The notes under the pieces: model-generated
Database searches by the model: none
What the model was told of the DNA's origin: nothing
Seen by the model: the letters and a program-made list of their open reading frames with translations, nothing else
Made by a program: the position numbers and the translations under genes
Shown: positions 1-64,000 of the stretch, in pieces
Layout: each line of letters begins with the position of its first letter
Numbering within the stretch: the first letter of the stretch is position 1
NCBI RefSeq assembly: GCF_003352005.1
Contig: NZ_CP024848.1
Span: 381,001-445,000, forward strand
DNA: 64,000 nucleotides
DNA from: Oceanobacillus zhaokaii
Lineage (GTDB): Bacteria; Bacillota; Bacilli; Bacillales; Amphibacillaceae
Direction: 5' to 3'

Positions 1-108
1 TGAAAATGAAAAGCTATTATTTTTTGCAGTAATGTTGAATTAATATATGAATCCCCTTTCATTGGCTTTAAAAAATATGGGCGATAAAACAAAAAAAAAT
101 AAACAAAT

Positions 109-798
109 CTATTGTTCGCCGCATTTTCTTGCTAGCATATTAAGGTTATCTTGGATTTTTTGCAGCACAACTTTTCGCTCGGTCTTGAAATCAGCTTCAT
201 CACGAAAATAAATCTTTTGCTCCGCTACAATTGTTTTTAGATTTTTACTCACATACGCAGGAATAAAGCATATATGTTTACCTGTTTTATTAAAATAGTA
301 TTTTTCCAAGTAAAGGAATCCATCATACAATTCGTTAACAGTGGATGATGTATCACTGTAATCAACGTCAGGAAAAATGGCGATAGGATTGCCGGTCTCT
401 AATGCTTCAACACTTGTCCTAAATGTTTCTAAAATCTCCCTGGACCCCCGATAAACAGGAATCCCTCTCCCAGACTTTAATAGTTTGGGAATGAAGAAGG
501 AGATGGGCAGGGCAATCGATTTTGCGAGGTATTTATTCCATCCGAATCTTTCTGTAAATGTAAAATCCGCATACTGTTTATAGCATGCACGTTGATCAAG
601 GAAATCATGAAGCACCCAAGTACGGACTGTTTCAGGAAAGGAATTCAGCATGACAAAAGGACCAAACAAATTTTGATGGTGAGAAACGAAGACAACAGGC
701 TCATTTAAAGTTTCTGGTAGTTGAACATTATATTTAGGAAAAGCAATTTGAACAAGCGAACGATTGAATCTGAAAAAAATGCCATACTTATTTTGCAT
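109..798 (-). CDS. PlsC-like lysophospholipid/glycerol acyltransferase family protein
   Basis: The 229-residue protein resembles membrane-associated acyltransferases that load acyl groups on glycerolipids. A His-rich HHQNLFGP block sits at residues 40-47 where the family has HX4D, and RGIPVYRGSRE (111-121) plus FPDVDYSD (142-149) occupy the places of the substrate-binding motifs. The usual Asp of HX4D is not obvious, so activity is uncertain. Its start codon overlaps by one base the stop of the upstream glycosyltransferase gene (TAATG), so the two are co-translated. Together they suggest synthesis or modification of a glycolipid or polyprenol-linked sugar at the membrane. The exact substrate cannot be read from sequence. 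Confidence 0.65.
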   Translation of the reverse strand: MQNKYGIFFRFNRSLVQIAFPKYNVQLPETLNEPVVFVSHHQNLFGPFVMLNSFPETVRTWVLHDFLDQRACYKQYADFTFTERFGWNKYLAKSIALPISFFIPKLLKSGRGIPVYRGSREILETFRTSVEALETGNPIAIFPDVDYSDTSSTVNELYDGFLYLEKYYFNKTGKHICFIPAYVSKNLKTIVAEQKIYFRDEADFKTERKVVLQKIQDNLNMLARKCGEQ

Positions 799-1541
799 TA
801 TTTCTCACCAATCTGCTTGGGGCTTTCCGAGTGTATTAAAGATCCTTTTCGGAAAAAACCAGCAGTAATTCTAGTCATGATCTGCAATGAATCCCGAATG
901 GATTTATAGTAAGAACCTGCGTTATTATTGAAATAAAGGGTTTCAATTTCGATTTTGTGTAAGGGAATATGCCTTTCAATGGCGTTTATTAGCATATTAA
1001 TTTCATATTCATAACGTTCTCCTTTTAGTTGAAGAAGCCACGGAAGGTCGTGGAACGCAATTCCTCGAAGGCCTGTTTGAGTGTCTGATAGTTTTTCCTT
1101 GAATAATGCATGGAAGATAAACCGCGTTAGTTTATTACCTAGAATGCTTTTTTTTGGAACGTTCGGTTGGTTGAAATCACGAACACCTAAGATCAATCTA
1201 TTTTCCTTAGAATCTAATAAAGCAGCAATCTTGATTACATCTCTTGCAGCATGCTGTCCATCCGCATCAGCGGTTACAACTCCAGTCATATCTTTAAAGT
1301 GTTCATTAATATAAGTGAAAGCTGTCTTCAATGCCCTTCCTTTTCCCTGATTGGTTTCATGCGTAAGTACAGTACAATATGATTGTTGATTTAACTCATT
1401 AAAAATTGGCAAGGAATCTTTAGTGCTGCCATCATTTACGACAATAATATGTGCGATTCCGTCATTCGCTAAGGTTCTAACATAATTTATTAAATTATCT
1501 GTTGGATTGAGAGCTGGTATGGTTACTATACATTTTATCAT
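798..1541 (-). CDS. Family 2 glycosyltransferase (dolichol/polyprenol-phosphate sugar transferase type)
   Basis: A GT-A fold family 2 glycosyltransferase of about 247 residues. The VNDGST nucleotide-binding block is near residues 36-40 of the chosen start, NQGKG near 64, and the metal-binding DADGQH near 92-97; this pattern is typical of polyprenol-phosphate mannosyl/glucosyl transferases. An ATG six bases upstream (1547) leaves almost no room after GGGGTG, whereas the ATG at 1541 lies 7 nt behind it, so I prefer 1541. No C-terminal membrane anchor is evident. It forms a two-gene unit with the overlapping acyltransferase gene. Sugar donor and acceptor are unknown. Confidence 0.75.
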   Translation of the reverse strand: MIKCIVTIPALNPTDNLINYVRTLANDGIAHIIVVNDGSTKDSLPIFNELNQQSYCTVLTHETNQGKGRALKTAFTYINEHFKDMTGVVTADADGQHAARDVIKIAALLDSKENRLILGVRDFNQPNVPKKSILGNKLTRFIFHALFKEKLSDTQTGLRGIAFHDLPWLLQLKGERYEYEINMLINAIERHIPLHKIEIETLYFNNNAGSYYKSIRDSLQIMTRITAGFFRKGSLIHSESPKQIGEK

Positions 1542-1649
1542 TTGCATTCACCCCATTTAAAAAATCAATAAGATGCTTTCCTTTTATTATAATATACAAG
1601 TTTTGGAAATAGACTAAATATGCCTCTTATGCCCTTAACGAGAATTAGC

Positions 1650-1768
1650 TTGACATAATATCATTGTATTTATATAATACTTACATAAAGTAACTTGGTT
1701 TAAATTTATAATTAAGTATAGTGAAAATTACGCTTTTTCCACATTACTTTCTAGTTATGTGGAAAAAT
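1650..1768 (+). promoter_or_regulatory. Promoter, candidate operator and leader hairpin of the catE-like gene
   Basis: TTGACA (1650-1655), a 17-bp spacer and TATAAT (1673-1678) form a consensus SigA promoter. Just downstream, 1709-1720 (TAATTAAGTATA) matches the right half of the MarR-type palindrome at 6044-6061. Further on, TTTTCCACAT (from 1735) and ATGTGGAAAA form a perfect 10-bp inverted repeat in the roughly 118-nt leader. The first site could be a repressor half-site and the hairpin an operator or mRNA structure. The roles are inferred. Confidence 0.6.
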
Positions 1769-1802
1769 GAAATATAAATAAACATGAGAGAGGACAAAAA
1801 CA

Positions 1803-2660
1803 ATGGAAAAGAAATTTTTTGAGAAACCATCAATCTATGTAGGGCAAGTTAATATAAATGTAACGAATTTGGAGCGCTCAATTACGTATTACCGCGATTT
1901 TATGGGATTTAAAGTAATCGAACAAACAAATGACAAAGCAGTGTTATCTGCGGACGGAAAGACACCGCTATTAACATTAGAGCAGCCAGCAGATGTGTTG
2001 CCAAAAGAGGGAAGAACAACTGGGTTATACCATTTTGCAATTCTATTACCAACACGCGCGGATTTATCTGCATTTTTACAGCATATTATTAAGGCTACAG
2101 GTGGCCAAATGAGATTAGGTGCTTCTGATCACTATGTAAGTGAAGCATTGTACTTTGATGATCCTGATGGGAATGGAATTGAAATTGCCCATGATCGCCC
2201 AGCTTCCGAATGGAAATGGGCAGATGGAATCGTTGACATGGCAACTGTCGCACTGGACGGGGACAGTCTGGTTGCGGAAACTAACGAGGCATGGAAAGGA
2301 ATGCCAGCGGAGACATTAATGGGACATATCCATTTACATGTAGCCGATTTAGACAAGACAGAAACGTTCTATATGAAAGGTCTTGGATTTGATATTGTAA
2401 CAAAATTCCCTGGCGCGCTATTCACTTCAACAAATGGTTACCATCATCATATCGGTTTAAATACTTGGAATGGTGTTGGTGCAAAGGCGCCAGCTAAAAA
2501 TAGTGTCGGTCTTAATTGGTTTACGTTAGTATTCCCTGATGAAGTTACTCGAGGTGAAATCATCGAACAGTTGAAGCAAGTTGGGGCAACTGTTAAGGAA
2601 GAGCAGGATTACTATGTTACAGAAGATCCATCAGGAAATGTAATTCAATTAAGAGTATAA
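1803..2660 (+). CDS. catE: Ring-cleaving (catechol 2,3-) dioxygenase, two VOC domains
   Basis: A 285-residue protein, the length of B. subtilis CatE, with two glyoxalase/VOC modules (about 10-130 and 172-285). Candidate metal or active-site residues are His77 and Glu127 in the first module and His175 (GHIHLHV) and His214-216 (YHHHI) in the second. The last position, where extradiol dioxygenases often carry Glu, is Gln282. The family opens catechol rings with Fe(II) and O2 and detoxifies catechols and quinones. Start supported by GAGAGGAC 7 nt upstream. A hairpin terminator follows, so it is monocistronic. A MarR-like site in its leader links it to the regulator gene at 5.6 kb. Confidence 0.8.
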   Translation: MEKKFFEKPSIYVGQVNINVTNLERSITYYRDFMGFKVIEQTNDKAVLSADGKTPLLTLEQPADVLPKEGRTTGLYHFAILLPTRADLSAFLQHIIKATGGQMRLGASDHYVSEALYFDDPDGNGIEIAHDRPASEWKWADGIVDMATVALDGDSLVAETNEAWKGMPAETLMGHIHLHVADLDKTETFYMKGLGFDIVTKFPGALFTSTNGYHHHIGLNTWNGVGAKAPAKNSVGLNWFTLVFPDEVTRGEIIEQLKQVGATVKEEQDYYVTEDPSGNVIQLRV

Positions 2661-2673
2661 GCAAAATGTGAAG

Positions 2674-2706
2674 AGGCTCCTCATATAATATAGGAGGAGC
2701 CTTTTT
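2674..2706 (+). terminator. Rho-independent terminator after catE-like gene
   Basis: AGGCTCCTC and GAGGAGCCT form a 9-bp stem with a loop of about 11 nt, followed by five T. Confidence 0.85.
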
Positions 2707-2736
2707 GTTAATGAAAGTTAAGTTTATTTTTCTGGT

Positions 2737-2822
2737 AGTAAAAAAGCATAAAAACTTTCTTACTACACAAGTGCAACTAAGGTTGTCACCGAAAGGCATG
2801 GTTAAACCTTAGTTTTTTAGGA
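2737..2822 (+). repeat. Dispersed double-hairpin repeat, copy A
   Basis: First hairpin at 2737-2764 (AGTAA...TTACT), then the linker AAGTGCAACT, then a perfect 10-bp inverted repeat AACTAAGGTT (2775-2784) / AACCTTAGTT (2805-2814) with GTCACCGAAAGGC in its loop. The element recurs at about 23573-23649 and, degraded, at 48620-48700. Here it ends at the ribosome-binding site of the next gene. Confidence 0.75.
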
Positions 2823-2830
2823 GGAATTCA

Positions 2831-3907
2831 ATGAATATACATCAAGAGAATCAATCACCATTTGAAATTGGTATTTATACATTGGGGGATATTGTAACAA
2901 ATCCTCTTACAGGAAAAGTAATCAGTGCTGGTGATAGAACTCATGAAATAATTGAAGCAGCAAAGCTGGCAGATCAGGGCGGGTTGGACGTATTCGGGAT
3001 TGGAGAGCATCATCGTCTCGACTATGCCGTATCCTCTCCACAAATGGTGCTATCTGCAATTGCTCAAGTTACAAAAAACATTAAACTTACAAGTGCAACA
3101 ACCGTATTAAATACAGTGGACCCTGTACGGCTTTTTGAAGATTTCGCTACACTCGATTTGATTTCAAAAGGAAGAGCTGAAATAACTGCTGGCCGTGGGG
3201 CATTCGTGGAGTCCTTCCCGCTGTTTGGCTATCATTTTGATGATTATGATGCTTTGTTTGAGGAGCATTTACAATTATTAATGAAATTGAATAAGAGTGA
3301 ACGGGTAACTTGGAGTGGGAAATATCGCTCAGCATTAAATAATTCCGAAATTGCACCACGACCTGCACAAGCCGAACTACCGATTTGGACTGGAGTAGGT
3401 GGAACGGTTTCAAGTGCTGCTAGAGCTGGAAAATATGGAACTGGTCTGACAATTGCGATGATTGGCGGGGAGCATGAACGATTCTTACCGCTAGTTGAAG
3501 CATATCGTCAAGCTGGGAGACTAGCTGGAAATGATCATTTGAAAGTAGGAATTACCGGCCATGGTTTTATTGCCGACTCGATGGAAAAAGCAAAGGATAC
3601 GTTCTATCCTTATTACGCGCAATATACTCAGTATATGAATAAACAGCGTGGTCAGAATGTGGAGGTTTCTCGTACGGCATTTGATTACATGACAAGTCCG
3701 GAAAGAGTTATGTTTATCGGAAGTCCACAGGAAGTGGTTGAGAAAATCCTTCATCAGCATGAAATGTTTGGTCATCAACGATTTATGCTGCAGATGGATA
3801 TTGGTGGAATGCCGTTTAGCCATATTGCGAATACAATTGAACTATTAGCATCAGAGGTTGCGCCAGTAGTAAGGCGCGAAGTAAGTAAGCAAGCGACAAC
3901 AGTATAA
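2831..3907 (+). CDS. LLM-class (luciferase-like) flavin-dependent monooxygenase
   Basis: A 358-residue bacterial-luciferase-like TIM-barrel protein. Family hallmarks are FEIGIYTLGD near the N terminus, GEHHR at residues 58-62, LTSATTVLNTVDPVRLFEDFATLDLIS shortened to its core around 85-110, and GRGAFVESFPLFGY near 122-135. These enzymes use FMNH2 and O2 to oxidise small organic substrates and need a separate flavin reductase; one is encoded about 1 kb downstream on the opposite strand. AGGAGG lies 6 nt before the ATG. The position beside the dioxygenase suggests a role in aromatic or quinone turnover, but the substrate is unknown. Confidence 0.75.
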   Translation: MNIHQENQSPFEIGIYTLGDIVTNPLTGKVISAGDRTHEIIEAAKLADQGGLDVFGIGEHHRLDYAVSSPQMVLSAIAQVTKNIKLTSATTVLNTVDPVRLFEDFATLDLISKGRAEITAGRGAFVESFPLFGYHFDDYDALFEEHLQLLMKLNKSERVTWSGKYRSALNNSEIAPRPAQAELPIWTGVGGTVSSAARAGKYGTGLTIAMIGGEHERFLPLVEAYRQAGRLAGNDHLKVGITGHGFIADSMEKAKDTFYPYYAQYTQYMNKQRGQNVEVSRTAFDYMTSPERVMFIGSPQEVVEKILHQHEMFGHQRFMLQMDIGGMPFSHIANTIELLASEVAPVVRREVSKQATTV

Positions 3908-3910
3908 AAT

Positions 3911-3953
3911 ATCTCTGCCGAGGATTCAACTAGAATCTTGGTGGGGATTTTTT
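3911..3953 (+). terminator. Terminator after LLM monooxygenase
   Basis: Imperfect long hairpin (ATCTCTGCCGAGGATTC / GAATCTTGGTGGGGAT) followed by TTTTTT. Confidence 0.7.
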
Positions 3954-4081
3954 GATTCGAGGGAAGGGAAATATGCCCTGAGAATTATTTTACCAATGGT
4001 AGCTTGAGGGATCGCACCCGAAGAAAAAATAATTCAACAAAGCGATAAAAAGACAATAACAGTCATATCATCGAAACCAAT

Positions 4082-4121
4082 AAAATCTCCCCGGATAACT
4101 ATCATTACCCGGGGAGATTTT
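4082..4121 (-). terminator. Terminator after esterase gene, symmetric
   Basis: AAAATCTCCCCGG / CCGGGGAGATTTT is a 13-bp perfect stem with A/T tails on both sides. It can end the minus-strand esterase transcript at its 3' side. Confidence 0.8.
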
Positions 4122-4130
4122 ATTCAATTT

Positions 4131-4748
4131 TTATGATTTATTAGAGATTAAGCTTCTATACCACTTAGCAGCTGCTTTTACTTCATCAATTGTTAATTGA
4201 TGTCCACGGTTCTCCCAGTGTAATTCAACACTTGCACCTGCATTTTCTAATAATGTTTTCAATTCCTCTGATTCCGTGGAAGGACAGATTGGATCATTTG
4301 TACCAGCTGCAATGAAGACTCCATTGCTTGAAAGGTCTGGCAACTCTATTCCTCTTCGTGGCACCATTGGATGATGTAAAATAGCGGCCTTTAATGCACT
4401 CTGATAATGGAAGAGCAGACTTGCAGCGATATTTGCACCATTGGAGTAACCAATAGCAACTATATTGTTACGGTCAAATTCGTATTTTACTGCTGCATCA
4501 TCTAGAAATTCATTTAATTCTTTTGTGCGGAAGATGAGATCTTCTTCATCAAATACACCTTCAGCCAGTCTTCTAAAAAAGCGAGGCATGCCGTTTTCTA
4601 GTACATTTCCTCGGACACTTAATACATTTGCCTCTTTATCGACGATTTCTGCCAATTGAAGGAGATCCTGCTCTGTTCCCCCTGTTCCATGTAGCAATAG
4701 TAATGTTGGTTTTGTGCTATCTGTTCCTTTTTGAAAAATATGTTTCAT
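4131..4748 (-). CDS. mhqD: MhqD-like carboxylesterase (alpha/beta hydrolase)
   Basis: A 205-residue alpha/beta hydrolase of the dienelactone-hydrolase/phospholipase type, close in length to B. subtilis MhqD. LLHGTGG at 18-24 gives the oxyanion turn, GYSNG places the nucleophile at Ser102, and Asp152 (GTNDP) and His183 (RGHQL) complete a plausible triad. AAAGGAG is 9 nt before the start. The gene follows the flavin reductase gene by 61 bp on the same strand and probably shares its transcript. In Bacillus, MhqD belongs to the MhqR regulon for quinone stress, and a MarR gene lies next upstream here. The physiological ester is not known. Confidence 0.75.
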   Translation of the reverse strand: MKHIFQKGTDSTKPTLLLLHGTGGTEQDLLQLAEIVDKEANVLSVRGNVLENGMPRFFRRLAEGVFDEEDLIFRTKELNEFLDDAAVKYEFDRNNIVAIGYSNGANIAASLLFHYQSALKAAILHHPMVPRRGIELPDLSSNGVFIAAGTNDPICPSTESEELKTLLENAGASVELHWENRGHQLTIDEVKAAAKWYRSLISNKS

Positions 4749-4809
4749 ATAATAATTCTCCTTTCATTATAGATCGAATTTATTCTATTACGTATCCAAA
4801 TACAAGAAT

Positions 4810-5418
4810 CTATTTCGGTCTTTCAATCGAAAATATTTTGCCAATCTTGGCATAGTTATGTCCAGCAAGGCGGCTAACAGCACCAAGTGCCTCAGGATTT
4901 ATTCTACCTTCTTCATAGATTGCTTCATCGATATGGAAACGAATAATCTTACCGATAATAAGATCTGTTCCAATTGAACCATCTTGCCCTAATTCAATCA
5001 CTTGCTCCAATTTACATTCAAAGCGAACTTTCGCTTCTTTAATCCCGGGTACAGAAATTGTTTCACTGTCAACAAGGGTCAAGTTCGCTAATGCTAGTTC
5101 ACTTTCATTAGGCGGAAGTGATGCTGCTGTTTTATTAATTTCTTCTACATTTTCCAAATCAACAATGTGGACAACAAATGCTTGATTATCTATTATATTT
5201 TGAGCAGTGTCTTTTCTTTTTCCGTTTTTACGCTGAGTAGAAATGGAAATCATCGGTGGATTAGATGAAACGACATTGAAATAGCTAAAAGGAGCAGCAT
5301 TGACGGTTCCATCCTTTGCGACACTTGTCACAAATGCTATCGGTCTAGGAATGATACTGCCAATGAGCAATTTATAGTTTTCTCGTTCAGTATTTTCTTT
5401 TGGATCAAAGGATAGCAC
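4810..5418 (-). CDS. Flavin reductase-like FMN-binding split-barrel protein
   Basis: A 202-residue protein with the flavin-reductase-like split-barrel signature: SIIPRPIAFVTSVAKDG (about 17-33), NAAPFSYFNVVSSNPP (36-51), and a C-terminal RLAGHNYAKIG segment. It probably binds FMN and may supply reduced flavin to the nearby luciferase-like monooxygenase. The start is GTG, with GGAG 8 nt upstream. It lies 61 bp upstream of the MhqD-like esterase gene and appears to head that operon. An imperfect palindrome at 5443-5469 overlaps the likely promoter region. The physiological electron donor cannot be judged. Confidence 0.72.
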   Translation of the reverse strand: MLSFDPKENTERENYKLLIGSIIPRPIAFVTSVAKDGTVNAAPFSYFNVVSSNPPMISISTQRKNGKRKDTAQNIIDNQAFVVHIVDLENVEEINKTAASLPPNESELALANLTLVDSETISVPGIKEAKVRFECKLEQVIELGQDGSIGTDLIIGKIIRFHIDEAIYEEGRINPEALGAVSRLAGHNYAKIGKIFSIERPK

Positions 5419-5442
5419 AGCGTTTTCTCCTTCACATTTTTT

Positions 5443-5469
5443 AGAAAATCAACTAGCAGTCAATTTTCT
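5443..5469. promoter_or_regulatory. Imperfect palindrome upstream of the flavin reductase gene
   Basis: AGAAAAT and ATTTTCT arms (7 bp) with inner ACT/AGT matches around the centre. Read on the minus strand it covers a TTGACT hexamer that could be a -35 box. A candidate operator only. Confidence 0.35.
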
Positions 5470-5556
5470 GTTCATATTGCCATTGAAATATTTTTCTTAT
5501 CGAATTGTAAAGCCTGATACTCCGGCGTGGAAATCATCATTTTCCTGCTGTTTGTT

Positions 5557-5991
5557 TTAACGTAATGCCTCTCCTTTTCTTCCTACTTTTTTAAGGACGT
5601 CAAGAACGATTTCTTTTTCTTCAGATGTGACACCCTCAAATAGTGCTTCAATGACTTGTTGATGCTTAGGGAAAATTTCATCCATTAGTTTTTTCCCTTT
5701 GTCTGTAATTTGTATATAGACGACCCTGCGATCCTCTTTACAATCAACTCTTTCTACTAGCCCGTTGTTTTCTAATTTATCGATCACATACGTAATAGAA
5801 CCTGTATTAATAAGCACCGCTTCAGAAATCTGTCTAATGGTTTGTCTTCCTTTACTGTAAACTGCTTCTATTACTGCAAAGTCTGAGGATTTCATACCAT
5901 GACTGCTAATATCCTTCTTGATCAGTTCTTCTATCGACTTCGCTGCCTTCATTAAAACAACGAAAGTCTTTAAAGATAAATTATCGCTCAT
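5557..5991 (-). CDS. mhqR: MarR-family regulator, probable MhqR-like repressor
   Basis: A 144-residue MarR protein, the length of MhqR (145 in B. subtilis). The winged helix spans about residues 30-100, with TIRQISEAVLINTGSITYV in the recognition region and DRRVVYIQITDKG as the wing. The neighbours are a CatE-like dioxygenase, an MhqD-like esterase and a flavin reductase, all fitting quinone control. The promoter lies at 6061-6089 and a near-perfect palindrome abuts its -10, which argues for autorepression. A second, stronger palindrome of the same core precedes the distant nitroreductase gene. Only one Cys (in DCKED of the wing) is visible, so the sensing mechanism is unclear. Confidence 0.75.
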   Translation of the reverse strand: MSDNLSLKTFVVLMKAAKSIEELIKKDISSHGMKSSDFAVIEAVYSKGRQTIRQISEAVLINTGSITYVIDKLENNGLVERVDCKEDRRVVYIQITDKGKKLMDEIFPKHQQVIEALFEGVTSEEKEIVLDVLKKVGRKGEALR

Positions 5992-6043
5992 ATTGAACTC
6001 TTCCCTTCGTAAAATGTATGAAAAAAATTATTTTGAATTAATT

Positions 6044-6089
6044 TATATTTAATTAAGTATAATATACCGAATTTGTTGTTCAATGTCAA
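6044..6089 (-). promoter_or_regulatory. marR promoter with autoregulatory palindrome
   Basis: On the minus strand, TTGACA (6089-6084), a 17-bp spacer and TATATT (6066-6061) form the promoter. The 18-bp near-palindrome 6044-6061 (TATATTTAATTAAGTATA, one mismatched pair) begins at the -10 and covers the start-site region. The same core with the same placement occurs before the nitroreductase gene at 21.8 kb. Confidence 0.7.
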
Positions 6090-6120
6090 TTATTAGTTTA
6101 TACATTATGACAGTGAATTA

Positions 6121-6156
6121 TTGACTAAAATTAAAGATGTAACTATAATGGTTACA
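6121..6156 (+). promoter_or_regulatory. ywnA-like promoter with operator over the -10
   Basis: TTGACT (6121-6126), 17-bp spacer, TATAAT (6144-6149). TGTAAC (6138-6143) and GTTACA (6151-6156) flank the -10 as a perfect inverted repeat. It matches the longer palindrome before the next gene (6622-6648), so it is probably the Rrf2 protein's own site. Confidence 0.72.
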
Positions 6157-6172
6157 ACAGGAGGTCACGAAA

Positions 6173-6601
6173 ATGAAAATCAGCAGCAGATTTACCATAG
6201 CTGTTCATATATTATCACTTATTACAATTGAAAGGTCGACGCGATGTACTTCTGAGTATATTGCCGAAAGCGTCAATACAAATCCAGTTATTATACGAAA
6301 AGTTATGGGCAAGCTAAAAAATGCTGGAATGATTGCCATTCATCGTGGTCTTGGTGGAGCAGAGCTATTAAAACCCTTAGAACAGATTACGCTGCTCGAT
6401 ATTTATCGTGCTGTGGAAGTTGTGGAAGAAGGGGAACTGTTTCAAATTCATAATGACCCGAATCCAAATTGTGCTGTTGGAGCGAATATTCAGGGTGTGC
6501 TTGAACTGATCTTGTTTAAAGCTCAAGATGTGATGGAAAATATTCTGGACGAGGTGACAATGGAAGAACTCGTTAAAGTGTTAAATCAAAAAATAGGCTA
6601 A
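6173..6601 (+). CDS. ywnA: Rrf2-family transcriptional regulator, YwnA-like
   Basis: A 142-residue Rrf2 regulator starting MKISSRFTIAVHIL with a winged helix over the first 65 residues (GGLGGAELL-type wing near 58-66). IscR-type [Fe-S] proteins have three clustered Cys; here only Cys100 (DPNPNC) lies in that region plus Cys25 in the helix-turn-helix, so a classical cluster is unlikely and a redox or electrophile switch is more plausible. The next gene encodes an NmrA-like oxidoreductase, as in the B. subtilis ywnA-ywnB pair. AGGAGGTC precedes the ATG. Palindromes in its promoter and before the next gene suggest control of both. Confidence 0.78.
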   Translation: MKISSRFTIAVHILSLITIERSTRCTSEYIAESVNTNPVIIRKVMGKLKNAGMIAIHRGLGGAELLKPLEQITLLDIYRAVEVVEEGELFQIHNDPNPNCAVGANIQGVLELILFKAQDVMENILDEVTMEELVKVLNQKIG

Positions 6602-6621
6602 TATAGTCCATTTTTTTGTTA

Positions 6622-6648
6622 TTGATGTAACCATAAAGGTTACATCAA
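6622..6648. promoter_or_regulatory. Rrf2-type operator palindrome before ywnB-like gene
   Basis: TTGATGTAACC (6622-6632) and GGTTACATCAA (6638-6648) are perfect 11-bp arms around ATAAA. The inner GATGTAAC...GGTTAC is shared with the ywnA promoter site, supporting one DNA-binding protein for both. Confidence 0.7.
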
Positions 6649-6671
6649 AATATACTTAGGAGGTTTTATCA

Positions 6672-7313
6672 ATGAAGGTAGGCATTATAGGTGCAACAGG
6701 AAAAGCTGGAAGTTTGATCTTGAAAGAAGCAAAGGAAAGAGGCCATGAAGTAACGGCAATTGTAAGAAACGCTGCTAAATTGGCTGACAAAGATTTAGAA
6801 GTTGTGGAAAAAGACTTATTTCAATTAACTGCAGAGGATTTGAAAAAATTTGACGTAGTTGTTAATGCATTTGGTACAGCTCCAGAGATAGCTGAACAGC
6901 ATGTTGAATTAGGAAAAGTATTAATTGCAGCACTTCAAGGTACTGAAGTCACGAGATTAATCGTTGTTGGAGGAGCAGGAAGCCTTTATGTCGATGAAGC
7001 GAAAACGACGCGTTTAATTGATACACCTGAATTTCCGGATGCATTTAAATCCATTGCATCCAATCAAGGGAAAAACCTCGAAGACCTGCAAAATTCAACT
7101 GGAATTAAGTGGACATTCCTCAGCCCAGCTGCTTTCTTCAATCCTGAAGGCAAGCGAACAGGCACATACAAAGCAGGAAAAGATAATCTCATCGTCAATG
7201 CACAAGGTGAGAGCCATGTAAGCTATGCAGATTATGCAATAGCAATTGTTGATGAAATTGAAAATGCAGCACATGTTAATGAACGCTTTACTGTAGTTTC
7301 TGATGCAGAATAA
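6672..7313 (+). CDS. ywnB: NAD(P)-binding oxidoreductase, NmrA/YwnB-like
   Basis: A 213-residue atypical short-chain dehydrogenase/NmrA-like protein. GATGKAG at residues 7-13 is the dinucleotide-binding motif, followed by IVRN at the end of beta-2, VVNAFGT near 60-66 and VVGGAGSLYV near 93-102. Family members are NAD(P)-dependent reductases or redox sensors. It sits 70 bp downstream of the Rrf2 gene, with an Rrf2-type palindrome in the gap and AGGAGG 9 nt before the start, so expression probably responds to that regulator. A terminator follows. The substrate is unknown. Confidence 0.75.
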   Translation: MKVGIIGATGKAGSLILKEAKERGHEVTAIVRNAAKLADKDLEVVEKDLFQLTAEDLKKFDVVVNAFGTAPEIAEQHVELGKVLIAALQGTEVTRLIVVGGAGSLYVDEAKTTRLIDTPEFPDAFKSIASNQGKNLEDLQNSTGIKWTFLSPAAFFNPEGKRTGTYKAGKDNLIVNAQGESHVSYADYAIAIVDEIENAAHVNERFTVVSDAE

Positions 7314-7328
7314 ATGAGGGAATTGAAG

Positions 7329-7368
7329 AAAAGGAAATGGTATCCTAAGGGCTATCATTTCCTTTTTT
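7329..7368 (+). terminator. Terminator after ywnB-like gene
   Basis: AAAGGAAATG / CATTTCCTTTTTT hairpin with a T-rich 3' side. Confidence 0.75.
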
Positions 7369-7459
7369 ATTGAGTTTTGGAGGGAAAGCCAAGACATGAA
7401 GATATATTAATTGAGCTCAATGTGGTATTCACCGAGTCTGGTAAGGGAAACACAAATAT

Positions 7460-7484
7460 GATTAATATTCAACAAAGTGGGTAT
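7460..7484 (+). promoter_or_regulatory. Probable SigB promoter
   Basis: GATTAA (7460-7465), 13-bp spacer, GGGTAT (7479-7484), close to the SigB consensus GTTTAA-N12-14-GGGTAT (one mismatch in the -35). It fits the general-stress function of the downstream gene. Confidence 0.65.
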
Positions 7485-7523
7485 ATATCAGTATGGACAA
7501 ATACTAAGGAGGATGATTAGAAG

Positions 7524-8099
7524 ATGCCTAATAAAATTATTGGCGGCGTATTCGCTGTAGCAGAAGATGCAGAGAAAGCAATTAATGAACTGAAAATACA
7601 AGGATATCAAAGCGAGGATATTTCGGTTTTTGCCAAGGACAAAGATCAAGTTAACAAAATTGAAGATGAAACAGGTACAAGCGTGACAGCAGAAAAAGAC
7701 GGACGTGGAAAAAACGCTGGAAAAGGTGCGGGAATTGGTGCCGTTTCAGGAGGTGTGCTGGGCGGTATTGTTGGATTAATCGCTGAAGCTGGGCTGTTAG
7801 CGATACCTGGTATTGGCCCATTGGTAGCGGCGGGGCCCATTGCAACTACACTTGCTGGTCTGGGAATTGGTGCTGGCGGCGGCGGGATTGTCGGTGCTCT
7901 AGTGGGAGTCGGCATACCGGAAGAACAAGCAAAAGAATATGAAAAATATTTGAAAGACAATAAAGTCATTGTTTTGGTTGAAGTTAACGAAGAAAACCAA
8001 AGTGATGTATATCGTAACTTCATTTCAAACAAAACAGAGAACTCAACAATGTATCCGGAGGAAATTCTTATTACTGAGAATAGAACAAGAGATTTGTAA
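7524..8099 (+). CDS. General stress protein, YflT/GSP17M-like with glycine-zipper segment
   Basis: The 191-residue protein starts with a YflT-type fold (GGVFAVAEDAEKAINELKIQGY, residues 7-28 in shortened form, then DISVFAKD). Residues about 66-130 are a Gly/Ala-rich hydrophobic region (GAGIGAVSGGVLGG, GIGAGGGGIVGALVG) able to form membrane-associated glycine zippers. The C-terminal part (KDNKVIVLVEVNE) repeats the ferredoxin-like strand pattern. Related Bacillus proteins belong to the SigB regulon, and a SigB-like promoter lies 40 bp upstream. GGAGG is 11 nt before the ATG, slightly far. A hairpin terminator follows. The molecular function of the family is unknown. Confidence 0.7.
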   Translation: MPNKIIGGVFAVAEDAEKAINELKIQGYQSEDISVFAKDKDQVNKIEDETGTSVTAEKDGRGKNAGKGAGIGAVSGGVLGGIVGLIAEAGLLAIPGIGPLVAAGPIATTLAGLGIGAGGGGIVGALVGVGIPEEQAKEYEKYLKDNKVIVLVEVNEENQSDVYRNFISNKTENSTMYPEEILITENRTRDL

Positions 8100-8168
8100 T
8101 AACAGTAAGGTATAGTTTCACAAAAAAATATAAAATAAAACTATGTTCGTAGAAGGCATAGTTTAGTT

Positions 8169-8205
8169 GCCAGTGGTGTTCGCTACCACTGGCATTTTGC
8201 TTTTG
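8169..8205 (+). terminator. Terminator after stress protein gene
   Basis: GCCAGTGG (8169-8176) and CCACTGGC (8186-8193) form an 8-bp stem followed by ATTTTGCTTTT. A weaker hairpin AACTATG...CATAGTT lies just upstream. Confidence 0.8.
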
Positions 8206-8334
8206 TAATTTTCATTGCTGTGCTTGCTTTCTCTTTGAGGCGAAATGGCTTTTTTACAAAGCTGTAAAAAATTTGATAATCAGTATAAACTTCATTATAT
8301 AATAAGGGATATATCAGAAGCAGAGGTGTAATAA

Positions 8335-10677
8335 ATGAACAAACCGATAATGGATGATTATAATATCAGTTTACAGCAAATTGAATTATTAGCACCTAGA
8401 ATATGTACGGGAATTCAAGTAATGCTTGTTATAAGTGGAGAGATAACTGTTGAAACAAATAGTCGGTATTATTTATTGAATGAAAATGATTTGCTTGTCA
8501 TTAACCGAAACCAGTATTATCAAGCAAAAGGGAGCAGACCAAACAGTGTTTTGATGTTGAATCTTTCTGACAGATATATGAGTAAAGCCTATTCTTCTTA
8601 TCGAACAAGCCGATTTGAATGCTATTCAAGGGAAATTGATATGGGGAGAGAATTAATGGTTGGAAAGCTTCGCAAATTATTAGTAGAACTTATGCTTACA
8701 TATTATCGTCGCGATGAAAGCTATCAGATCGAAATTCAAGCATTTATAAGTGAACTTCTATTAATTTTGATTCGCCGTTTCAAACAAAAGGGAAGCTCAC
8801 TGGAAAAAATTGATACAAAGGATGAACGACTGAATCAAATAATAGCTTATATGGAAAAAAACTATGATCAATCGATTACTTTGGAAGAAATAGCGCATCA
8901 TTTTTATTTGTCTTCAGGATATTTATCGCGCTATTTTAAACAAAAGGTAGGAACAGGATTCAATCGATTTCTAATGAATATCAGGCTGGAGCATTCATTG
9001 AAGGATTTACTGTATACTTCAAATTCCATTTCGCAAATTGCGATGAAGAACGGCTTTCCAAACACAAAGTCATTCACAACATTATTTAAGGAAATATATG
9101 AAGAAACGCCGAAGAATTACCGAGAAAAGCACCAGGTAGAAAGAGTGGATTCAGTAAAGAGCTATAATCTGGAAGATGCATCGGAAATTATTCATACCCC
9201 AAGTATTCTGGAAAGATTAGGTGCAATACTAACGAATTCGGATGAAACATATAATAATACCGAAACAAAATCAGAAGAATTAAAAATCGATTTATCCCAT
9301 ATTTCCACTAGTAAAATTAATCGGCCAATGCATAATTTGATGATTGGCGAATTGAGAGAACTATTGAAGGAAAGTGTTCGATCACAAATATTAATGGTAG
9401 CCAAGGATATGCGGCTTGAAAACATTGGAGTGCGAAATTTAATAACAGGCTCGACATTTATTCCTCCTGTTGAAACTGATGAGATTATTGCAACAACATC
9501 TCCATATTACAATGCTGACTTTGCATTAAATTTCCTTAAAAAAAATGAATTATCATTATTTGTTCGGGTAGATTATAAGGAAATATCGACAGACGAGGAT
9601 GGCTATTTTACAGAATTGCATAAATTCATGAGTCATTGTATTAATGTTTATGGCCAGGCTTACATAGAAACATGGCATTTTATGTTTTATGAATCATATC
9701 CAACGGGTGTTAGTGGGAAAGATTTAGAGCGTGTGTATATGAAATTCTATCATGCGTTAAAGACATATGCTCCGCTTATTTCTGTTGGCTCCTTCTTTCC
9801 TTTTGCATTTAAAAAGGAAGAGACAAGCACTCAGCATCAATGGTTAATTAAAGATGAAATTCCAGTGGATTTCTTTGGCTATGAAGCAAATCAAAATGAA
9901 GTTATAAATTTTGAAGAGCTTGGTAATGATCGTTTCTCCTTAGCGGAAGGATATATAAAGGAGAAGACAGATAAATTGCTCACTTATTTATTGCATCATA
10001 AGAAAGAACGGCCAATTCATTTAATTAGCTGGAATACACTTTCTGGAAATACAAGACATACGAATGGTACTTTCTTCAGGGGTGCTTTAGTACTTAAAAA
10101 TGCCTTTGAGGTTGCAGATAGAATTGAATCAATGGGGTTCTGGATTAATACGGAGCAGCATGAGAAAGGAAGAAAAGAGCGGAATATTCCGATTGAGGGA
10201 TTGGAACTTTTTCATTACTTTAACGGAAAGCGACCTGCTTTTTTTGCAATGCAATTCTTAGAGCGGCTTCAGGGGGAAGTAGTTGTAAGTGGTTCTGATT
10301 ATATTATGACGAAAAATGATCGTGGATATCAGTTATTGTTAATGAATAGCAACATTATTAATCCGTATTATTCGGTTGAGGACACATTTCTCCAAAAACT
10401 AAATAAGGATATTCATGTAACAATCACAAACATGGAGCAAGGGGAGTACCAAATTCGTAAACATGTATTTGATAAGAATAATGGAGCATTGTATACAAAA
10501 TGGTGGGAATTAAATAGTGCATACGGCATGGACATGGAAGTCATCGATTATATTATCCAGACAAGTCGCCCATCTCTGGAAATATTTGATGAAGCGATTG
10601 AAGGAGAATGGGCATTTTACGCCTATTTATCGATAAATGCGATTCATTTCTTTGATATTCGCAAGGCTTTGATTTAA
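8335..10677 (+). CDS. AraC-family regulator fused to a degenerate GH39 (beta-xylosidase-like) domain
   Basis: A 780-residue fusion: cupin-like sensor (about 10-90), two AraC helix-turn-helix motifs (about 163-265, DERLNQIIAYMEKNY to ETPKNYREK), then a GH39-like barrel and C-terminal beta domain (about 325-780; end pattern GEYQIRKHVFDKNNGALYTKW). The barrel looks catalytically dead. Where GH39 has the acid/base W-N-E-P motif the protein reads FYESYP (451-456), and where the nucleophile ITEW sits it reads LISW (563-566), Glu replaced by Ser565. The domain may therefore sense a sugar. An MFS transporter and an M20 amidohydrolase gene follow and are the likely targets. RBS AGAGGTG is 6 nt upstream. 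Confidence 0.78.
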   Translation: MNKPIMDDYNISLQQIELLAPRICTGIQVMLVISGEITVETNSRYYLLNENDLLVINRNQYYQAKGSRPNSVLMLNLSDRYMSKAYSSYRTSRFECYSREIDMGRELMVGKLRKLLVELMLTYYRRDESYQIEIQAFISELLLILIRRFKQKGSSLEKIDTKDERLNQIIAYMEKNYDQSITLEEIAHHFYLSSGYLSRYFKQKVGTGFNRFLMNIRLEHSLKDLLYTSNSISQIAMKNGFPNTKSFTTLFKEIYEETPKNYREKHQVERVDSVKSYNLEDASEIIHTPSILERLGAILTNSDETYNNTETKSEELKIDLSHISTSKINRPMHNLMIGELRELLKESVRSQILMVAKDMRLENIGVRNLITGSTFIPPVETDEIIATTSPYYNADFALNFLKKNELSLFVRVDYKEISTDEDGYFTELHKFMSHCINVYGQAYIETWHFMFYESYPTGVSGKDLERVYMKFYHALKTYAPLISVGSFFPFAFKKEETSTQHQWLIKDEIPVDFFGYEANQNEVINFEELGNDRFSLAEGYIKEKTDKLLTYLLHHKKERPIHLISWNTLSGNTRHTNGTFFRGALVLKNAFEVADRIESMGFWINTEQHEKGRKERNIPIEGLELFHYFNGKRPAFFAMQFLERLQGEVVVSGSDYIMTKNDRGYQLLLMNSNIINPYYSVEDTFLQKLNKDIHVTITNMEQGEYQIRKHVFDKNNGALYTKWWELNSAYGMDMEVIDYIIQTSRPSLEIFDEAIEGEWAFYAYLSINAIHFFDIRKALI

Positions 10678-11087
10678 CACATGCTTTTGATTCGTGAATG
10701 TTTAATTAAGAATATGATGGGAAGAGAGGATTGACACAATTATTGTCAATCCTCTCTTTTATGTAAAAAAATAACGGTCATTTAATAACCTATATTTTTT
10801 GAAGTAGAAAAAATAACGAGTTATTTGCTGGAAAGGGGCAAATAATAACTTACTCTAAAACAGGAAATCTTTTACAATAAAAATGTGAAAAGAAAAGAGC
10901 TCAAAACTTTTCAGTGAAACTTAGCACTTTTATCCAGTTTATCTTTTAGTAAATATGTAAGAAAAGGATGGTAATAATAAAGCCATCTAGGAATGATTTA
11001 AGCTTCACAGATTAAGCATGAAAGGCAATTGCTCGGTGAAACGTTACTTAGCACTAGTTTTATAAAAAATTTGGAGGGAATAATAAT
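10678..11087 (+). other. 410-bp intergenic region: terminator and repeats before the MFS gene
   Basis: After the terminator at 10722-10760 the region is AT-rich and non-coding. It holds an interrupted palindrome (GTTATTTGC near 10820, GCAAATAATAAC near 10843) and a direct repeat, GTGAAAC-CTTAGCAC-TTTTAT, at 10914-10933 and, with GTTA and AG inserted, at 11036-11063. These are candidate binding sites for the upstream AraC-type regulator. No clear promoter could be fixed. Confidence 0.45.
10722..10760 (+). terminator. Terminator after AraC-GH39 gene
   Basis: AAGAGAGGATTGACA / TGTCAATCCTCTCTT, 15-bp perfect stem with a TTTT end. Confidence 0.88.
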
Positions 11088-12509
11088 ATGGAAACCACAA
11101 CTTATAAAGGTACAAATAAAATGATTATCGGTATTGTTTTTGGTGTTATCACTTTTTGGTTATTCGCGCAAGCAATGGTAAATATCGTTCCTGCAGTGCA
11201 AGAGGATTTAGGTGTATCACTTGGTACATTAAACATAGCGATTAGTTTGACCTCTTTATTCTCTGGATTGTTCATCGTAGTAGCAGGTGGACTAGCGGAT
11301 AGAATGGGGCGGAAGAAGCTTACGTATATTGGTTTAATTCTTAGTGTGATTGGTTCATTGCTCCTTGTAATAACAACCGGTGCTACACTTTTAATTATTG
11401 GACGAGTACTTCAAGGATTATCTGCTGCATGTATTATGCCAGCAACGATTGCATTAATGAAAGAGTATTTTGAAGGTGCGGAAAGACAACGTGCACTTAG
11501 CTACTGGTCAATTGGTTCTTGGGGTGGATCAGGATTTTGCTCATTTGCTGGTGGTGCAATTGCAACGTATATGGGATGGAAATGGATCTTCATTTTCTCA
11601 ATTATTTTTGCATTGCTTGCAATGGTTCTAATTAAAGATGTTCCTGAAAGTAAGGCTCCATCAACAGGTAAGTTTAAATTTGACTTTGGTGGTTTAGCTA
11701 TTTTTATTATCACATTACTTGCTATAAATATATTGATTACACAAGGTGCAAACCTAGGCTGGACAAGTGCGGCTACAATAATTCTCGGCGTAGTATCAAT
11801 TGTGGGAATTGTAGCTTTCGTTAAGTATGAAGCTAAACGAACAACAGCATTAATTGACTTTAAAATGTTCGAAAGTAAACCATATACTGCTGCAACAATC
11901 TCCAATTTCCTATTAAATGCTGTTGCTGGTACATTAATTGTCGCTAATACGTATGTTCAAGTTGGTCGTGGTTACAGTGCATTTCAATCAGGAATGCTGT
12001 CAATTGGTTATTTAGTTGCAGTACTTGCTATGATTCGCGTTGGTGAAAAGTTGATGCAACGTACTGGTGCAAAAAAACCGATGGTGTGGGGGACAATCTT
12101 AACTCTTATCGGCGTAGGAATTATGGGATTAACATTCTTACCTGATTTAATGTACACAATTGTCGTGTTCGTTGGTTTTATCTTATTCGGTATTGGACTT
12201 GGAATGTATGCAACGCCATCAACAGATACAGCAGTTTCTTATGCTCCTGATGATAAAGTAGGAGAAGCTTCTGGGGTGTATAAAATGGCAAGTTCTTTAG
12301 GGAATGCTTTCGGGGTTGCAATTTCTGCAACAATCTATAGTACAATTGCAGGATTTAGCAGTGTAGAGGTCGCTGCCTCAGCAGGGATTATTACGAACGT
12401 TATCTTTGCAGTACTCGCATTAATCTCAATTATTGTTTTAGTTCCTAGTAACGTCGGGAAACCTTCACAAACTTCAAGACATACATCTAAACCGGTTGTT
12501 GAACATTAA
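11088..12509 (+). CDS. MFS transporter, DHA2-like drug/solute antiporter
   Basis: A 473-residue polytopic membrane protein with the MFS motif A GLADRMGRKK (about 67-76), motif B-like IIGRVLQGLSAACIMP (about 103-118) and long hydrophobic stretches compatible with 12-14 helices. The overall type matches DHA2 exporters, but a role in uptake or export of an amide- or sugar-related compound is equally possible, because the gene lies between a sugar-sensor-like AraC fusion and an M20 amidohydrolase gene. GGAGGG is 9 nt before the ATG. The next gene starts after a 150-bp gap that carries a gene remnant. Confidence 0.72.
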   Translation: METTTYKGTNKMIIGIVFGVITFWLFAQAMVNIVPAVQEDLGVSLGTLNIAISLTSLFSGLFIVVAGGLADRMGRKKLTYIGLILSVIGSLLLVITTGATLLIIGRVLQGLSAACIMPATIALMKEYFEGAERQRALSYWSIGSWGGSGFCSFAGGAIATYMGWKWIFIFSIIFALLAMVLIKDVPESKAPSTGKFKFDFGGLAIFIITLLAINILITQGANLGWTSAATIILGVVSIVGIVAFVKYEAKRTTALIDFKMFESKPYTAATISNFLLNAVAGTLIVANTYVQVGRGYSAFQSGMLSIGYLVAVLAMIRVGEKLMQRTGAKKPMVWGTILTLIGVGIMGLTFLPDLMYTIVVFVGFILFGIGLGMYATPSTDTAVSYAPDDKVGEASGVYKMASSLGNAFGVAISATIYSTIAGFSSVEVAASAGIITNVIFAVLALISIIVLVPSNVGKPSQTSRHTSKPVVEH

Positions 12510-12530
12510 CATTTACTAAAGGAGATGGAA

Positions 12531-12650
12531 ATGGTGAAAAATGAACTTATTAATCTACTCCAATCCCGAAAAGGTGAAATGATAAATTCGTCGCTATTTC
12601 ATGAAAATCCAGAGGTATATCGTTTAAAGAAGAAAAGCAATACGTTATGA
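12531..12650 (+). pseudogene. 39-codon remnant duplicating the start of the M20 amidohydrolase gene
   Basis: A short open frame with a strong AAAGGAG site encodes 39 residues that align with the first 39-40 residues of the following M20 gene: NELINLLQSRKGEMI versus QELMKMLEQRKDEMI, then FHENPE versus LHENPE. It then ends at TGA inside a region where the paralogue continues. I read it as the 5' stub of a tandem paralogue largely lost by deletion. It could still be translated as a leader peptide. Confidence 0.7.
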
Positions 12651-12662
12651 GGAGGATTTATG

Positions 12663-13856
12663 ATGAGACAAGAATTGATGAAGATGTTAGAACAACGCAA
12701 AGATGAAATGATAGAAATTCGCCGCCATTTACATGAAAATCCAGAGTTATCCTTTAAAGAAGAGAATACGGCAAACTATATTGCTGATTTTTATCAAGGG
12801 AAAGATGTAGAAATCGAACGAAATGTAGGAAACGGATACGGTATTATAGTCACCATTAAGGGTGGAAAGCCTGGCAAAACGATTGGTTTAAGAGCAGACT
12901 TCGATGCATTGCCAATTACCGAAGAAGCGGATGTCCCGTTTAAATCGAAAAACGAGGGAGTTATGCATGCTTGTGGTCATGATGCACATACAGCGTACAT
13001 GCTAGTACTTGCGGATTGCCTTATCCAATTAAAAGATCAAATTAATGGTACGATTAAAATTATTCACCAACATGCTGAAGAGCAACCACCAGGTGGAGCG
13101 AAAAGTATTGTTGAGTCAGGTGCCTTAGATGATCTTGACCGAATCTTCGGGATTCATATCTTACCATTAGCACCAGCAGGTACGGTAGGATACCATAGCG
13201 GGTATTCCTTTAACGGTCGATCTTATTTTAAATTAAAAATCAATGGAACAGGCGGACATGGTTCTTCTCCACATAAAGCGAACGATTCAATTGTTGCAGG
13301 TGCTTATTTTGTTAATGCGGTGCAGACCGTAATTAGCAGAAGGCTAGACCCGATGAAGGCTGGCGTTGTTACGATTGGCTCATTCGATGGTAAGGGAAGC
13401 TTTAACGTAATAAAAGACAGCATTGAGTTAGAAGGAGATATCCGTTATTCTGACGATGACGCAAAAGAGGTTATCGACAAAGAATTCCACCGTGTTGTGA
13501 AAGGGATTGAAGAATTATTTGGTGTAACGTGTGAATTAACGTACACTGCGGATTATCCGCCATTGTATAATGATCCAGAAGTAACGGCATTTGTTGCTGA
13601 AGCATTAAACCATTCCATGGATCAAGATATTACAGAAGTGAAAGAATTTCCGAAGCTGTCTCCATCTGAAGACTTTGCATATTATTTGAAGAAAACTAAA
13701 GGCTGCTATTTCTTCATTGGTTGTACACCAAAGGGTGTCAAAGAGCCTTTCTTCAATCATCATCCTAAATTTGATATTGACGAAGATGCAATCCTTGTTT
13801 CCGCTAAAGCAGTTGGAAATGTTGTATGCAGTTATTTTGAACAAGAAAATGCATAG
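12663..13856 (+). CDS. M20-family amidohydrolase (aminoacylase/hippurate hydrolase-like)
   Basis: A di-metal M20D amidohydrolase of 397 residues. Metal-ligand motifs are visible: GLRADFDALP (Asp near 79), HACGHDAH (Cys104, His106), HAEEQPPGGA (catalytic and metal Glu near 139-140), His near 165 in FGIHILP and a C-terminal NHHPKFDID. The dimerisation lid starts GTGGHGSSPH. Such enzymes cleave N-acyl amino acids or related amides in the cytoplasm. Two ATGs are adjacent; the second (12663) has the better 7-nt spacing from GGAGG. It probably uses a compound brought in by the upstream MFS protein. A symmetric terminator follows. Confidence 0.82.
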   Translation: MRQELMKMLEQRKDEMIEIRRHLHENPELSFKEENTANYIADFYQGKDVEIERNVGNGYGIIVTIKGGKPGKTIGLRADFDALPITEEADVPFKSKNEGVMHACGHDAHTAYMLVLADCLIQLKDQINGTIKIIHQHAEEQPPGGAKSIVESGALDDLDRIFGIHILPLAPAGTVGYHSGYSFNGRSYFKLKINGTGGHGSSPHKANDSIVAGAYFVNAVQTVISRRLDPMKAGVVTIGSFDGKGSFNVIKDSIELEGDIRYSDDDAKEVIDKEFHRVVKGIEELFGVTCELTYTADYPPLYNDPEVTAFVAEALNHSMDQDITEVKEFPKLSPSEDFAYYLKKTKGCYFFIGCTPKGVKEPFFNHHPKFDIDEDAILVSAKAVGNVVCSYFEQENA

Positions 13857-13858
13857 AA

Positions 13859-13889
13859 AAAACCCGAGCCAATTATGGCTCGGGTTTTT
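13859..13889. terminator. Bidirectional terminator between M20 and fetB-like genes
   Basis: AAAACCCGAGCC / GGCTCGGGTTTT, 12-bp perfect stem, A-tract on one side and T-tract on the other, between convergent genes. Confidence 0.9.
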
Positions 13890-13907
13890 GTTAGGGTGTT
13901 AGTTATC

Positions 13908-14663
13908 TCACGCATCTACTTTCAATAATTGCATTTGTTTATTAAATAAAGTTGGATAGGACAGGAACCCAAGTAATACACTTGTTACAACCACCGTTGT
14001 CAAGAGCAGAAAGAGAATGAGTAATTGGAATTGCACTGCTTGAACAGGATCCGCACCAGCAATAATTTGTCCACTCATCATACCAGGGAGTTGGACAAGT
14101 CCAATTGTTTTCTGGCTCTCAATAGTGGGAATCGTACTTGCCTTGATTGAAGCAATTAATTGGGAATGAATTGCTTGCTTTGGCGTACCACCAAGTGATA
14201 GAATAAGCTCTATTTCATCCTGATGTGCATTTATCTCTGCAGTAAATCGATTAAGGAATAGGATTGAAAGTACCATCGAATTACCAATCATCATTCCGCT
14301 AATTGGGATTATGTATTGTGCTTCGGCCGGAGTAATATGGAAGCCGAGTAAGATACCTTGTGTTAATATCTCAACAAAAACAAATGTCACAATTAGCTTC
14401 CAAGTGATACCTTTAATTGCAGCACCTTTTTTACGTGCGTTTTGTGTTGCGGCTCCAATCATTAATGCAATCATCAGAACGGTATAGATTATATTCTCGG
14501 AATCAAATACGAACTGGAGGATATAACCGACGATAAGTAGCTGAATAATTGATCGAACGGTTGCAATAACGGTATCTTTTTCTAATTCCAGATTAAATGC
14601 CTTTGATAATATAATTGGAATTAAGACAAAAATTAAAGCTAAAGACAATGTAAGAAATGTCAT
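13908..14663 (-). CDS. fetB: ABC exporter permease, FetB/YbbM family
   Basis: A 251-residue membrane protein of the UPF0014/FetB family. Hydrophobic segments fill most of the length, with signature blocks ARKKGAAIKG, MMIGNSMVLSILFLNRF and GTPKQAIHSQL...KASTIPTIESQKTIGLVQLPGMMSGQIIAGADP read in short pieces between residues 80 and 215. E. coli FetAB exports iron and gives oxidative-stress resistance; that role here is inferred from the family. Its ATG overlaps the end of the ATPase gene by 4 bp, so the two are translationally coupled. Confidence 0.82.
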   Translation of the reverse strand: MTFLTLSLALIFVLIPIILSKAFNLELEKDTVIATVRSIIQLLIVGYILQFVFDSENIIYTVLMIALMIGAATQNARKKGAAIKGITWKLIVTFVFVEILTQGILLGFHITPAEAQYIIPISGMMIGNSMVLSILFLNRFTAEINAHQDEIELILSLGGTPKQAIHSQLIASIKASTIPTIESQKTIGLVQLPGMMSGQIIAGADPVQAVQFQLLILFLLLTTVVVTSVLLGFLSYPTLFNKQMQLLKVDA

Positions 14664-15391
14664 ACTAAATCCCCCTTAATGAATTGTTTAACTCGGTCAT
14701 TTTGAGGATTATTCAGAAATGAACTTTCTCCAGATTCAATGACTTCTCCGTCTATCATTACCCAAGAATACTTTCCAATAGTAATTGCCTGGGTTAAATT
14801 GTGGGTGATCCATATAATTGTCGTACCGTATTTCTGATTGATTCTAACAATAAGTTCTTCGATGTCCTGCTGGGATACTCGGTCAAGTGAAGATGTAATT
14901 TCGTCAAGTAATAATATTTTCGGCTTATTGACGAGAGTGCGGGCAATGGAGACTTTCTGGCGCTGACCGCCAGATAGTTCTTTCACATTACGAGTTAAGA
15001 ATCCCTCACTGAGCCCTACATCCTGCATTAATTCCTTCGCATCTTCTTTTGATAATTTGCTCCCTTTCAGAGTTAACGGCAGTGAAAGGTTTTTCATGAC
15101 TGTGCCACGAATCATTGTTGCACTTTGGAGTGCAAGTCCGACATTTTGACGTAATTCAATTGGATTGTATTGATCGATTTTCTTCCCACTAATAAGAATT
15201 TCTCCTGAACTAGGAGAAATAAGTCGATTGCATAATCTAAATAATGTTGTTTTTCCTGCGCCAGAGGGACCGACTAATGTCGTAATTTTTCCTTTCGGGA
15301 ATGAACCTGTAATATCTTTTAAAATCGATGTGCTGCGATCTGAAAAATTAACATGCTTGAACTGGATTGCAGCTTCATAAGAATCTGTCAT
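14660..15391 (-). CDS. fetA: ABC exporter ATP-binding protein, FetA/YbbL family
   Basis: A 243-residue ABC ATPase: Walker A GPSGAGKTT at 41-49, Q-loop ALQSA near 92, signature ELSGGQRQKVS near 140-149, Walker B LLLDEITSSLD near 160-170, and His-switch ITHNL. The Walker B continuation EITSSLD in place of EPTSALD is seen in this subfamily. It partners the FetB-like permease through an ATGA overlap. AGTGAGGAAG lies about 10 nt before the start. No metal-responsive site was recognised upstream. Confidence 0.82.
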   Translation of the reverse strand: MTDSYEAAIQFKHVNFSDRSTSILKDITGSFPKGKITTLVGPSGAGKTTLFRLCNRLISPSSGEILISGKKIDQYNPIELRQNVGLALQSATMIRGTVMKNLSLPLTLKGSKLSKEDAKELMQDVGLSEGFLTRNVKELSGGQRQKVSIARTLVNKPKILLLDEITSSLDRVSQQDIEELIVRINQKYGTTIIWITHNLTQAITIGKYSWVMIDGEVIESGESSFLNNPQNDRVKQFIKGDLV

Positions 15392-15499
15392 GTACTAACT
15401 TCCTCACTTCATATTATGTAATCAATACTAGTTAGATTGTATCAAATATAGGAGAACCAATGAAAGATTTAGTGATTCATTTGAAAGGAAATGGTTAGT

Positions 15500-15600
15500 G
15501 ACTAAATATGCTGATATCCCTAGTAAATTAGCTGAAATAATACGGAAACCCGCCGATATTTACCATTGTCCCGCTGATATTCGACACAATAAATCGCACA
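15500..15600. repeat. Short GCTGATAT-type repeats in an intergenic gap
   Basis: Three near-copies lie within about 80 bp: GCTGATATCCC, CCCGCCGATATTT and CCCGCTGATATTC. No gene or clear promoter is visible here. Probably decayed intergenic repeats. Confidence 0.35.
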
Positions 15601-15634
15601 ATCTCAATCACATCAAGTATTCCACAAACCCTAA

Positions 15635-15669
15635 GAAAAAACACAAGCGCCTATAAAAATAGGCGCTTG
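15635..15669 (-). terminator. Terminator after ABC-F gene
   Basis: CAAGCGCCTAT (15644-15654) / ATAGGCGCTTG (15659-15669), 11-bp perfect stem; on the minus strand it is followed by TGTTTTTTC. Confidence 0.88.
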
Positions 15670-15678
15670 CTTCAATTA

Positions 15679-17247
15679 TTATTCCTTTAGTTTCTTCTTC
15701 TTTGCTAGTAGCAATTGGAATTCTTCGTCTAATTCGGCTGATTTTTCGAAGCTAAGCTTGCTTAAAACTTCAGTAATTTTCGTTTCAATTCGTAGTAGCT
15801 CCTCTTCAGCAGGATCAGGCTCTTCTTGCGGAACATAGGTTTTATATGCTTCATATGTTCCTTCAAACAGCTTTAGCTCTTGATTTTCAATCGACATAAT
15901 CCGATTGGCGATCGTCGCAATGAAACGGCGATCATGTGAGACAAGGAAGATGGTTCCTTGATAATTAGCGAGAAGATCCTCTAGTGCTTCGACTGCTTCA
16001 ATATCCAGAAAATTCGTTGGCTCATCCAAAATCAATGTATTAATATCACATACAAATAATTTAGCGAAAGCTACTTTTACTCGTTCGCCACCGCTTAGAA
16101 CTTCTACTTTTTTATAAACATCCTCACGGTAAAAGTGAAGTCTAGCAAGAACTGTTCGAATTAACGTTTCGTCCTGTTTCGATGTCGAACTGACATTTTC
16201 CAATATCGATTTATTAAGATCCAGTACGTCTAAGTTTTGACTGAAATAACCTGCTTTCATCGCGGGGGAGATGGAAATACTAGCCTCATTATTTATGATC
16301 TTTTTAATAAGTGTTGATTTTCCTACCCCATTTTTACCGATTATCCCAACCTTGTCTCCACCTTTTATATGAAAACTTATTGGATTCCAGAGGATGCGCT
16401 CGTTTATTTTTCCCGCTAGACTTTCTGCACGTACTACGATTCGTCCTTTGAACTTTTCCTCATTTGGCAATACCATTTTTATTGGCGGGGCTTCTTTGAC
16501 TTTTTCTACCGCATCTAATTTCTCGATGCGGGTCTCAATTGCTTTCGCAGCCTGATTCAATTTCTTTTGCTTTTTTGCGAAATATGGCCTTGCACCGGTA
16601 ATGCTTGCTTCAGATGCACTAACATTTTTTGGCTTCTTAGTTGCTCGTTGTGCTTTTTGTTCCTTTAATTGCAGTGCGTTCTCCAATTGCTTCTTCTTAT
16701 TTACATATTGCTCATAGGCATTTTCCTGACTTTTAATTGCCAATTTTTTCTGTGCGATATAATCAGAATAGTTGCCTTTGAATTCTGTTATCATTTCATT
16801 GTCTAACTCCCAAATCGAGGTGCAAAGGGAATCTAAAAATGTACGGTCATGGGAGACGATAATTAATGCACCTTGCCATCTTGCAAGCTGCTTCTCTAAT
16901 TTCTCAATATGCTCAGTGTCCAAGTTAGTTGTCGGTTCATCCGCAAGTAAAATGTCTGTTTTTCTGGCAATTGAGTGATTGATATATTCCTGTGTTACTT
17001 CTCCACCACTCTTTGTAGTATTTGTATTCTTTAATTGTGGAAGCAGCTCTTTAGTTGCCTGGGAATCGATCGTTCCCTCACTAATTTCCCTTGTTCCAGC
17101 GAGAATTTCCAGTAATGTCGTTTTGCCGCTCCCGTTTCTTCCAACTAAACCTATGCGATCATGATTCTCAATCTGGATATGCTCGATATCAAATAATAGC
17201 CGATCCTTTACATAATATTTCAAGTTGTTTATTTCTAATAATGTCAT
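15679..17247 (-). CDS. ABC-F ribosome-protection ATPase (Vga/VmlR-like)
   Basis: A 522-residue soluble protein with two ABC domains and no membrane part. Walker A motifs are GRNGSGKTT (about 36-44) and GKNGVGKST (about 305-313); signatures are SGGEVTQ and LSGGERVKV; Walker B blocks are LLADEPTTNLD and LILDEPTNFLD. A charged linker of about 80 residues follows the first domain, as in antibiotic-resistance ABC-F proteins that dislodge drugs from the ribosomal peptidyl-transferase centre. The compressed first domain resembles the Vga/VmlR type (lincosamide, pleuromutilin, streptogramin A); the drug range is inferred. A leader with a terminator/antiterminator precedes it, strongly suggesting inducible expression. 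Confidence 0.82.
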   Translation of the reverse strand: MTLLEINNLKYYVKDRLLFDIEHIQIENHDRIGLVGRNGSGKTTLLEILAGTREISEGTIDSQATKELLPQLKNTNTTKSGGEVTQEYINHSIARKTDILLADEPTTNLDTEHIEKLEKQLARWQGALIIVSHDRTFLDSLCTSIWELDNEMITEFKGNYSDYIAQKKLAIKSQENAYEQYVNKKKQLENALQLKEQKAQRATKKPKNVSASEASITGARPYFAKKQKKLNQAAKAIETRIEKLDAVEKVKEAPPIKMVLPNEEKFKGRIVVRAESLAGKINERILWNPISFHIKGGDKVGIIGKNGVGKSTLIKKIINNEASISISPAMKAGYFSQNLDVLDLNKSILENVSSTSKQDETLIRTVLARLHFYREDVYKKVEVLSGGERVKVAFAKLFVCDINTLILDEPTNFLDIEAVEALEDLLANYQGTIFLVSHDRRFIATIANRIMSIENQELKLFEGTYEAYKTYVPQEEPDPAEEELLRIETKITEVLSKLSFEKSAELDEEFQLLLAKKKKLKE

Positions 17248-17280
17248 ACGCTCATCCCCATTTCCTTCGATGTTGGAGAC

Positions 17281-17492
17281 AAAAATGCCTCCTATTCATT
17301 TTCAGAATAGGAGGCATAGTGGGGTACAGATAGAAAGGGATATAAAGATACATCCCTACTGTAAACCAAGAAAATCACCAATCCTATTCTGAAAAATTCA
17401 CTTTACGACAGCTTTAAGAAGACAGAATTAGCTTCTGTTCTTAAAAATGTCTTCCGCCTGAATGTTTCAAAAAAATAGGATTAGTATTTCAT
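17281..17492 (-). promoter_or_regulatory. Attenuator leader of the ABC-F gene
   Basis: In minus-strand RNA, a 13-bp perfect terminator stem (17317-17305 with 17297-17285, then UUUUU) ends about 34 nt before the ABC-F start. Its left arm and loop can instead pair over 13 nt with the segment TTTTCAGAATAGG around 17391 (antiterminator). That segment can also be sequestered by an upstream 9-nt complement AATCCTATT (17482-17474), which begins at the stop codon of a 3-codon ORF (ATGAAATACTAA, 17492-17481). Ribosome stalling on that ORF would free the antiterminator. This is the arrangement expected for drug-sensing attenuation. Confidence 0.78.
17481..17492 (-). CDS. Putative 3-codon leader peptide (MKY) of the ABC-F attenuator
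   Basis: ATG AAA TAC TAA lies about 32 nt after the predicted start site. AAGGGTG is 12 nt upstream, long for a Shine-Dalgarno, and AAGAGAA is closer but weak. Its stop codon overlaps the first strand of the attenuator. Translation is inferred from position only. Confidence 0.4.
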   Translation of the reverse strand: MKY

Positions 17493-17529
17493 ATTCTCTT
17501 GGTTCACCCTTCCGTGTTCGATTATTAAT

Positions 17530-17559
17530 ATTATAAATGATAATCGAGTGCATTGTCTA
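17530..17559 (-). promoter_or_regulatory. Promoter of the ABC-F leader
   Basis: On the minus strand, TAGACA (17559-17554), 18-bp spacer, TATAAT (17535-17530). This gives a leader of about 275 nt before the ABC-F start. Confidence 0.65.
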
Positions 17560-17577
17560 CTGAACATTGAGAAATAG

Positions 17578-17970
17578 TAAAAAGGCATGCTCCCCACCGG
17601 GACCATGCCTTCTACCCCTATTACAGGGTGCACACGGAAAATTTGTTGTTAATTTCCGATTATAGTTTCTTCAAATCCAAACCATAGTAACCGACGACCA
17701 CTTACGAAGCTCGTCAATGCAGTTTGGCTAGTCTGACTGTTTACGATACAGTAAAGGAGGTTTGAAGCCACCCAGCTTCAAATCCTCCCTGATGTTCAGT
17801 CAGCATCCACTTGCACTTTCACAAAAAAGCTACTTGTCTTCCTTTTATCTTGCTGCGTGAACGAAATCATTTGAATCAGACTCCAGACGAGCAAACCGCT
17901 AAAAGCTTAAAAGTAAATTTTCCGCCAAGGCTGTGCATTTCTCCTCATTGAAAATCATCTGTAATCAAGT
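17578..17970 (-). ncRNA. Structured intergenic region with orphan terminator; candidate minus-strand RNA
   Basis: AGGCATG (17584-17590) / CATGCCT (17605-17611) forms a hairpin that on the minus strand is followed by TTTTTAC, a terminator with no coding gene upstream. Within 17750-17795 GGAGGTTTGAAGC and GCTTCAAATCCTCC form a strong stem with one bulge, flanked by CTGACTGTT/ACAGTCAG-type repeats. No protein-coding frame or known riboswitch consensus was recognised. It may be a small RNA or a decayed mobile-element end. Confidence 0.35.
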
Positions 17971-18222
17971 TGTACATCATACACTACAAGTTGAATACAA
18001 CACTCTTTTCAATGGTAGTTCACCTTGTATTTAATGTTTACCCTTATTTATGGATGATAAACCTTTTAAAGGAGAATCTTACTTTTTCTCTCCTTATAAG
18101 CTCCTATCCTTCCCTGAAATCAATAGCCATAAGAGAGAAAGTGCATTTCTTACTGCTGCCCGTGAGCATTCTTCATCTAAAAATGCACTATCCTCCCAAC
18201 AATATTTAAAATAAAAAAATCC
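17971..18222 (+). other. Intergenic region before padR with no recognisable gene
   Basis: AT-rich sequence without a convincing frame. TGCATTT/AAATGCA-type inverted repeats occur near 18155-18190 (AAAGTGCATTTCT and AAAAATGCACT). Nothing else was recognised. Confidence 0.3.
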
Positions 18223-18253
18223 TTTACATCCCACTATTATTTTTATATAGTGG
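18223..18253 (+). promoter_or_regulatory. padR promoter and operator
   Basis: TTTACA (18223-18228), 17-bp spacer, TATAGT (18246-18251). CCACTAT (18231-18237) and ATAGTGG (18247-18253) form a perfect 7-bp inverted repeat spanning the -10, a likely autoregulatory PadR site. Confidence 0.62.
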
Positions 18254-18284
18254 AGATACCTAATAATTCTAGGTAGGTGAAAAA

Positions 18285-18617
18285 ATGTTTAATCGTGAGC
18301 TTGTGAAGGGGAGTACATCACTTCTCGTATTGCAATTATTAAATGAACGTGACATGTATGGTTACGAGTTAGTAAAAGAAATGGATCGTCGTAGTGGTCA
18401 CAGCCTGCAAATGAAGGAAGGGACGTTGTATCCTGCACTTCATAAGATGGAAAAGCAGGAATATATTGAACACTATTGGCAAAATCAAGAAAAGGGCCCT
18501 GCCCGTAAATATTATCGAATCACCCTGGAAGGCAAAGACATTTTGGCTGAAAGGACAACGGAGTGGCATCGCTATGTCCAAATGATGAATAATTTAATTG
18601 GGGATAGTAAATCATGA
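18285..18617 (+). CDS. PadR-family transcriptional regulator
   Basis: A 110-residue PadR-type winged-helix protein with the family pattern [20 protein letters not shown], then [14 protein letters not shown] and a C-terminal helix for dimerisation. TAGGTAGGTG is 5 nt before the ATG. Its stop overlaps the next start (ATGA), forming an operon with the HAAS-domain membrane protein, the DUF4173 protein and the UppS-like gene. A palindrome over its -10 box suggests autoregulation. PadR/HAAS pairs commonly respond to cell-envelope signals; no ligand is apparent. Confidence 0.8.
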
Positions 18618-19273
18618 GCTCCTCTGAAGATGATTTATTTAAATCCATCGCTTCCTCTCGTTTCTTTAAGGAATTAGAGAAAGAAATAGGAGATCATCCG
18701 GAAAAAGATAATATCATGCTGGAGTATGAAATGCATGTATATGATTTGCTGCAGGATGAGCCAATGGATGGAGAGTCTCTTTATGATGAGCTTGTGGATA
18801 GATTAGGGACACCCCGAGAGCTTGCAGAGATGTGGAAACAAGAAACTGCAATCACACCGAAAAAGACCCAATGGCTATTTGTAATACTCAATATTGCTAT
18901 TTTTATTGGTGGAATATTGCTAACGATTAGCTATAATGCCTTTGATTGGAAATGGGCAGAAAAAATATGGGAAACACTAACAGATGCTAGGTTTTTGATA
19001 ATTCTTGTCTACATGTTGTTTTGGGCACTGTTAGGTTATGAAATAGGAAAAGAATTCGGTCAAGGTGGGTATAAGCTGCTGAGAAAAACATTTACAATAT
19101 CAATTATACCTAACATTGGCTTTATGTACTTAGTTGTATTTAAATTTATCCCATATGAGTGGTTTGAGCCACTTTTAAGTGTTCGTTTCATTTTGATTTG
19201 TATTTTTTGTACTGTAATCCTGTATCCAATAAGCTGGATCGGATATCGCTGGGGCAGGAGAGCATCTGTATAA
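18614..19273 (+). CDS. HAAS/DUF1700-type membrane protein
   Basis: A 219-residue protein with an N-terminal helical HAAS-like segment ([21 protein letters not shown], and [19 protein letters not shown] around 55-75) and about four membrane helices in residues 90-215. Such proteins are translated together with a PadR regulator, as here through a 4-bp overlap. The function of the family is not settled; envelope-stress sensing or modulation of the regulator is proposed by association. It has no catalytic motif. Confidence 0.72.
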
Positions 19274-19316
19274 CTTATTAGTTAGGAATGCACCCGAAAC
19301 TTCTTAACTAATAAGT
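19270..19316 (+). repeat. Hairpin related to the dispersed repeat, possible truncated copy
   Basis: CTTATTAGTTA and TAACTAATAAG form an 11-bp perfect inverted repeat followed by TGCAATG. The part TTCTTAAC-AATAAGTGCAA resembles the right arm and linker of the full repeat copies. The second hairpin of those copies is missing. Confidence 0.4.
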
Positions 19317-19422
19317 GCAATGATTGAGTGGCAATCGTAATTCAGTTTTTGATGCGTCATGTTTTGTTTGTATACATAGTATATCTATGTATGTCGTATT
19401 CCTAGGTATTGGAGGGTTAATA

Positions 19423-20904
19423 GTGGAAATTCATTTAAAGCAGAAAGATTGGTTATTTTTACTCGTTTGTTTTGGGCTGGGAATACTGGCAGAGCTTAGC
19501 TTCTTCCACGGCAGAATTGGCTTAGCGTATCCTCTGTTTATCACCGGATTTTATCTTGTTATTTTTCTCAGGTATAGACTTTCCTTTAATCATCGGCGAA
19601 TCGGTTTACTCATTATGGTTGCTGTTTGGATTCTTGCAGGGAGCTTTCTATTTAATGATACACAATTCTTTTATGGATTGAACATCTTAATCATCCCTGC
19701 ACTCGTTTTTTACCATCTCGTACTAATTACAAGTCCGAGGAACTTGAAATGGGAGAGGCTAGGATTTATACGCCTGTTAACAATGAAGCTTCTAGAGGGA
19801 GTTCAGTATAGTACCGCATTTTGTAAGGTGCTGTTTCGGCGAATCTTCAAGAACATGAATGAGACAACAATACAGCTTATAAAACGAATTGTTATTGGGT
19901 TGGCAATTGGCATTCCTTTACTTTTCGTTGTTATTGTCTTGCTTATGTCAGCTGATGCTGTGTTTGAAGAACTGATTTTATACCTGCCTAATTTCGTCTT
20001 TCAGCTTAGTTTTCAAGAATGGATTTTCCGATTTATTCTCGTTATTTTAATTACGCTATTATTTTTTGGGATTTTTCAAGTATTACACATTCGGTCGAAA
20101 TTAAGACCAACAAATGATTTTCTGCTTCAAGAGGATAAAAAGAAAATCCGCTGGGATGCTGTGACGGCTATAACGGTGTTAATTATGCTAAACGTAGTCT
20201 ATGTATTGTTTGCAGCAATCCAGTTACCATACTTCTTCAGTGATAATTTACTTGGCGGATTTACTTATGCATCTTACGCGAGGAGGGGATTCTTCGAGCT
20301 CTTGTTTGTGACGTTAATTAACTGGACGATTTTAATCAGCTGCTTGAAACTCGTGAAGACAAAGGCTAGGCGAACGAGGCTTACATTAAAGGTATTGTAT
20401 ACACTGCTAATTGCTGTCAGTGGAATTATGTTGGCTTCTGCTTATCAGCGCTTAAGTATGTACGAATCGGCCTATGGATTTACATTAGATCGAATCTTGG
20501 CGCATGCGTTTATGATCTATCTTTTGGTTATCTTTGCTTACACCTTTATACGGGTTTGGCTAGAGGGCTTGACCTTACTGCATTTCTATACGATTACGGC
20601 ACTTGTTTTCTATGCAGTGCTGAATATGATGAACGTGGAACAAGTGATTGTAAATAATAATCTGGAGCGGTTTGAGCAGACGGGGAAAATTGATGTTTAT
20701 TATTTGGATTCCCTCTCCTATACAGGGCTTGGTGGATTAATAGCGTTATACGAAACGGACCCGGTTTACCCCGAGTTGAGAACAATACTCCAATACCGGA
20801 AAGAAGAAGTGAACAATGAGCCTGAAAGTACATGGCAATCCTTTAATTTTACTAGACAGGAAGTAACGGAAAAAATATTGAAATTAGATCTTGAGATTAA
20901 TTAA
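19423..20904 (+). CDS. DUF4173/DUF4153-like polytopic membrane protein
   Basis: About 493 residues, mostly membrane helices (about 11-13), with a conserved-looking central MSADAVFEELILYLPNF region and a C-terminal soluble tail containing LDSLSYTGLGGLIALYETDP. This matches the DUF4173 family. An earlier in-frame TTG at 19324 has no ribosome-binding site, whereas GTG at 19423 lies 6 nt behind GGAGGG, so I use the latter. It is in the padR operon and nearly abuts the UppS-like gene, suggesting an envelope or isoprenoid-carrier link. The biochemical role is unknown. Confidence 0.68.
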   Translation: MEIHLKQKDWLFLLVCFGLGILAELSFFHGRIGLAYPLFITGFYLVIFLRYRLSFNHRRIGLLIMVAVWILAGSFLFNDTQFFYGLNILIIPALVFYHLVLITSPRNLKWERLGFIRLLTMKLLEGVQYSTAFCKVLFRRIFKNMNETTIQLIKRIVIGLAIGIPLLFVVIVLLMSADAVFEELILYLPNFVFQLSFQEWIFRFILVILITLLFFGIFQVLHIRSKLRPTNDFLLQEDKKKIRWDAVTAITVLIMLNVVYVLFAAIQLPYFFSDNLLGGFTYASYARRGFFELLFVTLINWTILISCLKLVKTKARRTRLTLKVLYTLLIAVSGIMLASAYQRLSMYESAYGFTLDRILAHAFMIYLLVIFAYTFIRVWLEGLTLLHFYTITALVFYAVLNMMNVEQVIVNNNLERFEQTGKIDVYYLDSLSYTGLGGLIALYETDPVYPELRTILQYRKEEVNNEPESTWQSFNFTRQEVTEKILKLDLEIN

Positions 20905-20923
20905 GAAGGTAAGGTGGGATAAG

Positions 20924-21622
20924 ATGTTTTCATCAGTTCCGGAACATGTAGCGATTATTATGGATGGTAATGGAAGATGGGGAAAGGCGAGAGGTCTCAC
21001 TCGAAGCGAGGGGCATTATGCAGGTGTTCAGGCAATGGAAAGAGTGATCGATGCCTGTATCGATATTGATATAAAAATATTGACTCTTTACGCATTTTCC
21101 TCTGAAAATTGGTCCCGACCTAAAGCGGAAGTTAATTATCTAATGTATCTTCCGGTTAAGTTTTTCAATCAGAAGCTACCAGGATTTATGAAAAGGAATA
21201 TAAAAATTCTTGTATCTGGGGATATCACAACGATCCCTGATTCAACTAGGAAGGCGATAACGAAAGCAATGGATAAGACCAAAAATAATACGGGCTTAAT
21301 TGTAAATATCGCCTTTAATTATGGTGGGAGAAACGATATTCTCCAAGCAGTCCGTCAAATGGCAGAAGATGTACAAAATAATCACCTCGAATTGGATAAT
21401 ATTAATGAAGGGTTATTCGAAAATTATTTATATACAAAGGCATTGCCAGATCCGGAAATATTAATCCGTACAGGTGGAGAAAAACGGATAAGTAATTTTC
21501 TTCTATGGCAAGTGAGTAATGCAGAATTATATTTTACAGATGTATACTTCCCAGACTTTAATAAGGAAATGCTTATGGAAGCAATCGGTTCTAGTGAAGC
21601 TAGACATGCGATTGCGGAGTAA
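20924..21622 (+). CDS. Undecaprenyl diphosphate synthase-like cis-prenyltransferase
   Basis: A 232-residue cis-prenyltransferase. Signature motifs are HVAIIMDGNGRWGKARG (about 8-24, catalytic Asp in MDGNG), TLYAFSSENWSRP and RTGGEKRISNFLLWQ, with the C-terminal FTDVYFPDF. Family members condense FPP with isopentenyl diphosphate to make the lipid carrier for cell-wall sugars. The usual housekeeping uppS lies beside frr/cdsA/dxr; those neighbours are absent here, so this is probably a second copy. RTGGE replaces the commoner RTSGE. The ATG at 20924 has AAGGTGGG 5 nt upstream and is preferred over one 33 bases earlier. Confidence 0.8.
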   Translation: MFSSVPEHVAIIMDGNGRWGKARGLTRSEGHYAGVQAMERVIDACIDIDIKILTLYAFSSENWSRPKAEVNYLMYLPVKFFNQKLPGFMKRNIKILVSGDITTIPDSTRKAITKAMDKTKNNTGLIVNIAFNYGGRNDILQAVRQMAEDVQNNHLELDNINEGLFENYLYTKALPDPEILIRTGGEKRISNFLLWQVSNAELYFTDVYFPDFNKEMLMEAIGSSEARHAIAE

Positions 21623-21720
21623 TGGGAGTATGACAATTATTTTGCTCGGATGAAATACGATTTGATAAATAATCCAATTATACCTAGTATTTTACTACTG
21701 GGAAAAGTAATAGTGCTTCC

Positions 21721-21764
21721 AACACTAGTTATCTGAAAGCAATCGGATAACTAGTGTTTCTTTG
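21721..21764 (+). terminator. Terminator after UppS-like gene
   Basis: AACACTAGTTATC / GATAACTAGTGTT, 13-bp perfect stem, then TCTTTGTCTT. Confidence 0.78.
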
Positions 21765-21797
21765 TCTTCATTTAATTAATTCAAAGTTTAAATGCAA

Positions 21798-21863
21798 TTG
21801 ACAAGCAATAAATTAAATGTCATAATATATTTAATTAATAATAATTTAATTAAATATATTATG
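21798..21863 (+). promoter_or_regulatory. Nitroreductase promoter with long MarR-type palindrome
   Basis: TTGACA (21798-21803), 17-bp spacer, CATAAT (21821-21826). Starting exactly at the -10, two perfect 18-bp arms (21821-21838 and 21846-21863) face each other across a 7-nt centre, each containing TTAATTAA. The core TATATTTAATTAA matches the site at the marR promoter (6044-6061), and in both cases the palindrome starts at the -10. Strong candidate repressor site. Confidence 0.75.
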
Positions 21864-21951
21864 ACTAAATGTAGAGTAATTAATAACTAAAGCTTTGAAA
21901 GTGAATTTACAATCACAAAAAATATTTTCTGTAATTCTAAGGAGCGATAAA

Positions 21952-22572
21952 ATGGCTGAATTTGAAACCATAGTGAAAGAGAGACGGTCTGCTAGTAATT
22001 TTTTGCCTGATAACCCGATTTCGAGAAAAGAATTAAATGAAATTTTTGAAATGGTAAAACTAGGACCTACAGCCTTTAATCTGCAGCATGCAAATTATAT
22101 TGTAGTGACGAATCCTGAAATAAAAGAAAAATTAAGAGAGGCTGCAAATGGCCAATACAAAGTACACTCATCTTCAGCGGTCATTATCGTTACAGGTGAT
22201 AAGCAGGCCTATAAAGATGCTTCAAGAATTTATGAAGGACTATTGATGTTAGGAATTATCAATAAACAGGAGTATGATTATCAAGTTGAAGATGTTACTT
22301 CCTTATATGAAAATCGTGGCGAAAGCTTTCAGCATGATGAGGCAATTAGGAATGGTTCCCTTTCAGCTATGCTGTTTATGCTGGCAGCGAAAGATAAGGG
22401 CTGGGATACTTGCCCGATGATAGGATTCAACTCAGAACAAGTGAAAGAAGTGTTAGAAATAAGTGATCAATTTGAGCCGGTGATGATGATAACTATCGGT
22501 AAGGAAAAAGTAGAGAGCAGAGGGCCAAGAGGGTATCGTAAACCCGTCGAGGAGTTTATAACATATATTTAA
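21952..22572 (+). CDS. Nitroreductase-family FMN oxidoreductase, MhqN/YodC-like
   Basis: A 206-residue nitroreductase. FMN-contact features are KERRSASNFLPDNPIS near the N terminus, LGPTAFNLQHANYIVV (about 37-52) and GWDTCPMIGF (about 155-164). Length and pattern fit B. subtilis MhqN (YodC), an NAD(P)H-dependent quinone or nitroaromatic reductase of the MhqR regulon. An ATG at 21952 with AAGGAG 7 nt upstream is the clear start. The promoter carries a 43-bp palindrome of the same core as the marR gene, which argues for shared control although the loci are 16 kb apart. A terminator follows. Confidence 0.8.
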   Translation: MAEFETIVKERRSASNFLPDNPISRKELNEIFEMVKLGPTAFNLQHANYIVVTNPEIKEKLREAANGQYKVHSSSAVIIVTGDKQAYKDASRIYEGLLMLGIINKQEYDYQVEDVTSLYENRGESFQHDEAIRNGSLSAMLFMLAAKDKGWDTCPMIGFNSEQVKEVLEISDQFEPVMMITIGKEKVESRGPRGYRKPVEEFITYI

Positions 22573-22631
22573 TAATGAGCCTGGATTTGGCAGTGTCGCT
22601 TCTAATTATTTCTTTTTCTATTCAAAACAAC

Positions 22632-22665
22632 GGCTTCCATGTCTCATACATGGAGGCCTTTTTTT
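22632..22665 (+). terminator. Terminator after nitroreductase gene
   Basis: GGCTTCCATGT / ACATGGAGGCC stem with one G-T pair, followed by seven T. Confidence 0.88.
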
Positions 22666-22775
22666 ATCCTGCATAACTGTCTACTATTGACGCCACTTAT
22701 TGAAGTTTCACTTTATGAAATGATTAATAACGACATATAGGCAGTATAATCGGTATTACTTTTACTGCATTTAAG

Positions 22776-23357
22776 TTATATGCCAATAGATTCCATGGCA
22801 AATGCAGAAGTTGTATCTTTTAATGCTTCTACTCCCTTGAATAGATTAGTTAAAGGCCCCTCATAAATTAAATCAAATTGTTCGTCCTGCTGCAGATCAT
22901 CTGGAGTGATTAATGATAAGGGCTTTGAAAGGCGGAGGATACTAGCTTCATATAGAGCAGTAGCAACAAATTCTGAACAAAAAAATGCATTTTCCCTAAT
23001 GATTGGTTTATTGAATAGTACTGCAAATAGTCCTAAGAAGTTGTATTTATAGCAATGCTGCTGTGATTCTATCTTTTGTATGAATAGCTTTAAATGCATC
23101 ATTTGCTCCTCTGTCACAGTGCAGCTAAAGATGGCACCTTTTGCATGTTTGAATAGTCCTGAGCGAACATTTTCTTTAACAAATCCGCCAATAAATGGAT
23201 TGTAGGGATTTTTCCTGCCAAAACTATAGGTTTCTAATAATTTGGAATCGAAAGCGAAGGATGCGTGATTATATGGTTTTTTTGTAAACATCTTTATCGT
23301 TCTAGTAAATAGTGTTCCTGTATCTGTTAGCAGTAAATAAATCTTCTTCTCATTCAT
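22776..23357 (-). CDS. Permuted NlpC/P60-like (YiiX type) cysteine hydrolase, hypothetical
   Basis: The 193-residue protein resembles the YiiX/C92-like permuted papain fold: an early His31 in NHASFAFD and a later Cys127 in FFCSEFVATAL, the order expected for circularly permuted NlpC/P60 enzymes. No signal peptide or membrane helix is seen, so it is probably cytoplasmic. Family members cleave amide bonds of peptides or lipids, but the substrate is unknown. GAGGAAG is 7 nt before the ATG. It is monocistronic, with no clear terminator downstream. Confidence 0.6.
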   Translation of the reverse strand: MNEKKIYLLLTDTGTLFTRTIKMFTKKPYNHASFAFDSKLLETYSFGRKNPYNPFIGGFVKENVRSGLFKHAKGAIFSCTVTEEQMMHLKLFIQKIESQQHCYKYNFLGLFAVLFNKPIIRENAFFCSEFVATALYEASILRLSKPLSLITPDDLQQDEQFDLIYEGPLTNLFKGVEALKDTTSAFAMESIGI

Positions 23358-23572
23358 TATTTATCTTCCTCTAAATTCATTATGTTTCTTATACATATAT
23401 ATTAATGAATTTGTGAAATGAAGATAACCAGCTTGAGAAATAGTTGTTTGTAGGTCTGGAGGCGTATTCTTGGAGGGGATGGTGACAGCTAGTTTTAGAA
23501 AAAAGCCTTTGGAATAAACGAATGACTCGTGAGACCTGATGTCCGTAAGGCATTCGTTTTAATCTCTTAGCA

Positions 23573-23649
23573 GTTAAGAAAGCATAAAAACTTTCTTAAC
23601 GAATAAGTGCAACTAAGGCTGTTACCGAAAGGCTTGTTAAACCTTAGTT
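23573..23649 (+). repeat. Dispersed double-hairpin repeat, copy B
   Basis: Perfect 10-bp stem GTTAAGAAAG (23573-23582) / CTTTCTTAAC (23591-23600), then AATAAGTGC, then AACTAAGGCT (23611-23620) / AACCTTAGTT (23640-23649) with one mismatch and TTACCGAAAGGC in the loop. Nearly identical to copy A. Its right end supplies the stop codon of the reductase gene (minus strand). A separate stem AAACGAATG/CATTCGTTT precedes it at 23516-23559. Confidence 0.75.
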
Positions 23650-24657
23650 TTCTAAAGTTAATGGTTCATAGTGTGTAGAGAATAGATGTTTCAATGGTTC
23701 ATGTGGCAAAATAAATTGCTTGGCACTGTTTACTGCAATCGGTCCTTCATTAAAGCCGCCGGCAATTAAGGCGAGCTTATTCGGATAGTTTGCAACGTCA
23801 CCAATGGCGAATATTCCCGGGAGCGATGTAGACATTGTTTGATCAACAAGTATAGTTCCATTCTCCATATCCATGCCCCATTCAGCGATTGATCCTAGGT
23901 TAATTTCAAATCCATGGTTGACAATAACATTATCAACGGCTATTTCTTTTGTAGCATTCATAGCGACTTGCTTCACAAGCGCACTGGATATTTGCCCATT
24001 CGTTCCTTTCAGTTCAACCAGTTCATACGGATTAAGCACTTCTACCGATGAATTCATCATTTTACTAACATTACTCTCAATTCCAGTGAATGCTGGCTTT
24101 CGATAGATTAACGTAACGTTATTCGCAATCGGTTCAAGTTCATTTGCCCAATCAACCGCAGAATTTCCTCCGCCAGAGATAAGCACATTTTTATCGCGAT
24201 AGCTCTCTAGCTTTTTAATGGAATAATGAAGACTTCTCTCTTCAAAATCAACTGCATTGTCAATATCGAGCTTAACGGATTTCAATGAGCCAAAGCCAGT
24301 CGCCAGCACAATCGTCTTCGTATAATGCTGTGCACCATTATTGCTTGTTAACAGGAAGGTGCCATCCTCGAGTCTTTCCATATTCGTGACCTGTTCATTT
24401 AATACGATTGTTGGATCAAAGGTCATTGCTTGCTTAATCAAATCTTCCGTTAGCTTTTCTCCAGAAATCATTGGTATTCCGCCGATATCCCTAATTATCT
24501 TTTCCGGATAAAAATAAGGAACCTTCCCTCCGAGATATGGTAAGAATTCAATTATCTTTGTTTTCATTTCCCTCATTCCGCTATAGAAGGCAGTAAATAG
24601 CCCGACAGGACCTCCGCCTATAATCGTAATGTCGTAAACATCTGCTTGCTGTATCAT
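23644..24657 (-). CDS. Ferredoxin/flavodoxin-NADP+ reductase-like flavoprotein (YcgT/YumC type)
   Basis: The 337-residue two-dinucleotide-domain flavoprotein has FAD motif GGGPVGLFTA (13-22), a second GGGNSAVDWA motif for NADPH (about 161-170), and the C-terminal FAIGDVANYPNKLALIAGGFNEGP segment in short form around 285-308. This fits thioredoxin-reductase-like FNRs without the CxxC pair. It is the last gene of the siderophore permease operon, 19 bp after the second permease, so it may reduce ferric siderophores in the cytoplasm (inferred). AGGAGG lies 8 nt before the ATG. A dispersed repeat overlaps its stop codon. Confidence 0.8.
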   Translation of the reverse strand: MIQQADVYDITIIGGGPVGLFTAFYSGMREMKTKIIEFLPYLGGKVPYFYPEKIIRDIGGIPMISGEKLTEDLIKQAMTFDPTIVLNEQVTNMERLEDGTFLLTSNNGAQHYTKTIVLATGFGSLKSVKLDIDNAVDFEERSLHYSIKKLESYRDKNVLISGGGNSAVDWANELEPIANNVTLIYRKPAFTGIESNVSKMMNSSVEVLNPYELVELKGTNGQISSALVKQVAMNATKEIAVDNVIVNHGFEINLGSIAEWGMDMENGTILVDQTMSTSLPGIFAIGDVANYPNKLALIAGGFNEGPIAVNSAKQFILPHEPLKHLFSTHYEPLTLEN

Positions 24658-24676
24658 AAGAAATCCTCCTCGCAGC

Positions 24677-25699
24677 TCATTTTGCTTTCATTAATAAATA
24701 GATAAAATATGGTGCACTTAATATCGAAACAACAACACCTACTGGGATTTCTGACGGTGCTAAAATATTCTTGCCAATCGTATCAGCAACCATCAGAAGT
24801 AATGCACCAATTAAGGTTGATATTGGGATGATCAGTTGATGTAATGGGCCAATCAGTTTTCTTGCTATATGGGGGACGACAAGTCCTAAGAAAGCAATTG
24901 CCCCACCCGCTGCAACAGCCGCTCCTGCTAATGCAACAGCAATTAGCAGTAATATTCCTCTTTCTTTTTCTATTTTAATCCCGAGTCCTGCAGCTACTTC
25001 ATCGCCGAGGTTGAAAACATCCAATGCCTTTGCTTTATAAATGGCAATCGGAATTAGCAAAAGTGCCCATGGCAATAGTGCAAGTACGAAATTCCAATTT
25101 GCATTCCATATATCTCCAGCAAGCCATACAGTTACTTGACGATAGTTCTGGGGATCCATTCTTAATTGTAATATCGTGAGTATTGCACCGAACCCTGCAT
25201 TCACTCCTATTCCGACTAAAACTAGCCGAATAGAATTTATCCCGCTTCTCCATGCCAATAAATAAATTAGTACTGCTGCAAAGATTGCCCCGATTAAAGC
25301 AGCAAACGGCATAAGGAAAATCGATTGTATTCCGGTTAAGGACAGCATATCTTGGAAAAAGTAGATATACAAGACAACTGCAAGACCTGCTCCAGTGTTG
25401 ATTCCTAGGATTCCAGGATCGGCAAGATCGTTTTGTGTTACGCCTTGCAGGATGGTGCCGGAAACAGCTAACATAGCGCCAATTAATAATGCCAAAACAA
25501 TTCCAGGTAAACGGAAGTCAAACAATATGAGTGCCTGCTGCTCTGTTCCGTTATGTAAAAGCGTATTGATTACTTCTATTGGTGTAATCTGGATGACTCC
25601 AGTACTTAAGCTAATAAAAAACATTATTATTATAAAAATACCTAGTGTTATCATCATCCAAATAAATTGGTTCCGCTTTTTTGTTTTAACGGTATTCAT
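24677..25699 (-). CDS. Iron-siderophore ABC transporter permease (FecCD family), second subunit
   Basis: A 340-residue FecCD-type permease with about ten membrane helices. Typical segments are RLPGIVLALLIGAMLAVSG (about 54-72), DPGILGINTGAGLAV and GAIAFLGLVVPHIARKLIG (about 268-286), the last being the ATPase-contact region. Its start overlaps the stop of the first permease gene by 4 bp. The heterodimer with that subunit should import ferric siderophores delivered by the lipoprotein encoded divergently. Sequence pattern resembles YfhA of B. subtilis. Confidence 0.82.
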   Translation of the reverse strand: MNTVKTKKRNQFIWMMITLGIFIIIMFFISLSTGVIQITPIEVINTLLHNGTEQQALILFDFRLPGIVLALLIGAMLAVSGTILQGVTQNDLADPGILGINTGAGLAVVLYIYFFQDMLSLTGIQSIFLMPFAALIGAIFAAVLIYLLAWRSGINSIRLVLVGIGVNAGFGAILTILQLRMDPQNYRQVTVWLAGDIWNANWNFVLALLPWALLLIPIAIYKAKALDVFNLGDEVAAGLGIKIEKERGILLLIAVALAGAAVAAGGAIAFLGLVVPHIARKLIGPLHQLIIPISTLIGALLLMVADTIGKNILAPSEIPVGVVVSILSAPYFIYLLMKAK

Positions 25700-26712
25700 T
25701 TACTTCCACCTCCGCTATTTCGTGCTAAGTATAGGAAGAATGGAACACCAATGAGGGAAGTAATTGCTCCAACTGGTGTTTCAAAAGGTGCATTCACCAA
25801 TCTTGAAACAAGGTCTGCCAGCACAAGTAATAATGCACCAAAGATTGCGGAAGATGGGATAATCCATCGATAGTCTTTTCCCATAATAAACCGAGCAATA
25901 TGCGGAATGATCAAGCCGATGAATCCCACTGCCCCCGCGATAGAAACAGAAATCCCGGTTAATATAAGAACAGAGAAAATGCCGAGAATTTTTATTAAAG
26001 TGTTATTTTGCCCTAATCCAGTTGCCATATCCTCTCCTAAACTCAGGACAGTAATTGACTTTGAGATGAATAAAGCAATTAGCATACCAATGATTCCGAA
26101 AAGGGTGAGCAATTTTACAGCATTCCAATTAGCACCATCAAGCCCGCCAGCCATCCAGAATCCTATTTCCTTTTCTAATTGAAAATGTAAAGAAATGACC
26201 GAAGAGATAGATCTGATCAATGCTCCAATTGCTACACCTGCTAGTGCCAATTTAACGGGAGTCAGACCCCCAGAAGACATTGAACCGATAATGAATATGA
26301 TTGAAACGGCAATTCCTGCCCCAATTAAGGAAGCAAATGTTCCTCCTAAATTCGATACAGCAGGGTAGAAGGCCAAAATAATAACGAGCGCAAATGCAGC
26401 CCCATCAGTAACCCCCATTATAGAAGGGGATGCGAGCGGATTTCGCGTCATTCCCTGCATAATTGCACCCGATACCGCCAGAAATGCGCCAATAAGAGCA
26501 GCGGCAATTGCTCGCGGCAGTCGTAGCTCTTGAACGACTTGATGGGCTATTATTTCTGGCTGAAAGCGAAAAACAGCCTGCCATACGGTTTCCAATGGTA
26601 CTTTTGTCGCCCCATAAGAAACAGATAGAGCGATTGCCCCGACAAGGGCTGTAAATGTTATTATATTGATGAATGTTTTTAAAGTACTGGAATGATTAAT
26701 AAATGCACGCAT
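25696..26712 (-). CDS. Iron-siderophore ABC transporter permease (FecCD family), first subunit
   Basis: A 338-residue FecCD permease: RLPRAIAAALIGAFLAVSGA (about 64-83), NPLASPSIMGVTDGAAFAL and GAVGFIGLIIPHIARFIMG (about 264-282). It is the first gene of the minus-strand operon that continues with the second permease and the reductase. The region between it and the divergent lipoprotein gene holds overlapping Fur boxes that can serve both directions. Resembles YfiZ of B. subtilis, a hydroxamate or carboxylate siderophore permease. The specific siderophore is not determinable. Confidence 0.82.
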   Translation of the reverse strand: MRAFINHSSTLKTFINIITFTALVGAIALSVSYGATKVPLETVWQAVFRFQPEIIAHQVVQELRLPRAIAAALIGAFLAVSGAIMQGMTRNPLASPSIMGVTDGAAFALVIILAFYPAVSNLGGTFASLIGAGIAVSIIFIIGSMSSGGLTPVKLALAGVAIGALIRSISSVISLHFQLEKEIGFWMAGGLDGANWNAVKLLTLFGIIGMLIALFISKSITVLSLGEDMATGLGQNNTLIKILGIFSVLILTGISVSIAGAVGFIGLIIPHIARFIMGKDYRWIIPSSAIFGALLLVLADLVSRLVNAPFETPVGAITSLIGVPFFLYLARNSGGGSK

Positions 26713-26757
26713 ACAAATCTCCTATTTGTTAATAGCTAATCTGTCTGAAAAATAATA

Positions 26758-26791
26758 TTGACGAACCTACTGAAAATGATTATCATTATCA
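26758..26791 (+). promoter_or_regulatory. Siderophore lipoprotein promoter with overlapping Fur boxes
   Basis: TTGACG (26758-26763), 17-bp spacer, TATCAT (26781-26786). TGAAAATGATTATCA (26771-26785) and TGATTATCATTATCA (26777-26791) each differ by one base from the Fur core TGATAATNATTATCA and cover the -10. Shared by the divergent permease operon. Confidence 0.82.
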
Positions 26792-26831
26792 TAAAATCTA
26801 AACTAAATTATATCATAAAGGAGATATTATA

Positions 26832-27800
26832 ATGAATACAAATCATAAAAAAGAATTTCTTTTTTTTAGTATAATGATTTGCATAGCCCTGCTTTTAGCT
26901 GCCTGTGGTAATAATGACAGCGCATCCGATTCCGAATCAACGGATCATGCAGGGAGTGCAGAAAAAACGGAAGTAAAGCTTGATTCTGAAATGGGAGAAG
27001 TTACGATTCCATCAGGTGCAGAGCGAGTTATTGCACCGTTTCATGAAGATGCACTATTAGCACTAGGTGTTACACCTGTTGCGAAATGGGCAATTGGCGA
27101 AAGTCTGCAATTCCATTTAGAGGACAAGCTGCAAGATGTACCAAAGCTTGAATGGACATTGCCATTAGAGCAAGTACTTAGTCATGAACCAGATTTGATT
27201 ATTTTAGAGAATAATATGGAAAATTATGAAGGTACATACGAGGATTATAATAAAATTGCTCCAACCTACGTTATGACCAAGGAAACAACTGGAGATTGGC
27301 GTAAACAGATTGAAGTCTTTGGTCAATTGCTAGGGAAGGAAAAAGAGGCGGAAGAAGCTTTGGCGGGATTTGAGGATTTAGTAGCCGACGCGGGGAAACA
27401 ATTGGAAGTAGCAATTGGTGACGAAACGATTGCGGCAATCTGGGTAATTGGTGGTCAATTCTTCGTGTTTGAGAAAGATCGTCATAGTGCAGACGTACTT
27501 TATTCAGAAGTTGGATTACACTATCCATCATTTGTTGAAGCATTAGGTGAGGCAACTCCAGAATGGAACCCAATCTCTCTTGAAAAACTATCTGAACTCG
27601 ATGCAGATCATGTTTTCTTATTAGCTGCAGAAGGTGAAGAAGGAATTGAAACATTAGAGAATAGTAAGGTATGGAAAAACATACCAGCAGCACAAAATGA
27701 TCAAGTATATGTGCTTGAGGATGCAAGCAGCTGGACGAATAAAGGATTTACAGCATCTGCGAAAACAATTGATGCAGTATTAGATACATTAGTTAAATAA
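26832..27800 (+). CDS. Iron-siderophore substrate-binding lipoprotein
   Basis: The 322-residue type III binding protein has a signal peptide and lipobox LLAAC with the lipidated Cys25, followed by a Ser/Asp-rich linker. The mature part has the cluster A-type pattern (GEVTIPSGAERVIAPFHEDALLALGVTP; later LSELDADHVFLLAAEGEEG). It should capture ferric siderophore outside the membrane and pass it to the two FecCD permeases encoded divergently. A Fur-controlled promoter lies 46 bp upstream. AAAGGAGATATTATA precedes the ATG. A terminator follows. Confidence 0.85.
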   Translation: MNTNHKKEFLFFSIMICIALLLAACGNNDSASDSESTDHAGSAEKTEVKLDSEMGEVTIPSGAERVIAPFHEDALLALGVTPVAKWAIGESLQFHLEDKLQDVPKLEWTLPLEQVLSHEPDLIILENNMENYEGTYEDYNKIAPTYVMTKETTGDWRKQIEVFGQLLGKEKEAEEALAGFEDLVADAGKQLEVAIGDETIAAIWVIGGQFFVFEKDRHSADVLYSEVGLHYPSFVEALGEATPEWNPISLEKLSELDADHVFLLAAEGEEGIETLENSKVWKNIPAAQNDQVYVLEDASSWTNKGFTASAKTIDAVLDTLVK

Positions 27801-27804
27801 GTGA

Positions 27805-27839
27805 AATGCTGTCTTCCTTTTTGGTGGACAGCATTTTTT
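27805..27839 (+). terminator. Terminator after siderophore lipoprotein gene
   Basis: AATGCTGTC / GACAGCATT, 9-bp stem with TTTTT. Confidence 0.85.
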
Positions 27840-27931
27840 ATAAATGTAAGTAGTATAAGAAAGCCATCCTTATACAGTGGGGGCAGTCCGTACGTCAATA
27901 AACGGCCACTTGCACTTTTTGTTCTCCTAAA

Positions 27932-27946
27932 TGAGAGTAATTGTCA
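27932..27946 (+). promoter_or_regulatory. Weak Fur-box-like site before the siderophore ATPase gene
   Basis: TGAGAGTAATTGTCA matches 12 of 15 positions of the Fur core. No clear promoter could be assigned nearby. Confidence 0.4.
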
Positions 27947-28053
27947 TTGACTAATTTTAATAAAGGAAATAGACTATTAGTAGCGTAATGTTTTGAAAGA
28001 AAGCATATACATGGCTATGTGTTTCTGTATGCTATGATGGAGGAGTGATCCCA

Positions 28054-28878
28054 GTGCAAGCATTAACAGCGAGAGATTTAACATTAGGTTTTGGCGATAA
28101 ACTTATTATAGATGATATAAATATAGAAATACCTAAGGGTGAGATTACGGTTTTAATTGGTCCAAACGGCTGCGGAAAATCGACCTTACTTCGTGCGTTG
28201 GCTCGTCTGCTTCAGCCGAAGAGTGGAACGGTTATATTAAACGGAAAAGAAATAGCGAAGCTGAAGACGAGGGATGTAGCGAAGAATCTGGCGGTTCTGC
28301 CACAAAGTCCAATTGCTCCTGATGGTTTAACTGTTTATGAACTTGTGAAACAAGGAAGACACCCATACCGCAGTTTCATGAAGCAATGGTCAAAAGAAGA
28401 TGAGGATGCTGTTTTATTAGCACTTGAATCAACGAATATGGTTGATTTGAAGGACCGAACCGTTGATTCATTATCTGGTGGTCAACGACAGCGTGCATGG
28501 ATTGCGTTAACGCTGGCACAGCAAACCGATATCATTTTATTGGATGAGCCTACAACTTACTTGGATTTGACCCATCAAATTGATGTACTGGATTTATTAT
28601 TCGACCTGAATGAAAAGGATGGACGGACGATTGTCATGGTACTGCATGATTTGAATCTTGCTAGTCGATATGCCCATCATATGATTGCGATTAAGGATAA
28701 GAAGGTTTTCGCACAAGGGAAACCAGAGGAAGTTATTACGAGCGAACTCGTACATGATGTCTTTCAAATGAAATGCAGTGTAGCATGTGATCCAATGTTC
28801 GGTACGCCAATGTGCATCCCGCATGGCAAGGGACGCTGTGTTCTGCGAGAAGTTGGAACGGAAACAATCATATCGTGA
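28054..28878 (+). CDS. yusV: Iron-siderophore ABC transporter ATP-binding protein (YusV/FhuC-like)
   Basis: The roughly 274-residue FecE-type ATPase has Walker A GPNGCGKST (about 35-43), signature LSGGQRQRAW (about 138-147), Walker B IILLDEPTTYLD and the H-loop VLHDLN. A C-terminal Cys-containing tail (MKCSVACDP, GTPMCIPHGKGRC) is present, as in relatives. In B. subtilis YusV energises several siderophore permeases; here it lies 244 bp after the lipoprotein gene in the same direction. GTG at 28054 with GGAGGAG 8 nt upstream is preferred to GTG at 28045. A symmetric terminator follows. Confidence 0.84.
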   Translation: MQALTARDLTLGFGDKLIIDDINIEIPKGEITVLIGPNGCGKSTLLRALARLLQPKSGTVILNGKEIAKLKTRDVAKNLAVLPQSPIAPDGLTVYELVKQGRHPYRSFMKQWSKEDEDAVLLALESTNMVDLKDRTVDSLSGGQRQRAWIALTLAQQTDIILLDEPTTYLDLTHQIDVLDLLFDLNEKDGRTIVMVLHDLNLASRYAHHMIAIKDKKVFAQGKPEEVITSELVHDVFQMKCSVACDPMFGTPMCIPHGKGRCVLREVGTETIIS

Positions 28879-28896
28879 TTTAAACAGGAAAGAGGG

Positions 28897-28924
28897 AAGC
28901 CCTAGGCGTTTAGCCTAGGGCTTA
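28897..28924. terminator. Hairpin terminator between convergent genes
   Basis: AAGCCCTAGGC / GCCTAGGGCTT, 11-bp perfect stem, loop GTTTA. Confidence 0.75.
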
Positions 28925-28927
28925 TAT

Positions 28928-29458
28928 TTAAATTAATAAGAAGCGGATTACTCCAATAATCGCAAAGCAGAATAGAGATGTACCAGCAAGGGGACCTGTA
29001 ATCGCGCTATTAGGAACTTGTAACTTTTTCGATAATGGTAAAGAAATGAATGAGATCCCAATAAGAAGAGCTGCTAATATATATAAACTAGCGTCTTGGA
29101 AAATGTCCTTCAACCAAATGAAATGAATACCTACAATAAAAGCAATCCATGGGGCAACAAAATTACTGCGTTTAAATTTAATTAAGAAGAAGGCGCCAAT
29201 CCCTGCTAAAGAGAATTCGAGAAAAAGAAAAATTAAATAGTTTTTGTATGCGGCTGAATCTGCTAAGGCTGAAGAGCTATGCCAATGGGTTGCACTTAAA
29301 TAAATGCCAACGATACCAACGACAAGGGCGATACCGGAAGCAATCCCAAGATACTTCCGCCAGCTTTTCCTTGGATTTTCCTGAGCCCAGCCAAACCAGC
29401 ACATACTAAACATCCCAAAGATGGCTGTATACATCGCATAATCTCTAATATATTCCAA
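28928..29458 (-). CDS. Conserved-looking membrane protein, function unknown
   Basis: A 176-residue protein with about five or six hydrophobic segments (for example residues 10-25, 38-58, 75-95, 103-120, 128-145, 158-175) and no recognisable catalytic motif. I do not recognise the family. The start is TTG, with GAGGAGG 7 nt upstream. It lies about 100 bp downstream of the LytTR/DUF3021 pair on the same strand and could be a target of that module. A hairpin terminator abuts its 3' end. Confidence 0.55.
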   Translation of the reverse strand: MEYIRDYAMYTAIFGMFSMCWFGWAQENPRKSWRKYLGIASGIALVVGIVGIYLSATHWHSSSALADSAAYKNYLIFLFLEFSLAGIGAFFLIKFKRSNFVAPWIAFIVGIHFIWLKDIFQDASLYILAALLIGISFISLPLSKKLQVPNSAITGPLAGTSLFCFAIIGVIRFLLI

Positions 29459-29558
29459 TAATATTCCTCCTCATTAATTCTTAGAGTTCAGTACTTCGAT
29501 AACTAACAGTAGAAGCAGCTAATATTTATTTTGGAAAGGGAAAAATCCCTGGCGAATG

Positions 29559-29960
29559 TTAAAGTTCCGCGTTTAGTTTTTTCGCTTCCTTTTTAAAATA
29601 AAGATAGAAGCACAACCAAATAATTGAATACACAATAAGAAATAATCCCAGTATTAATAGAATGGTTGGAAAACTAAATGGGATCCAGCCAATTCCTAAA
29701 GATAAAACAAAGTAGCATGCAGCTACGGTAATAAAGTGTAATGCAGTTTGAGTGGGAAGCTTTAGCGAATCAATTTCAAAATATAGTGGTGATACCGAGA
29801 AAAACCAGCCGCAAAAGATGGAACCGAGTGAATTTCTAAGAAACATTTCACCTTCTAACTGTTTAATACCACCAAAATAAATAATACAAATGGTGATCGC
29901 AATTGCTACGAATGCGCCAAAAAAGATACCGATTAAGCTTCTAATTAGAAAGGTTTTCAT
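29559..29960 (-). CDS. DUF3021 family membrane protein
   Basis: A 133-residue protein with four membrane helices and a short basic tail (FKKEAKKLN), the pattern of DUF3021. DUF3021 genes typically follow a LytTR regulator gene, as here, where its ATG touches the end of the regulator gene. The protein is thought to sequester or modulate the partner regulator at the membrane; that is inference from the family. No other motif is visible. Confidence 0.72.
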   Translation of the reverse strand: MKTFLIRSLIGIFFGAFVAIAITICIIYFGGIKQLEGEMFLRNSLGSIFCGWFFSVSPLYFEIDSLKLPTQTALHFITVAACYFVLSLGIGWIPFSFPTILLILGLFLIVYSIIWLCFYLYFKKEAKKLNAEL

Positions 29961-30415
29961 TAATTATTCCTCCGTTTCATTTTTAATGCTTCTTTAATAG
30001 TTGGTACATAATGCCTCGAGACATATTCCTTCACTCCAGATTTGAAGTATACGCAGAGGGTGCCATTAAATGAAGCTTCGAATCGACTAAGTTCATAAAG
30101 GTTTGCAATTACTGATTTAGAAAGCCGGATAAACCTTCTGGATGAGAGTACTTTTTCCAGCTCATAAAGCTTTTCTTTCATTATAAATTCTCCATTCGAT
30201 GTGACTGCAATTACGTTATCTTCTTTGGAATAAAAATAATGAATATCTGCTGGTTTAAGAATATGCTGCATATCCCCATCTTTACCGACAAAAAATTCCT
30301 GTTCTCTCCCTTTGAAAAAATCAAGAATTTCCTGAATTGATTCATCGATTTCCTTGCACTGAATCATTACAGTAGTTTCTTCGTAATCATTATCAATATC
30401 AAGTGATATTTTCAT
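29960..30415 (-). CDS. LytTR-domain transcriptional regulator
   Basis: A 151-residue stand-alone LytTR protein without a receiver domain. The DNA-binding part covers about residues 50-148: IHYFYSKEDNVIAVTSNGEF, LEKVLSSRRFIRLSKSVIANL and VSRHYVPTIKEAL. The downstream DUF3021 gene overlaps its stop by one base; such pairs act as membrane-controlled regulators, often of transport genes. ATG at 30415 has GAGGAGG 7 nt upstream and is preferred over a TTG six bases earlier. Confidence 0.8.
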   Translation of the reverse strand: MKISLDIDNDYEETTVMIQCKEIDESIQEILDFFKGREQEFFVGKDGDMQHILKPADIHYFYSKEDNVIAVTSNGEFIMKEKLYELEKVLSSRRFIRLSKSVIANLYELSRFEASFNGTLCVYFKSGVKEYVSRHYVPTIKEALKMKRRNN

Positions 30416-30421
30416 AAGCAA

Positions 30422-30940
30422 CCCTCCTCTTTGTTTCTGTAATGTTATTGTATTTGTTTTCCACTATTCTGTCTTTATTTACTAAGGAAGAGGCAGATAA
30501 AGAAGGGTAACTTGCGTTTATGCATTTACAAAATGCAGTGGTTACTGGATGAATTGGCTGTTGAAAGCGGATTAAAGTTATGGTAAGCTTAACTTAAATT
30601 TAATGAAATGGAGGTTTTCCTAATGGCATCTATCAGACTTCGTTTACAATCTTTGAAATACGTTAACTGAATACGTTCAGGAGGCTCTGTTTGTGCTGCA
30701 GGGTAAACGGGATTAGTCTGCCTTTTATTAGGAAACCTTTTAAATACGTGATGTTTAAAAAGAAGGGGAGTAGTCTACCTTCTTTTTTGCTGTCTAAAAA
30801 AATAAGGGAACGAAGAATTGCCAATCACATTGTGAAGGCATATTTTGATCCAATTATCATTGGATGAATTTGATTTCCCGTTTACGTGGTGCACAGGCAG
30901 AGGTCTGTGTTTTTTTATGTAAAAAAATGGAGGGATAATT
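30422..30940 (+). promoter_or_regulatory. hflX leader region with terminators (attenuator)
   Basis: The leader contains a 15-codon ORF (30623-30670), a terminator-like stem AAAAGAAGG/CCTTCTTTT ending in six T (30757-30788), and a second stem CACAG/CTGTG with TTTTTTT (30889-30917) just before the hflX ribosome-binding site. The leader-ORF start region AGGTTTTCCTAAT (30612-30624) can pair with ATTAGGAAACCT (30727-30738). GTAAACGGGA (30703-30712) can pair either inside the leader ORF (CGTTTAC, 30641-30647) or downstream with TCCCGTTTAC (30876-30885). These alternatives fit ribosome-controlled attenuation. No convincing promoter was identified. Confidence 0.65.
30623..30670 (+). CDS. Putative hflX leader peptide with RLR macrolide-arrest motif
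   Basis: The reading frame encodes MASIRLRLQSLKYVN (15 residues) with GGAGG 8 nt before the ATG. Arg5-Leu6-Arg7 is a +x+ motif like the RLR of the ErmD leader (MTHSMRLR...), at which macrolide-bound ribosomes stall. The codons CGT TTA C overlap a segment that can base-pair in the leader RNA. The frame, the Shine-Dalgarno and the motif are seen directly; drug-dependent arrest is inferred. Confidence 0.65.
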   Translation: MASIRLRLQSLKYVN

Positions 30941-32221
30941 ATGGAAAATAAAGCAATATTAGTTGGTGTTAACTTAAATAAACAAAAGCATGATTTTCAA
31001 TACTCAATGGAGGAATTAGAAAATTTAGCTATTGCCTGTAATATCATAACGGTTGGGAATGTAACGCAAAATCTGAATCGGATAAACCAAGGGCATTACA
31101 TTGGTTCAGGGAAAATAGAAGAGCTAAAGGAAATGGTAGAAGAAACGGGAGCAGATACAATCATTTTTGATGACGAGCTATCTCCATCACAAATTCGGAA
31201 TTTAGAATCAGTCATACCGGATTGTGAAGTTGTTGATCGCACTACGTTAATACTTGAGATTTTTGCCAAACGTGCGAAGACGAGGGAATCGAAATTACAA
31301 GTAGAGATTGCGCAATTAAGATATCGCCTTCCAAGATTGATTGGCAGCCGTGAGTCATTAGGGCGCCAAGGTGGCGGGTCAGGGCTGAATAACCGTGGTG
31401 CTGGTGAGACGAAATTAGAGATGGATCGTCGGAAAATTGAAGAACAAATAGCGAAGTTAAGCAGGGAATTAGAGCATTTAGTGAGCCAGCGAAAAATGCA
31501 AAGGCGGAAGAGAGAAAAAAATGAGATTCCTGTTGTATCTCTTGTAGGCTATACGAACGCAGGTAAATCAACGATGATGAATGCAGTGTTAGAATTCTAT
31601 AATGAGGAAAAGGATAAACAAGTATTTGAAAAGAATATGCTTTTTGCGACGCTGGAAACCTCTGTTAGAAGTGTAACACTAGGAACGAATCAAACCTTTT
31701 TACTGACGGATACGGTAGGGTTTATTAATAAATTACCACATCACCTTGTCAAAGCATTCCGTTCTACACTAGAAGAAGTGGCAGAAGCGGACCTATTAAT
31801 ACATGTAATAGATTTATCCAATCCACACCACGCAGAGCAGCGGCAGCTTACGAACGAAATATTAGAGGAGATTGGCATAGAAGGTATCCCGGTAATTCAT
31901 GCATATAATAAGGTGGACTTACTGGAGGGAAATTATCCATTGGTCGATGGCAATAATGTCTATGTTTCTGCGAAAAATAGACAGGGTATGGAGACATTAA
32001 CGGAACAAATCAAGCAACAAATTTTCAATGATTATGTGCGATGCGAATTGCTTATACCATATACAGATGGTCAAATTGTCTCCTATTTTAATGAACGTGC
32101 GGACGTTTTGGAGGAAGATTTTGCACCAGAAGGAACAAAATTAGTGGTTGACTGTAAAAAAGCGGATGCAGAAAAATTCCAAGAATTTATTACACATATA
32201 TATAGGAAGGAAGGAGAATAA
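30941..32221 (+). CDS. hflX: GTPase HflX
   Basis: A 426-residue HflX. The N-terminal nucleotide-binding domain covers about 1-105, followed by a coiled-coil linker (IEEQIAKLSRELEHLVSQRK shortened to this core near 165-190). The GTPase has G1 GYTNAGKS (203-210), G3 DTVGF, G4 NKVD and the Gly-rich loop GGGSGLNNRGAGETKLE. HflX splits stalled or stressed ribosomes, and in Listeria it contributes to macrolide/lincosamide resistance. A leader with a small ORF and terminators precedes it. The stop overlaps the start of the macrolide phosphotransferase remnant (TAATG), so the two formed an operon. Confidence 0.9.
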   Translation: MENKAILVGVNLNKQKHDFQYSMEELENLAIACNIITVGNVTQNLNRINQGHYIGSGKIEELKEMVEETGADTIIFDDELSPSQIRNLESVIPDCEVVDRTTLILEIFAKRAKTRESKLQVEIAQLRYRLPRLIGSRESLGRQGGGSGLNNRGAGETKLEMDRRKIEEQIAKLSRELEHLVSQRKMQRRKREKNEIPVVSLVGYTNAGKSTMMNAVLEFYNEEKDKQVFEKNMLFATLETSVRSVTLGTNQTFLLTDTVGFINKLPHHLVKAFRSTLEEVAEADLLIHVIDLSNPHHAEQRQLTNEILEEIGIEGIPVIHAYNKVDLLEGNYPLVDGNNVYVSAKNRQGMETLTEQIKQQIFNDYVRCELLIPYTDGQIVSYFNERADVLEEDFAPEGTKLVVDCKKADAEKFQEFITHIYRKEGE

Positions 32222-33117
32222 TGTCATTGGATAAAGAGAGAATTATTGAAATTGCAAATAGGCATGGAATTCTTGTATTAAAGGATTTATTGAAATTCAA
32301 TTAATCCGGGATGGATTTTCAAGTTGTCTTTGCAACGGATTTAGAAGGAGGGAACTGGGTATTAAGATTTCCTAGACGTGCTGACGTTATTCCTACAACT
32401 AAGAATGAGAAATTAATCTCGGTTTGGTAAGGCCAAACATTTCCATTCAATCACCGAACTGGATTGTTTTTCTAAGGAATTAATTGCTTATAAGCTTCTA
32501 AAAGGAATTCCGGCTGGAACAATCGATCCAGAAGCTCAGGCTTATGTATGGGAAATTGATGAGAAGAACATTTCAGATAACTACTATGAATCAATAGGAC
32601 GTGCGATGGTAGAATTACATGCAATCAATCATAGCGAAGCGAAGCAGGTGGGGTTAACTGTCTTAACACCAGAAGAAATAAGAAAAGCGATGATTAATAG
32701 AATGGAAAACGTGAGAGCTAAGTTCGGTGTGAATGACGAGTTATGGGGGCGTTGGTAGAACTGGGTCGAAACTGACATCTTATGGCCAGAACGTACAGCT
32801 TTCATTCATGGAGACTGCATCCAGGTCATATTTTAATAGTCAAGAGCAGCGTGTAACAGGGTTTATTGACTGGACAGAGGCACGTGTAGACGATCCGGCT
32901 CATGATTTTGTATCCCACCTAATGGCATTTGGAGAAAAATCATTAAGAGAATTAATTGGCTGCTTATGAAAAATCGGGAGGTTATGTTTGGCCTGCAATG
33001 TTTGAACATATTGTAGAGTTACAAGCCACGTATCCTGTAGGCATCGCTGAGTTTGCAATAAAATCTGGATTACTAGATATGGAAGAAATGGCGAAGGAAA
33101 CGCTTGGTGTAAGGTAG
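32221..33117 (+). pseudogene. Decayed macrolide 2'-phosphotransferase (mph) gene
   Basis: Starts ATG overlapping the hflX stop, with AGGAAGGAG upstream. Reading across frames gives a near full-length macrolide kinase of about 298 codons: [70 protein letters not shown] and GFIDWTEARVDDPAHDF. Damage seen: in-frame TAA at 32302-32304, a shift near 32420, another near 32470, TAG after GRW near 32757, shifts after FIHGD and after the DWTEA-containing segment (near 32968). The catalytic HGDLH is broken to HGDC. Flanking genes are intact, which argues against poor sequence quality. Related Bacillus Mph enzymes inactivate macrolides with GTP. Confidence 0.85.
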
Positions 33118-33684
33118 TGGCTAATTTTTAATAGCAGGGATATTTATTTAGTGGGAGAAGTATTTCTTCTCCTGCTAAATATTAATTTGAGGATAAAGTA
33201 TTTTTAAAAGAGGGGGTTTATGCGTATTAACGAGAGGTATTAGTTTTTCGTAATAAAATCTCTTGATATTTGAAAAAAGTTATTGACATATCGCTATAAG
33301 GAGCGTAATATGAATTTTGCTGTTAAAAAAGTGTTAGTTATACTAAATAGAAAAACAGTTTAAGTAAATCTAGTAAGCAATTAAGCAATTAAACAATGAA
33401 AAAAGTTGTTGACATTCACATAGGTGGATGATAAGATATAAAAGTTGTCGCAAAAAACAACGAGAAGTAATTTCGAAAAAGTTGTTGACAACAAAATGCG
33501 ATATGTGATATAGTAATAAAGTTGCTTCTGAAGCAACAGAACATTTGCTCTTTGAAAACTGAACAAAACAACCAGTATGTCAACGAAAAGAAACGTGTTT
33601 TCTTTTCAATAAAACAAGAAGGTAACACTTCTTAAAGCTAAGACATTATATGAAATTGATTGGTGTCAATTTCATTTCAAACAC
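33118..33684 (+). promoter_or_regulatory. rrn operon 1 promoter region, three promoters and boxA
   Basis: Three TTGACA boxes with good -10 boxes: 33283-33288/TAATAT 33306-33311 (17 bp), 33409-33414/TAAGAT 33432-33437 (17 bp), 33485-33490/TATAGT 33509-33514 (18 bp). TGCTCTTTGAAAACT near 33546-33560 resembles boxA antitermination sequence. No protein gene lies between the mph remnant and 16S. Confidence 0.8.
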
Positions 33685-35258
<1,574 letters not shown>

Positions 35259-35436
35259 AATATTCGGAACGCTATCTTTAAGATAGTAAGGACATACATG
35301 GTTGTTTGGTTCAGTTTTGAGAGAGCAAATCTCTCATTTTATACTTTGTACCTTGAAAACTAAATAAGAGTAACAACGACATCAATTTTAAAAATTAAAG
35401 CAAGGCTAATAAATTAGTACGCTTATTTACTAACTT

Positions 35437-38352
<2,916 letters not shown>

Positions 38353-38422
38353 AAATTCTTATTTGATTGTCGTTGACCATTACTCTTATTTAGTTTTTAG
38401 GGTACAAACCTAAATATAGTTG

Positions 38423-38538
<116 letters not shown>

Positions 38539-38544
38539 TAAGTA

Positions 38545-38583
38545 AAAACACTAAGAATATGATTCATATTCTTAGTGTTTTTT
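38545..38583 (+). terminator. rrn operon 1 terminator
   Basis: AAACACTAAGAATATG / CATATTCTTAGTGTTT perfect stem followed by T-tract; identical after operon 2. Confidence 0.92.
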
Positions 38584-39280
38584 GTGTTTAAGAAGTCTCT
38601 ACTGCATATCTGATTCCTTACCTTTGGTGTACCAAGTAGATCAAAGCACTTAATTTATTTGACTAACTTTATTAATATTTCTAACAGATTTAAATAGATT
38701 GACTGAGAATATGGAACGGTTTCATTCAGCGGTTGCTCCACAATAAAAGGGGTAATTGTTTATATACATCAATTTGTCAGTAGAAAGTCCATTATTCTCA
38801 TTAGCTTCATAAGATAGGAACAGGAGAACATCAGTGTCGATGGAAAAAGTTTAAAAAGGTTATTGACATATCACCATAATAAGAGTAATATAAATTCTGC
38901 TGTTAAAAAAGTGTTGGTTATACTAAATAGATAAACAGTTTATACAAATCATTTCTTCATCTAGGTAAACAAATCTAGTAAGCAATTAAACAATGAAAAA
39001 GTTGTTGACATTCACATGAATGGATGATAAGATATAAAAGTTGTCGCAAAAAACAACGAGAAGTAATTTTAAAAAAGTTGTTGACAACAAAATGCGATAC
39101 GTGATATAGTAATAAAGTTGCTTCTGAAGCAACAGAACATTTGCTCTTTGAAAACTGAACAAAACAACCAGTATGTCAACGAAAAGAAACGTGTTTTCTT
39201 TTCAATAAAACAAGAAGGTAACACTTCTTAAAGCTAAGACATTATATGAAATTGATTGGTGTCAATTTCATTTCAAACAC
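38584..39280 (+). promoter_or_regulatory. Spacer between rrn operons and rrn operon 2 promoters
   Basis: The first 280 bp (38584-38862) are AT-rich and show no gene. Then three promoters mirror operon 1: TTGACA 38863-38868/TAATAT 38886-38891, TTGACA 39005-39010/TAAGAT 39028-39033, TTGACA 39081-39086/TATAGT 39105-39110, followed by the same boxA-like leader. So each operon can be transcribed independently. Confidence 0.8.
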
Positions 39281-44014
<4,734 letters not shown>

Positions 44015-44084
44015 AAATTCTTATTTGATTGTCGTTGACCATTACTCTTATTTAGTTTTTAGGGTACAAACCTAAATATAGTTG

Positions 44085-44200
<116 letters not shown>

Positions 44201-44206
44201 TAAGTA

Positions 44207-44245
44207 AAAACACTAAGAATATGATTCATATTCTTAGTGTTTTTT
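44207..44245 (+). terminator. rrn operon 2 terminator
   Basis: Same 16-bp hairpin and T-tract as after operon 1. Confidence 0.92.
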
Positions 44246-44594
44246 GTGTAGACTCTGATAATCTACATTACCTGTTCAATATAGTTGATAACTCTAACTT
44301 AAATACTCTATTGTAAAGTTCATTAATTCAAACGATCCTCTATCCCGGTGTTTTATCATAGAGTTTGAAAATTATCAGAAGTTACAATTGATGTTGTACT
44401 ACTGCTGGAAAGATTCCTTATATAACAAAAAAATCCCCATAGTAATATTTTACTTGTTGGGAATGAATAAAAGTGCTACTATAAATAGGTTGATATAATT
44501 TATTGAATATAACAAATTTGCTCAATTTTATTATATCAATATTTTTTGTCAATGTCAATATAAATGAACAAAGTACTGGAATGGAGTTGATTTG
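44246..44594 (+). promoter_or_regulatory. helD upstream region: promoter and inverted repeat
   Basis: TTGGGA (44457-44462), 17-bp spacer, TATAAA (44480-44485). Immediately downstream TTGATATAAT (44490-44499) and ATTATATCAA (44530-44539) form a perfect 10-bp inverted repeat 30 nt apart, a candidate operator or RNA stem. The rest of the gap is AT-rich with no gene. Confidence 0.6.
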
Positions 44595-46889
44595 ATGAGT
44601 AATGAAATGGAAAACCGCATGGAGGAACAGCTTCGAGTAGACGCGGTTATCGATGAAATCAACATCAAAGAGAAGAAACTATCTTCGCAAATAACTGGGC
44701 TGAAGGAGAATGTAGTTGAACTCCGAAAGAATTTCTGGGAGGATATCACGGTAAATATTGATGAACCTGATGATATCATTGAAACGCAGGAGAGTATTAA
44801 ACAGCAAGCAGCGTTACTTTCTGAAAAAGAAAGATATCATGGGAAGATTGGCGAAGAATTAAAAACTTTGGATAAGCTGAAAAGCTCTCCATATTTTGGG
44901 AGAATTGATTTTATAGAGGAATCGGAGCTTGAAAGAGACCAAATCTATATTGGGATTTCTTCATTGATGGATCAAGGAGAAGAGGATTTTCTTATCTATG
45001 ATTGGCGTGCACCAATTTCTAGTCTGTATTATGATTTTTCTCCTGGTAAGGCTCATTATGAAACAATTGAAGGTCCGATAAATGGTGAAATAACTCTAAA
45101 AAGACAGTTTATAATTAGGCAAGGCAAAATCCAGGGAATGTTCGATACTGGAGTTACCATTGGAGACCATCTTCTTCAGCAGGCGCTTGGAAATAATGCG
45201 AGCACAACAATGAAGAGTATTGTTGCAACAATTCAGAAGGAGCAGAATAAGATTATTCGTAATGAGAAAAGTAATTTATTAATTGTGCAAGGTGTAGCAG
45301 GAAGTGGCAAGACATCCGCAGCCCTCCAACGTATTGCTTACTTATTGTATCGCTATCGCGGAGAGTTAAATGCAGATAATGTTGTGCTCTTTTCACCAAA
45401 TCCGTTATTTTCAAGTTATATTGCCAACGTGCTTCCGGAATTAGGCGAGTCCAATGTGAAGCAAATAACCTTTTTGGACTTCTTAAAGGTAGGGATTGGC
45501 AGAAAGCTAGCGGTTGAGTCTCCGTTTGAGCAGATGGAATATGTACTGGCAGAGATGAAGGAAAATCATTATGTTACTAGAATGAATAGCATGGACTACA
45601 AATCAAGTTTGAATTTTAAACAGATGATCGATCAATTTATTTCTTATCTAAATGATGAGGCAATTCAATTCAGGAATATTACATTCCGTGGAAGCATGCT
45701 TATTTCTAAAGGGAAAATTAGCGACTATTTTTATTCATTAGATAAAGAAATTAGTATAGCAAATAAAATGGAGCTCGTGTCGAAATGGCTTCTGAAAGAA
45801 CTGCGGCAAATTCAACGTTCAGAAAAAGATAAGGACTGGGTAATTGAAGAAGCAGAGCTGTTCAATAAAGAGGATTATGTGAAAGCTTATCAACAGAATG
45901 AGGATCAAAATGCTGAGGATGAAGAGGAAATATTACGTAGAGAAGTGGTAAGACGAGCCTTTGCAACCATGAAAAGACGCATAAAGCGAATGGAATTTGT
46001 TCATATACTTGCGACCTACAAGAAGTTATTTGCTGAGTGGAATCCACCTGTTGCTCCAGAGGGATGGGAGGAAATAAGCGAGCAAACAGCAACTAATTTA
46101 TCGCGTCAGTTTTTAACATGGGAGGATGCGACACCGTATTTATATTTTAAAGAGAAGCTGCTTGGAAATGTGCATGACCGTTCTGTACGTCAATTGATTA
46201 TCGATGAGGCACAGGATTACTCTGCATTCCAATTTGCTTACATAAAGGAGATTTTCCCATACACAAGAATGACGTTACTCGGTGACATTAATCAGGCAAT
46301 CTATTCACATATATCGAAGGACAATCCTCTTGTTCCAGATTCGGGGCAAGGAAGTATGGAGAGAATCACATTAACGAAAAGCTATCGATCGACAAGACAA
46401 ATTGTTGAGTTCACAAAGTATTTTGCTCCAGGAGGGAACTTGATTGAGCCATTTAATCGAGATGGGAGTAAACCACTATTAACCAAAATTAGTGAGCAAG
46501 TCGATCTGGGGGAAAAGCTGAAAATAAATATTAATGAATTTAAGGAAAAAGGCTATGAAACCATCGCAGTTATTTGTAAGACATTAAAAGAAAGTGAAGA
46601 AATCGTTAATATACTGCAGGATAAAATGAGAGTAATACAGATAACAGAGGAAACATATGCTTTCGAAAAGGGAGTATTGGTATTGCCTGTTTATTTGGCA
46701 AAGGGGATTGAATTTGATGCAGTAATTATTCCTGATGCATCTGAGGAGCGCTATAGCCAAGAGTCAGACCGCACGCTTTTCTATACTGCATGTACGAGGG
46801 CGATGCACGAGCTTTCTATATTAAGTTTAAATGAGCCATGTCGATTTATTAAAGCCGTTCCGAAAGATAAATATGATGTAGCAAAATAG
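44595..46889 (+). CDS. helD: RNA polymerase recycling motor HelD (UvrD/Rep-like helicase)
   Basis: A 764-residue SF1-like ATPase of the HelD family. It has an N-terminal antiparallel coiled coil (about 1-95) that enters the RNAP secondary channel, a Walker A QGVAGSGKTSAALQR at about 232-246, LIIDEAQDYS for motif II, GDINQAIYS and the C-terminal PVYLAKGIEFDAVIIPDA block. HelD removes stalled RNA polymerase from DNA and in some species protects against rifamycins. ATG at 44595 has GGAG 8 nt upstream. It lies directly after the second rrn operon and is monocistronic, with its own promoter and terminator. Confidence 0.87.
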   Translation: MSNEMENRMEEQLRVDAVIDEINIKEKKLSSQITGLKENVVELRKNFWEDITVNIDEPDDIIETQESIKQQAALLSEKERYHGKIGEELKTLDKLKSSPYFGRIDFIEESELERDQIYIGISSLMDQGEEDFLIYDWRAPISSLYYDFSPGKAHYETIEGPINGEITLKRQFIIRQGKIQGMFDTGVTIGDHLLQQALGNNASTTMKSIVATIQKEQNKIIRNEKSNLLIVQGVAGSGKTSAALQRIAYLLYRYRGELNADNVVLFSPNPLFSSYIANVLPELGESNVKQITFLDFLKVGIGRKLAVESPFEQMEYVLAEMKENHYVTRMNSMDYKSSLNFKQMIDQFISYLNDEAIQFRNITFRGSMLISKGKISDYFYSLDKEISIANKMELVSKWLLKELRQIQRSEKDKDWVIEEAELFNKEDYVKAYQQNEDQNAEDEEEILRREVVRRAFATMKRRIKRMEFVHILATYKKLFAEWNPPVAPEGWEEISEQTATNLSRQFLTWEDATPYLYFKEKLLGNVHDRSVRQLIIDEAQDYSAFQFAYIKEIFPYTRMTLLGDINQAIYSHISKDNPLVPDSGQGSMERITLTKSYRSTRQIVEFTKYFAPGGNLIEPFNRDGSKPLLTKISEQVDLGEKLKININEFKEKGYETIAVICKTLKESEEIVNILQDKMRVIQITEETYAFEKGVLVLPVYLAKGIEFDAVIIPDASEERYSQESDRTLFYTACTRAMHELSILSLNEPCRFIKAVPKDKYDVAK

Positions 46890-46988
46890 GTTTTAGAAAA
46901 ACCAGTATGCGCCTCAAGCCTTTATGTAACGGATTTATCTCTACATGAACGAACTTTCTAGAATAAAAGGATAAGCAGTTGTGTAAAT

Positions 46989-47026
46989 AAAGGAATGCTA
47001 ATATATTAGCGTTCCTTTATTTTTTG
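46989..47026 (+). terminator. Terminator after helD
   Basis: AAAGGAATGCTAATA / TATTAGCGTTCCTTT (one G-T pair) then ATTTTTT. Confidence 0.85.
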
Positions 47027-47081
47027 CTATATCTAATTAATTTTTCGATCACAACTATCAAAAATATTCTCACCACTTCTT

Positions 47082-48005
47082 CTAGTGTCTTACATTGCTT
47101 TTATGAAAAGCTGTCAATGCGCCATGCTTTGTTACCGTCATTGCACCAAGCTTGTTTGCATACTGGGTATATTCAATGAGCATTTGCTCGTTATCCGGTA
47201 ACCCTTGGGTATGAATACAATGGAGAATTCCAGACATAAAAGCATCTCCAGCTCCAGTAGTATCCACTGCCTTTACTTTTTCCCCTTCCACATGAATGAC
47301 TTTACCTCGATAAAAGGACAATGCACCCTTTTCACCCAATGTAATCCATATATACGAAATATGATAGGAAGCTAGCTTTTGAATGCCTTTATCAACTGTA
47401 GGTGTCTGCATCAAAAATAATAATTCTTCCATCGTTAATTTAAGAATGTCGACACTTGGCAATATCTCTTTAATTGTCATCCTGCACGTTTCTTCACTTT
47501 TCCATCTTTTTATTCGAATATTCGCGTCAAATGCAACGAGTACTTTATGTTTGGTTGCTAATTCAATCGCTCTCTTTGTTGTTTCATATGCAATTGGATG
47601 AGATAGAGTCACAGATCCAAAATAAAAGATAGAGGAATTCCTAAAAGCTATTTCATTTAATTCAGAAGCTAAAAGCTGCTCATCTGGCGTATCATTCACA
47701 TAGGAATGGAAATAACGCTCTCCTTTTTCATTTACATGAACATAAACGCCACAAATTTTCTTAACATCCGACTCTACACTGAAGTCCAATTTTACTTTTT
47801 CAGCTTCTAATGTTGTTTTAATGAACTGGCTTACACTATCCTTTCCCAATTTGCAAAGATAATGAACAGGTGTCCCAAGTCTGCTTGTACCAATCGCTAC
47901 ATTAAGCGTTGTACCGCCAATAAAGATTTCATAATGGCTATTTATAGAGTCACCCGCAATATAATCTACCATAGCTTCCCCATAGGAAATAATCCCACGA
48001 TCCAT
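47082..48005 (-). CDS. PfkB-family carbohydrate kinase (fructokinase-like)
   Basis: A 307-residue ribokinase-fold kinase: N-terminal GEAMVDYIAGD, substrate-site GGTTLNVAIGTSRLG (about 30-44), LFDANIR-like VAFDANIRIKRW and the ATP/anion-hole signature DTTGAGDAFMSG (about 249-260) with the catalytic Asp. Fructose is the likeliest substrate from the N-terminal pattern, but other sugars are possible. AAAGGA lies 10 nt before the ATG. It stands alone with no transport gene beside it, so pathway context is lacking. Confidence 0.78.
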   Translation of the reverse strand: MDRGIISYGEAMVDYIAGDSINSHYEIFIGGTTLNVAIGTSRLGTPVHYLCKLGKDSVSQFIKTTLEAEKVKLDFSVESDVKKICGVYVHVNEKGERYFHSYVNDTPDEQLLASELNEIAFRNSSIFYFGSVTLSHPIAYETTKRAIELATKHKVLVAFDANIRIKRWKSEETCRMTIKEILPSVDILKLTMEELLFLMQTPTVDKGIQKLASYHISYIWITLGEKGALSFYRGKVIHVEGEKVKAVDTTGAGDAFMSGILHCIHTQGLPDNEQMLIEYTQYANKLGAMTVTKHGALTAFHKSNVRH

Positions 48006-48145
48006 GTTTCAAATTCCTTTCAATAGGTATTTACCAATGCTCTTATGCGTTTAAAACATATTACTTCATTCAGCTGGTTGTATTATATAAGATTCTATGT
48101 AATAAAAAGCTATATAAGATCAGCTAAGGAATTAGCCAAGTTTTC

Positions 48146-48598
48146 CTAATATTTCTCTGGTCTCGATATCGTCTCTAATAATAAGTTCCTGAACTGATTG
48201 CGATCCTCGTCTGTAAAAGGCTTTGGGCCTTTTGTGCGTTTGCCGCTTTTTCTCGCCATCGCACTCAAGTACCGAGTTTGTAAAAGCTGGTCAATATTGT
48301 CGTTTGTATAGGTAAATCCTTTATGATGAAGGACGATGCATCCCTTTGCAAGTCCAAGTGATGCAAGACCGTAATCTTGTGTCACGATGATATCACCCTT
48401 TTTGGCGAGCTTCATAATTCGGTAATCTGCAGCTTCTGCACCTGTATCAACGTAGATTGTCTCCACACCAATTGGTTGATCTGCATTAGAATAATGCGAA
48501 ATGCTTGTGACTAATGTGACTGGAATTTCTAATCTTACTCCTTCTTCGATAATAATATTCTTTACTGGACAAGCATCGGCATCAACATAAATTTTCAT
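48146..48598 (-). CDS. yqxD: DUF188 family protein YqxD/YaiI
   Basis: A 150-residue protein starting [14 protein letters not shown], the hallmark of the DUF188 (YaiI/YqxD) family with a PIN-like nuclease fold. Acidic residues Asp6, Asp8 and the later [15 protein letters not shown] segment are in the positions expected for a metal site. [17 protein letters not shown] near the C terminus is also typical. Function is undetermined in the family. AGGAGG is 6 nt before the ATG. Confidence 0.85.
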
Positions 48599-48619
48599 TT
48601 TATTCCTCCTAGCCTGGTA

Positions 48620-48705
48620 GGTAAGAAATACTTAATACTTTCTCACTACATAATGCAACTAAGGATGTCACCTAAAAATTGGTTAAACCTTCACTTTTTA
48701 AGACA
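48620..48705 (+). repeat. Dispersed double-hairpin repeat, degraded copy C
   Basis: GGTAAGAAA...TTTCTCACT for the first hairpin, then ATGCAACTAAGGATGTCACC and GGTTAAACCTTCACTT. The order and linker match copies A and B but both stems carry mismatches. Confidence 0.65.
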
Positions 48706-48797
48706 TTCGTATAGTTAGTGATAATCATACCATAATCCAGAATATGTCTACATAACAGACGTTATAAAAATAATAAAAATTAGTTATTAATGTGCAC

Positions 48798-48827
48798 TTT
48801 ACAATAGTGTACGTCATACACTATAAT
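48798..48827 (+). promoter_or_regulatory. Second padR promoter and operator
   Basis: TTTACA (48798-48803), 18-bp spacer, TATAAT (48822-48827). ATAGTGTA (48804-48811) and TACACTAT (48817-48824) are perfect 8-bp arms around CGTCA, filling the spacer and reaching into the -10. A PadR-type operator. Confidence 0.72.
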
Positions 48828-48846
48828 GTGATCAGGAGTTGATTAG

Positions 48847-49209
48847 ATGGGCGATACAAATGAGCATTTAGAAAAGTTGATGCAGGAACTAAGGCGCGGA
48901 ACAATCACGATTGCTGTACTTAGTCAGCTTTCAGAGCCGCAGTATGGCTATTCTCTTGTAACACTACTCAGTGAAAAGGGAGTGCAGGTTGAGCCAGGAA
49001 CGCTATATCCGCTGCTAAGAAGACTGGAAAAGCAAGGAATACTTGATAGTAAATGGGACACGAATGAAGCGAGACCAAGGAAATATTATTTACTAAGTGA
49101 GACGGGGAAAGAAGTTTTTGATTTACTTGTAGTTGAATGGAACAGTATTGTAAAAAGCTTGAATGGCGTGATTGAAGCTAAAGGAGATGATTCAATTGGA
49201 AATGATTAA
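48847..49209 (+). CDS. PadR-family transcriptional regulator
   Basis: A 120-residue PadR protein: RRGTITIAVLSQLSEPQYGY, then VEPGTLYPLLRRLEKQGIL and ARPRKYYLLSETGKE. Its promoter has a perfect 8-bp-arm palindrome, suggesting autoregulation. The downstream HAAS-domain gene overlaps it by 14 bp, as in the first PadR/HAAS pair at 18.3 kb, though the two modules are not close copies. AGGAGTTGATTAG precedes the ATG. The signal is unknown. Confidence 0.82.
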   Translation: MGDTNEHLEKLMQELRRGTITIAVLSQLSEPQYGYSLVTLLSEKGVQVEPGTLYPLLRRLEKQGILDSKWDTNEARPRKYYLLSETGKEVFDLLVVEWNSIVKSLNGVIEAKGDDSIGND

Positions 49210-50197
49210 TCGGTATATTTATGCGGTTACCCAGAAGCTGCCACAAGCACAGCGAAAGGATATTGCCGAAGAACTCCGGGGCTTAATAGAAGATATGCTG
49301 GACGAACGTGCAGGTAGTGGAGAAATTACAGATAACGATGTTGAAGCTGTCTTGCTAGAATTAGGGAGTCCGAGAAAATTAGCAGATCAATACCGAGGTA
49401 CAAAAAGATATTTAATCGGACCAGAGATTTTTGATTCCTATATTTTAGTGTTAAAGATTGTTCTTATAATTACAGCCTTTGTTATCGGAATTAATTTCAT
49501 AATCCAAGCAATTCTAAATCCAGTTGCTATACTCGACCATTTTATTGAACTGATTGTCGGCATTGTAACAGGGATTCCAACAGCATTTGGCTGGACGACG
49601 TTTGGATTTGCGATTCCAGAGATGGCTGGAGCATATAAATTCAAGGAGTTATCGCTTGAATCAGAATGGAGACCAAAGGATCTGCCACCAGTACCAGATG
49701 AAAAAAGGCAAATAAAGCGAGGAGAAGCAATTGCTGGGATTGTTTTTTACGCTATTTTTATCGTCATTCTTGCGTTTTCAAGTGAATATTTTGGTGTTTG
49801 GCGATTCAGTGATGAATTTACTGGGGTCGTTCCATTTTTAAATGAACAAACATATGGTACGTATTTATTATTTATCATACTAATATTTGGGTTCGGGATT
49901 ATAAAAGAATGTTTAAAGCTTGTATTTGGAAAATGGACATATAAGTTAGCAACTTATACGCTAATTGTAAATTTGATATCGCTCATAGCAATCTTATTTA
50001 TGATAAGTGGACCAGCATTTTGGAATCCGAATTTCATGATGGAATTAGTAGAAGCGGGTTTCTTAACTACAGGCAGTGAAACATACAACATTATAAGTAA
50101 GGTCTGGGAGCAATCTACATTTTGGCTACTAATTTTACTGCTTGCAGGGTTAATTTGGGATGTGGCTGATGGCTTCATAAGAGCGAGAAAAAAATGA
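49196..50197 (+). CDS. HAAS-domain membrane protein (permease prefix domain type)
   Basis: About 333 residues: an N-terminal cytoplasmic HAAS-like domain (INRYIYAVTQKLPQAQRKDI, then ELRGLIEDMLDERAG and VEAVLLELGSPRKLADQYRG) and five to six membrane helices from about residue 80 on. It is translationally coupled to the PadR gene. TTG at 49196 with AAAGGAG 9 nt upstream is the best start; the next ATG is 15 nt from it. Function is unknown beyond the association with PadR-controlled envelope responses. Confidence 0.68.
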   Translation: MEMINRYIYAVTQKLPQAQRKDIAEELRGLIEDMLDERAGSGEITDNDVEAVLLELGSPRKLADQYRGTKRYLIGPEIFDSYILVLKIVLIITAFVIGINFIIQAILNPVAILDHFIELIVGIVTGIPTAFGWTTFGFAIPEMAGAYKFKELSLESEWRPKDLPPVPDEKRQIKRGEAIAGIVFYAIFIVILAFSSEYFGVWRFSDEFTGVVPFLNEQTYGTYLLFIILIFGFGIIKECLKLVFGKWTYKLATYTLIVNLISLIAILFMISGPAFWNPNFMMELVEAGFLTTGSETYNIISKVWEQSTFWLLILLLAGLIWDVADGFIRARKK

Positions 50198-50222
50198 AAT
50201 AATTATAGAGGGTGAATATACT

Positions 50223-50306
50223 TTGAAATCGGAAAGGGGAAAAATGTTAGCTGGCGAGCTATACAGACCGGCTGATCCCAAAAGAATAATTAAGGAAATA
50301 GAGTAG
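50223..50306 (+). pseudogene. 5' remnant of a maltose/galactoside O-acetyltransferase (maa-like) gene
   Basis: From a TTG with GAGGGTG 8 nt upstream, 27 codons read MKSERGKMLAGELYRPADP and then a stop. EKMLAGELYxxxDPE is the characteristic N terminus of Maa-type O-acetyltransferases. The left-handed beta-helix body is absent, and a terminator follows 35 bp later. I interpret it as a deletion remnant; the match is short but specific. Confidence 0.62.
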
Positions 50307-50342
50307 TACATTGCTTTAAAATAAAAAAAGTATTCCCAGATG

Positions 50343-50383
50343 AAGCGTAATTGATTATAATTATTTAATCAATTACGCTTTTT
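50343..50383 (+). terminator. Terminator before GNAT gene
   Basis: AAGCGTAATTGATTA / TAATCAATTACGCTT, 15-bp perfect stem with TTTT. Confidence 0.87.
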
Positions 50384-50419
50384 AATTCATTTAGTTTCTA
50401 AAGAAATGGAGGGATTTAT

Positions 50420-50920
50420 ATGAGGCTAGTAAAGGTAGAGCAGAAATGGCAGGCAGAGCATGAAGCCTATTTTAAAGAATGGGGCTCAGCACGTATGGTC
50501 CCTAGTAGTTTTAATATAGCTGGGTATGATACATATGAAGAATATTTAGAAGAACTTGAGATTCGTCAGCGAGGCATAAAAAATTGGGTGCCAAATACAA
50601 ATTACTTTCTAATAAATGATAACAATGGAATCGTCGCGATGGTGAATATCCGTCATACATTAAATAGTTACTTATATAATATTGGTGGCCATATTGGTTA
50701 TGGAGTTAGACCATCTGAACGGCAAAAGGGCTACGCAACCATTATGCTGGCCGAAGCATTAAAAAAATGTAAAGACTTAAAGCTTAAGCGTGTGCTTATC
50801 ACTTGTGATGAAGATAATATAGGTTCTGCTAAAGTAATTTTGAATAATGGCGGAATTGAGGATGAACACTTTCAGGATGTGGATGGTAGCGTAATAAGAA
50901 GATTTTGGATTGAAATATAA
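50420..50920 (+). CDS. GNAT-family N-acetyltransferase
   Basis: A 166-residue GNAT protein. Motif A is GYGVRPSERQKGYATIML (about 93-110) with the R/Q-x-x-G-Y/A acetyl-CoA pyrophosphate loop RQKGYA, preceded by the strand IGGHIGY. The C-terminal CDEDNIGSAKVILNNGG is the motif B helix. Substrate unknown. GGAGGG is 6 nt before the ATG. A second GNAT gene follows 44 bp later, so they may be cotranscribed. Confidence 0.8.
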   Translation: MRLVKVEQKWQAEHEAYFKEWGSARMVPSSFNIAGYDTYEEYLEELEIRQRGIKNWVPNTNYFLINDNNGIVAMVNIRHTLNSYLYNIGGHIGYGVRPSERQKGYATIMLAEALKKCKDLKLKRVLITCDEDNIGSAKVILNNGGIEDEHFQDVDGSVIRRFWIEI

Positions 50921-50964
50921 CATTTTAAGAGAAGCATAAATCTAGAGTTAGTTAAGGTGATTAC

Positions 50965-51459
50965 ATGATAATAATTGACAACATGAAGGAAAATGACTGG
51001 GAACAGGTACATGATATTTTCATTGAAGGTATAAATACTGGTAATGCAACGTTTGAAAAAGAAGCACCAAGCTGGGAAGCATGGAATAAGAAGTATTTAG
51101 AGGATTGCAGATTAGTAGTAAGGGATGGAGACAAGGTAATCGGTTGGGCTGCGTTGCTATCAACTTCTACCCAGAAAGCTTACCACGGTGTAGCGGAATT
51201 GAGTATTTACCTTGGTTCGGAAAGTAAGGGAAGAGGGATTGGTACGAGTTTATTAATCGCGTTAATCAAAATGAGTGAAGCACATGGATTTTGGACACTG
51301 CAATCAGGTATTTTCATTGAAAACAGTGCAAGTATTCACTTACATGAAAAAGCTGGATTTCGAAAAGTTGGGGTTCGGAAGCGGGTAGGAAAACTAAACG
51401 GAGTTTGGCGTGATGTCATGCTGATGGAGCGGAGAAGTGAAGTTGTTGGCGTTGATTAG
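50965..51459 (+). CDS. ywnH: GNAT acetyltransferase, phosphinothricin/methionine-sulfone type (YwnH-like)
   Basis: The 164-residue GNAT has the PAT/MnaT pattern: N-terminal IFIEGINTGNATFEKEAPSW, central VIGWAALLST and AELSIYLG, acetyl-CoA loop SKGRGIGTSLL (about 89-99), and C-terminal NSASIHLHEKAGFRKVGVRKRVGKLNGVWRDVMLMER in pieces. Such enzymes acetylate methionine sulfone or sulfoximine and phosphinothricin-like toxins. AAGGTG is about 6 nt before the ATG. A terminator follows after a short gap. Confidence 0.82.
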   Translation: MIIIDNMKENDWEQVHDIFIEGINTGNATFEKEAPSWEAWNKKYLEDCRLVVRDGDKVIGWAALLSTSTQKAYHGVAELSIYLGSESKGRGIGTSLLIALIKMSEAHGFWTLQSGIFIENSASIHLHEKAGFRKVGVRKRVGKLNGVWRDVMLMERRSEVVGVD

Positions 51460-51515
51460 GGGTTAAAAGGCTCTAGTATTTTGGGTGGTATTTAATTAAA
51501 TTTGATTTCGTTACT

Positions 51516-51556
51516 AAAAACCTTGCAAATTTCTATATGAATTTGCAAGGTTTTTT
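51516..51556 (+). terminator. Terminator after YwnH-like gene
   Basis: AAAACCTTGCAAAT / ATTTGCAAGGTTTT perfect stem with a TTTTTT end. Confidence 0.9.
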
Positions 51557-51566
51557 ATATTTATAG

Positions 51567-51614
51567 TTGATTTTTCTGACAATACAGCATATACTACATT
51601 ACATGACTAATGTA
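51567..51614 (+). promoter_or_regulatory. GntR-ABC operon promoter and operator
   Basis: TTGATT (51567-51572), 17-bp spacer, TATACT (51590-51595). TACATTA (51595-51601) and TAATGTA (51608-51614) form a perfect 7-bp inverted repeat immediately downstream of the -10, a likely site for the first gene product. Confidence 0.7.
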
Positions 51615-51641
51615 CTGACTTAGAGAAAAGGAGGTGCAAGC

Positions 51642-52028
51642 TTGATACTTGATACGGATGGGTCTAAACCAATCTATGTACAAATTGCAGAGTGGATTGA
51701 GACAGAAATATTAAAAGGTAACTTAAAACAAGATGAGAAGGTATATTCGCAATACAGCCTTGCAGAAATGTTCACAATCAACCCGGCAACAGCTGCCAAG
51801 GGATTAAACCTTTTGTCGGATGAAAATATTCTCTATAACAAGCGAGGGCTTGGGAAATTTGTGACGGGCGAGGCTCGAGAGCTAATTATGGATAAACGAA
51901 AGAATCAAACGCTTAAGGGCTTGCTTTTGGAGGCAGCTATTGAAGCAAAACAACTGAATGTTAGTGATGCAGAGTTGATTCAGATGTTGCAAGGAATCAT
52001 GACGAATCTTAAGGGGGATGCGAAGTGA
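51642..52028 (+). CDS. GntR-family regulator, YtrA subfamily
   Basis: A 128-residue protein with an N-terminal GntR winged helix (SKPIYVQIAEWIETEIL, SQYSLAEMFTINPATAAKGLNLL, GLGKFVTGEA) and a short C-terminal dimerisation part, as in YtrA-type regulators that head ABC-transporter operons. The start is TTG with AAAGGAGGTG close upstream. Its stop overlaps the start of the ATPase gene (GTGA). An inverted repeat at the start site suggests autorepression. Confidence 0.8.
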   Translation: MILDTDGSKPIYVQIAEWIETEILKGNLKQDEKVYSQYSLAEMFTINPATAAKGLNLLSDENILYNKRGLGKFVTGEARELIMDKRKNQTLKGLLLEAAIEAKQLNVSDAELIQMLQGIMTNLKGDAK

Positions 52029-52915
52029 ACGTGATTGAGTGTGAAGGGATAACGAAGAAGCAAGGGAGACTAAAGGCATTAGATGAATTGTCATTTACAA
52101 TTAAGGAGAATACGATTACAGGTCTAATCGGAAGAAATGGCGCAGGGAAGACAACATTATTAAAGATATTGGCTGGCTTTTGGCAGGAAACGAATGGTAC
52201 TGTAAAGGTTTTCGATGAGCGCCCCTTTAATAATCTCCTTGTATCTGCCAATGCAATCTATGTTGATGATCAAATGCAGTTTTCAAATCGGCTAACATTA
52301 TCAGATATTTTACATGAAGCGGGCAGATTTTATGGTAATTGGGATGCTGAACTTGCACGACGCCTTTTTAACTATTTTTCCTTTCATCCAAAACAGGTCC
52401 ATATGCATTTGTCTAAAGGGAAAAAGAGTACGTTTAATATGATTATTGGTTTGGCCTCACGGTGTGCGTTAACAATGTTTGATGAACCTACAACTGGAAT
52501 GGATGCTTCCGTAAGAAGTGATTTTTATCGAGCGCTTCTAAAAGATTACCTTGCATATCCTCGGACGATTATTATTTCCAGCCACCATCTCGAGGAGATA
52601 GAAGATTTACTGGAGGATGTGCTACTGATTGATCAAGGGAGAAAGTATTTGCATCTGCCAATGGATGAATTAAAGGAATATGCTCTTGGATTAACTGGTA
52701 GGACAGAAATGGTAATCCAATGGACAGCAAATCACGAGGTGATTCATACCCGCCAGATTGGAAATGATTTGACTTATTCCGTTGTGAAAAATGCTAATCT
52801 GCAACTTGATAAAGCTAGACAGCTTGGGATTGAGGTTTCGAAAGTATCCGCCAGTGAATTATGTGTACTGCTGACAAATAAAACAAAAGGGGGTATTGAT
52901 GATGTCTTTAAATAG
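52025..52915 (+). CDS. ABC transporter ATP-binding protein
   Basis: A 296-residue ATPase with Walker A GRNGAGKTT (about 37-45), Walker B LTMFDEPTTGMD (about 156-167) and H-loop SSHH. The signature is atypical: LSKGKKST in place of LSGGQ, as seen in YtrB-like partners of small membrane exporters. The C-terminal third is an extension that may regulate the pump. Starts with GTG, GGGGG 7 nt upstream, overlapping the GntR gene. Cargo unknown. Confidence 0.8.
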   Translation: MNVIECEGITKKQGRLKALDELSFTIKENTITGLIGRNGAGKTTLLKILAGFWQETNGTVKVFDERPFNNLLVSANAIYVDDQMQFSNRLTLSDILHEAGRFYGNWDAELARRLFNYFSFHPKQVHMHLSKGKKSTFNMIIGLASRCALTMFDEPTTGMDASVRSDFYRALLKDYLAYPRTIIISSHHLEEIEDLLEDVLLIDQGRKYLHLPMDELKEYALGLTGRTEMVIQWTANHEVIHTRQIGNDLTYSVVKNANLQLDKARQLGIEVSKVSASELCVLLTNKTKGGIDDVFK

Positions 52916-53648
52916 GATGAGATTAGGCAATATAGTGGCAAAACAGCTCCAATATAGAGTAAAAGCATATTATGGTATATTCAGCTCATTGGTTTTAGTA
53001 CAGGTAATAGCGTTGCTCCTCTCAGTTGGAGGAAGTGTATTTAGTGGCACAACTATCTATGGATTGTCAATTGATTACACAACGTATATGAATACTAACG
53101 TGATTGCTTTTACGATTCTATGGATATTTATCCATGCGATTATTATGACTACGAAGGCAGAGAGGGACAATAGTTTTAGCTTTGTTTCTAATCAATTAAG
53201 CAATAACATTTCCAATAGTTGCTTCCTAGTGATTGCTAGTATTATTGGTGGAATAACGGCTATTCTATCTGGCTATTTATTGCGTATTTTTGTATATATC
53301 TTCATTGATATTGATCTATTAATTGGAACAGGGTATTATTATCGACCAACGGAAGTATTCCAAGGGATGACAGCGATGATTTGTTATTTACTTCTAATCG
53401 GCTCTATAGGTTATTTGATCGGTGTTATTACACAGCTGCATCGAACGCTCCCAATGCTATTGCCGTTTGTAATAGCAGGTATATTGATTGCGCTTGAACG
53501 TATATATCCGGGCTCTTTCATTGCAATAGGAGAATTCTATTTTCAAGAAACGAATGTCTTCCTGTTTCTAATCAAATTTGTCGGCTCCACAATTATTTTT
53601 TTTGTAGTTGCTATATTGCTTTCTAGCAGATTGGAGGTAAGAAAATGA
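52902..53648 (+). CDS. ABC-type membrane protein, permease partner
   Basis: About 248 residues with six predicted membrane helices (for example 27-50, 68-90, 113-135, 160-180, 187-205, 220-240). It overlaps the ATPase gene by 14 bp and is therefore its probable permease. ATG at 52902 has GGGGGT 7 nt upstream; two earlier in-frame starts are too close to it. I recognise no narrower family. Confidence 0.65.
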   Translation: MSLNRMRLGNIVAKQLQYRVKAYYGIFSSLVLVQVIALLLSVGGSVFSGTTIYGLSIDYTTYMNTNVIAFTILWIFIHAIIMTTKAERDNSFSFVSNQLSNNISNSCFLVIASIIGGITAILSGYLLRIFVYIFIDIDLLIGTGYYYRPTEVFQGMTAMICYLLLIGSIGYLIGVITQLHRTLPMLLPFVIAGILIALERIYPGSFIAIGEFYFQETNVFLFLIKFVGSTIIFFVVAILLSSRLEVRK

Positions 53649-54343
53649 ATATTACAATTTCTGCCCTTCCTATTGCACTAATACTTATCGTTATAGTAGC
53701 TGGAATTTTTATAGTAAGTAAGACCAATAGGGGAAATGCTGCAAAAGCAGGGTATTGGATGTTTGGTGTATATGTCATTGTATTATTTCTTTCTGTTGGT
53801 GTTTATTATTTCATTCCTGCATCAGCAACGGAGCAATTAGAATCGGCTGAAAATGAATATAATCAAAATAATTTAAGTGAAGTGTTAGTTGGAGAGAGGC
53901 CTGTTGAATCTATTCATGAGTTTTTAGTAGAAGAATGGGAGTTTATGTATGAGGAGGGGCAAATCCAGATCGGTTATCAAGGCGATTTGAATAATACGGT
54001 TAATATTGCAGTGGAAAGAACAGATGGTGATTCCATTAAAGCAGCTTTTTATCAGACGCCGGTTTATGGATTTAATATGGAATTAATGGAGTTTATTAGA
54101 CCATTAGATATACAGTTAGCTGATGATAGATTCGTAATTAAATTACCTGATACGGAACAATTGGAATTTACATCTTTCAGCAAGGAATTTCCACTAATGC
54201 AATTTAAAGATTCACCTAACGAAGAATGGCACGATGCTCCTGAAAGTCTATACTGGGGAGAGCAGCTCCTATACTTGCAAATCCCTAGAGGAGTAGAAAT
54301 TAACAGTGAGATGGATGTTTATCTTGAATATGTGAATGATTAA
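53645..54343 (+). CDS. Membrane-anchored extracytoplasmic protein of the GntR-ABC operon, unknown
   Basis: The 232-residue protein has two N-terminal membrane helices (about 7-25 and 38-56) followed by an acidic domain of about 170 residues predicted to lie outside the cell (AENEYNQNNLSEVLVGERPV; VNIAVERTDGDSIKAAFYQTP; VFIKLPD-type beta strands). The start overlaps the permease stop by 4 bp (ATGA), so it belongs to the transporter unit. I do not recognise the family; it could be an accessory or immunity-type subunit. A long hairpin follows. Confidence 0.55.
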   Translation: MNITISALPIALILIVIVAGIFIVSKTNRGNAAKAGYWMFGVYVIVLFLSVGVYYFIPASATEQLESAENEYNQNNLSEVLVGERPVESIHEFLVEEWEFMYEEGQIQIGYQGDLNNTVNIAVERTDGDSIKAAFYQTPVYGFNMELMEFIRPLDIQLADDRFVIKLPDTEQLEFTSFSKEFPLMQFKDSPNEEWHDAPESLYWGEQLLYLQIPRGVEINSEMDVYLEYVND

Positions 54344-54353
54344 TGTTAGAAAC

Positions 54354-54394
54354 AGCAAAGCATGATTAAATTTGTCGTTTAATCATGCTTTGCT
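54354..54394. terminator. Bidirectional terminator between ABC operon and DUF2935 gene
   Basis: Two 17-bp perfect arms (54354-54370 and 54378-54394) around a 7-nt loop, between convergent genes. A weak T-run follows on the plus side. Confidence 0.75.
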
Positions 54395-54399
54395 ACTTC

Positions 54400-55176
54400 C
54401 TATTGATTCGCCATGAGACTTTCATCAAACATATCAATAATATGAAGGAATCGATCTGCTTCTCGGAAGACATGGTCAGCAAGAAGTGGGTGGATATTGC
54501 TTTTTATTTTACATTCATCAATTAACTCACTCGCTGTTTTCTTGAATGCACGCAAGGACTTAACAGAAACGCGGTTTTGATCGAGAAATTGATCTAGAAT
54601 AGGAACCGTTTCTGATTGTGGTCGCATTGAATCGAGATCTAATGCTTGAAAGACAAGCTGATCGAAATCATGACTAAACTCTCTTGCCTGGGCGACTAAC
54701 TTTCGCTCGGATGGGTCGAGCAAATGTCCGATAAATTTTGAGTGATCTGCCATGATTCTTAAGAAGAAAACATTCTCTTTAATAATGGTTTCAGGTAATG
54801 GCTGTAATTTTCCTTCATTTAAATCCCTTAAGCGATTAGCAAAGTATGCGGCCTCCCGACTCGTATGGTCGAGTAATAATGGATAGTTATTGGAACGAAT
54901 GTCACAATTTAAAGTTAAGCCTAGAACTTTTCGTTTATATGCCCAGATTGAAGTTGCGGCTTGATACACCTCTACGTTGAACTTAGCCACTTCATGAGGA
55001 TCAGAATGCAAGGAAAACTTACTTAGCTTCTCTTCAATCCTTTCAAATAAAGTGATGAATTGCTCTGCCTCTTCAATCAGCTTTGTATCACCATAGCTGA
55101 AGCCTAAACTTAAAAATAAAGCATGCTCCTTCATAATCCTTGACCAAAACCTTGTCTCATCAAGTGATCTAGACAC
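54400..55176 (-). CDS. DUF2935 protein, two ferritin-like helical repeats
   Basis: A 258-residue all-helical protein with two DUF2935-type repeats: RFWSRIMKEHALFLSLGF (about 8-25) and VFFLRIMADHSKFIGHLL (about 128-145), each carrying E/D-H pairs that may bind metal, and later ANRLRDLNEGK and ADRFLHIIDMF. Function is unknown. Start choice is odd: GTG at 55176 has no ribosome-binding site nearby, while a perfect AAGGAGG (55198-55204) sits 21 nt further upstream with only ATT or ATA in frame at normal distance. A rare start codon is possible. Confidence 0.7.
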   Translation of the reverse strand: MSRSLDETRFWSRIMKEHALFLSLGFSYGDTKLIEEAEQFITLFERIEEKLSKFSLHSDPHEVAKFNVEVYQAATSIWAYKRKVLGLTLNCDIRSNNYPLLLDHTSREAAYFANRLRDLNEGKLQPLPETIIKENVFFLRIMADHSKFIGHLLDPSERKLVAQAREFSHDFDQLVFQALDLDSMRPQSETVPILDQFLDQNRVSVKSLRAFKKTASELIDECKIKSNIHPLLADHVFREADRFLHIIDMFDESLMANQ

Positions 55177-55299
55177 AAATATGTTTATCTTAATCGGCCT
55201 CCTTCATATAACGCTGATCTTGTATCCTATTCATAGGTTTATGCTCAGACTAGGTTGTCTAAGAACTGATTGAAACTTTGCTAGGTCTTGAATATAATA

Positions 55300-55333
55300 A
55301 AAGCTTGATTAATCATTGATTAATCAAGCTTTC
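55300..55333 (-). terminator. Palindromic terminator after AAA ATPase gene
   Basis: AAAGCTTGATTAATCA / TGATTAATCAAGCTTT, 16-bp arms with almost no spacer. On the minus strand it is followed by TATTATATTC, so the T-run is weak. Confidence 0.6.
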
Positions 55334-55341
55334 GACTTAGA

Positions 55342-56607
55342 TTAGAATCCCATTCTTCCAGCATATTCCTCTGTTTTCCAGTCTTGTTTCATTGTTCGTC
55401 TTTGATTTTCTTGCAGGTCCTTGACGATTTTATCTACATCGATTTGCTGTTCGTAATGCCATTGAAGTGCGACGGACATATACAGTTCATTCAGCTGTGC
55501 AATCGACAATCCCTCCGTTTGTGTTGTTAAATGATCCAACACCACTTCATCAAGGAATTGTGTCAGTCCTTTCTTACGTAAATATTCGTTGCGTAATGCA
55601 TCATCAGGCTGCTTGATTTCGTATGCACGATCAAAGCGACCGGCCCGATTAATTAGTGCTGGGTCAATCTTCTCAGGATAGTTTGTTGTACCGATTAGAA
55701 AGATTCCCTCTTTTGTTGTTGCACCATCCAATGTATTTAAGAAAACGGATCTTGCATGTTCAGGCATCGAGTCAATATCTTCGATGATGAGAATCATTGG
55801 TGCGATTTTTGTAACCGTGGAGAATACTTCTTTAATCGAGTAGCTAGTTGTATATTCGGTAATTTGCCAGTAAACAACGGGTGCTGAAACACTGCCAGCA
55901 ATTGATTTTACAAGTGTTGTTTTTCCGTTGCCAGGACTTCCATATAAGAGTATTCCTCGTCTATAAGGAATATTATATTTTTTAAAGAAGGTCCCACTCT
56001 TATGAAAGAATTCGTCGATGGAGCGGTAAATATCTGTTTTCACATCTTCTTCCAGTAAAATGTCTTCTCTTTGGATTTGGTTTGTTATTTGTTCCTTAGA
56101 TCTCTCTAGCCCATCTTCTGTATCTGTCAGCACATTGATACCGTCAAGCATATAATTGCGCTGTTTCTCAAGAATATAATTAAAGAAGTCAAGCAATAAT
56201 TGCTGATCCCTCGAAAACACAAATTCCTGAATATAATCAGAGTGGCTTTGAAAAATCGGAATTCGGACGATTGCTACCTCATAGTTCGGAAAGTAGAAAA
56301 TATTATTTACGAGTGAAGGTGTAACGGAAAAGCGTTCACCTTCTGTGTAGCTAATATTGAAAGTACCCAACGTATCATAAATACTTGCAATCACTTCCAC
56401 ATCGAGTTCTTTCTTCTTTAGAATTTGTTCAATTGTATTGAAAACTTCCTCGATCCCTTCTTCAGAAGAGAACAGCTTAAAATCATGTCCGAGATTCTTC
56501 GCTAATACTTCTTTAATCTTCGTAATTGCCACGGCATAATCATAATAATGTGCAATTGTATTGCTATCTGTATCACTATATTTAATTAATGTCGGTTTGT
56601 TGTTCAT
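55342..56607 (-). CDS. BCS1/CDC48-type AAA+ ATPase
   Basis: A 421-residue protein with an N-terminal alpha/beta region of about 190 residues and one AAA+ module: Walker A GSPGNGKTT (about 222-230), Walker B ILIIEDID (about 265-272), sensor-1 LIGTTNYPEKID and the arginine-finger segment NRAGRFDRAYEI. The N-terminal part is unlike FtsH, Lon or ClpX, and no protease domain is attached. It probably remodels an unidentified protein. GAGAGGAAG precedes the ATG. It is monocistronic. Confidence 0.7.
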   Translation of the reverse strand: MNNKPTLIKYSDTDSNTIAHYYDYAVAITKIKEVLAKNLGHDFKLFSSEEGIEEVFNTIEQILKKKELDVEVIASIYDTLGTFNISYTEGERFSVTPSLVNNIFYFPNYEVAIVRIPIFQSHSDYIQEFVFSRDQQLLLDFFNYILEKQRNYMLDGINVLTDTEDGLERSKEQITNQIQREDILLEEDVKTDIYRSIDEFFHKSGTFFKKYNIPYRRGILLYGSPGNGKTTLVKSIAGSVSAPVVYWQITEYTTSYSIKEVFSTVTKIAPMILIIEDIDSMPEHARSVFLNTLDGATTKEGIFLIGTTNYPEKIDPALINRAGRFDRAYEIKQPDDALRNEYLRKKGLTQFLDEVVLDHLTTQTEGLSIAQLNELYMSVALQWHYEQQIDVDKIVKDLQENQRRTMKQDWKTEEYAGRMGF

Positions 56608-56874
56608 GCGAACTTCCTCTCGTATTTAATAATCATTTATTTAATTTTGGAGATATTTCAGAATCATCACAGGATTATCATATCATATTCAAAGCTGGAC
56701 TTAAATATGTGTTTGGAGTGCCTGTCACTTCCCGGATTATGTCGAATCCCAGCAATGCTGGAATAAATGAGATTACTTTATTTAAGAAAAATCAATAAGC
56801 TAGTAATGATATAGGCAAACTGATAGAATTTAATTAATATAAAGTCCAATTTAAGTATATAGAAAGGCGATGAC
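56608..56874 (+). other. Intergenic gap with no recognised gene
   Basis: AT-rich. It contains GGAGTGCCTGTCACTTCCCG near 56713, a phrase resembling decayed Bacillus intergenic repeats, and a small inverted repeat CCCAGCA/TGCTGGG-like (CCCAGCAATGCTGG). No promoter could be fixed for the following gene. Confidence 0.3.
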
Positions 56875-57171
56875 ATGATGAATGTAGAAGTAATCCTCAA
56901 TGACGTAGCAATTGAAACAACAAATTTTCGACAAGAGCTGTTGCAGAGGAACGGGAAAGCTCGTCACAAAATCAACTTTGACTTTAAAGTGAAAAGTGAA
57001 CAATCGCATAAAATTACGACACTGCTCTACAAAAATGACTTCACTGTAAAGGTTCCAACCAAAGGATTGAAATTTGAAGCGACGATTTATAATTATTCCA
57101 CTTCGATTATCGATCTAACAGTAGAAGGAGCAGTAAGTGACTTTAAATTGGAATTGATCGAAAAAGTTTAA
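56875..57171 (+). CDS. ykvR: DUF3219 family protein YkvR
   Basis: A 98-residue protein. The pattern of beta strands INFDFKVKSEQSHKITTLLY and FTVKVPTKGLKFEATIYNYSTSI, in pieces, matches the small DUF3219/YkvR family. No signal peptide, membrane segment or catalytic motif. Two adjacent ATGs (56875 and 56878) follow AAAGGCG at usable spacing. Function unknown. Confidence 0.72.
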   Translation: MMNVEVILNDVAIETTNFRQELLQRNGKARHKINFDFKVKSEQSHKITTLLYKNDFTVKVPTKGLKFEATIYNYSTSIIDLTVEGAVSDFKLELIEKV

Positions 57172-57270
57172 GAAAGGTTACTTTATTTCGTCATTTTGTT
57201 ATATAATGAATGATTATTAGGAACTACGTATATTTTCAGTTTAATATGAAACTTAGAAGGGATGGTCTAC

Positions 57271-58374
57271 TTGGTAAATCAAATTAAACCTCGAACAGCA
57301 CTAAAAAACATAGAGCCATACACACCTGGAAAACCGATTTGGGAATTACAACAGGAATTAAATCTTGATAAAGTAATTAAGCTAGCTTCAAATGAAAATC
57401 CATTCGGTCCATCTCCAAAAGGAGTAGAAGCAATTTCCTCTGAATTAGCGGAGCTTAACCGCTATCCAGATGCTGACACCGTTGCGCTAAAAGAGGCAAT
57501 TGCTAAAAGCCTGAGTGTTAAGAAAGAACAAATTATCGTCACAAATGGAGCGGATGAATTAATCACATTAATTTCCGAAGCTTTCCTTGAGAAAGAAGAT
57601 GAGATTATCGTTCCATCACCATCCTTTAGTGAATATGATTTTGGCGCACAAATCATGGGTGCAACGATTGTTCCTGTTCCGCTTGAGGAAGGATTTCAGT
57701 TTAATGTCCAGAAGATTGTAGATGCGATTACAGAGCAAACAAAGTTATTATACCTTTGTTCACCGAATAACCCGACAGGTACATATCTATCAAAAACAGA
57801 ATTGGATCAGCTGCTTCAAGCTGTGCCTAATAATGTATTGGTTGTGTTTGACGGTGCATATAGTCATTATGCGACAGCCGATGACTATACAAATGGGATC
57901 GAATATGTCAGAGCTGGTAAACCAATTTTAGTCCTGCAAACTTTTTCAAAAATTTACGGACTTGCAGGAATCCGCGTTGGCTTCGGTATTGCACCTCAAT
58001 CAATCATCCAGAGCATCTTGAAGGTGAAAGAACCATTTAATGTGAATAGTTTAGCACAAGCTGCAGCAACAGCTGCTATTATGGACGCGGAACACGTAGA
58101 AAAATCACGAGAAGGCAATTCTGCAGGTCGTGAGCAGCTTTATCAAGCTTTCCAAAATCTAAATTTAGATTATATAAAAACAGAAAGTAACTTTATCCTT
58201 GTTAAATTTGGACCGAATGCAGAGAAAATTTATCATGATCTACTTGCTAAAGGAGTAATCCTTCGCTATGGAAAAACATGGGGATTACCTGAATATGTTC
58301 GTGTTTCAATAGGTACAGAGGAAGAGAATTTATATTTTATCGAGTCTTTAACATCAATTTTAGTCAACGAATGA
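57271..58374 (+). CDS. hisC: Histidinol-phosphate aminotransferase
   Basis: A PLP fold-type I transferase of 367-370 residues: N-terminal PYTPGKPIWELQQEL, KLASNENPFGPSPKG (about 36-50), YPDADT, CSPNNPTGTYL, FDGAYSHYA and the PLP-lysine motif TFSKIYGLAGIRVGFG. All match HisC, which converts imidazole-acetol phosphate and glutamate to histidinol phosphate. AGAAGGG sits directly against the ATG at 57262 but 9 nt from TTG at 57271, so I prefer the latter. No other his genes are nearby; aromatic amino acid transamination is an alternative role. It is followed 15 bp later by a second aminotransferase gene. Confidence 0.82.
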   Translation: MVNQIKPRTALKNIEPYTPGKPIWELQQELNLDKVIKLASNENPFGPSPKGVEAISSELAELNRYPDADTVALKEAIAKSLSVKKEQIIVTNGADELITLISEAFLEKEDEIIVPSPSFSEYDFGAQIMGATIVPVPLEEGFQFNVQKIVDAITEQTKLLYLCSPNNPTGTYLSKTELDQLLQAVPNNVLVVFDGAYSHYATADDYTNGIEYVRAGKPILVLQTFSKIYGLAGIRVGFGIAPQSIIQSILKVKEPFNVNSLAQAAATAAIMDAEHVEKSREGNSAGREQLYQAFQNLNLDYIKTESNFILVKFGPNAEKIYHDLLAKGVILRYGKTWGLPEYVRVSIGTEEENLYFIESLTSILVNE

Positions 58375-58389
58375 CGGAGGTATGAATCA

Positions 58390-59685
58390 GTGAACAATCT
58401 TGCTAAACAGTTAAATGCAGATATCAGTGAAGAAAATAATGAATACTATGAGTTACTTTCCAATCTTGGCCGAAGCATGTACTACCCAAAAGGAATATTG
58501 AGCCAAAGCGCTGAGGCTAGTAAGAAAGCGACGCGCTATAATGCAACCGTCGGGATTGCAACAGAAGGGAACGGACCAATGCATTTCGAACATATCCAGA
58601 AAAACTTGGATGCGTACGCACCAAAGGATATTTATCCGTATGCACCGCCTGCTGGAAAACCGGCACTTCGTCAGGCTTGGAAGGAAAAATTAGTGAAAGA
58701 AAATCCTTCACTAAAAGGAAAAAACTTTGGACTGCCGATTGTTACCAATGCACTTACACACGGACTAAGCATTGCGGCCGATTTATTTGTAGATGAAGGT
58801 GATACACTTATCATGCCAGATAAGTTTTGGGGGAATTATAATTTAACTTTCACGATTCGCCGCGGCGGTAAGATAGAAACGTTTGCGTTATTTAATGAAG
58901 AAAATAAATTTAATGTTATAGCCTTTAAAGAATGTTTAATGGCACAAAAGGATAAAGGAAAAGCAATCGTATTGCTTAACTTCCCGAATAATCCAACAGG
59001 GTATACACCACACGCTCCTGAAGTAGCTGGTATCGTATCAGCATTAGAAGCAGCAGCTGAGGCAGGAATAAATCTAGTTGTTCTTCTTGATGATGCCTAC
59101 TATGGATTGTTCTATGAGGATTCAGTGAAAGAATCCATTTTTGGCCAGCTAATCGGATTGCACAGAAGAATATTACCGGTGAAAATCGACGGAGCAACAA
59201 AAGAAAACTATGTGTGGGGTTTACGTGTTGGCTTCGTTACTTATGGGGTTGAGAATCCAGCAATCGCACATGCATTGGAGCAAAAAACGATGGGGATTAT
59301 TCGCGCAACAATCTCAAGCGGATCACACTTGTCACAAACGGTTATATTAGAATCACTGCAATCAAGTGAATTTGAAGCAGAAAAACAAGTGAAGCATGAT
59401 ATTTTGGAAAAGAGAGCGAATAAGGTAAAAGCTGTTTTAGCGAAAGAAGAATATAATGCCTACTGGTCTGTTTATCCATTTAACTCTGGATATTTCATGT
59501 GTTTGAAGCTAAATGGAGTAGATGCTGAGGAATTACGAATCCATTTGCTAGATAAATATGGAGTGGGGACAATCGCTGTTAATCCAACAGATCTGCGAAT
59601 TGCCTTTTCAAGTGTAGAAGAAGAGGATATTGAAGGATTGTTTGACTGCATTTATCAAGGAATGAAGGATTTGACAGGGGAATAA
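58390..59685 (+). CDS. Class I/II aminotransferase, PLP-dependent
   Basis: A 431-residue fold-type I protein. NFPNNPTGYTPHAPEV, DDAYYGLFYED and a lysine-containing DGATKENYVWGLRVGF segment correspond to the usual Asn, Asp/Tyr and PLP-Lys/Arg positions; the C-terminal PTDLRIAFSS supplies the carboxylate Arg. It is more divergent than HisC, and the amino donor is not evident. It starts with GTG, GGAGG 9 nt upstream, 15 bp after hisC, so they are cotranscribed. A hairpin terminator follows. Confidence 0.75.
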   Translation: MNNLAKQLNADISEENNEYYELLSNLGRSMYYPKGILSQSAEASKKATRYNATVGIATEGNGPMHFEHIQKNLDAYAPKDIYPYAPPAGKPALRQAWKEKLVKENPSLKGKNFGLPIVTNALTHGLSIAADLFVDEGDTLIMPDKFWGNYNLTFTIRRGGKIETFALFNEENKFNVIAFKECLMAQKDKGKAIVLLNFPNNPTGYTPHAPEVAGIVSALEAAAEAGINLVVLLDDAYYGLFYEDSVKESIFGQLIGLHRRILPVKIDGATKENYVWGLRVGFVTYGVENPAIAHALEQKTMGIIRATISSGSHLSQTVILESLQSSEFEAEKQVKHDILEKRANKVKAVLAKEEYNAYWSVYPFNSGYFMCLKLNGVDAEELRIHLLDKYGVGTIAVNPTDLRIAFSSVEEEDIEGLFDCIYQGMKDLTGE

Positions 59686-59731
59686 GATCAAGCGTAATTT
59701 CCCCCTTTGTTACTATGTTAAAATAAAAGTA

Positions 59732-59780
59732 CCCATACATTTCAATGGATATTGTCCTTTTGAAATGTATGGGATTTTTT
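59732..59780 (+). terminator. Terminator after aminotransferase operon
   Basis: CCCATACATTTCAA (59732-59745) / TTGAAATGTATGGG (59760-59773), 14-bp perfect stem then ATTTTTT. Confidence 0.9.
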
Positions 59781-59962
59781 AAGACCAGACGGAATTACTC
59801 ATTTGGCTTTCTTTAACAAGTCATGCGAATATGTAAATGATTTGGCCATACTTACCTATCCATTTAAAATCTTTGAGCATCTCTTTGTTCAAGTTTGTTC
59901 ATTACTTTCCCTTTTCCTATTAACATGCGATAATGGAAAAAAAGTAACGTTAGGATGAAATT

Positions 59963-61159
59963 ATGAAACCGACAATTGATTTAAAAGTAAACGCTAAGTT
60001 TATTGAGCAATATAAAAATAATTATCCATTGATTAGTAAGGATGCTGTCGCGAATTTAGGAGCATCAACAGAGGAAGGCGCGATTGTAAACTTAGTAGAT
60101 AACAATCGGCAATTTATTGCTAAAGGGTATTATGGCGAACAGAATAAAGGGATTGGCTGGGTTCTGTCCCATGATAAATGGGAAAAGATTGACAATGAAT
60201 TCTTCAAGAATAAGATTCTCACAGCAATTAATAAGAGAGAATCCTTTTATAAGGATATAAATACAACGGCTTTTCGTGTATTTAATGGAGAAGGCGATGG
60301 GATTGGCGGACTGACGATCGATTATTTCGATGGATATTATTTAATCCAATGGTACAGCGCTGGTATTTATTCATTCCAAAATCAGGTGCTAAACGCTTTA
60401 GATGAGCTAGGTGATTATAAAGCAATCTATGAGAAGAAACGTTTTGATACGAAAGGTCAGTACCTTGAAGATGACGATTTTGTTAAAGGGGAGCGTGGTC
60501 AATTTCCAATTGTTGTCTCAGAGAATGGGATAAACTATGCGGTTTACCTAAATGATGGTGCAATGGTTGGCATTTTCCTTGATCAGCGTGATGTACGAAA
60601 AGCTATTAGAGATAAATATGCAAACGGAAAAAATGTGCTGAACACATTTTCGTATACAGGAGCATTCTCCGTTGCAGCTGCACTAGGTGGGGCAACGAAA
60701 ACAACGAGTGTCGATCTTGCGAAACGCAGTAAAAGTAAGACGATTGAACAATTCAGCTTGAATGGTATTAATATTGAAGAGCAGGATATCATTGTCATGG
60801 ATGTCTTTGATTACTTTAAATATGCAAAGCGAAAAGAGTTGAAGTTCGACCTTATTGTATTAGATCCACCAAGTTTTGCACGTTCAAAGAAGCATACTTT
60901 CAGTACGGCAAAGGATTACCCTGCTTTAATTAAGGACACATTGGAAATTACAGAGAAGAATGGGATTATCATTGCGTCGACGAATAATGCCTCGTTCGGA
61001 ATGAAGAAATTTAAAGGCTTTATAGAAAAGGGCTTTAAAGAGATGAATACGAAATACACTATTCTTGAACAGTTTTCTTTACCAGCAGATTTCCAGGTAG
61101 ATAAGAATTTCTTACAAGGGAAATATTTAAAGGTGCTTGTTATACAAGTACAAGGTTAA
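59963..61159 (+). CDS. ywbD: Class I SAM-dependent rRNA methyltransferase, RlmI/YwbD-like
   Basis: A 398-residue protein with an N-terminal PUA-like region (to about 75) and a methyltransferase domain: VLNTFSYTGAFSVAAA (about 219-234, SAM-binding motif I), DLAKRSKSKTIEQF, and LDPPSFARSKKHTFST (about 304-319, the DPPSF catalytic motif). This fits 23S rRNA m5C methyltransferases of the RlmI group, to which YwbD belongs. AGGATGAAATT precedes the ATG. The modified base is inferred only from the family. Confidence 0.82.
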   Translation: MKPTIDLKVNAKFIEQYKNNYPLISKDAVANLGASTEEGAIVNLVDNNRQFIAKGYYGEQNKGIGWVLSHDKWEKIDNEFFKNKILTAINKRESFYKDINTTAFRVFNGEGDGIGGLTIDYFDGYYLIQWYSAGIYSFQNQVLNALDELGDYKAIYEKKRFDTKGQYLEDDDFVKGERGQFPIVVSENGINYAVYLNDGAMVGIFLDQRDVRKAIRDKYANGKNVLNTFSYTGAFSVAAALGGATKTTSVDLAKRSKSKTIEQFSLNGINIEEQDIIVMDVFDYFKYAKRKELKFDLIVLDPPSFARSKKHTFSTAKDYPALIKDTLEITEKNGIIIASTNNASFGMKKFKGFIEKGFKEMNTKYTILEQFSLPADFQVDKNFLQGKYLKVLVIQVQG

Positions 61160-61160
61160 A

Positions 61161-61204
61161 ACAACCCGCTACTATTCCAATGTGGATGGAAGCGGGTTGT
61201 TCTC
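61161..61204. terminator. Terminator between convergent genes
   Basis: ACAACCCGCT (61161-61170) / AGCGGGTTGT (61191-61200) with additional CCA/TGG pairing inside and TCTCTT downstream. Confidence 0.8.
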
Positions 61205-62539
61205 TTAAGTAAACAACTCTTTTCTTCGCCATTTACCAAATCGGAAGTATAGAAATGCAATAATACTACTAACAAGGAAACTTGTCCCCATGCCAACTGC
61301 AATTCCAATATCTCCAAATAAATAGGAGAATAACGCTGATAATGGGTAACGTAAAATCCAGAAGGAAATAATATTTAATACGAGTACTTGATACATTGCG
61401 CCCGCTGCTCGTACAATTCCATTTAAAATAAAATTAATTCCTAAAAATGGATAGCATAGTGCGATAATTTGTAAATATCTTGTACCAAACGTCACCGCTT
61501 CTTCTTCCTGAATGAATAGCATCATGCCAAACTCGGCAAAGAAAATAATGAGAATCCCGATTACTACCATTACGAGGAAGTTGTATAGCACTCCGTATTT
61601 CGCGATTTGGCTGACCCGATTCCAGTTGCGTACACCGATATTCTGTCCAGCCATACTACTTACTGCCGTACTGAGTGCGTGCGCCGGGAGCATTACTAGA
61701 CTATCAAGCCTTTGTGCTGCACTAAAGCCAGCAACAACGCCGCCACCAAATGTTGTAACAACAGTCATAATTGCTGCAGAACCAGCGGATATAACTGCCA
61801 TTTGTAATCCAGATGGAATGCCCAGGTTAAGAATCAATCCTACCTCACTCCAAGAAGGTAGCTTTGGCACACTAAATGGTGCGAGCTTTTTAGATAACAT
61901 ATAAATCATTCCATATATGAATGCGACTGCCTGCGATAGAATAGTTGCATACGCAGCACCATCAACACCCCAATTAAATCCGGAGATAAAGAGAGGATCT
62001 AGTACAATATTCAATAAAACTGCAACTATGACAAATCGTAATGGTGTCCTGCTATCACCAAGTGAACGCAGCACTGTACTAATAAAGTTATAGCCAAATA
62101 AGAAGAGAATCCCCAAAAAATTAATTCGTAAATAGGCGATTGCATCTGTCATCATACTTTCAGGTGTTCCAAGAATTGCTAAAAAATTTTCAGCAAAAAT
62201 GTAACCAATTAATCCTAATACCGCTGCAATGATTGTCATCATGACTACGAAGGCATTTAAATAACGTTTTAAACCATCTTCATTGTTTTTTCCTTTTTGC
62301 TGGGATAGAATGGTTAATGCTGCATTATTTAGACCGATAACAAATGATAGTACAGTAAAAATAATAGTTCCTGACAGAGAAACTGCACCTAGTGCATTCG
62401 CACCGAGTAAATTACCAACCCACAAACTATCCACAAATTGGTACGAAATCTGCAGTAGATTCGTCAGCATAATTGGGCCAGAAAAAGCAATTAATTGCTT
62501 CAAGATATTTCCTTGTGTGAAATCATGTTGCTTTTTCAT
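61205..62539 (-). CDS. MATE-family multidrug/Na+ antiporter
   Basis: A 444-residue membrane protein with about twelve helices in two homologous halves. Family segments are GPIMLTNLLQISYQFVDSLWVG (near 15-36, in pieces), LRSLGDSRTPLRFV (about 162-175) and GLPSGLQ-like GIPSGLQMAVISAGS at the start of the second half. It exports cationic drugs or metabolites driven by Na+ or H+. AGGCAGG is 7 nt before the ATG. No regulator is adjacent. Confidence 0.84.
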   Translation of the reverse strand: MKKQHDFTQGNILKQLIAFSGPIMLTNLLQISYQFVDSLWVGNLLGANALGAVSLSGTIIFTVLSFVIGLNNAALTILSQQKGKNNEDGLKRYLNAFVVMMTIIAAVLGLIGYIFAENFLAILGTPESMMTDAIAYLRINFLGILFLFGYNFISTVLRSLGDSRTPLRFVIVAVLLNIVLDPLFISGFNWGVDGAAYATILSQAVAFIYGMIYMLSKKLAPFSVPKLPSWSEVGLILNLGIPSGLQMAVISAGSAAIMTVVTTFGGGVVAGFSAAQRLDSLVMLPAHALSTAVSSMAGQNIGVRNWNRVSQIAKYGVLYNFLVMVVIGILIIFFAEFGMMLFIQEEEAVTFGTRYLQIIALCYPFLGINFILNGIVRAAGAMYQVLVLNIISFWILRYPLSALFSYLFGDIGIAVGMGTSFLVSSIIAFLYFRFGKWRRKELFT

Positions 62540-63018
62540 TGAAAAACCTGCCTTTGAGGAGAGTGTTCACTTTTGCATAAGTAAGAATTAAGGTGAACTA
62601 GGAAATTGTAATCCGTTCATAAAAAATACATATAATTAAAGGGTAGTCTATAAGCTTATCGGATTCAACATAAGTGCTCAAAGAGAATGAACGACTACCT
62701 ACTGTTAGCTATAAAGTGCGAACTAGATGCGATTGGGTTTAAATTAAAGCTTAGCTATACACCTTCTTTAGAAATAGTTGTTTCATTTTAAAATGCTCTC
62801 CTGTCTTCGCTAAATAACAGCTACATGAAAGTAAAATGCTTTTCCACTTTATAAAGAAATATATATTTGTTTTTCTAGCACTATCCCAGCGAGGTGTATT
62901 TTCGGAGCAACTGGCCTGAGAAATCTTACTACCTCAAAGTAGTTCACATTTTGTATCAACTAATATCAACGTTCATTACCATACCTCGAACATAACTATC
63001 ATTTTGAAAGCACCATAT
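62540..63018. other. Intergenic region of about 480 bp with no recognised gene
   Basis: AT-rich. It contains GGTAGTC (near 62642) and GACTACC (near 62692) as an inverted repeat with CATAAGTGCTCAAAG between, vaguely like the linker of the dispersed repeat. Other stretches show nothing supportable. Confidence 0.35.
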
Positions 63019-63053
63019 TAAAAAAGAACAATCCTCAAAACGAGAATTGTTCT
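63019..63053 (-). terminator. Terminator after DsbA-fold gene
   Basis: AGAACAATCCTC / GAGAATTGTTCT stem with one mismatch pair; on the minus strand it is followed by TTTTTTAAT. Confidence 0.82.
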
Positions 63054-63077
63054 GCTACTTACCCTATAAAATGTATA

Positions 63078-63980
63078 TTAGTTTTTAACGAAATATGTTT
63101 CTCCTAGAACTTCTTTCGCTTCATAATCATTCGTTGAAAGCTCTTTTTCAACATAATCTTTAATCGCTGCCTGTTCTAAATCGTACATAACTTCGATTTC
63201 TTTTGAGAATAGGAGTTTTTCTTTTGCAAGGTAATCTGCAAGAGCAGGTTGTTGTTTCGATTTTGGATCCTCACCAAGTACTTGTTTAAGTCCAGCAACA
63301 TAATACTCAAATGGACGTCCGCCAACGATTTTAACTCCTTTATTTTCCTCGTTCACCATGATGATTGTAGGAAATCCTCTTGCACCTAAGCTTGCAGCAA
63401 GCTGAAAATCTTCGTTTAGCAATTTTTGGCCAGCTGGTTGTTCTGCTTCATTCACAATTGCACTTCCGTCTAGACCAAGATCGTTCACAAGTTCAATTAG
63501 AACTTCTGCATTGGAAATGTTTTGATTGAAAGCGAAGACAGCTTCTCTTGCACGACGCAGGAAGACACTAGCAAGCTTCTCATTATGCTTTTGGACAACC
63601 TTAAATACACGTGAAGGTGTGAAAGATGATGTTACAGGGTTTTCATACCATAAAGAACCATCGATTGGCATACGGGTCATATCGCCAACCTCTCTCCAGT
63701 GTCCGGCAACATCACTTGGACCAGCTATTCCATTTTGCACGTCGGCAAAGCCATCGCCCCATTTTTCAAGCAGCCCACCCATAACAGTATGGACATTGAA
63801 ATAGTTACCATATTGTTCTAAGAATCTATTAAACTGCGGCTCAATTGCCCAGCAGTGTGAACAAATCGGATCTGTTACATAATATAGCTCAATTGTTTTC
63901 TTAGGTGCAGTCAAATCAATCAACTCCATTTCTCCGCTGCCAGCAACACCACATACTCCAGTTTCTACATCACAAATCAT
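63078..63980 (-). CDS. DsbA-family thioredoxin-fold protein (FrnE/YjbH-like)
   Basis: A cytoplasmic-looking protein of at least 300 residues with no signal peptide. TDPICSHCWAIEP places a CxxC pair at Cys40/Cys43, and an additional N-terminal pair is Cys3/Cys10. The helical insert (SSFTPSRVFKVVQKH) and the cis-Pro GARGFPTIIMV segment are typical of DsbA-fold FrnE/YjbH proteins; YjbH adapts Spx for ClpXP, but this specific role is uncertain. The frame stays open to the window edge (TNNNNN precede Met1), with no ribosome-binding site before the ATG at 63980. The true start is probably just outside, where the edge bases TGACT suggest ATGACT. Confidence 0.72.
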   Translation of the reverse strand: MICDVETGVCGVAGSGEMELIDLTAPKKTIELYYVTDPICSHCWAIEPQFNRFLEQYGNYFNVHTVMGGLLEKWGDGFADVQNGIAGPSDVAGHWREVGDMTRMPIDGSLWYENPVTSSFTPSRVFKVVQKHNEKLASVFLRRAREAVFAFNQNISNAEVLIELVNDLGLDGSAIVNEAEQPAGQKLLNEDFQLAASLGARGFPTIIMVNEENKGVKIVGGRPFEYYVAGLKQVLGEDPKSKQQPALADYLAKEKLLFSKEIEVMYDLEQAAIKDYVEKELSTNDYEAKEVLGETYFVKN

Positions 63981-64000
63981 ATTATTATTGTTATTAGTCA

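Follow-up and report, generated by a model that had tools for sequence, protein, structure and literature searches.

In the window analysed here, a stretch of 64,000 nucleotides of the Oceanobacillus zhaokaii genome, an hflX gene stands behind a structured leader that holds a 15-codon upstream open reading frame (uORF), MASIRLRLQSLKYVN, preceded by a Shine-Dalgarno (SD) sequence, which raises the question of whether and how this leader controls the gene. The answer developed below is that the leader is very probably a ribosome-arrest transcription attenuator, predicted to switch hflX with a macrolide-type drug. Direct reading and terminator scans bear out the original prediction as far as the parts are concerned, namely a 15-codon frame with an SD and two terminator-like stems before hflX. 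Likewise, the codons around the Arg-Leu-Arg (RLR) motif can pair with 30703-30720, and the second partner of this latter strand is CCCGTTTAC, at 30877-30885. The coordinates first proposed also hold, with the exception of the start at 30612, which falls within the SD. The parts are the following.

30561-30589, forward strand: promoter-like element, TTGAAA, 17 nt and TAAGCT, with TG before the second hexamer
30610-30614, forward strand: SD of the uORF, GGAGG, read directly and kept in relatives
30612-30626, forward strand: 5' strand of helix P0, comprising SD and start codon (swap test, fold and pair counts)
30623-30670, forward strand: uORF MASIRLRLQSLKYVN including its stop, with ATG at 30623 and TGA at 30668-30670
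30634-30647, forward strand: 5' strand of helix H1, comprising the arrest codons (swap test, fold and pair counts)
30635-30643, forward strand: Arg-Leu-Arg codons AGA-CTT-CGT, the predicted arrest site, within H1
30667-30680, forward strand: small hairpin across the uORF stop, in the place of helix P1 of relatives
30685-30703, forward strand: hairpin P2, whose 5' arm and loop are complementary to the 5' arm of T2
30703-30722, forward strand: switch strand E2, GTAAACGGGATTAGTCTGCC, of which 30703-30720 is the 3' strand of H1
30725-30738, forward strand: 3' strand of P0 (swap test, fold and pair counts)
about 30761-30788, forward strand: terminator-like hairpin T1 with U run, absent from the stricter terminator scan
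30877-30885, forward strand: pre-T2 segment CCCGTTTAC, complementary to GTAAACGGG of E2 (covariation p=0.0015)
30891-30916, forward strand: second terminator-like hairpin, T2, with U run; also detected by the stricter scan
30941-32221, forward strand: hflX, intact, 426 aa, hflXr-type second copy (TIGR03156, 448 bits)
about 32221-33114, forward strand: mph remnant, its frame broken in several places (four collinear tblastn pieces)

Several observations bear on whether this arrangement could be due to chance. Among the ten short ORFs that follow an exact GGAGG on either strand of the 64 kb, only the uORF encodes RLR. Besides, R1, a covariance model built from relatives and the window leader and trained solely on 38 hflXr leaders, finds a single strong site in the 4.10 Mb genome (121 bits), the next-best site reaching 23 bits at an E-value of 0.1. 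The 351-nt leader folds better than its shuffles (z -3.3, with 0/100 as good), as does the 130-nt element (z -2.3, 5/200 as good); for 30668-30795, which is what remains once the uORF is covered, folding is no better than in shuffles (z -0.65, 54/200 as good). No Rfam 15 family reached its gathering score in the whole window, and the same result was obtained for eight loci searched at E up to 1. In terms of transcription start, the promoter-like element scores 8/12 plus the TG and is weak taken alone, since another candidate at 30525 scores equally; it is not in the stricter scan of the window. Across the family of leaders introduced below, promoter scores of at least 10 are found in 49 of 98 leaders, compared to 6.3% of shuffles.

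The gene behind the leader belongs to the second-copy type known as hflXr. The host genome, a single contig, carries two HflX genes above the family cut-off, and when the window HflX was compared with 159 genomes of the family, 13 matches exceeded 500 bits while the remainder reached 295 at most. The closest named relatives are those of Oceanobacillus chungangensis (91% identical) and O. arenosus (87%). Extending the comparison to 397 genomes of the order gave matches with an E-value no higher than 1e-100 in 55 of them, five at only 46-54% identity. The union of the family and order matches defines an hflXr-type set of 65 loci, 60 of them at least 56% identical. An SD-preceded uORF encoding R[LIFQ]R lies upstream of 43 of these 65 genes (43/60 of those at least 56% identical, including both L097 and L098, two hflXr loci of the family), with RLR in 34 leaders, RIR in seven, RFR in one and RQR in one. 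By the same test, none was found at 18 canonical HflX loci (17 relatives and the copy of the same genome). The expectation that the frame would be kept in relatives retaining hflX was thus borne out for the hflXr type, and this conservation, together with the experimental precedent of Listeria hflXr, largely supports the attenuator reading.

However, the leader accompanies hflXr without being universal, as 22 of the 65 hflXr-type genes (17 of the 60 with an identity of 56% or more) have none, and R1 stays at noise level on the 40 loci made up of these 22 and the 18 canonical ones (best 15.6 bits). In the leaderless genes (L130, L131, L137-L140, L145, L147, L155-L158 and L162-L171), regulation may have been lost or may be exerted by another control. 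The motif +x+ by itself is uninformative, since relaxing the SD rule brings up +x+ uORFs, of non-RLR type, before 9 of the 18 canonical genes as well. Separately, five Sporosarcina loci (L014, L015, L016, L018 and L019) hold a conserved ORF of 27-28 codons with [VI]RLRF, some 50-150 nt before hflX, which may represent a further leader or belong to a different element; R1 has no match at E up to 1 in the Sporosarcina hflX loci L013 and L014.

How the leader could work as a switch was examined in A2, an alignment to R1 of 98 leaders less than 90% identical, of which 97 are distinct (L128 and L213 being one locus). The OFF fold consists of four nested helices: P0 pairs the SD and start of the uORF with the 3' end of the element, H1 pairs the arrest codons with GGGATTAGTCTG, P1 of the relatives pairs the codons TTGAAC with a GTTCAA located after the stop, and P2 is a hairpin, the only one of the four that R1 encodes. 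For 30609-30738 of the window, the fold of minimum energy comprises P0 (30612-30626 with 30725-30738), H1 (30634-30647 with 30703-30720) and P2, while P1 is replaced by the small hairpin at 30667-30680. RNAalifold on alignment A1 found only P2, and misses the other helices because P0 shifts register between lineages; a swap test and pair counts were therefore used. In the swap test, native and swapped energies were -11.1 and -6.0 kcal/mol for P0, -11.9 and -9.6 for H1, -6.4 and -4.0 for P1, and -8.7 and -7.6 for P2, the native pairing lying below the mean of its own swaps in 90, 88, 88 and 80 of the 98 leaders, respectively. As a control, four pairings that were not proposed gave a better native value in 0.46-0.55 of swaps, one of them at p=0.04. 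In the pair counts over the 97 distinct rows, 19 of 23 pairs are changed on both sides, and 128 double-change cells were counted against 49.6 in shuffles (0/500 as high) and 41-66 with the partners slid. These counts hold the columns of P0 and P1 fixed, with 68% of P0 cells paired, and thereby underestimate both helices.

The ON fold is mutually exclusive with this arrangement and is likewise supported in silico by covariation. A terminator-like hairpin lies within 150 nt after the element in 78 of the 98 leaders compared to 23 of 490 shuffles, and at least one precedes the gene in 81, the simple script used detecting none before the gene in the other 17. For the ON-fold tests, the looser settings of this script also accept weak hairpins (L093, L095, L126, L127). 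With this permissive finder, a second hairpin, most commonly beginning CACAGGC, was located well beyond E2 in 42 of the 43 hflXr leaders. The 5' part of E2, GTAAAYGGG, is complementary to the pre-T2 segment: in 38 distinct hflXr leaders, the native pairing reaches -12.0 kcal/mol against -10.1 swapped and -6.7 shuffled (p=0.0015), and lies below its own swaps in 28 of the 38. In the same line, the 5' arm and loop of P2 pair with the 5' arm of T2 at -12.5 kcal/mol against -6.1 shuffled (swap p=6e-4) in 68 of the 98 leaders, this being observed both in 31 hflXr leaders (-13.8 against -6.4) and in 37 others (-11.5 against -5.8). E2 was also considered as an antiterminator of T1. It is more complementary to the 5' arm of T1 than shuffles are, yet covariation is absent (native -9.16, swapped -9.46, p=0.4, 58 leaders), and this pairing is kept as unproven. 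Some leaders carry additional material: that of L093 an extra few hundred nucleotides from its T2-like hairpin to hflX, that of L095 an extra segment from E2 to T1, and those of L090 and L091 a common stretch with inverted repeats near T2.

From these parts, the following mechanism can be proposed. Without drug, the ribosome would complete the 15-codon frame and depart, P0 (SD and start) and H1 (arrest codons) would pair with 30703-30738 and hide the SD and start of the uORF, and T1 and T2 would form, ending transcription upstream of hflX. If a macrolide occupied the exit tunnel, the ribosome would arrest at Arg-Leu-Arg, cover the 5' strand of H1 and reach into P0. Given a ribosome footprint of about 30 nt and the toeprint offset of 15-16 nt described for tlrB, the leading edge of the arrested ribosome is predicted near 30653 and its rear edge at the start codon, at the edge of P0. 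That offset comes from B. subtilis, where the toeprint is described 15-16 nt downstream, with the middle +x+ residue occupying the P site and the final Arg the A site (excerpts of PMC6851288). Since the arrest would cover the 5' strand of H1 up to the edge of P0, E2 and P2 would be freed for the ON pairing; E2 and the P2 arm could then pair with the pre-T2 segment and the 5' arm of T2, blocking T2. Transcription, having presumably also passed T1, would extend into hflX (formerly hflX-mph), and HflX may then split stalled ribosomes.

It is possible, though rather unlikely, that the attenuator is real while it responds to another drug of the tunnel or peptidyl transferase (a lincosamide or a ketolide), or to any early-elongation stall, rather than to macrolides specifically. 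According to excerpts of PMC6310831, lincomycin induces the transcript of hflXr in Listeria more than erythromycin does, the B. subtilis tlrB peptide, with RYR, arrests with tylosin and not with erythromycin in those of PMC6851288, and five of the 114 elements described below precede a group whose tested member is an LmrB-like lincomycin pump. However, R-x-R is the strict part of the peptide, and most of the downstream groups (mph, erm, Msr-type ABC-F and Mef-like) are macrolide-resistance families.

Much less probable is a role of the peptide as a bystander, in which the conserved codons would serve the H1 and P1 pairings and the terminators would be read through by other means, such as a general slowing of translation, without peptide-specific arrest. 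H1 and P1 do covary across leaders, so that codon conservation has an RNA explanation. In addition, although a uORF in frame with the arrest site and no longer than 26 codons is present in 92 of the 98 representative leaders (absent in the other six) and 79 show +x+ at the aligned place, 19 do not, some of which have it one codon away (L175, L248, L254). Against this reading, R-x-R stays constant in the 43 hflXr leaders while the middle residue and the codons vary, and mutation of the start codon of the RLR uORF abolishes induction in Listeria (as given in excerpts of PMC6310831).

In terms of the neighbouring gene, the original prediction of an hflX-mph operon was only partly upheld: the pair is found with a full-length mph in ten relatives, whereas mph is broken in this genome, where one of the tblastn pieces matches the Mph families. 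An mph follows 12 of the 43 leader-bearing hflXr loci (the ten, the window and L091, in which a 53-residue remnant is left) and none of the 22 leaderless ones. With mph broken, the switch would now serve hflX alone, and the system may be decaying. That the leader is a mere relic, the switch dead and hflX silent or constitutive, as the broken mph here and the remnant in L091 could suggest, is nevertheless highly improbable, as the uORF, SD, P0, H1, P2, E2, pre-T2 segment and T2 are intact in sequence, hflX is open, and 31 of the 43 leader-bearing hflXr loci have no mph anyway.

The window leader, read as a macrolide-responsive attenuator, closely resembles systems known from other bacteria, which are compared here as described in excerpts of the respective papers. 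In Listeria monocytogenes, hflXr (lmo0762) was found with mutants to be attenuated through a 14-aa RLR uORF, the attenuator being named rli80 (PMC6310831). Both loci concern a second HflX copy with a short SD-preceded RLR uORF (14 aa there, 15 here) and terminator/anti-terminator alternatives, which in the window are in silico with covariation for both states. By description, the window locus differs from rli80 in its genus, its two terminators, its P0/H1 fold and the mph remnant downstream. Besides, uORFC-6-1, an in silico RLR motif of the Bacillales with 51 representatives primarily before hflX, also places an RLR uORF inside a covarying structure (PMC8632094), and is very likely the element of the window leader, as far as text descriptions can be compared. 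In the excerpts, however, that motif lies entirely downstream of the start codon, whereas P0 of the window includes SD and start, and it stands primarily before hflX, whereas the window element type also precedes six other gene groups (PMC8632094).

The window leader also shares its peptide type with the leaders of erm(K)/erm(D), mef(E) and msr(A), whose peptides read M-x-x-[S/A]-M-R-L-R, transcription attenuation being described for erm(K) and mef(E) (PMC4335068). Unlike in ErmK/ErmD-type leaders, the downstream gene is hflX and not erm; 18 Erm-group leaders match R1, the comparison with the published erm(K) being made by peptide description. In one comparison (PMC4335068), no homology beyond the peptide was seen when the regulatory region of mef(E) was set against that of erm(K). 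Finally, tlrB (yxjB) of B. subtilis also has a +x+ arrest peptide controlling terminator readthrough, but this peptide counts 9 aa and ends in RYR, control involves NusG pausing and sequestration of the main-gene SD, and no overlapping antiterminator is reported in the excerpts of PMC6851288.

Whether the element is confined to hflXr was assessed by running R1 on 398 genomes of the class, which yielded 114 elements in 101 genomes at E up to 1e-3, four of them being training loci (window, L090, L128 and L133). The downstream gene was taken as the first ORF of at least 150 aa, a threshold lowered to 70 aa for ORFs running off the end of the stretch. It is hflXr for 28 elements, mph for 22, ABC-F for 22, erm for 18, an MFS pump for ten, an RlmA/TlrB-like methyltransferase for seven, an LmrB-like pump for five, and ungrouped for two. 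In other words, 86 of the 114 elements precede genes other than hflXr, while 112 precede genes grouped with resistance families. The groups were formed by blastp single linkage, with 12 members rather than every member named by NCBIfam: Mph (2), Msr-family ABC-F (2), a more general ABC-F (L281), Erm, Mef-like (2), a Tet(A)-like pump in the MFS group (L243), 23S rRNA G745/G748 methyltransferase, LmrB-like and, for L270, a short-chain dehydrogenase. At L270, the element before this dehydrogenase, outside the resistance groups, scores 54.6 bits, and at L208 the element precedes a frame outside all gene groups. The attenuator originally predicted for hflX-mph is not special to hflX.

The R1 match reflects more than the peptide, since the untranslated P2-E2 part is conserved across groups, with a mean identity to the hflXr consensus of 76-88% in the six other groups against 26-27% for shuffled sequences; the window leader is 80% identical to the mph leader of L175. 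When the 98 leaders are placed in a tree, 32 changes of gene label are required, against a minimum of seven and a shuffled mean of 55.8. Starred branches group leaders of erm and mph together (L204 with L215) and call for no fewer than four label changes for mph and three for erm. This tree, built on 126 columns, is poorly resolved and its bootstrap not settled, and it was used only for the fact that labels are not clades. The pattern points to clustering by gene together with repeated exchange, without an order of events.

Beyond the class, 17 of 398 genomes drawn from the phylum have a match, ten of them outside the class. The family is far-reaching yet does not cover every RLR leader: an element of 96 bits precedes a Mef-like gene (annotated in two pieces) and msr(G) on a Metabacillus dongyingensis plasmid, whereas R1 is weak on staphylococcal msr(A) (14.9 bits) and, at E up to 1, misses both streptococcal phage mef(A) and Acinetobacter msr(E). 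On a Paraclostridium bifermentans plasmid (L300), a Mef-like MFS gene is followed by hflX, with no R1 match at E up to 1. An Enterococcus dispar plasmid (L297, 1287-1411) holds a diverged leader relative of 20.5 bits with the peptide MTASMKLRNEFLNS, in which P2 is missing and which stands before an Msr-like ABC-F frame.

Taken together, these data suggest that this attenuator of about 130 nt is probably a portable macrolide sensor, placed by recombination before at least seven unrelated gene groups and operating through one two-state fold in which the arrest codons and the SD and start of the uORF would act as anti-antiterminator. The mechanisms it would serve are likely ribosome splitting, drug phosphorylation, ABC-F protection, Erm- and RlmA-type rRNA methylation, and Mef-like and LmrB-like efflux. 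In 13 of the 101 genomes two elements occur, each pair before two different gene groups, and these probably form a small cis-regulon. The proposal of a portable sensor with a covarying two-state fold is computational throughout. Use of the leader element by gene families besides hflX was not found in the open-licence PMC papers searched, among which a single one names uORFC-6-1; what is new here is the module shared across gene families, the window leader itself being a well-supported case of a known attenuator type. Inducible macrolide resistance has so far been described gene by gene. Should a single RNA family in Bacillota govern the genes for Erm, Mph, Msr-type ABC-F, Mef-like, RlmA/TlrB-like, LmrB-like and HflXr proteins, the sensing of a drug and the means of resisting it would evolve as separable modules, and the RNA model could be used to detect drug-response genes that are as yet uncharacterised. 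With the strands that covary in each state named, the mechanism lends itself to direct testing.

As regards the rest of the neighbourhood, ARAGORN found no tRNA gene in the 64-kb window. Upstream of the leader, at 28928-30421 on the minus strand, three small genes are divergent from hflX, in an order also found in L009 and L010; one of them (29960-30421, minus strand) has a weak LytTR-type match. Directly downstream of the mph remnant, two tandem rRNA operons occupy 33686-44200, and a Bacillaceae-1 RNA is located at 40937-41004.
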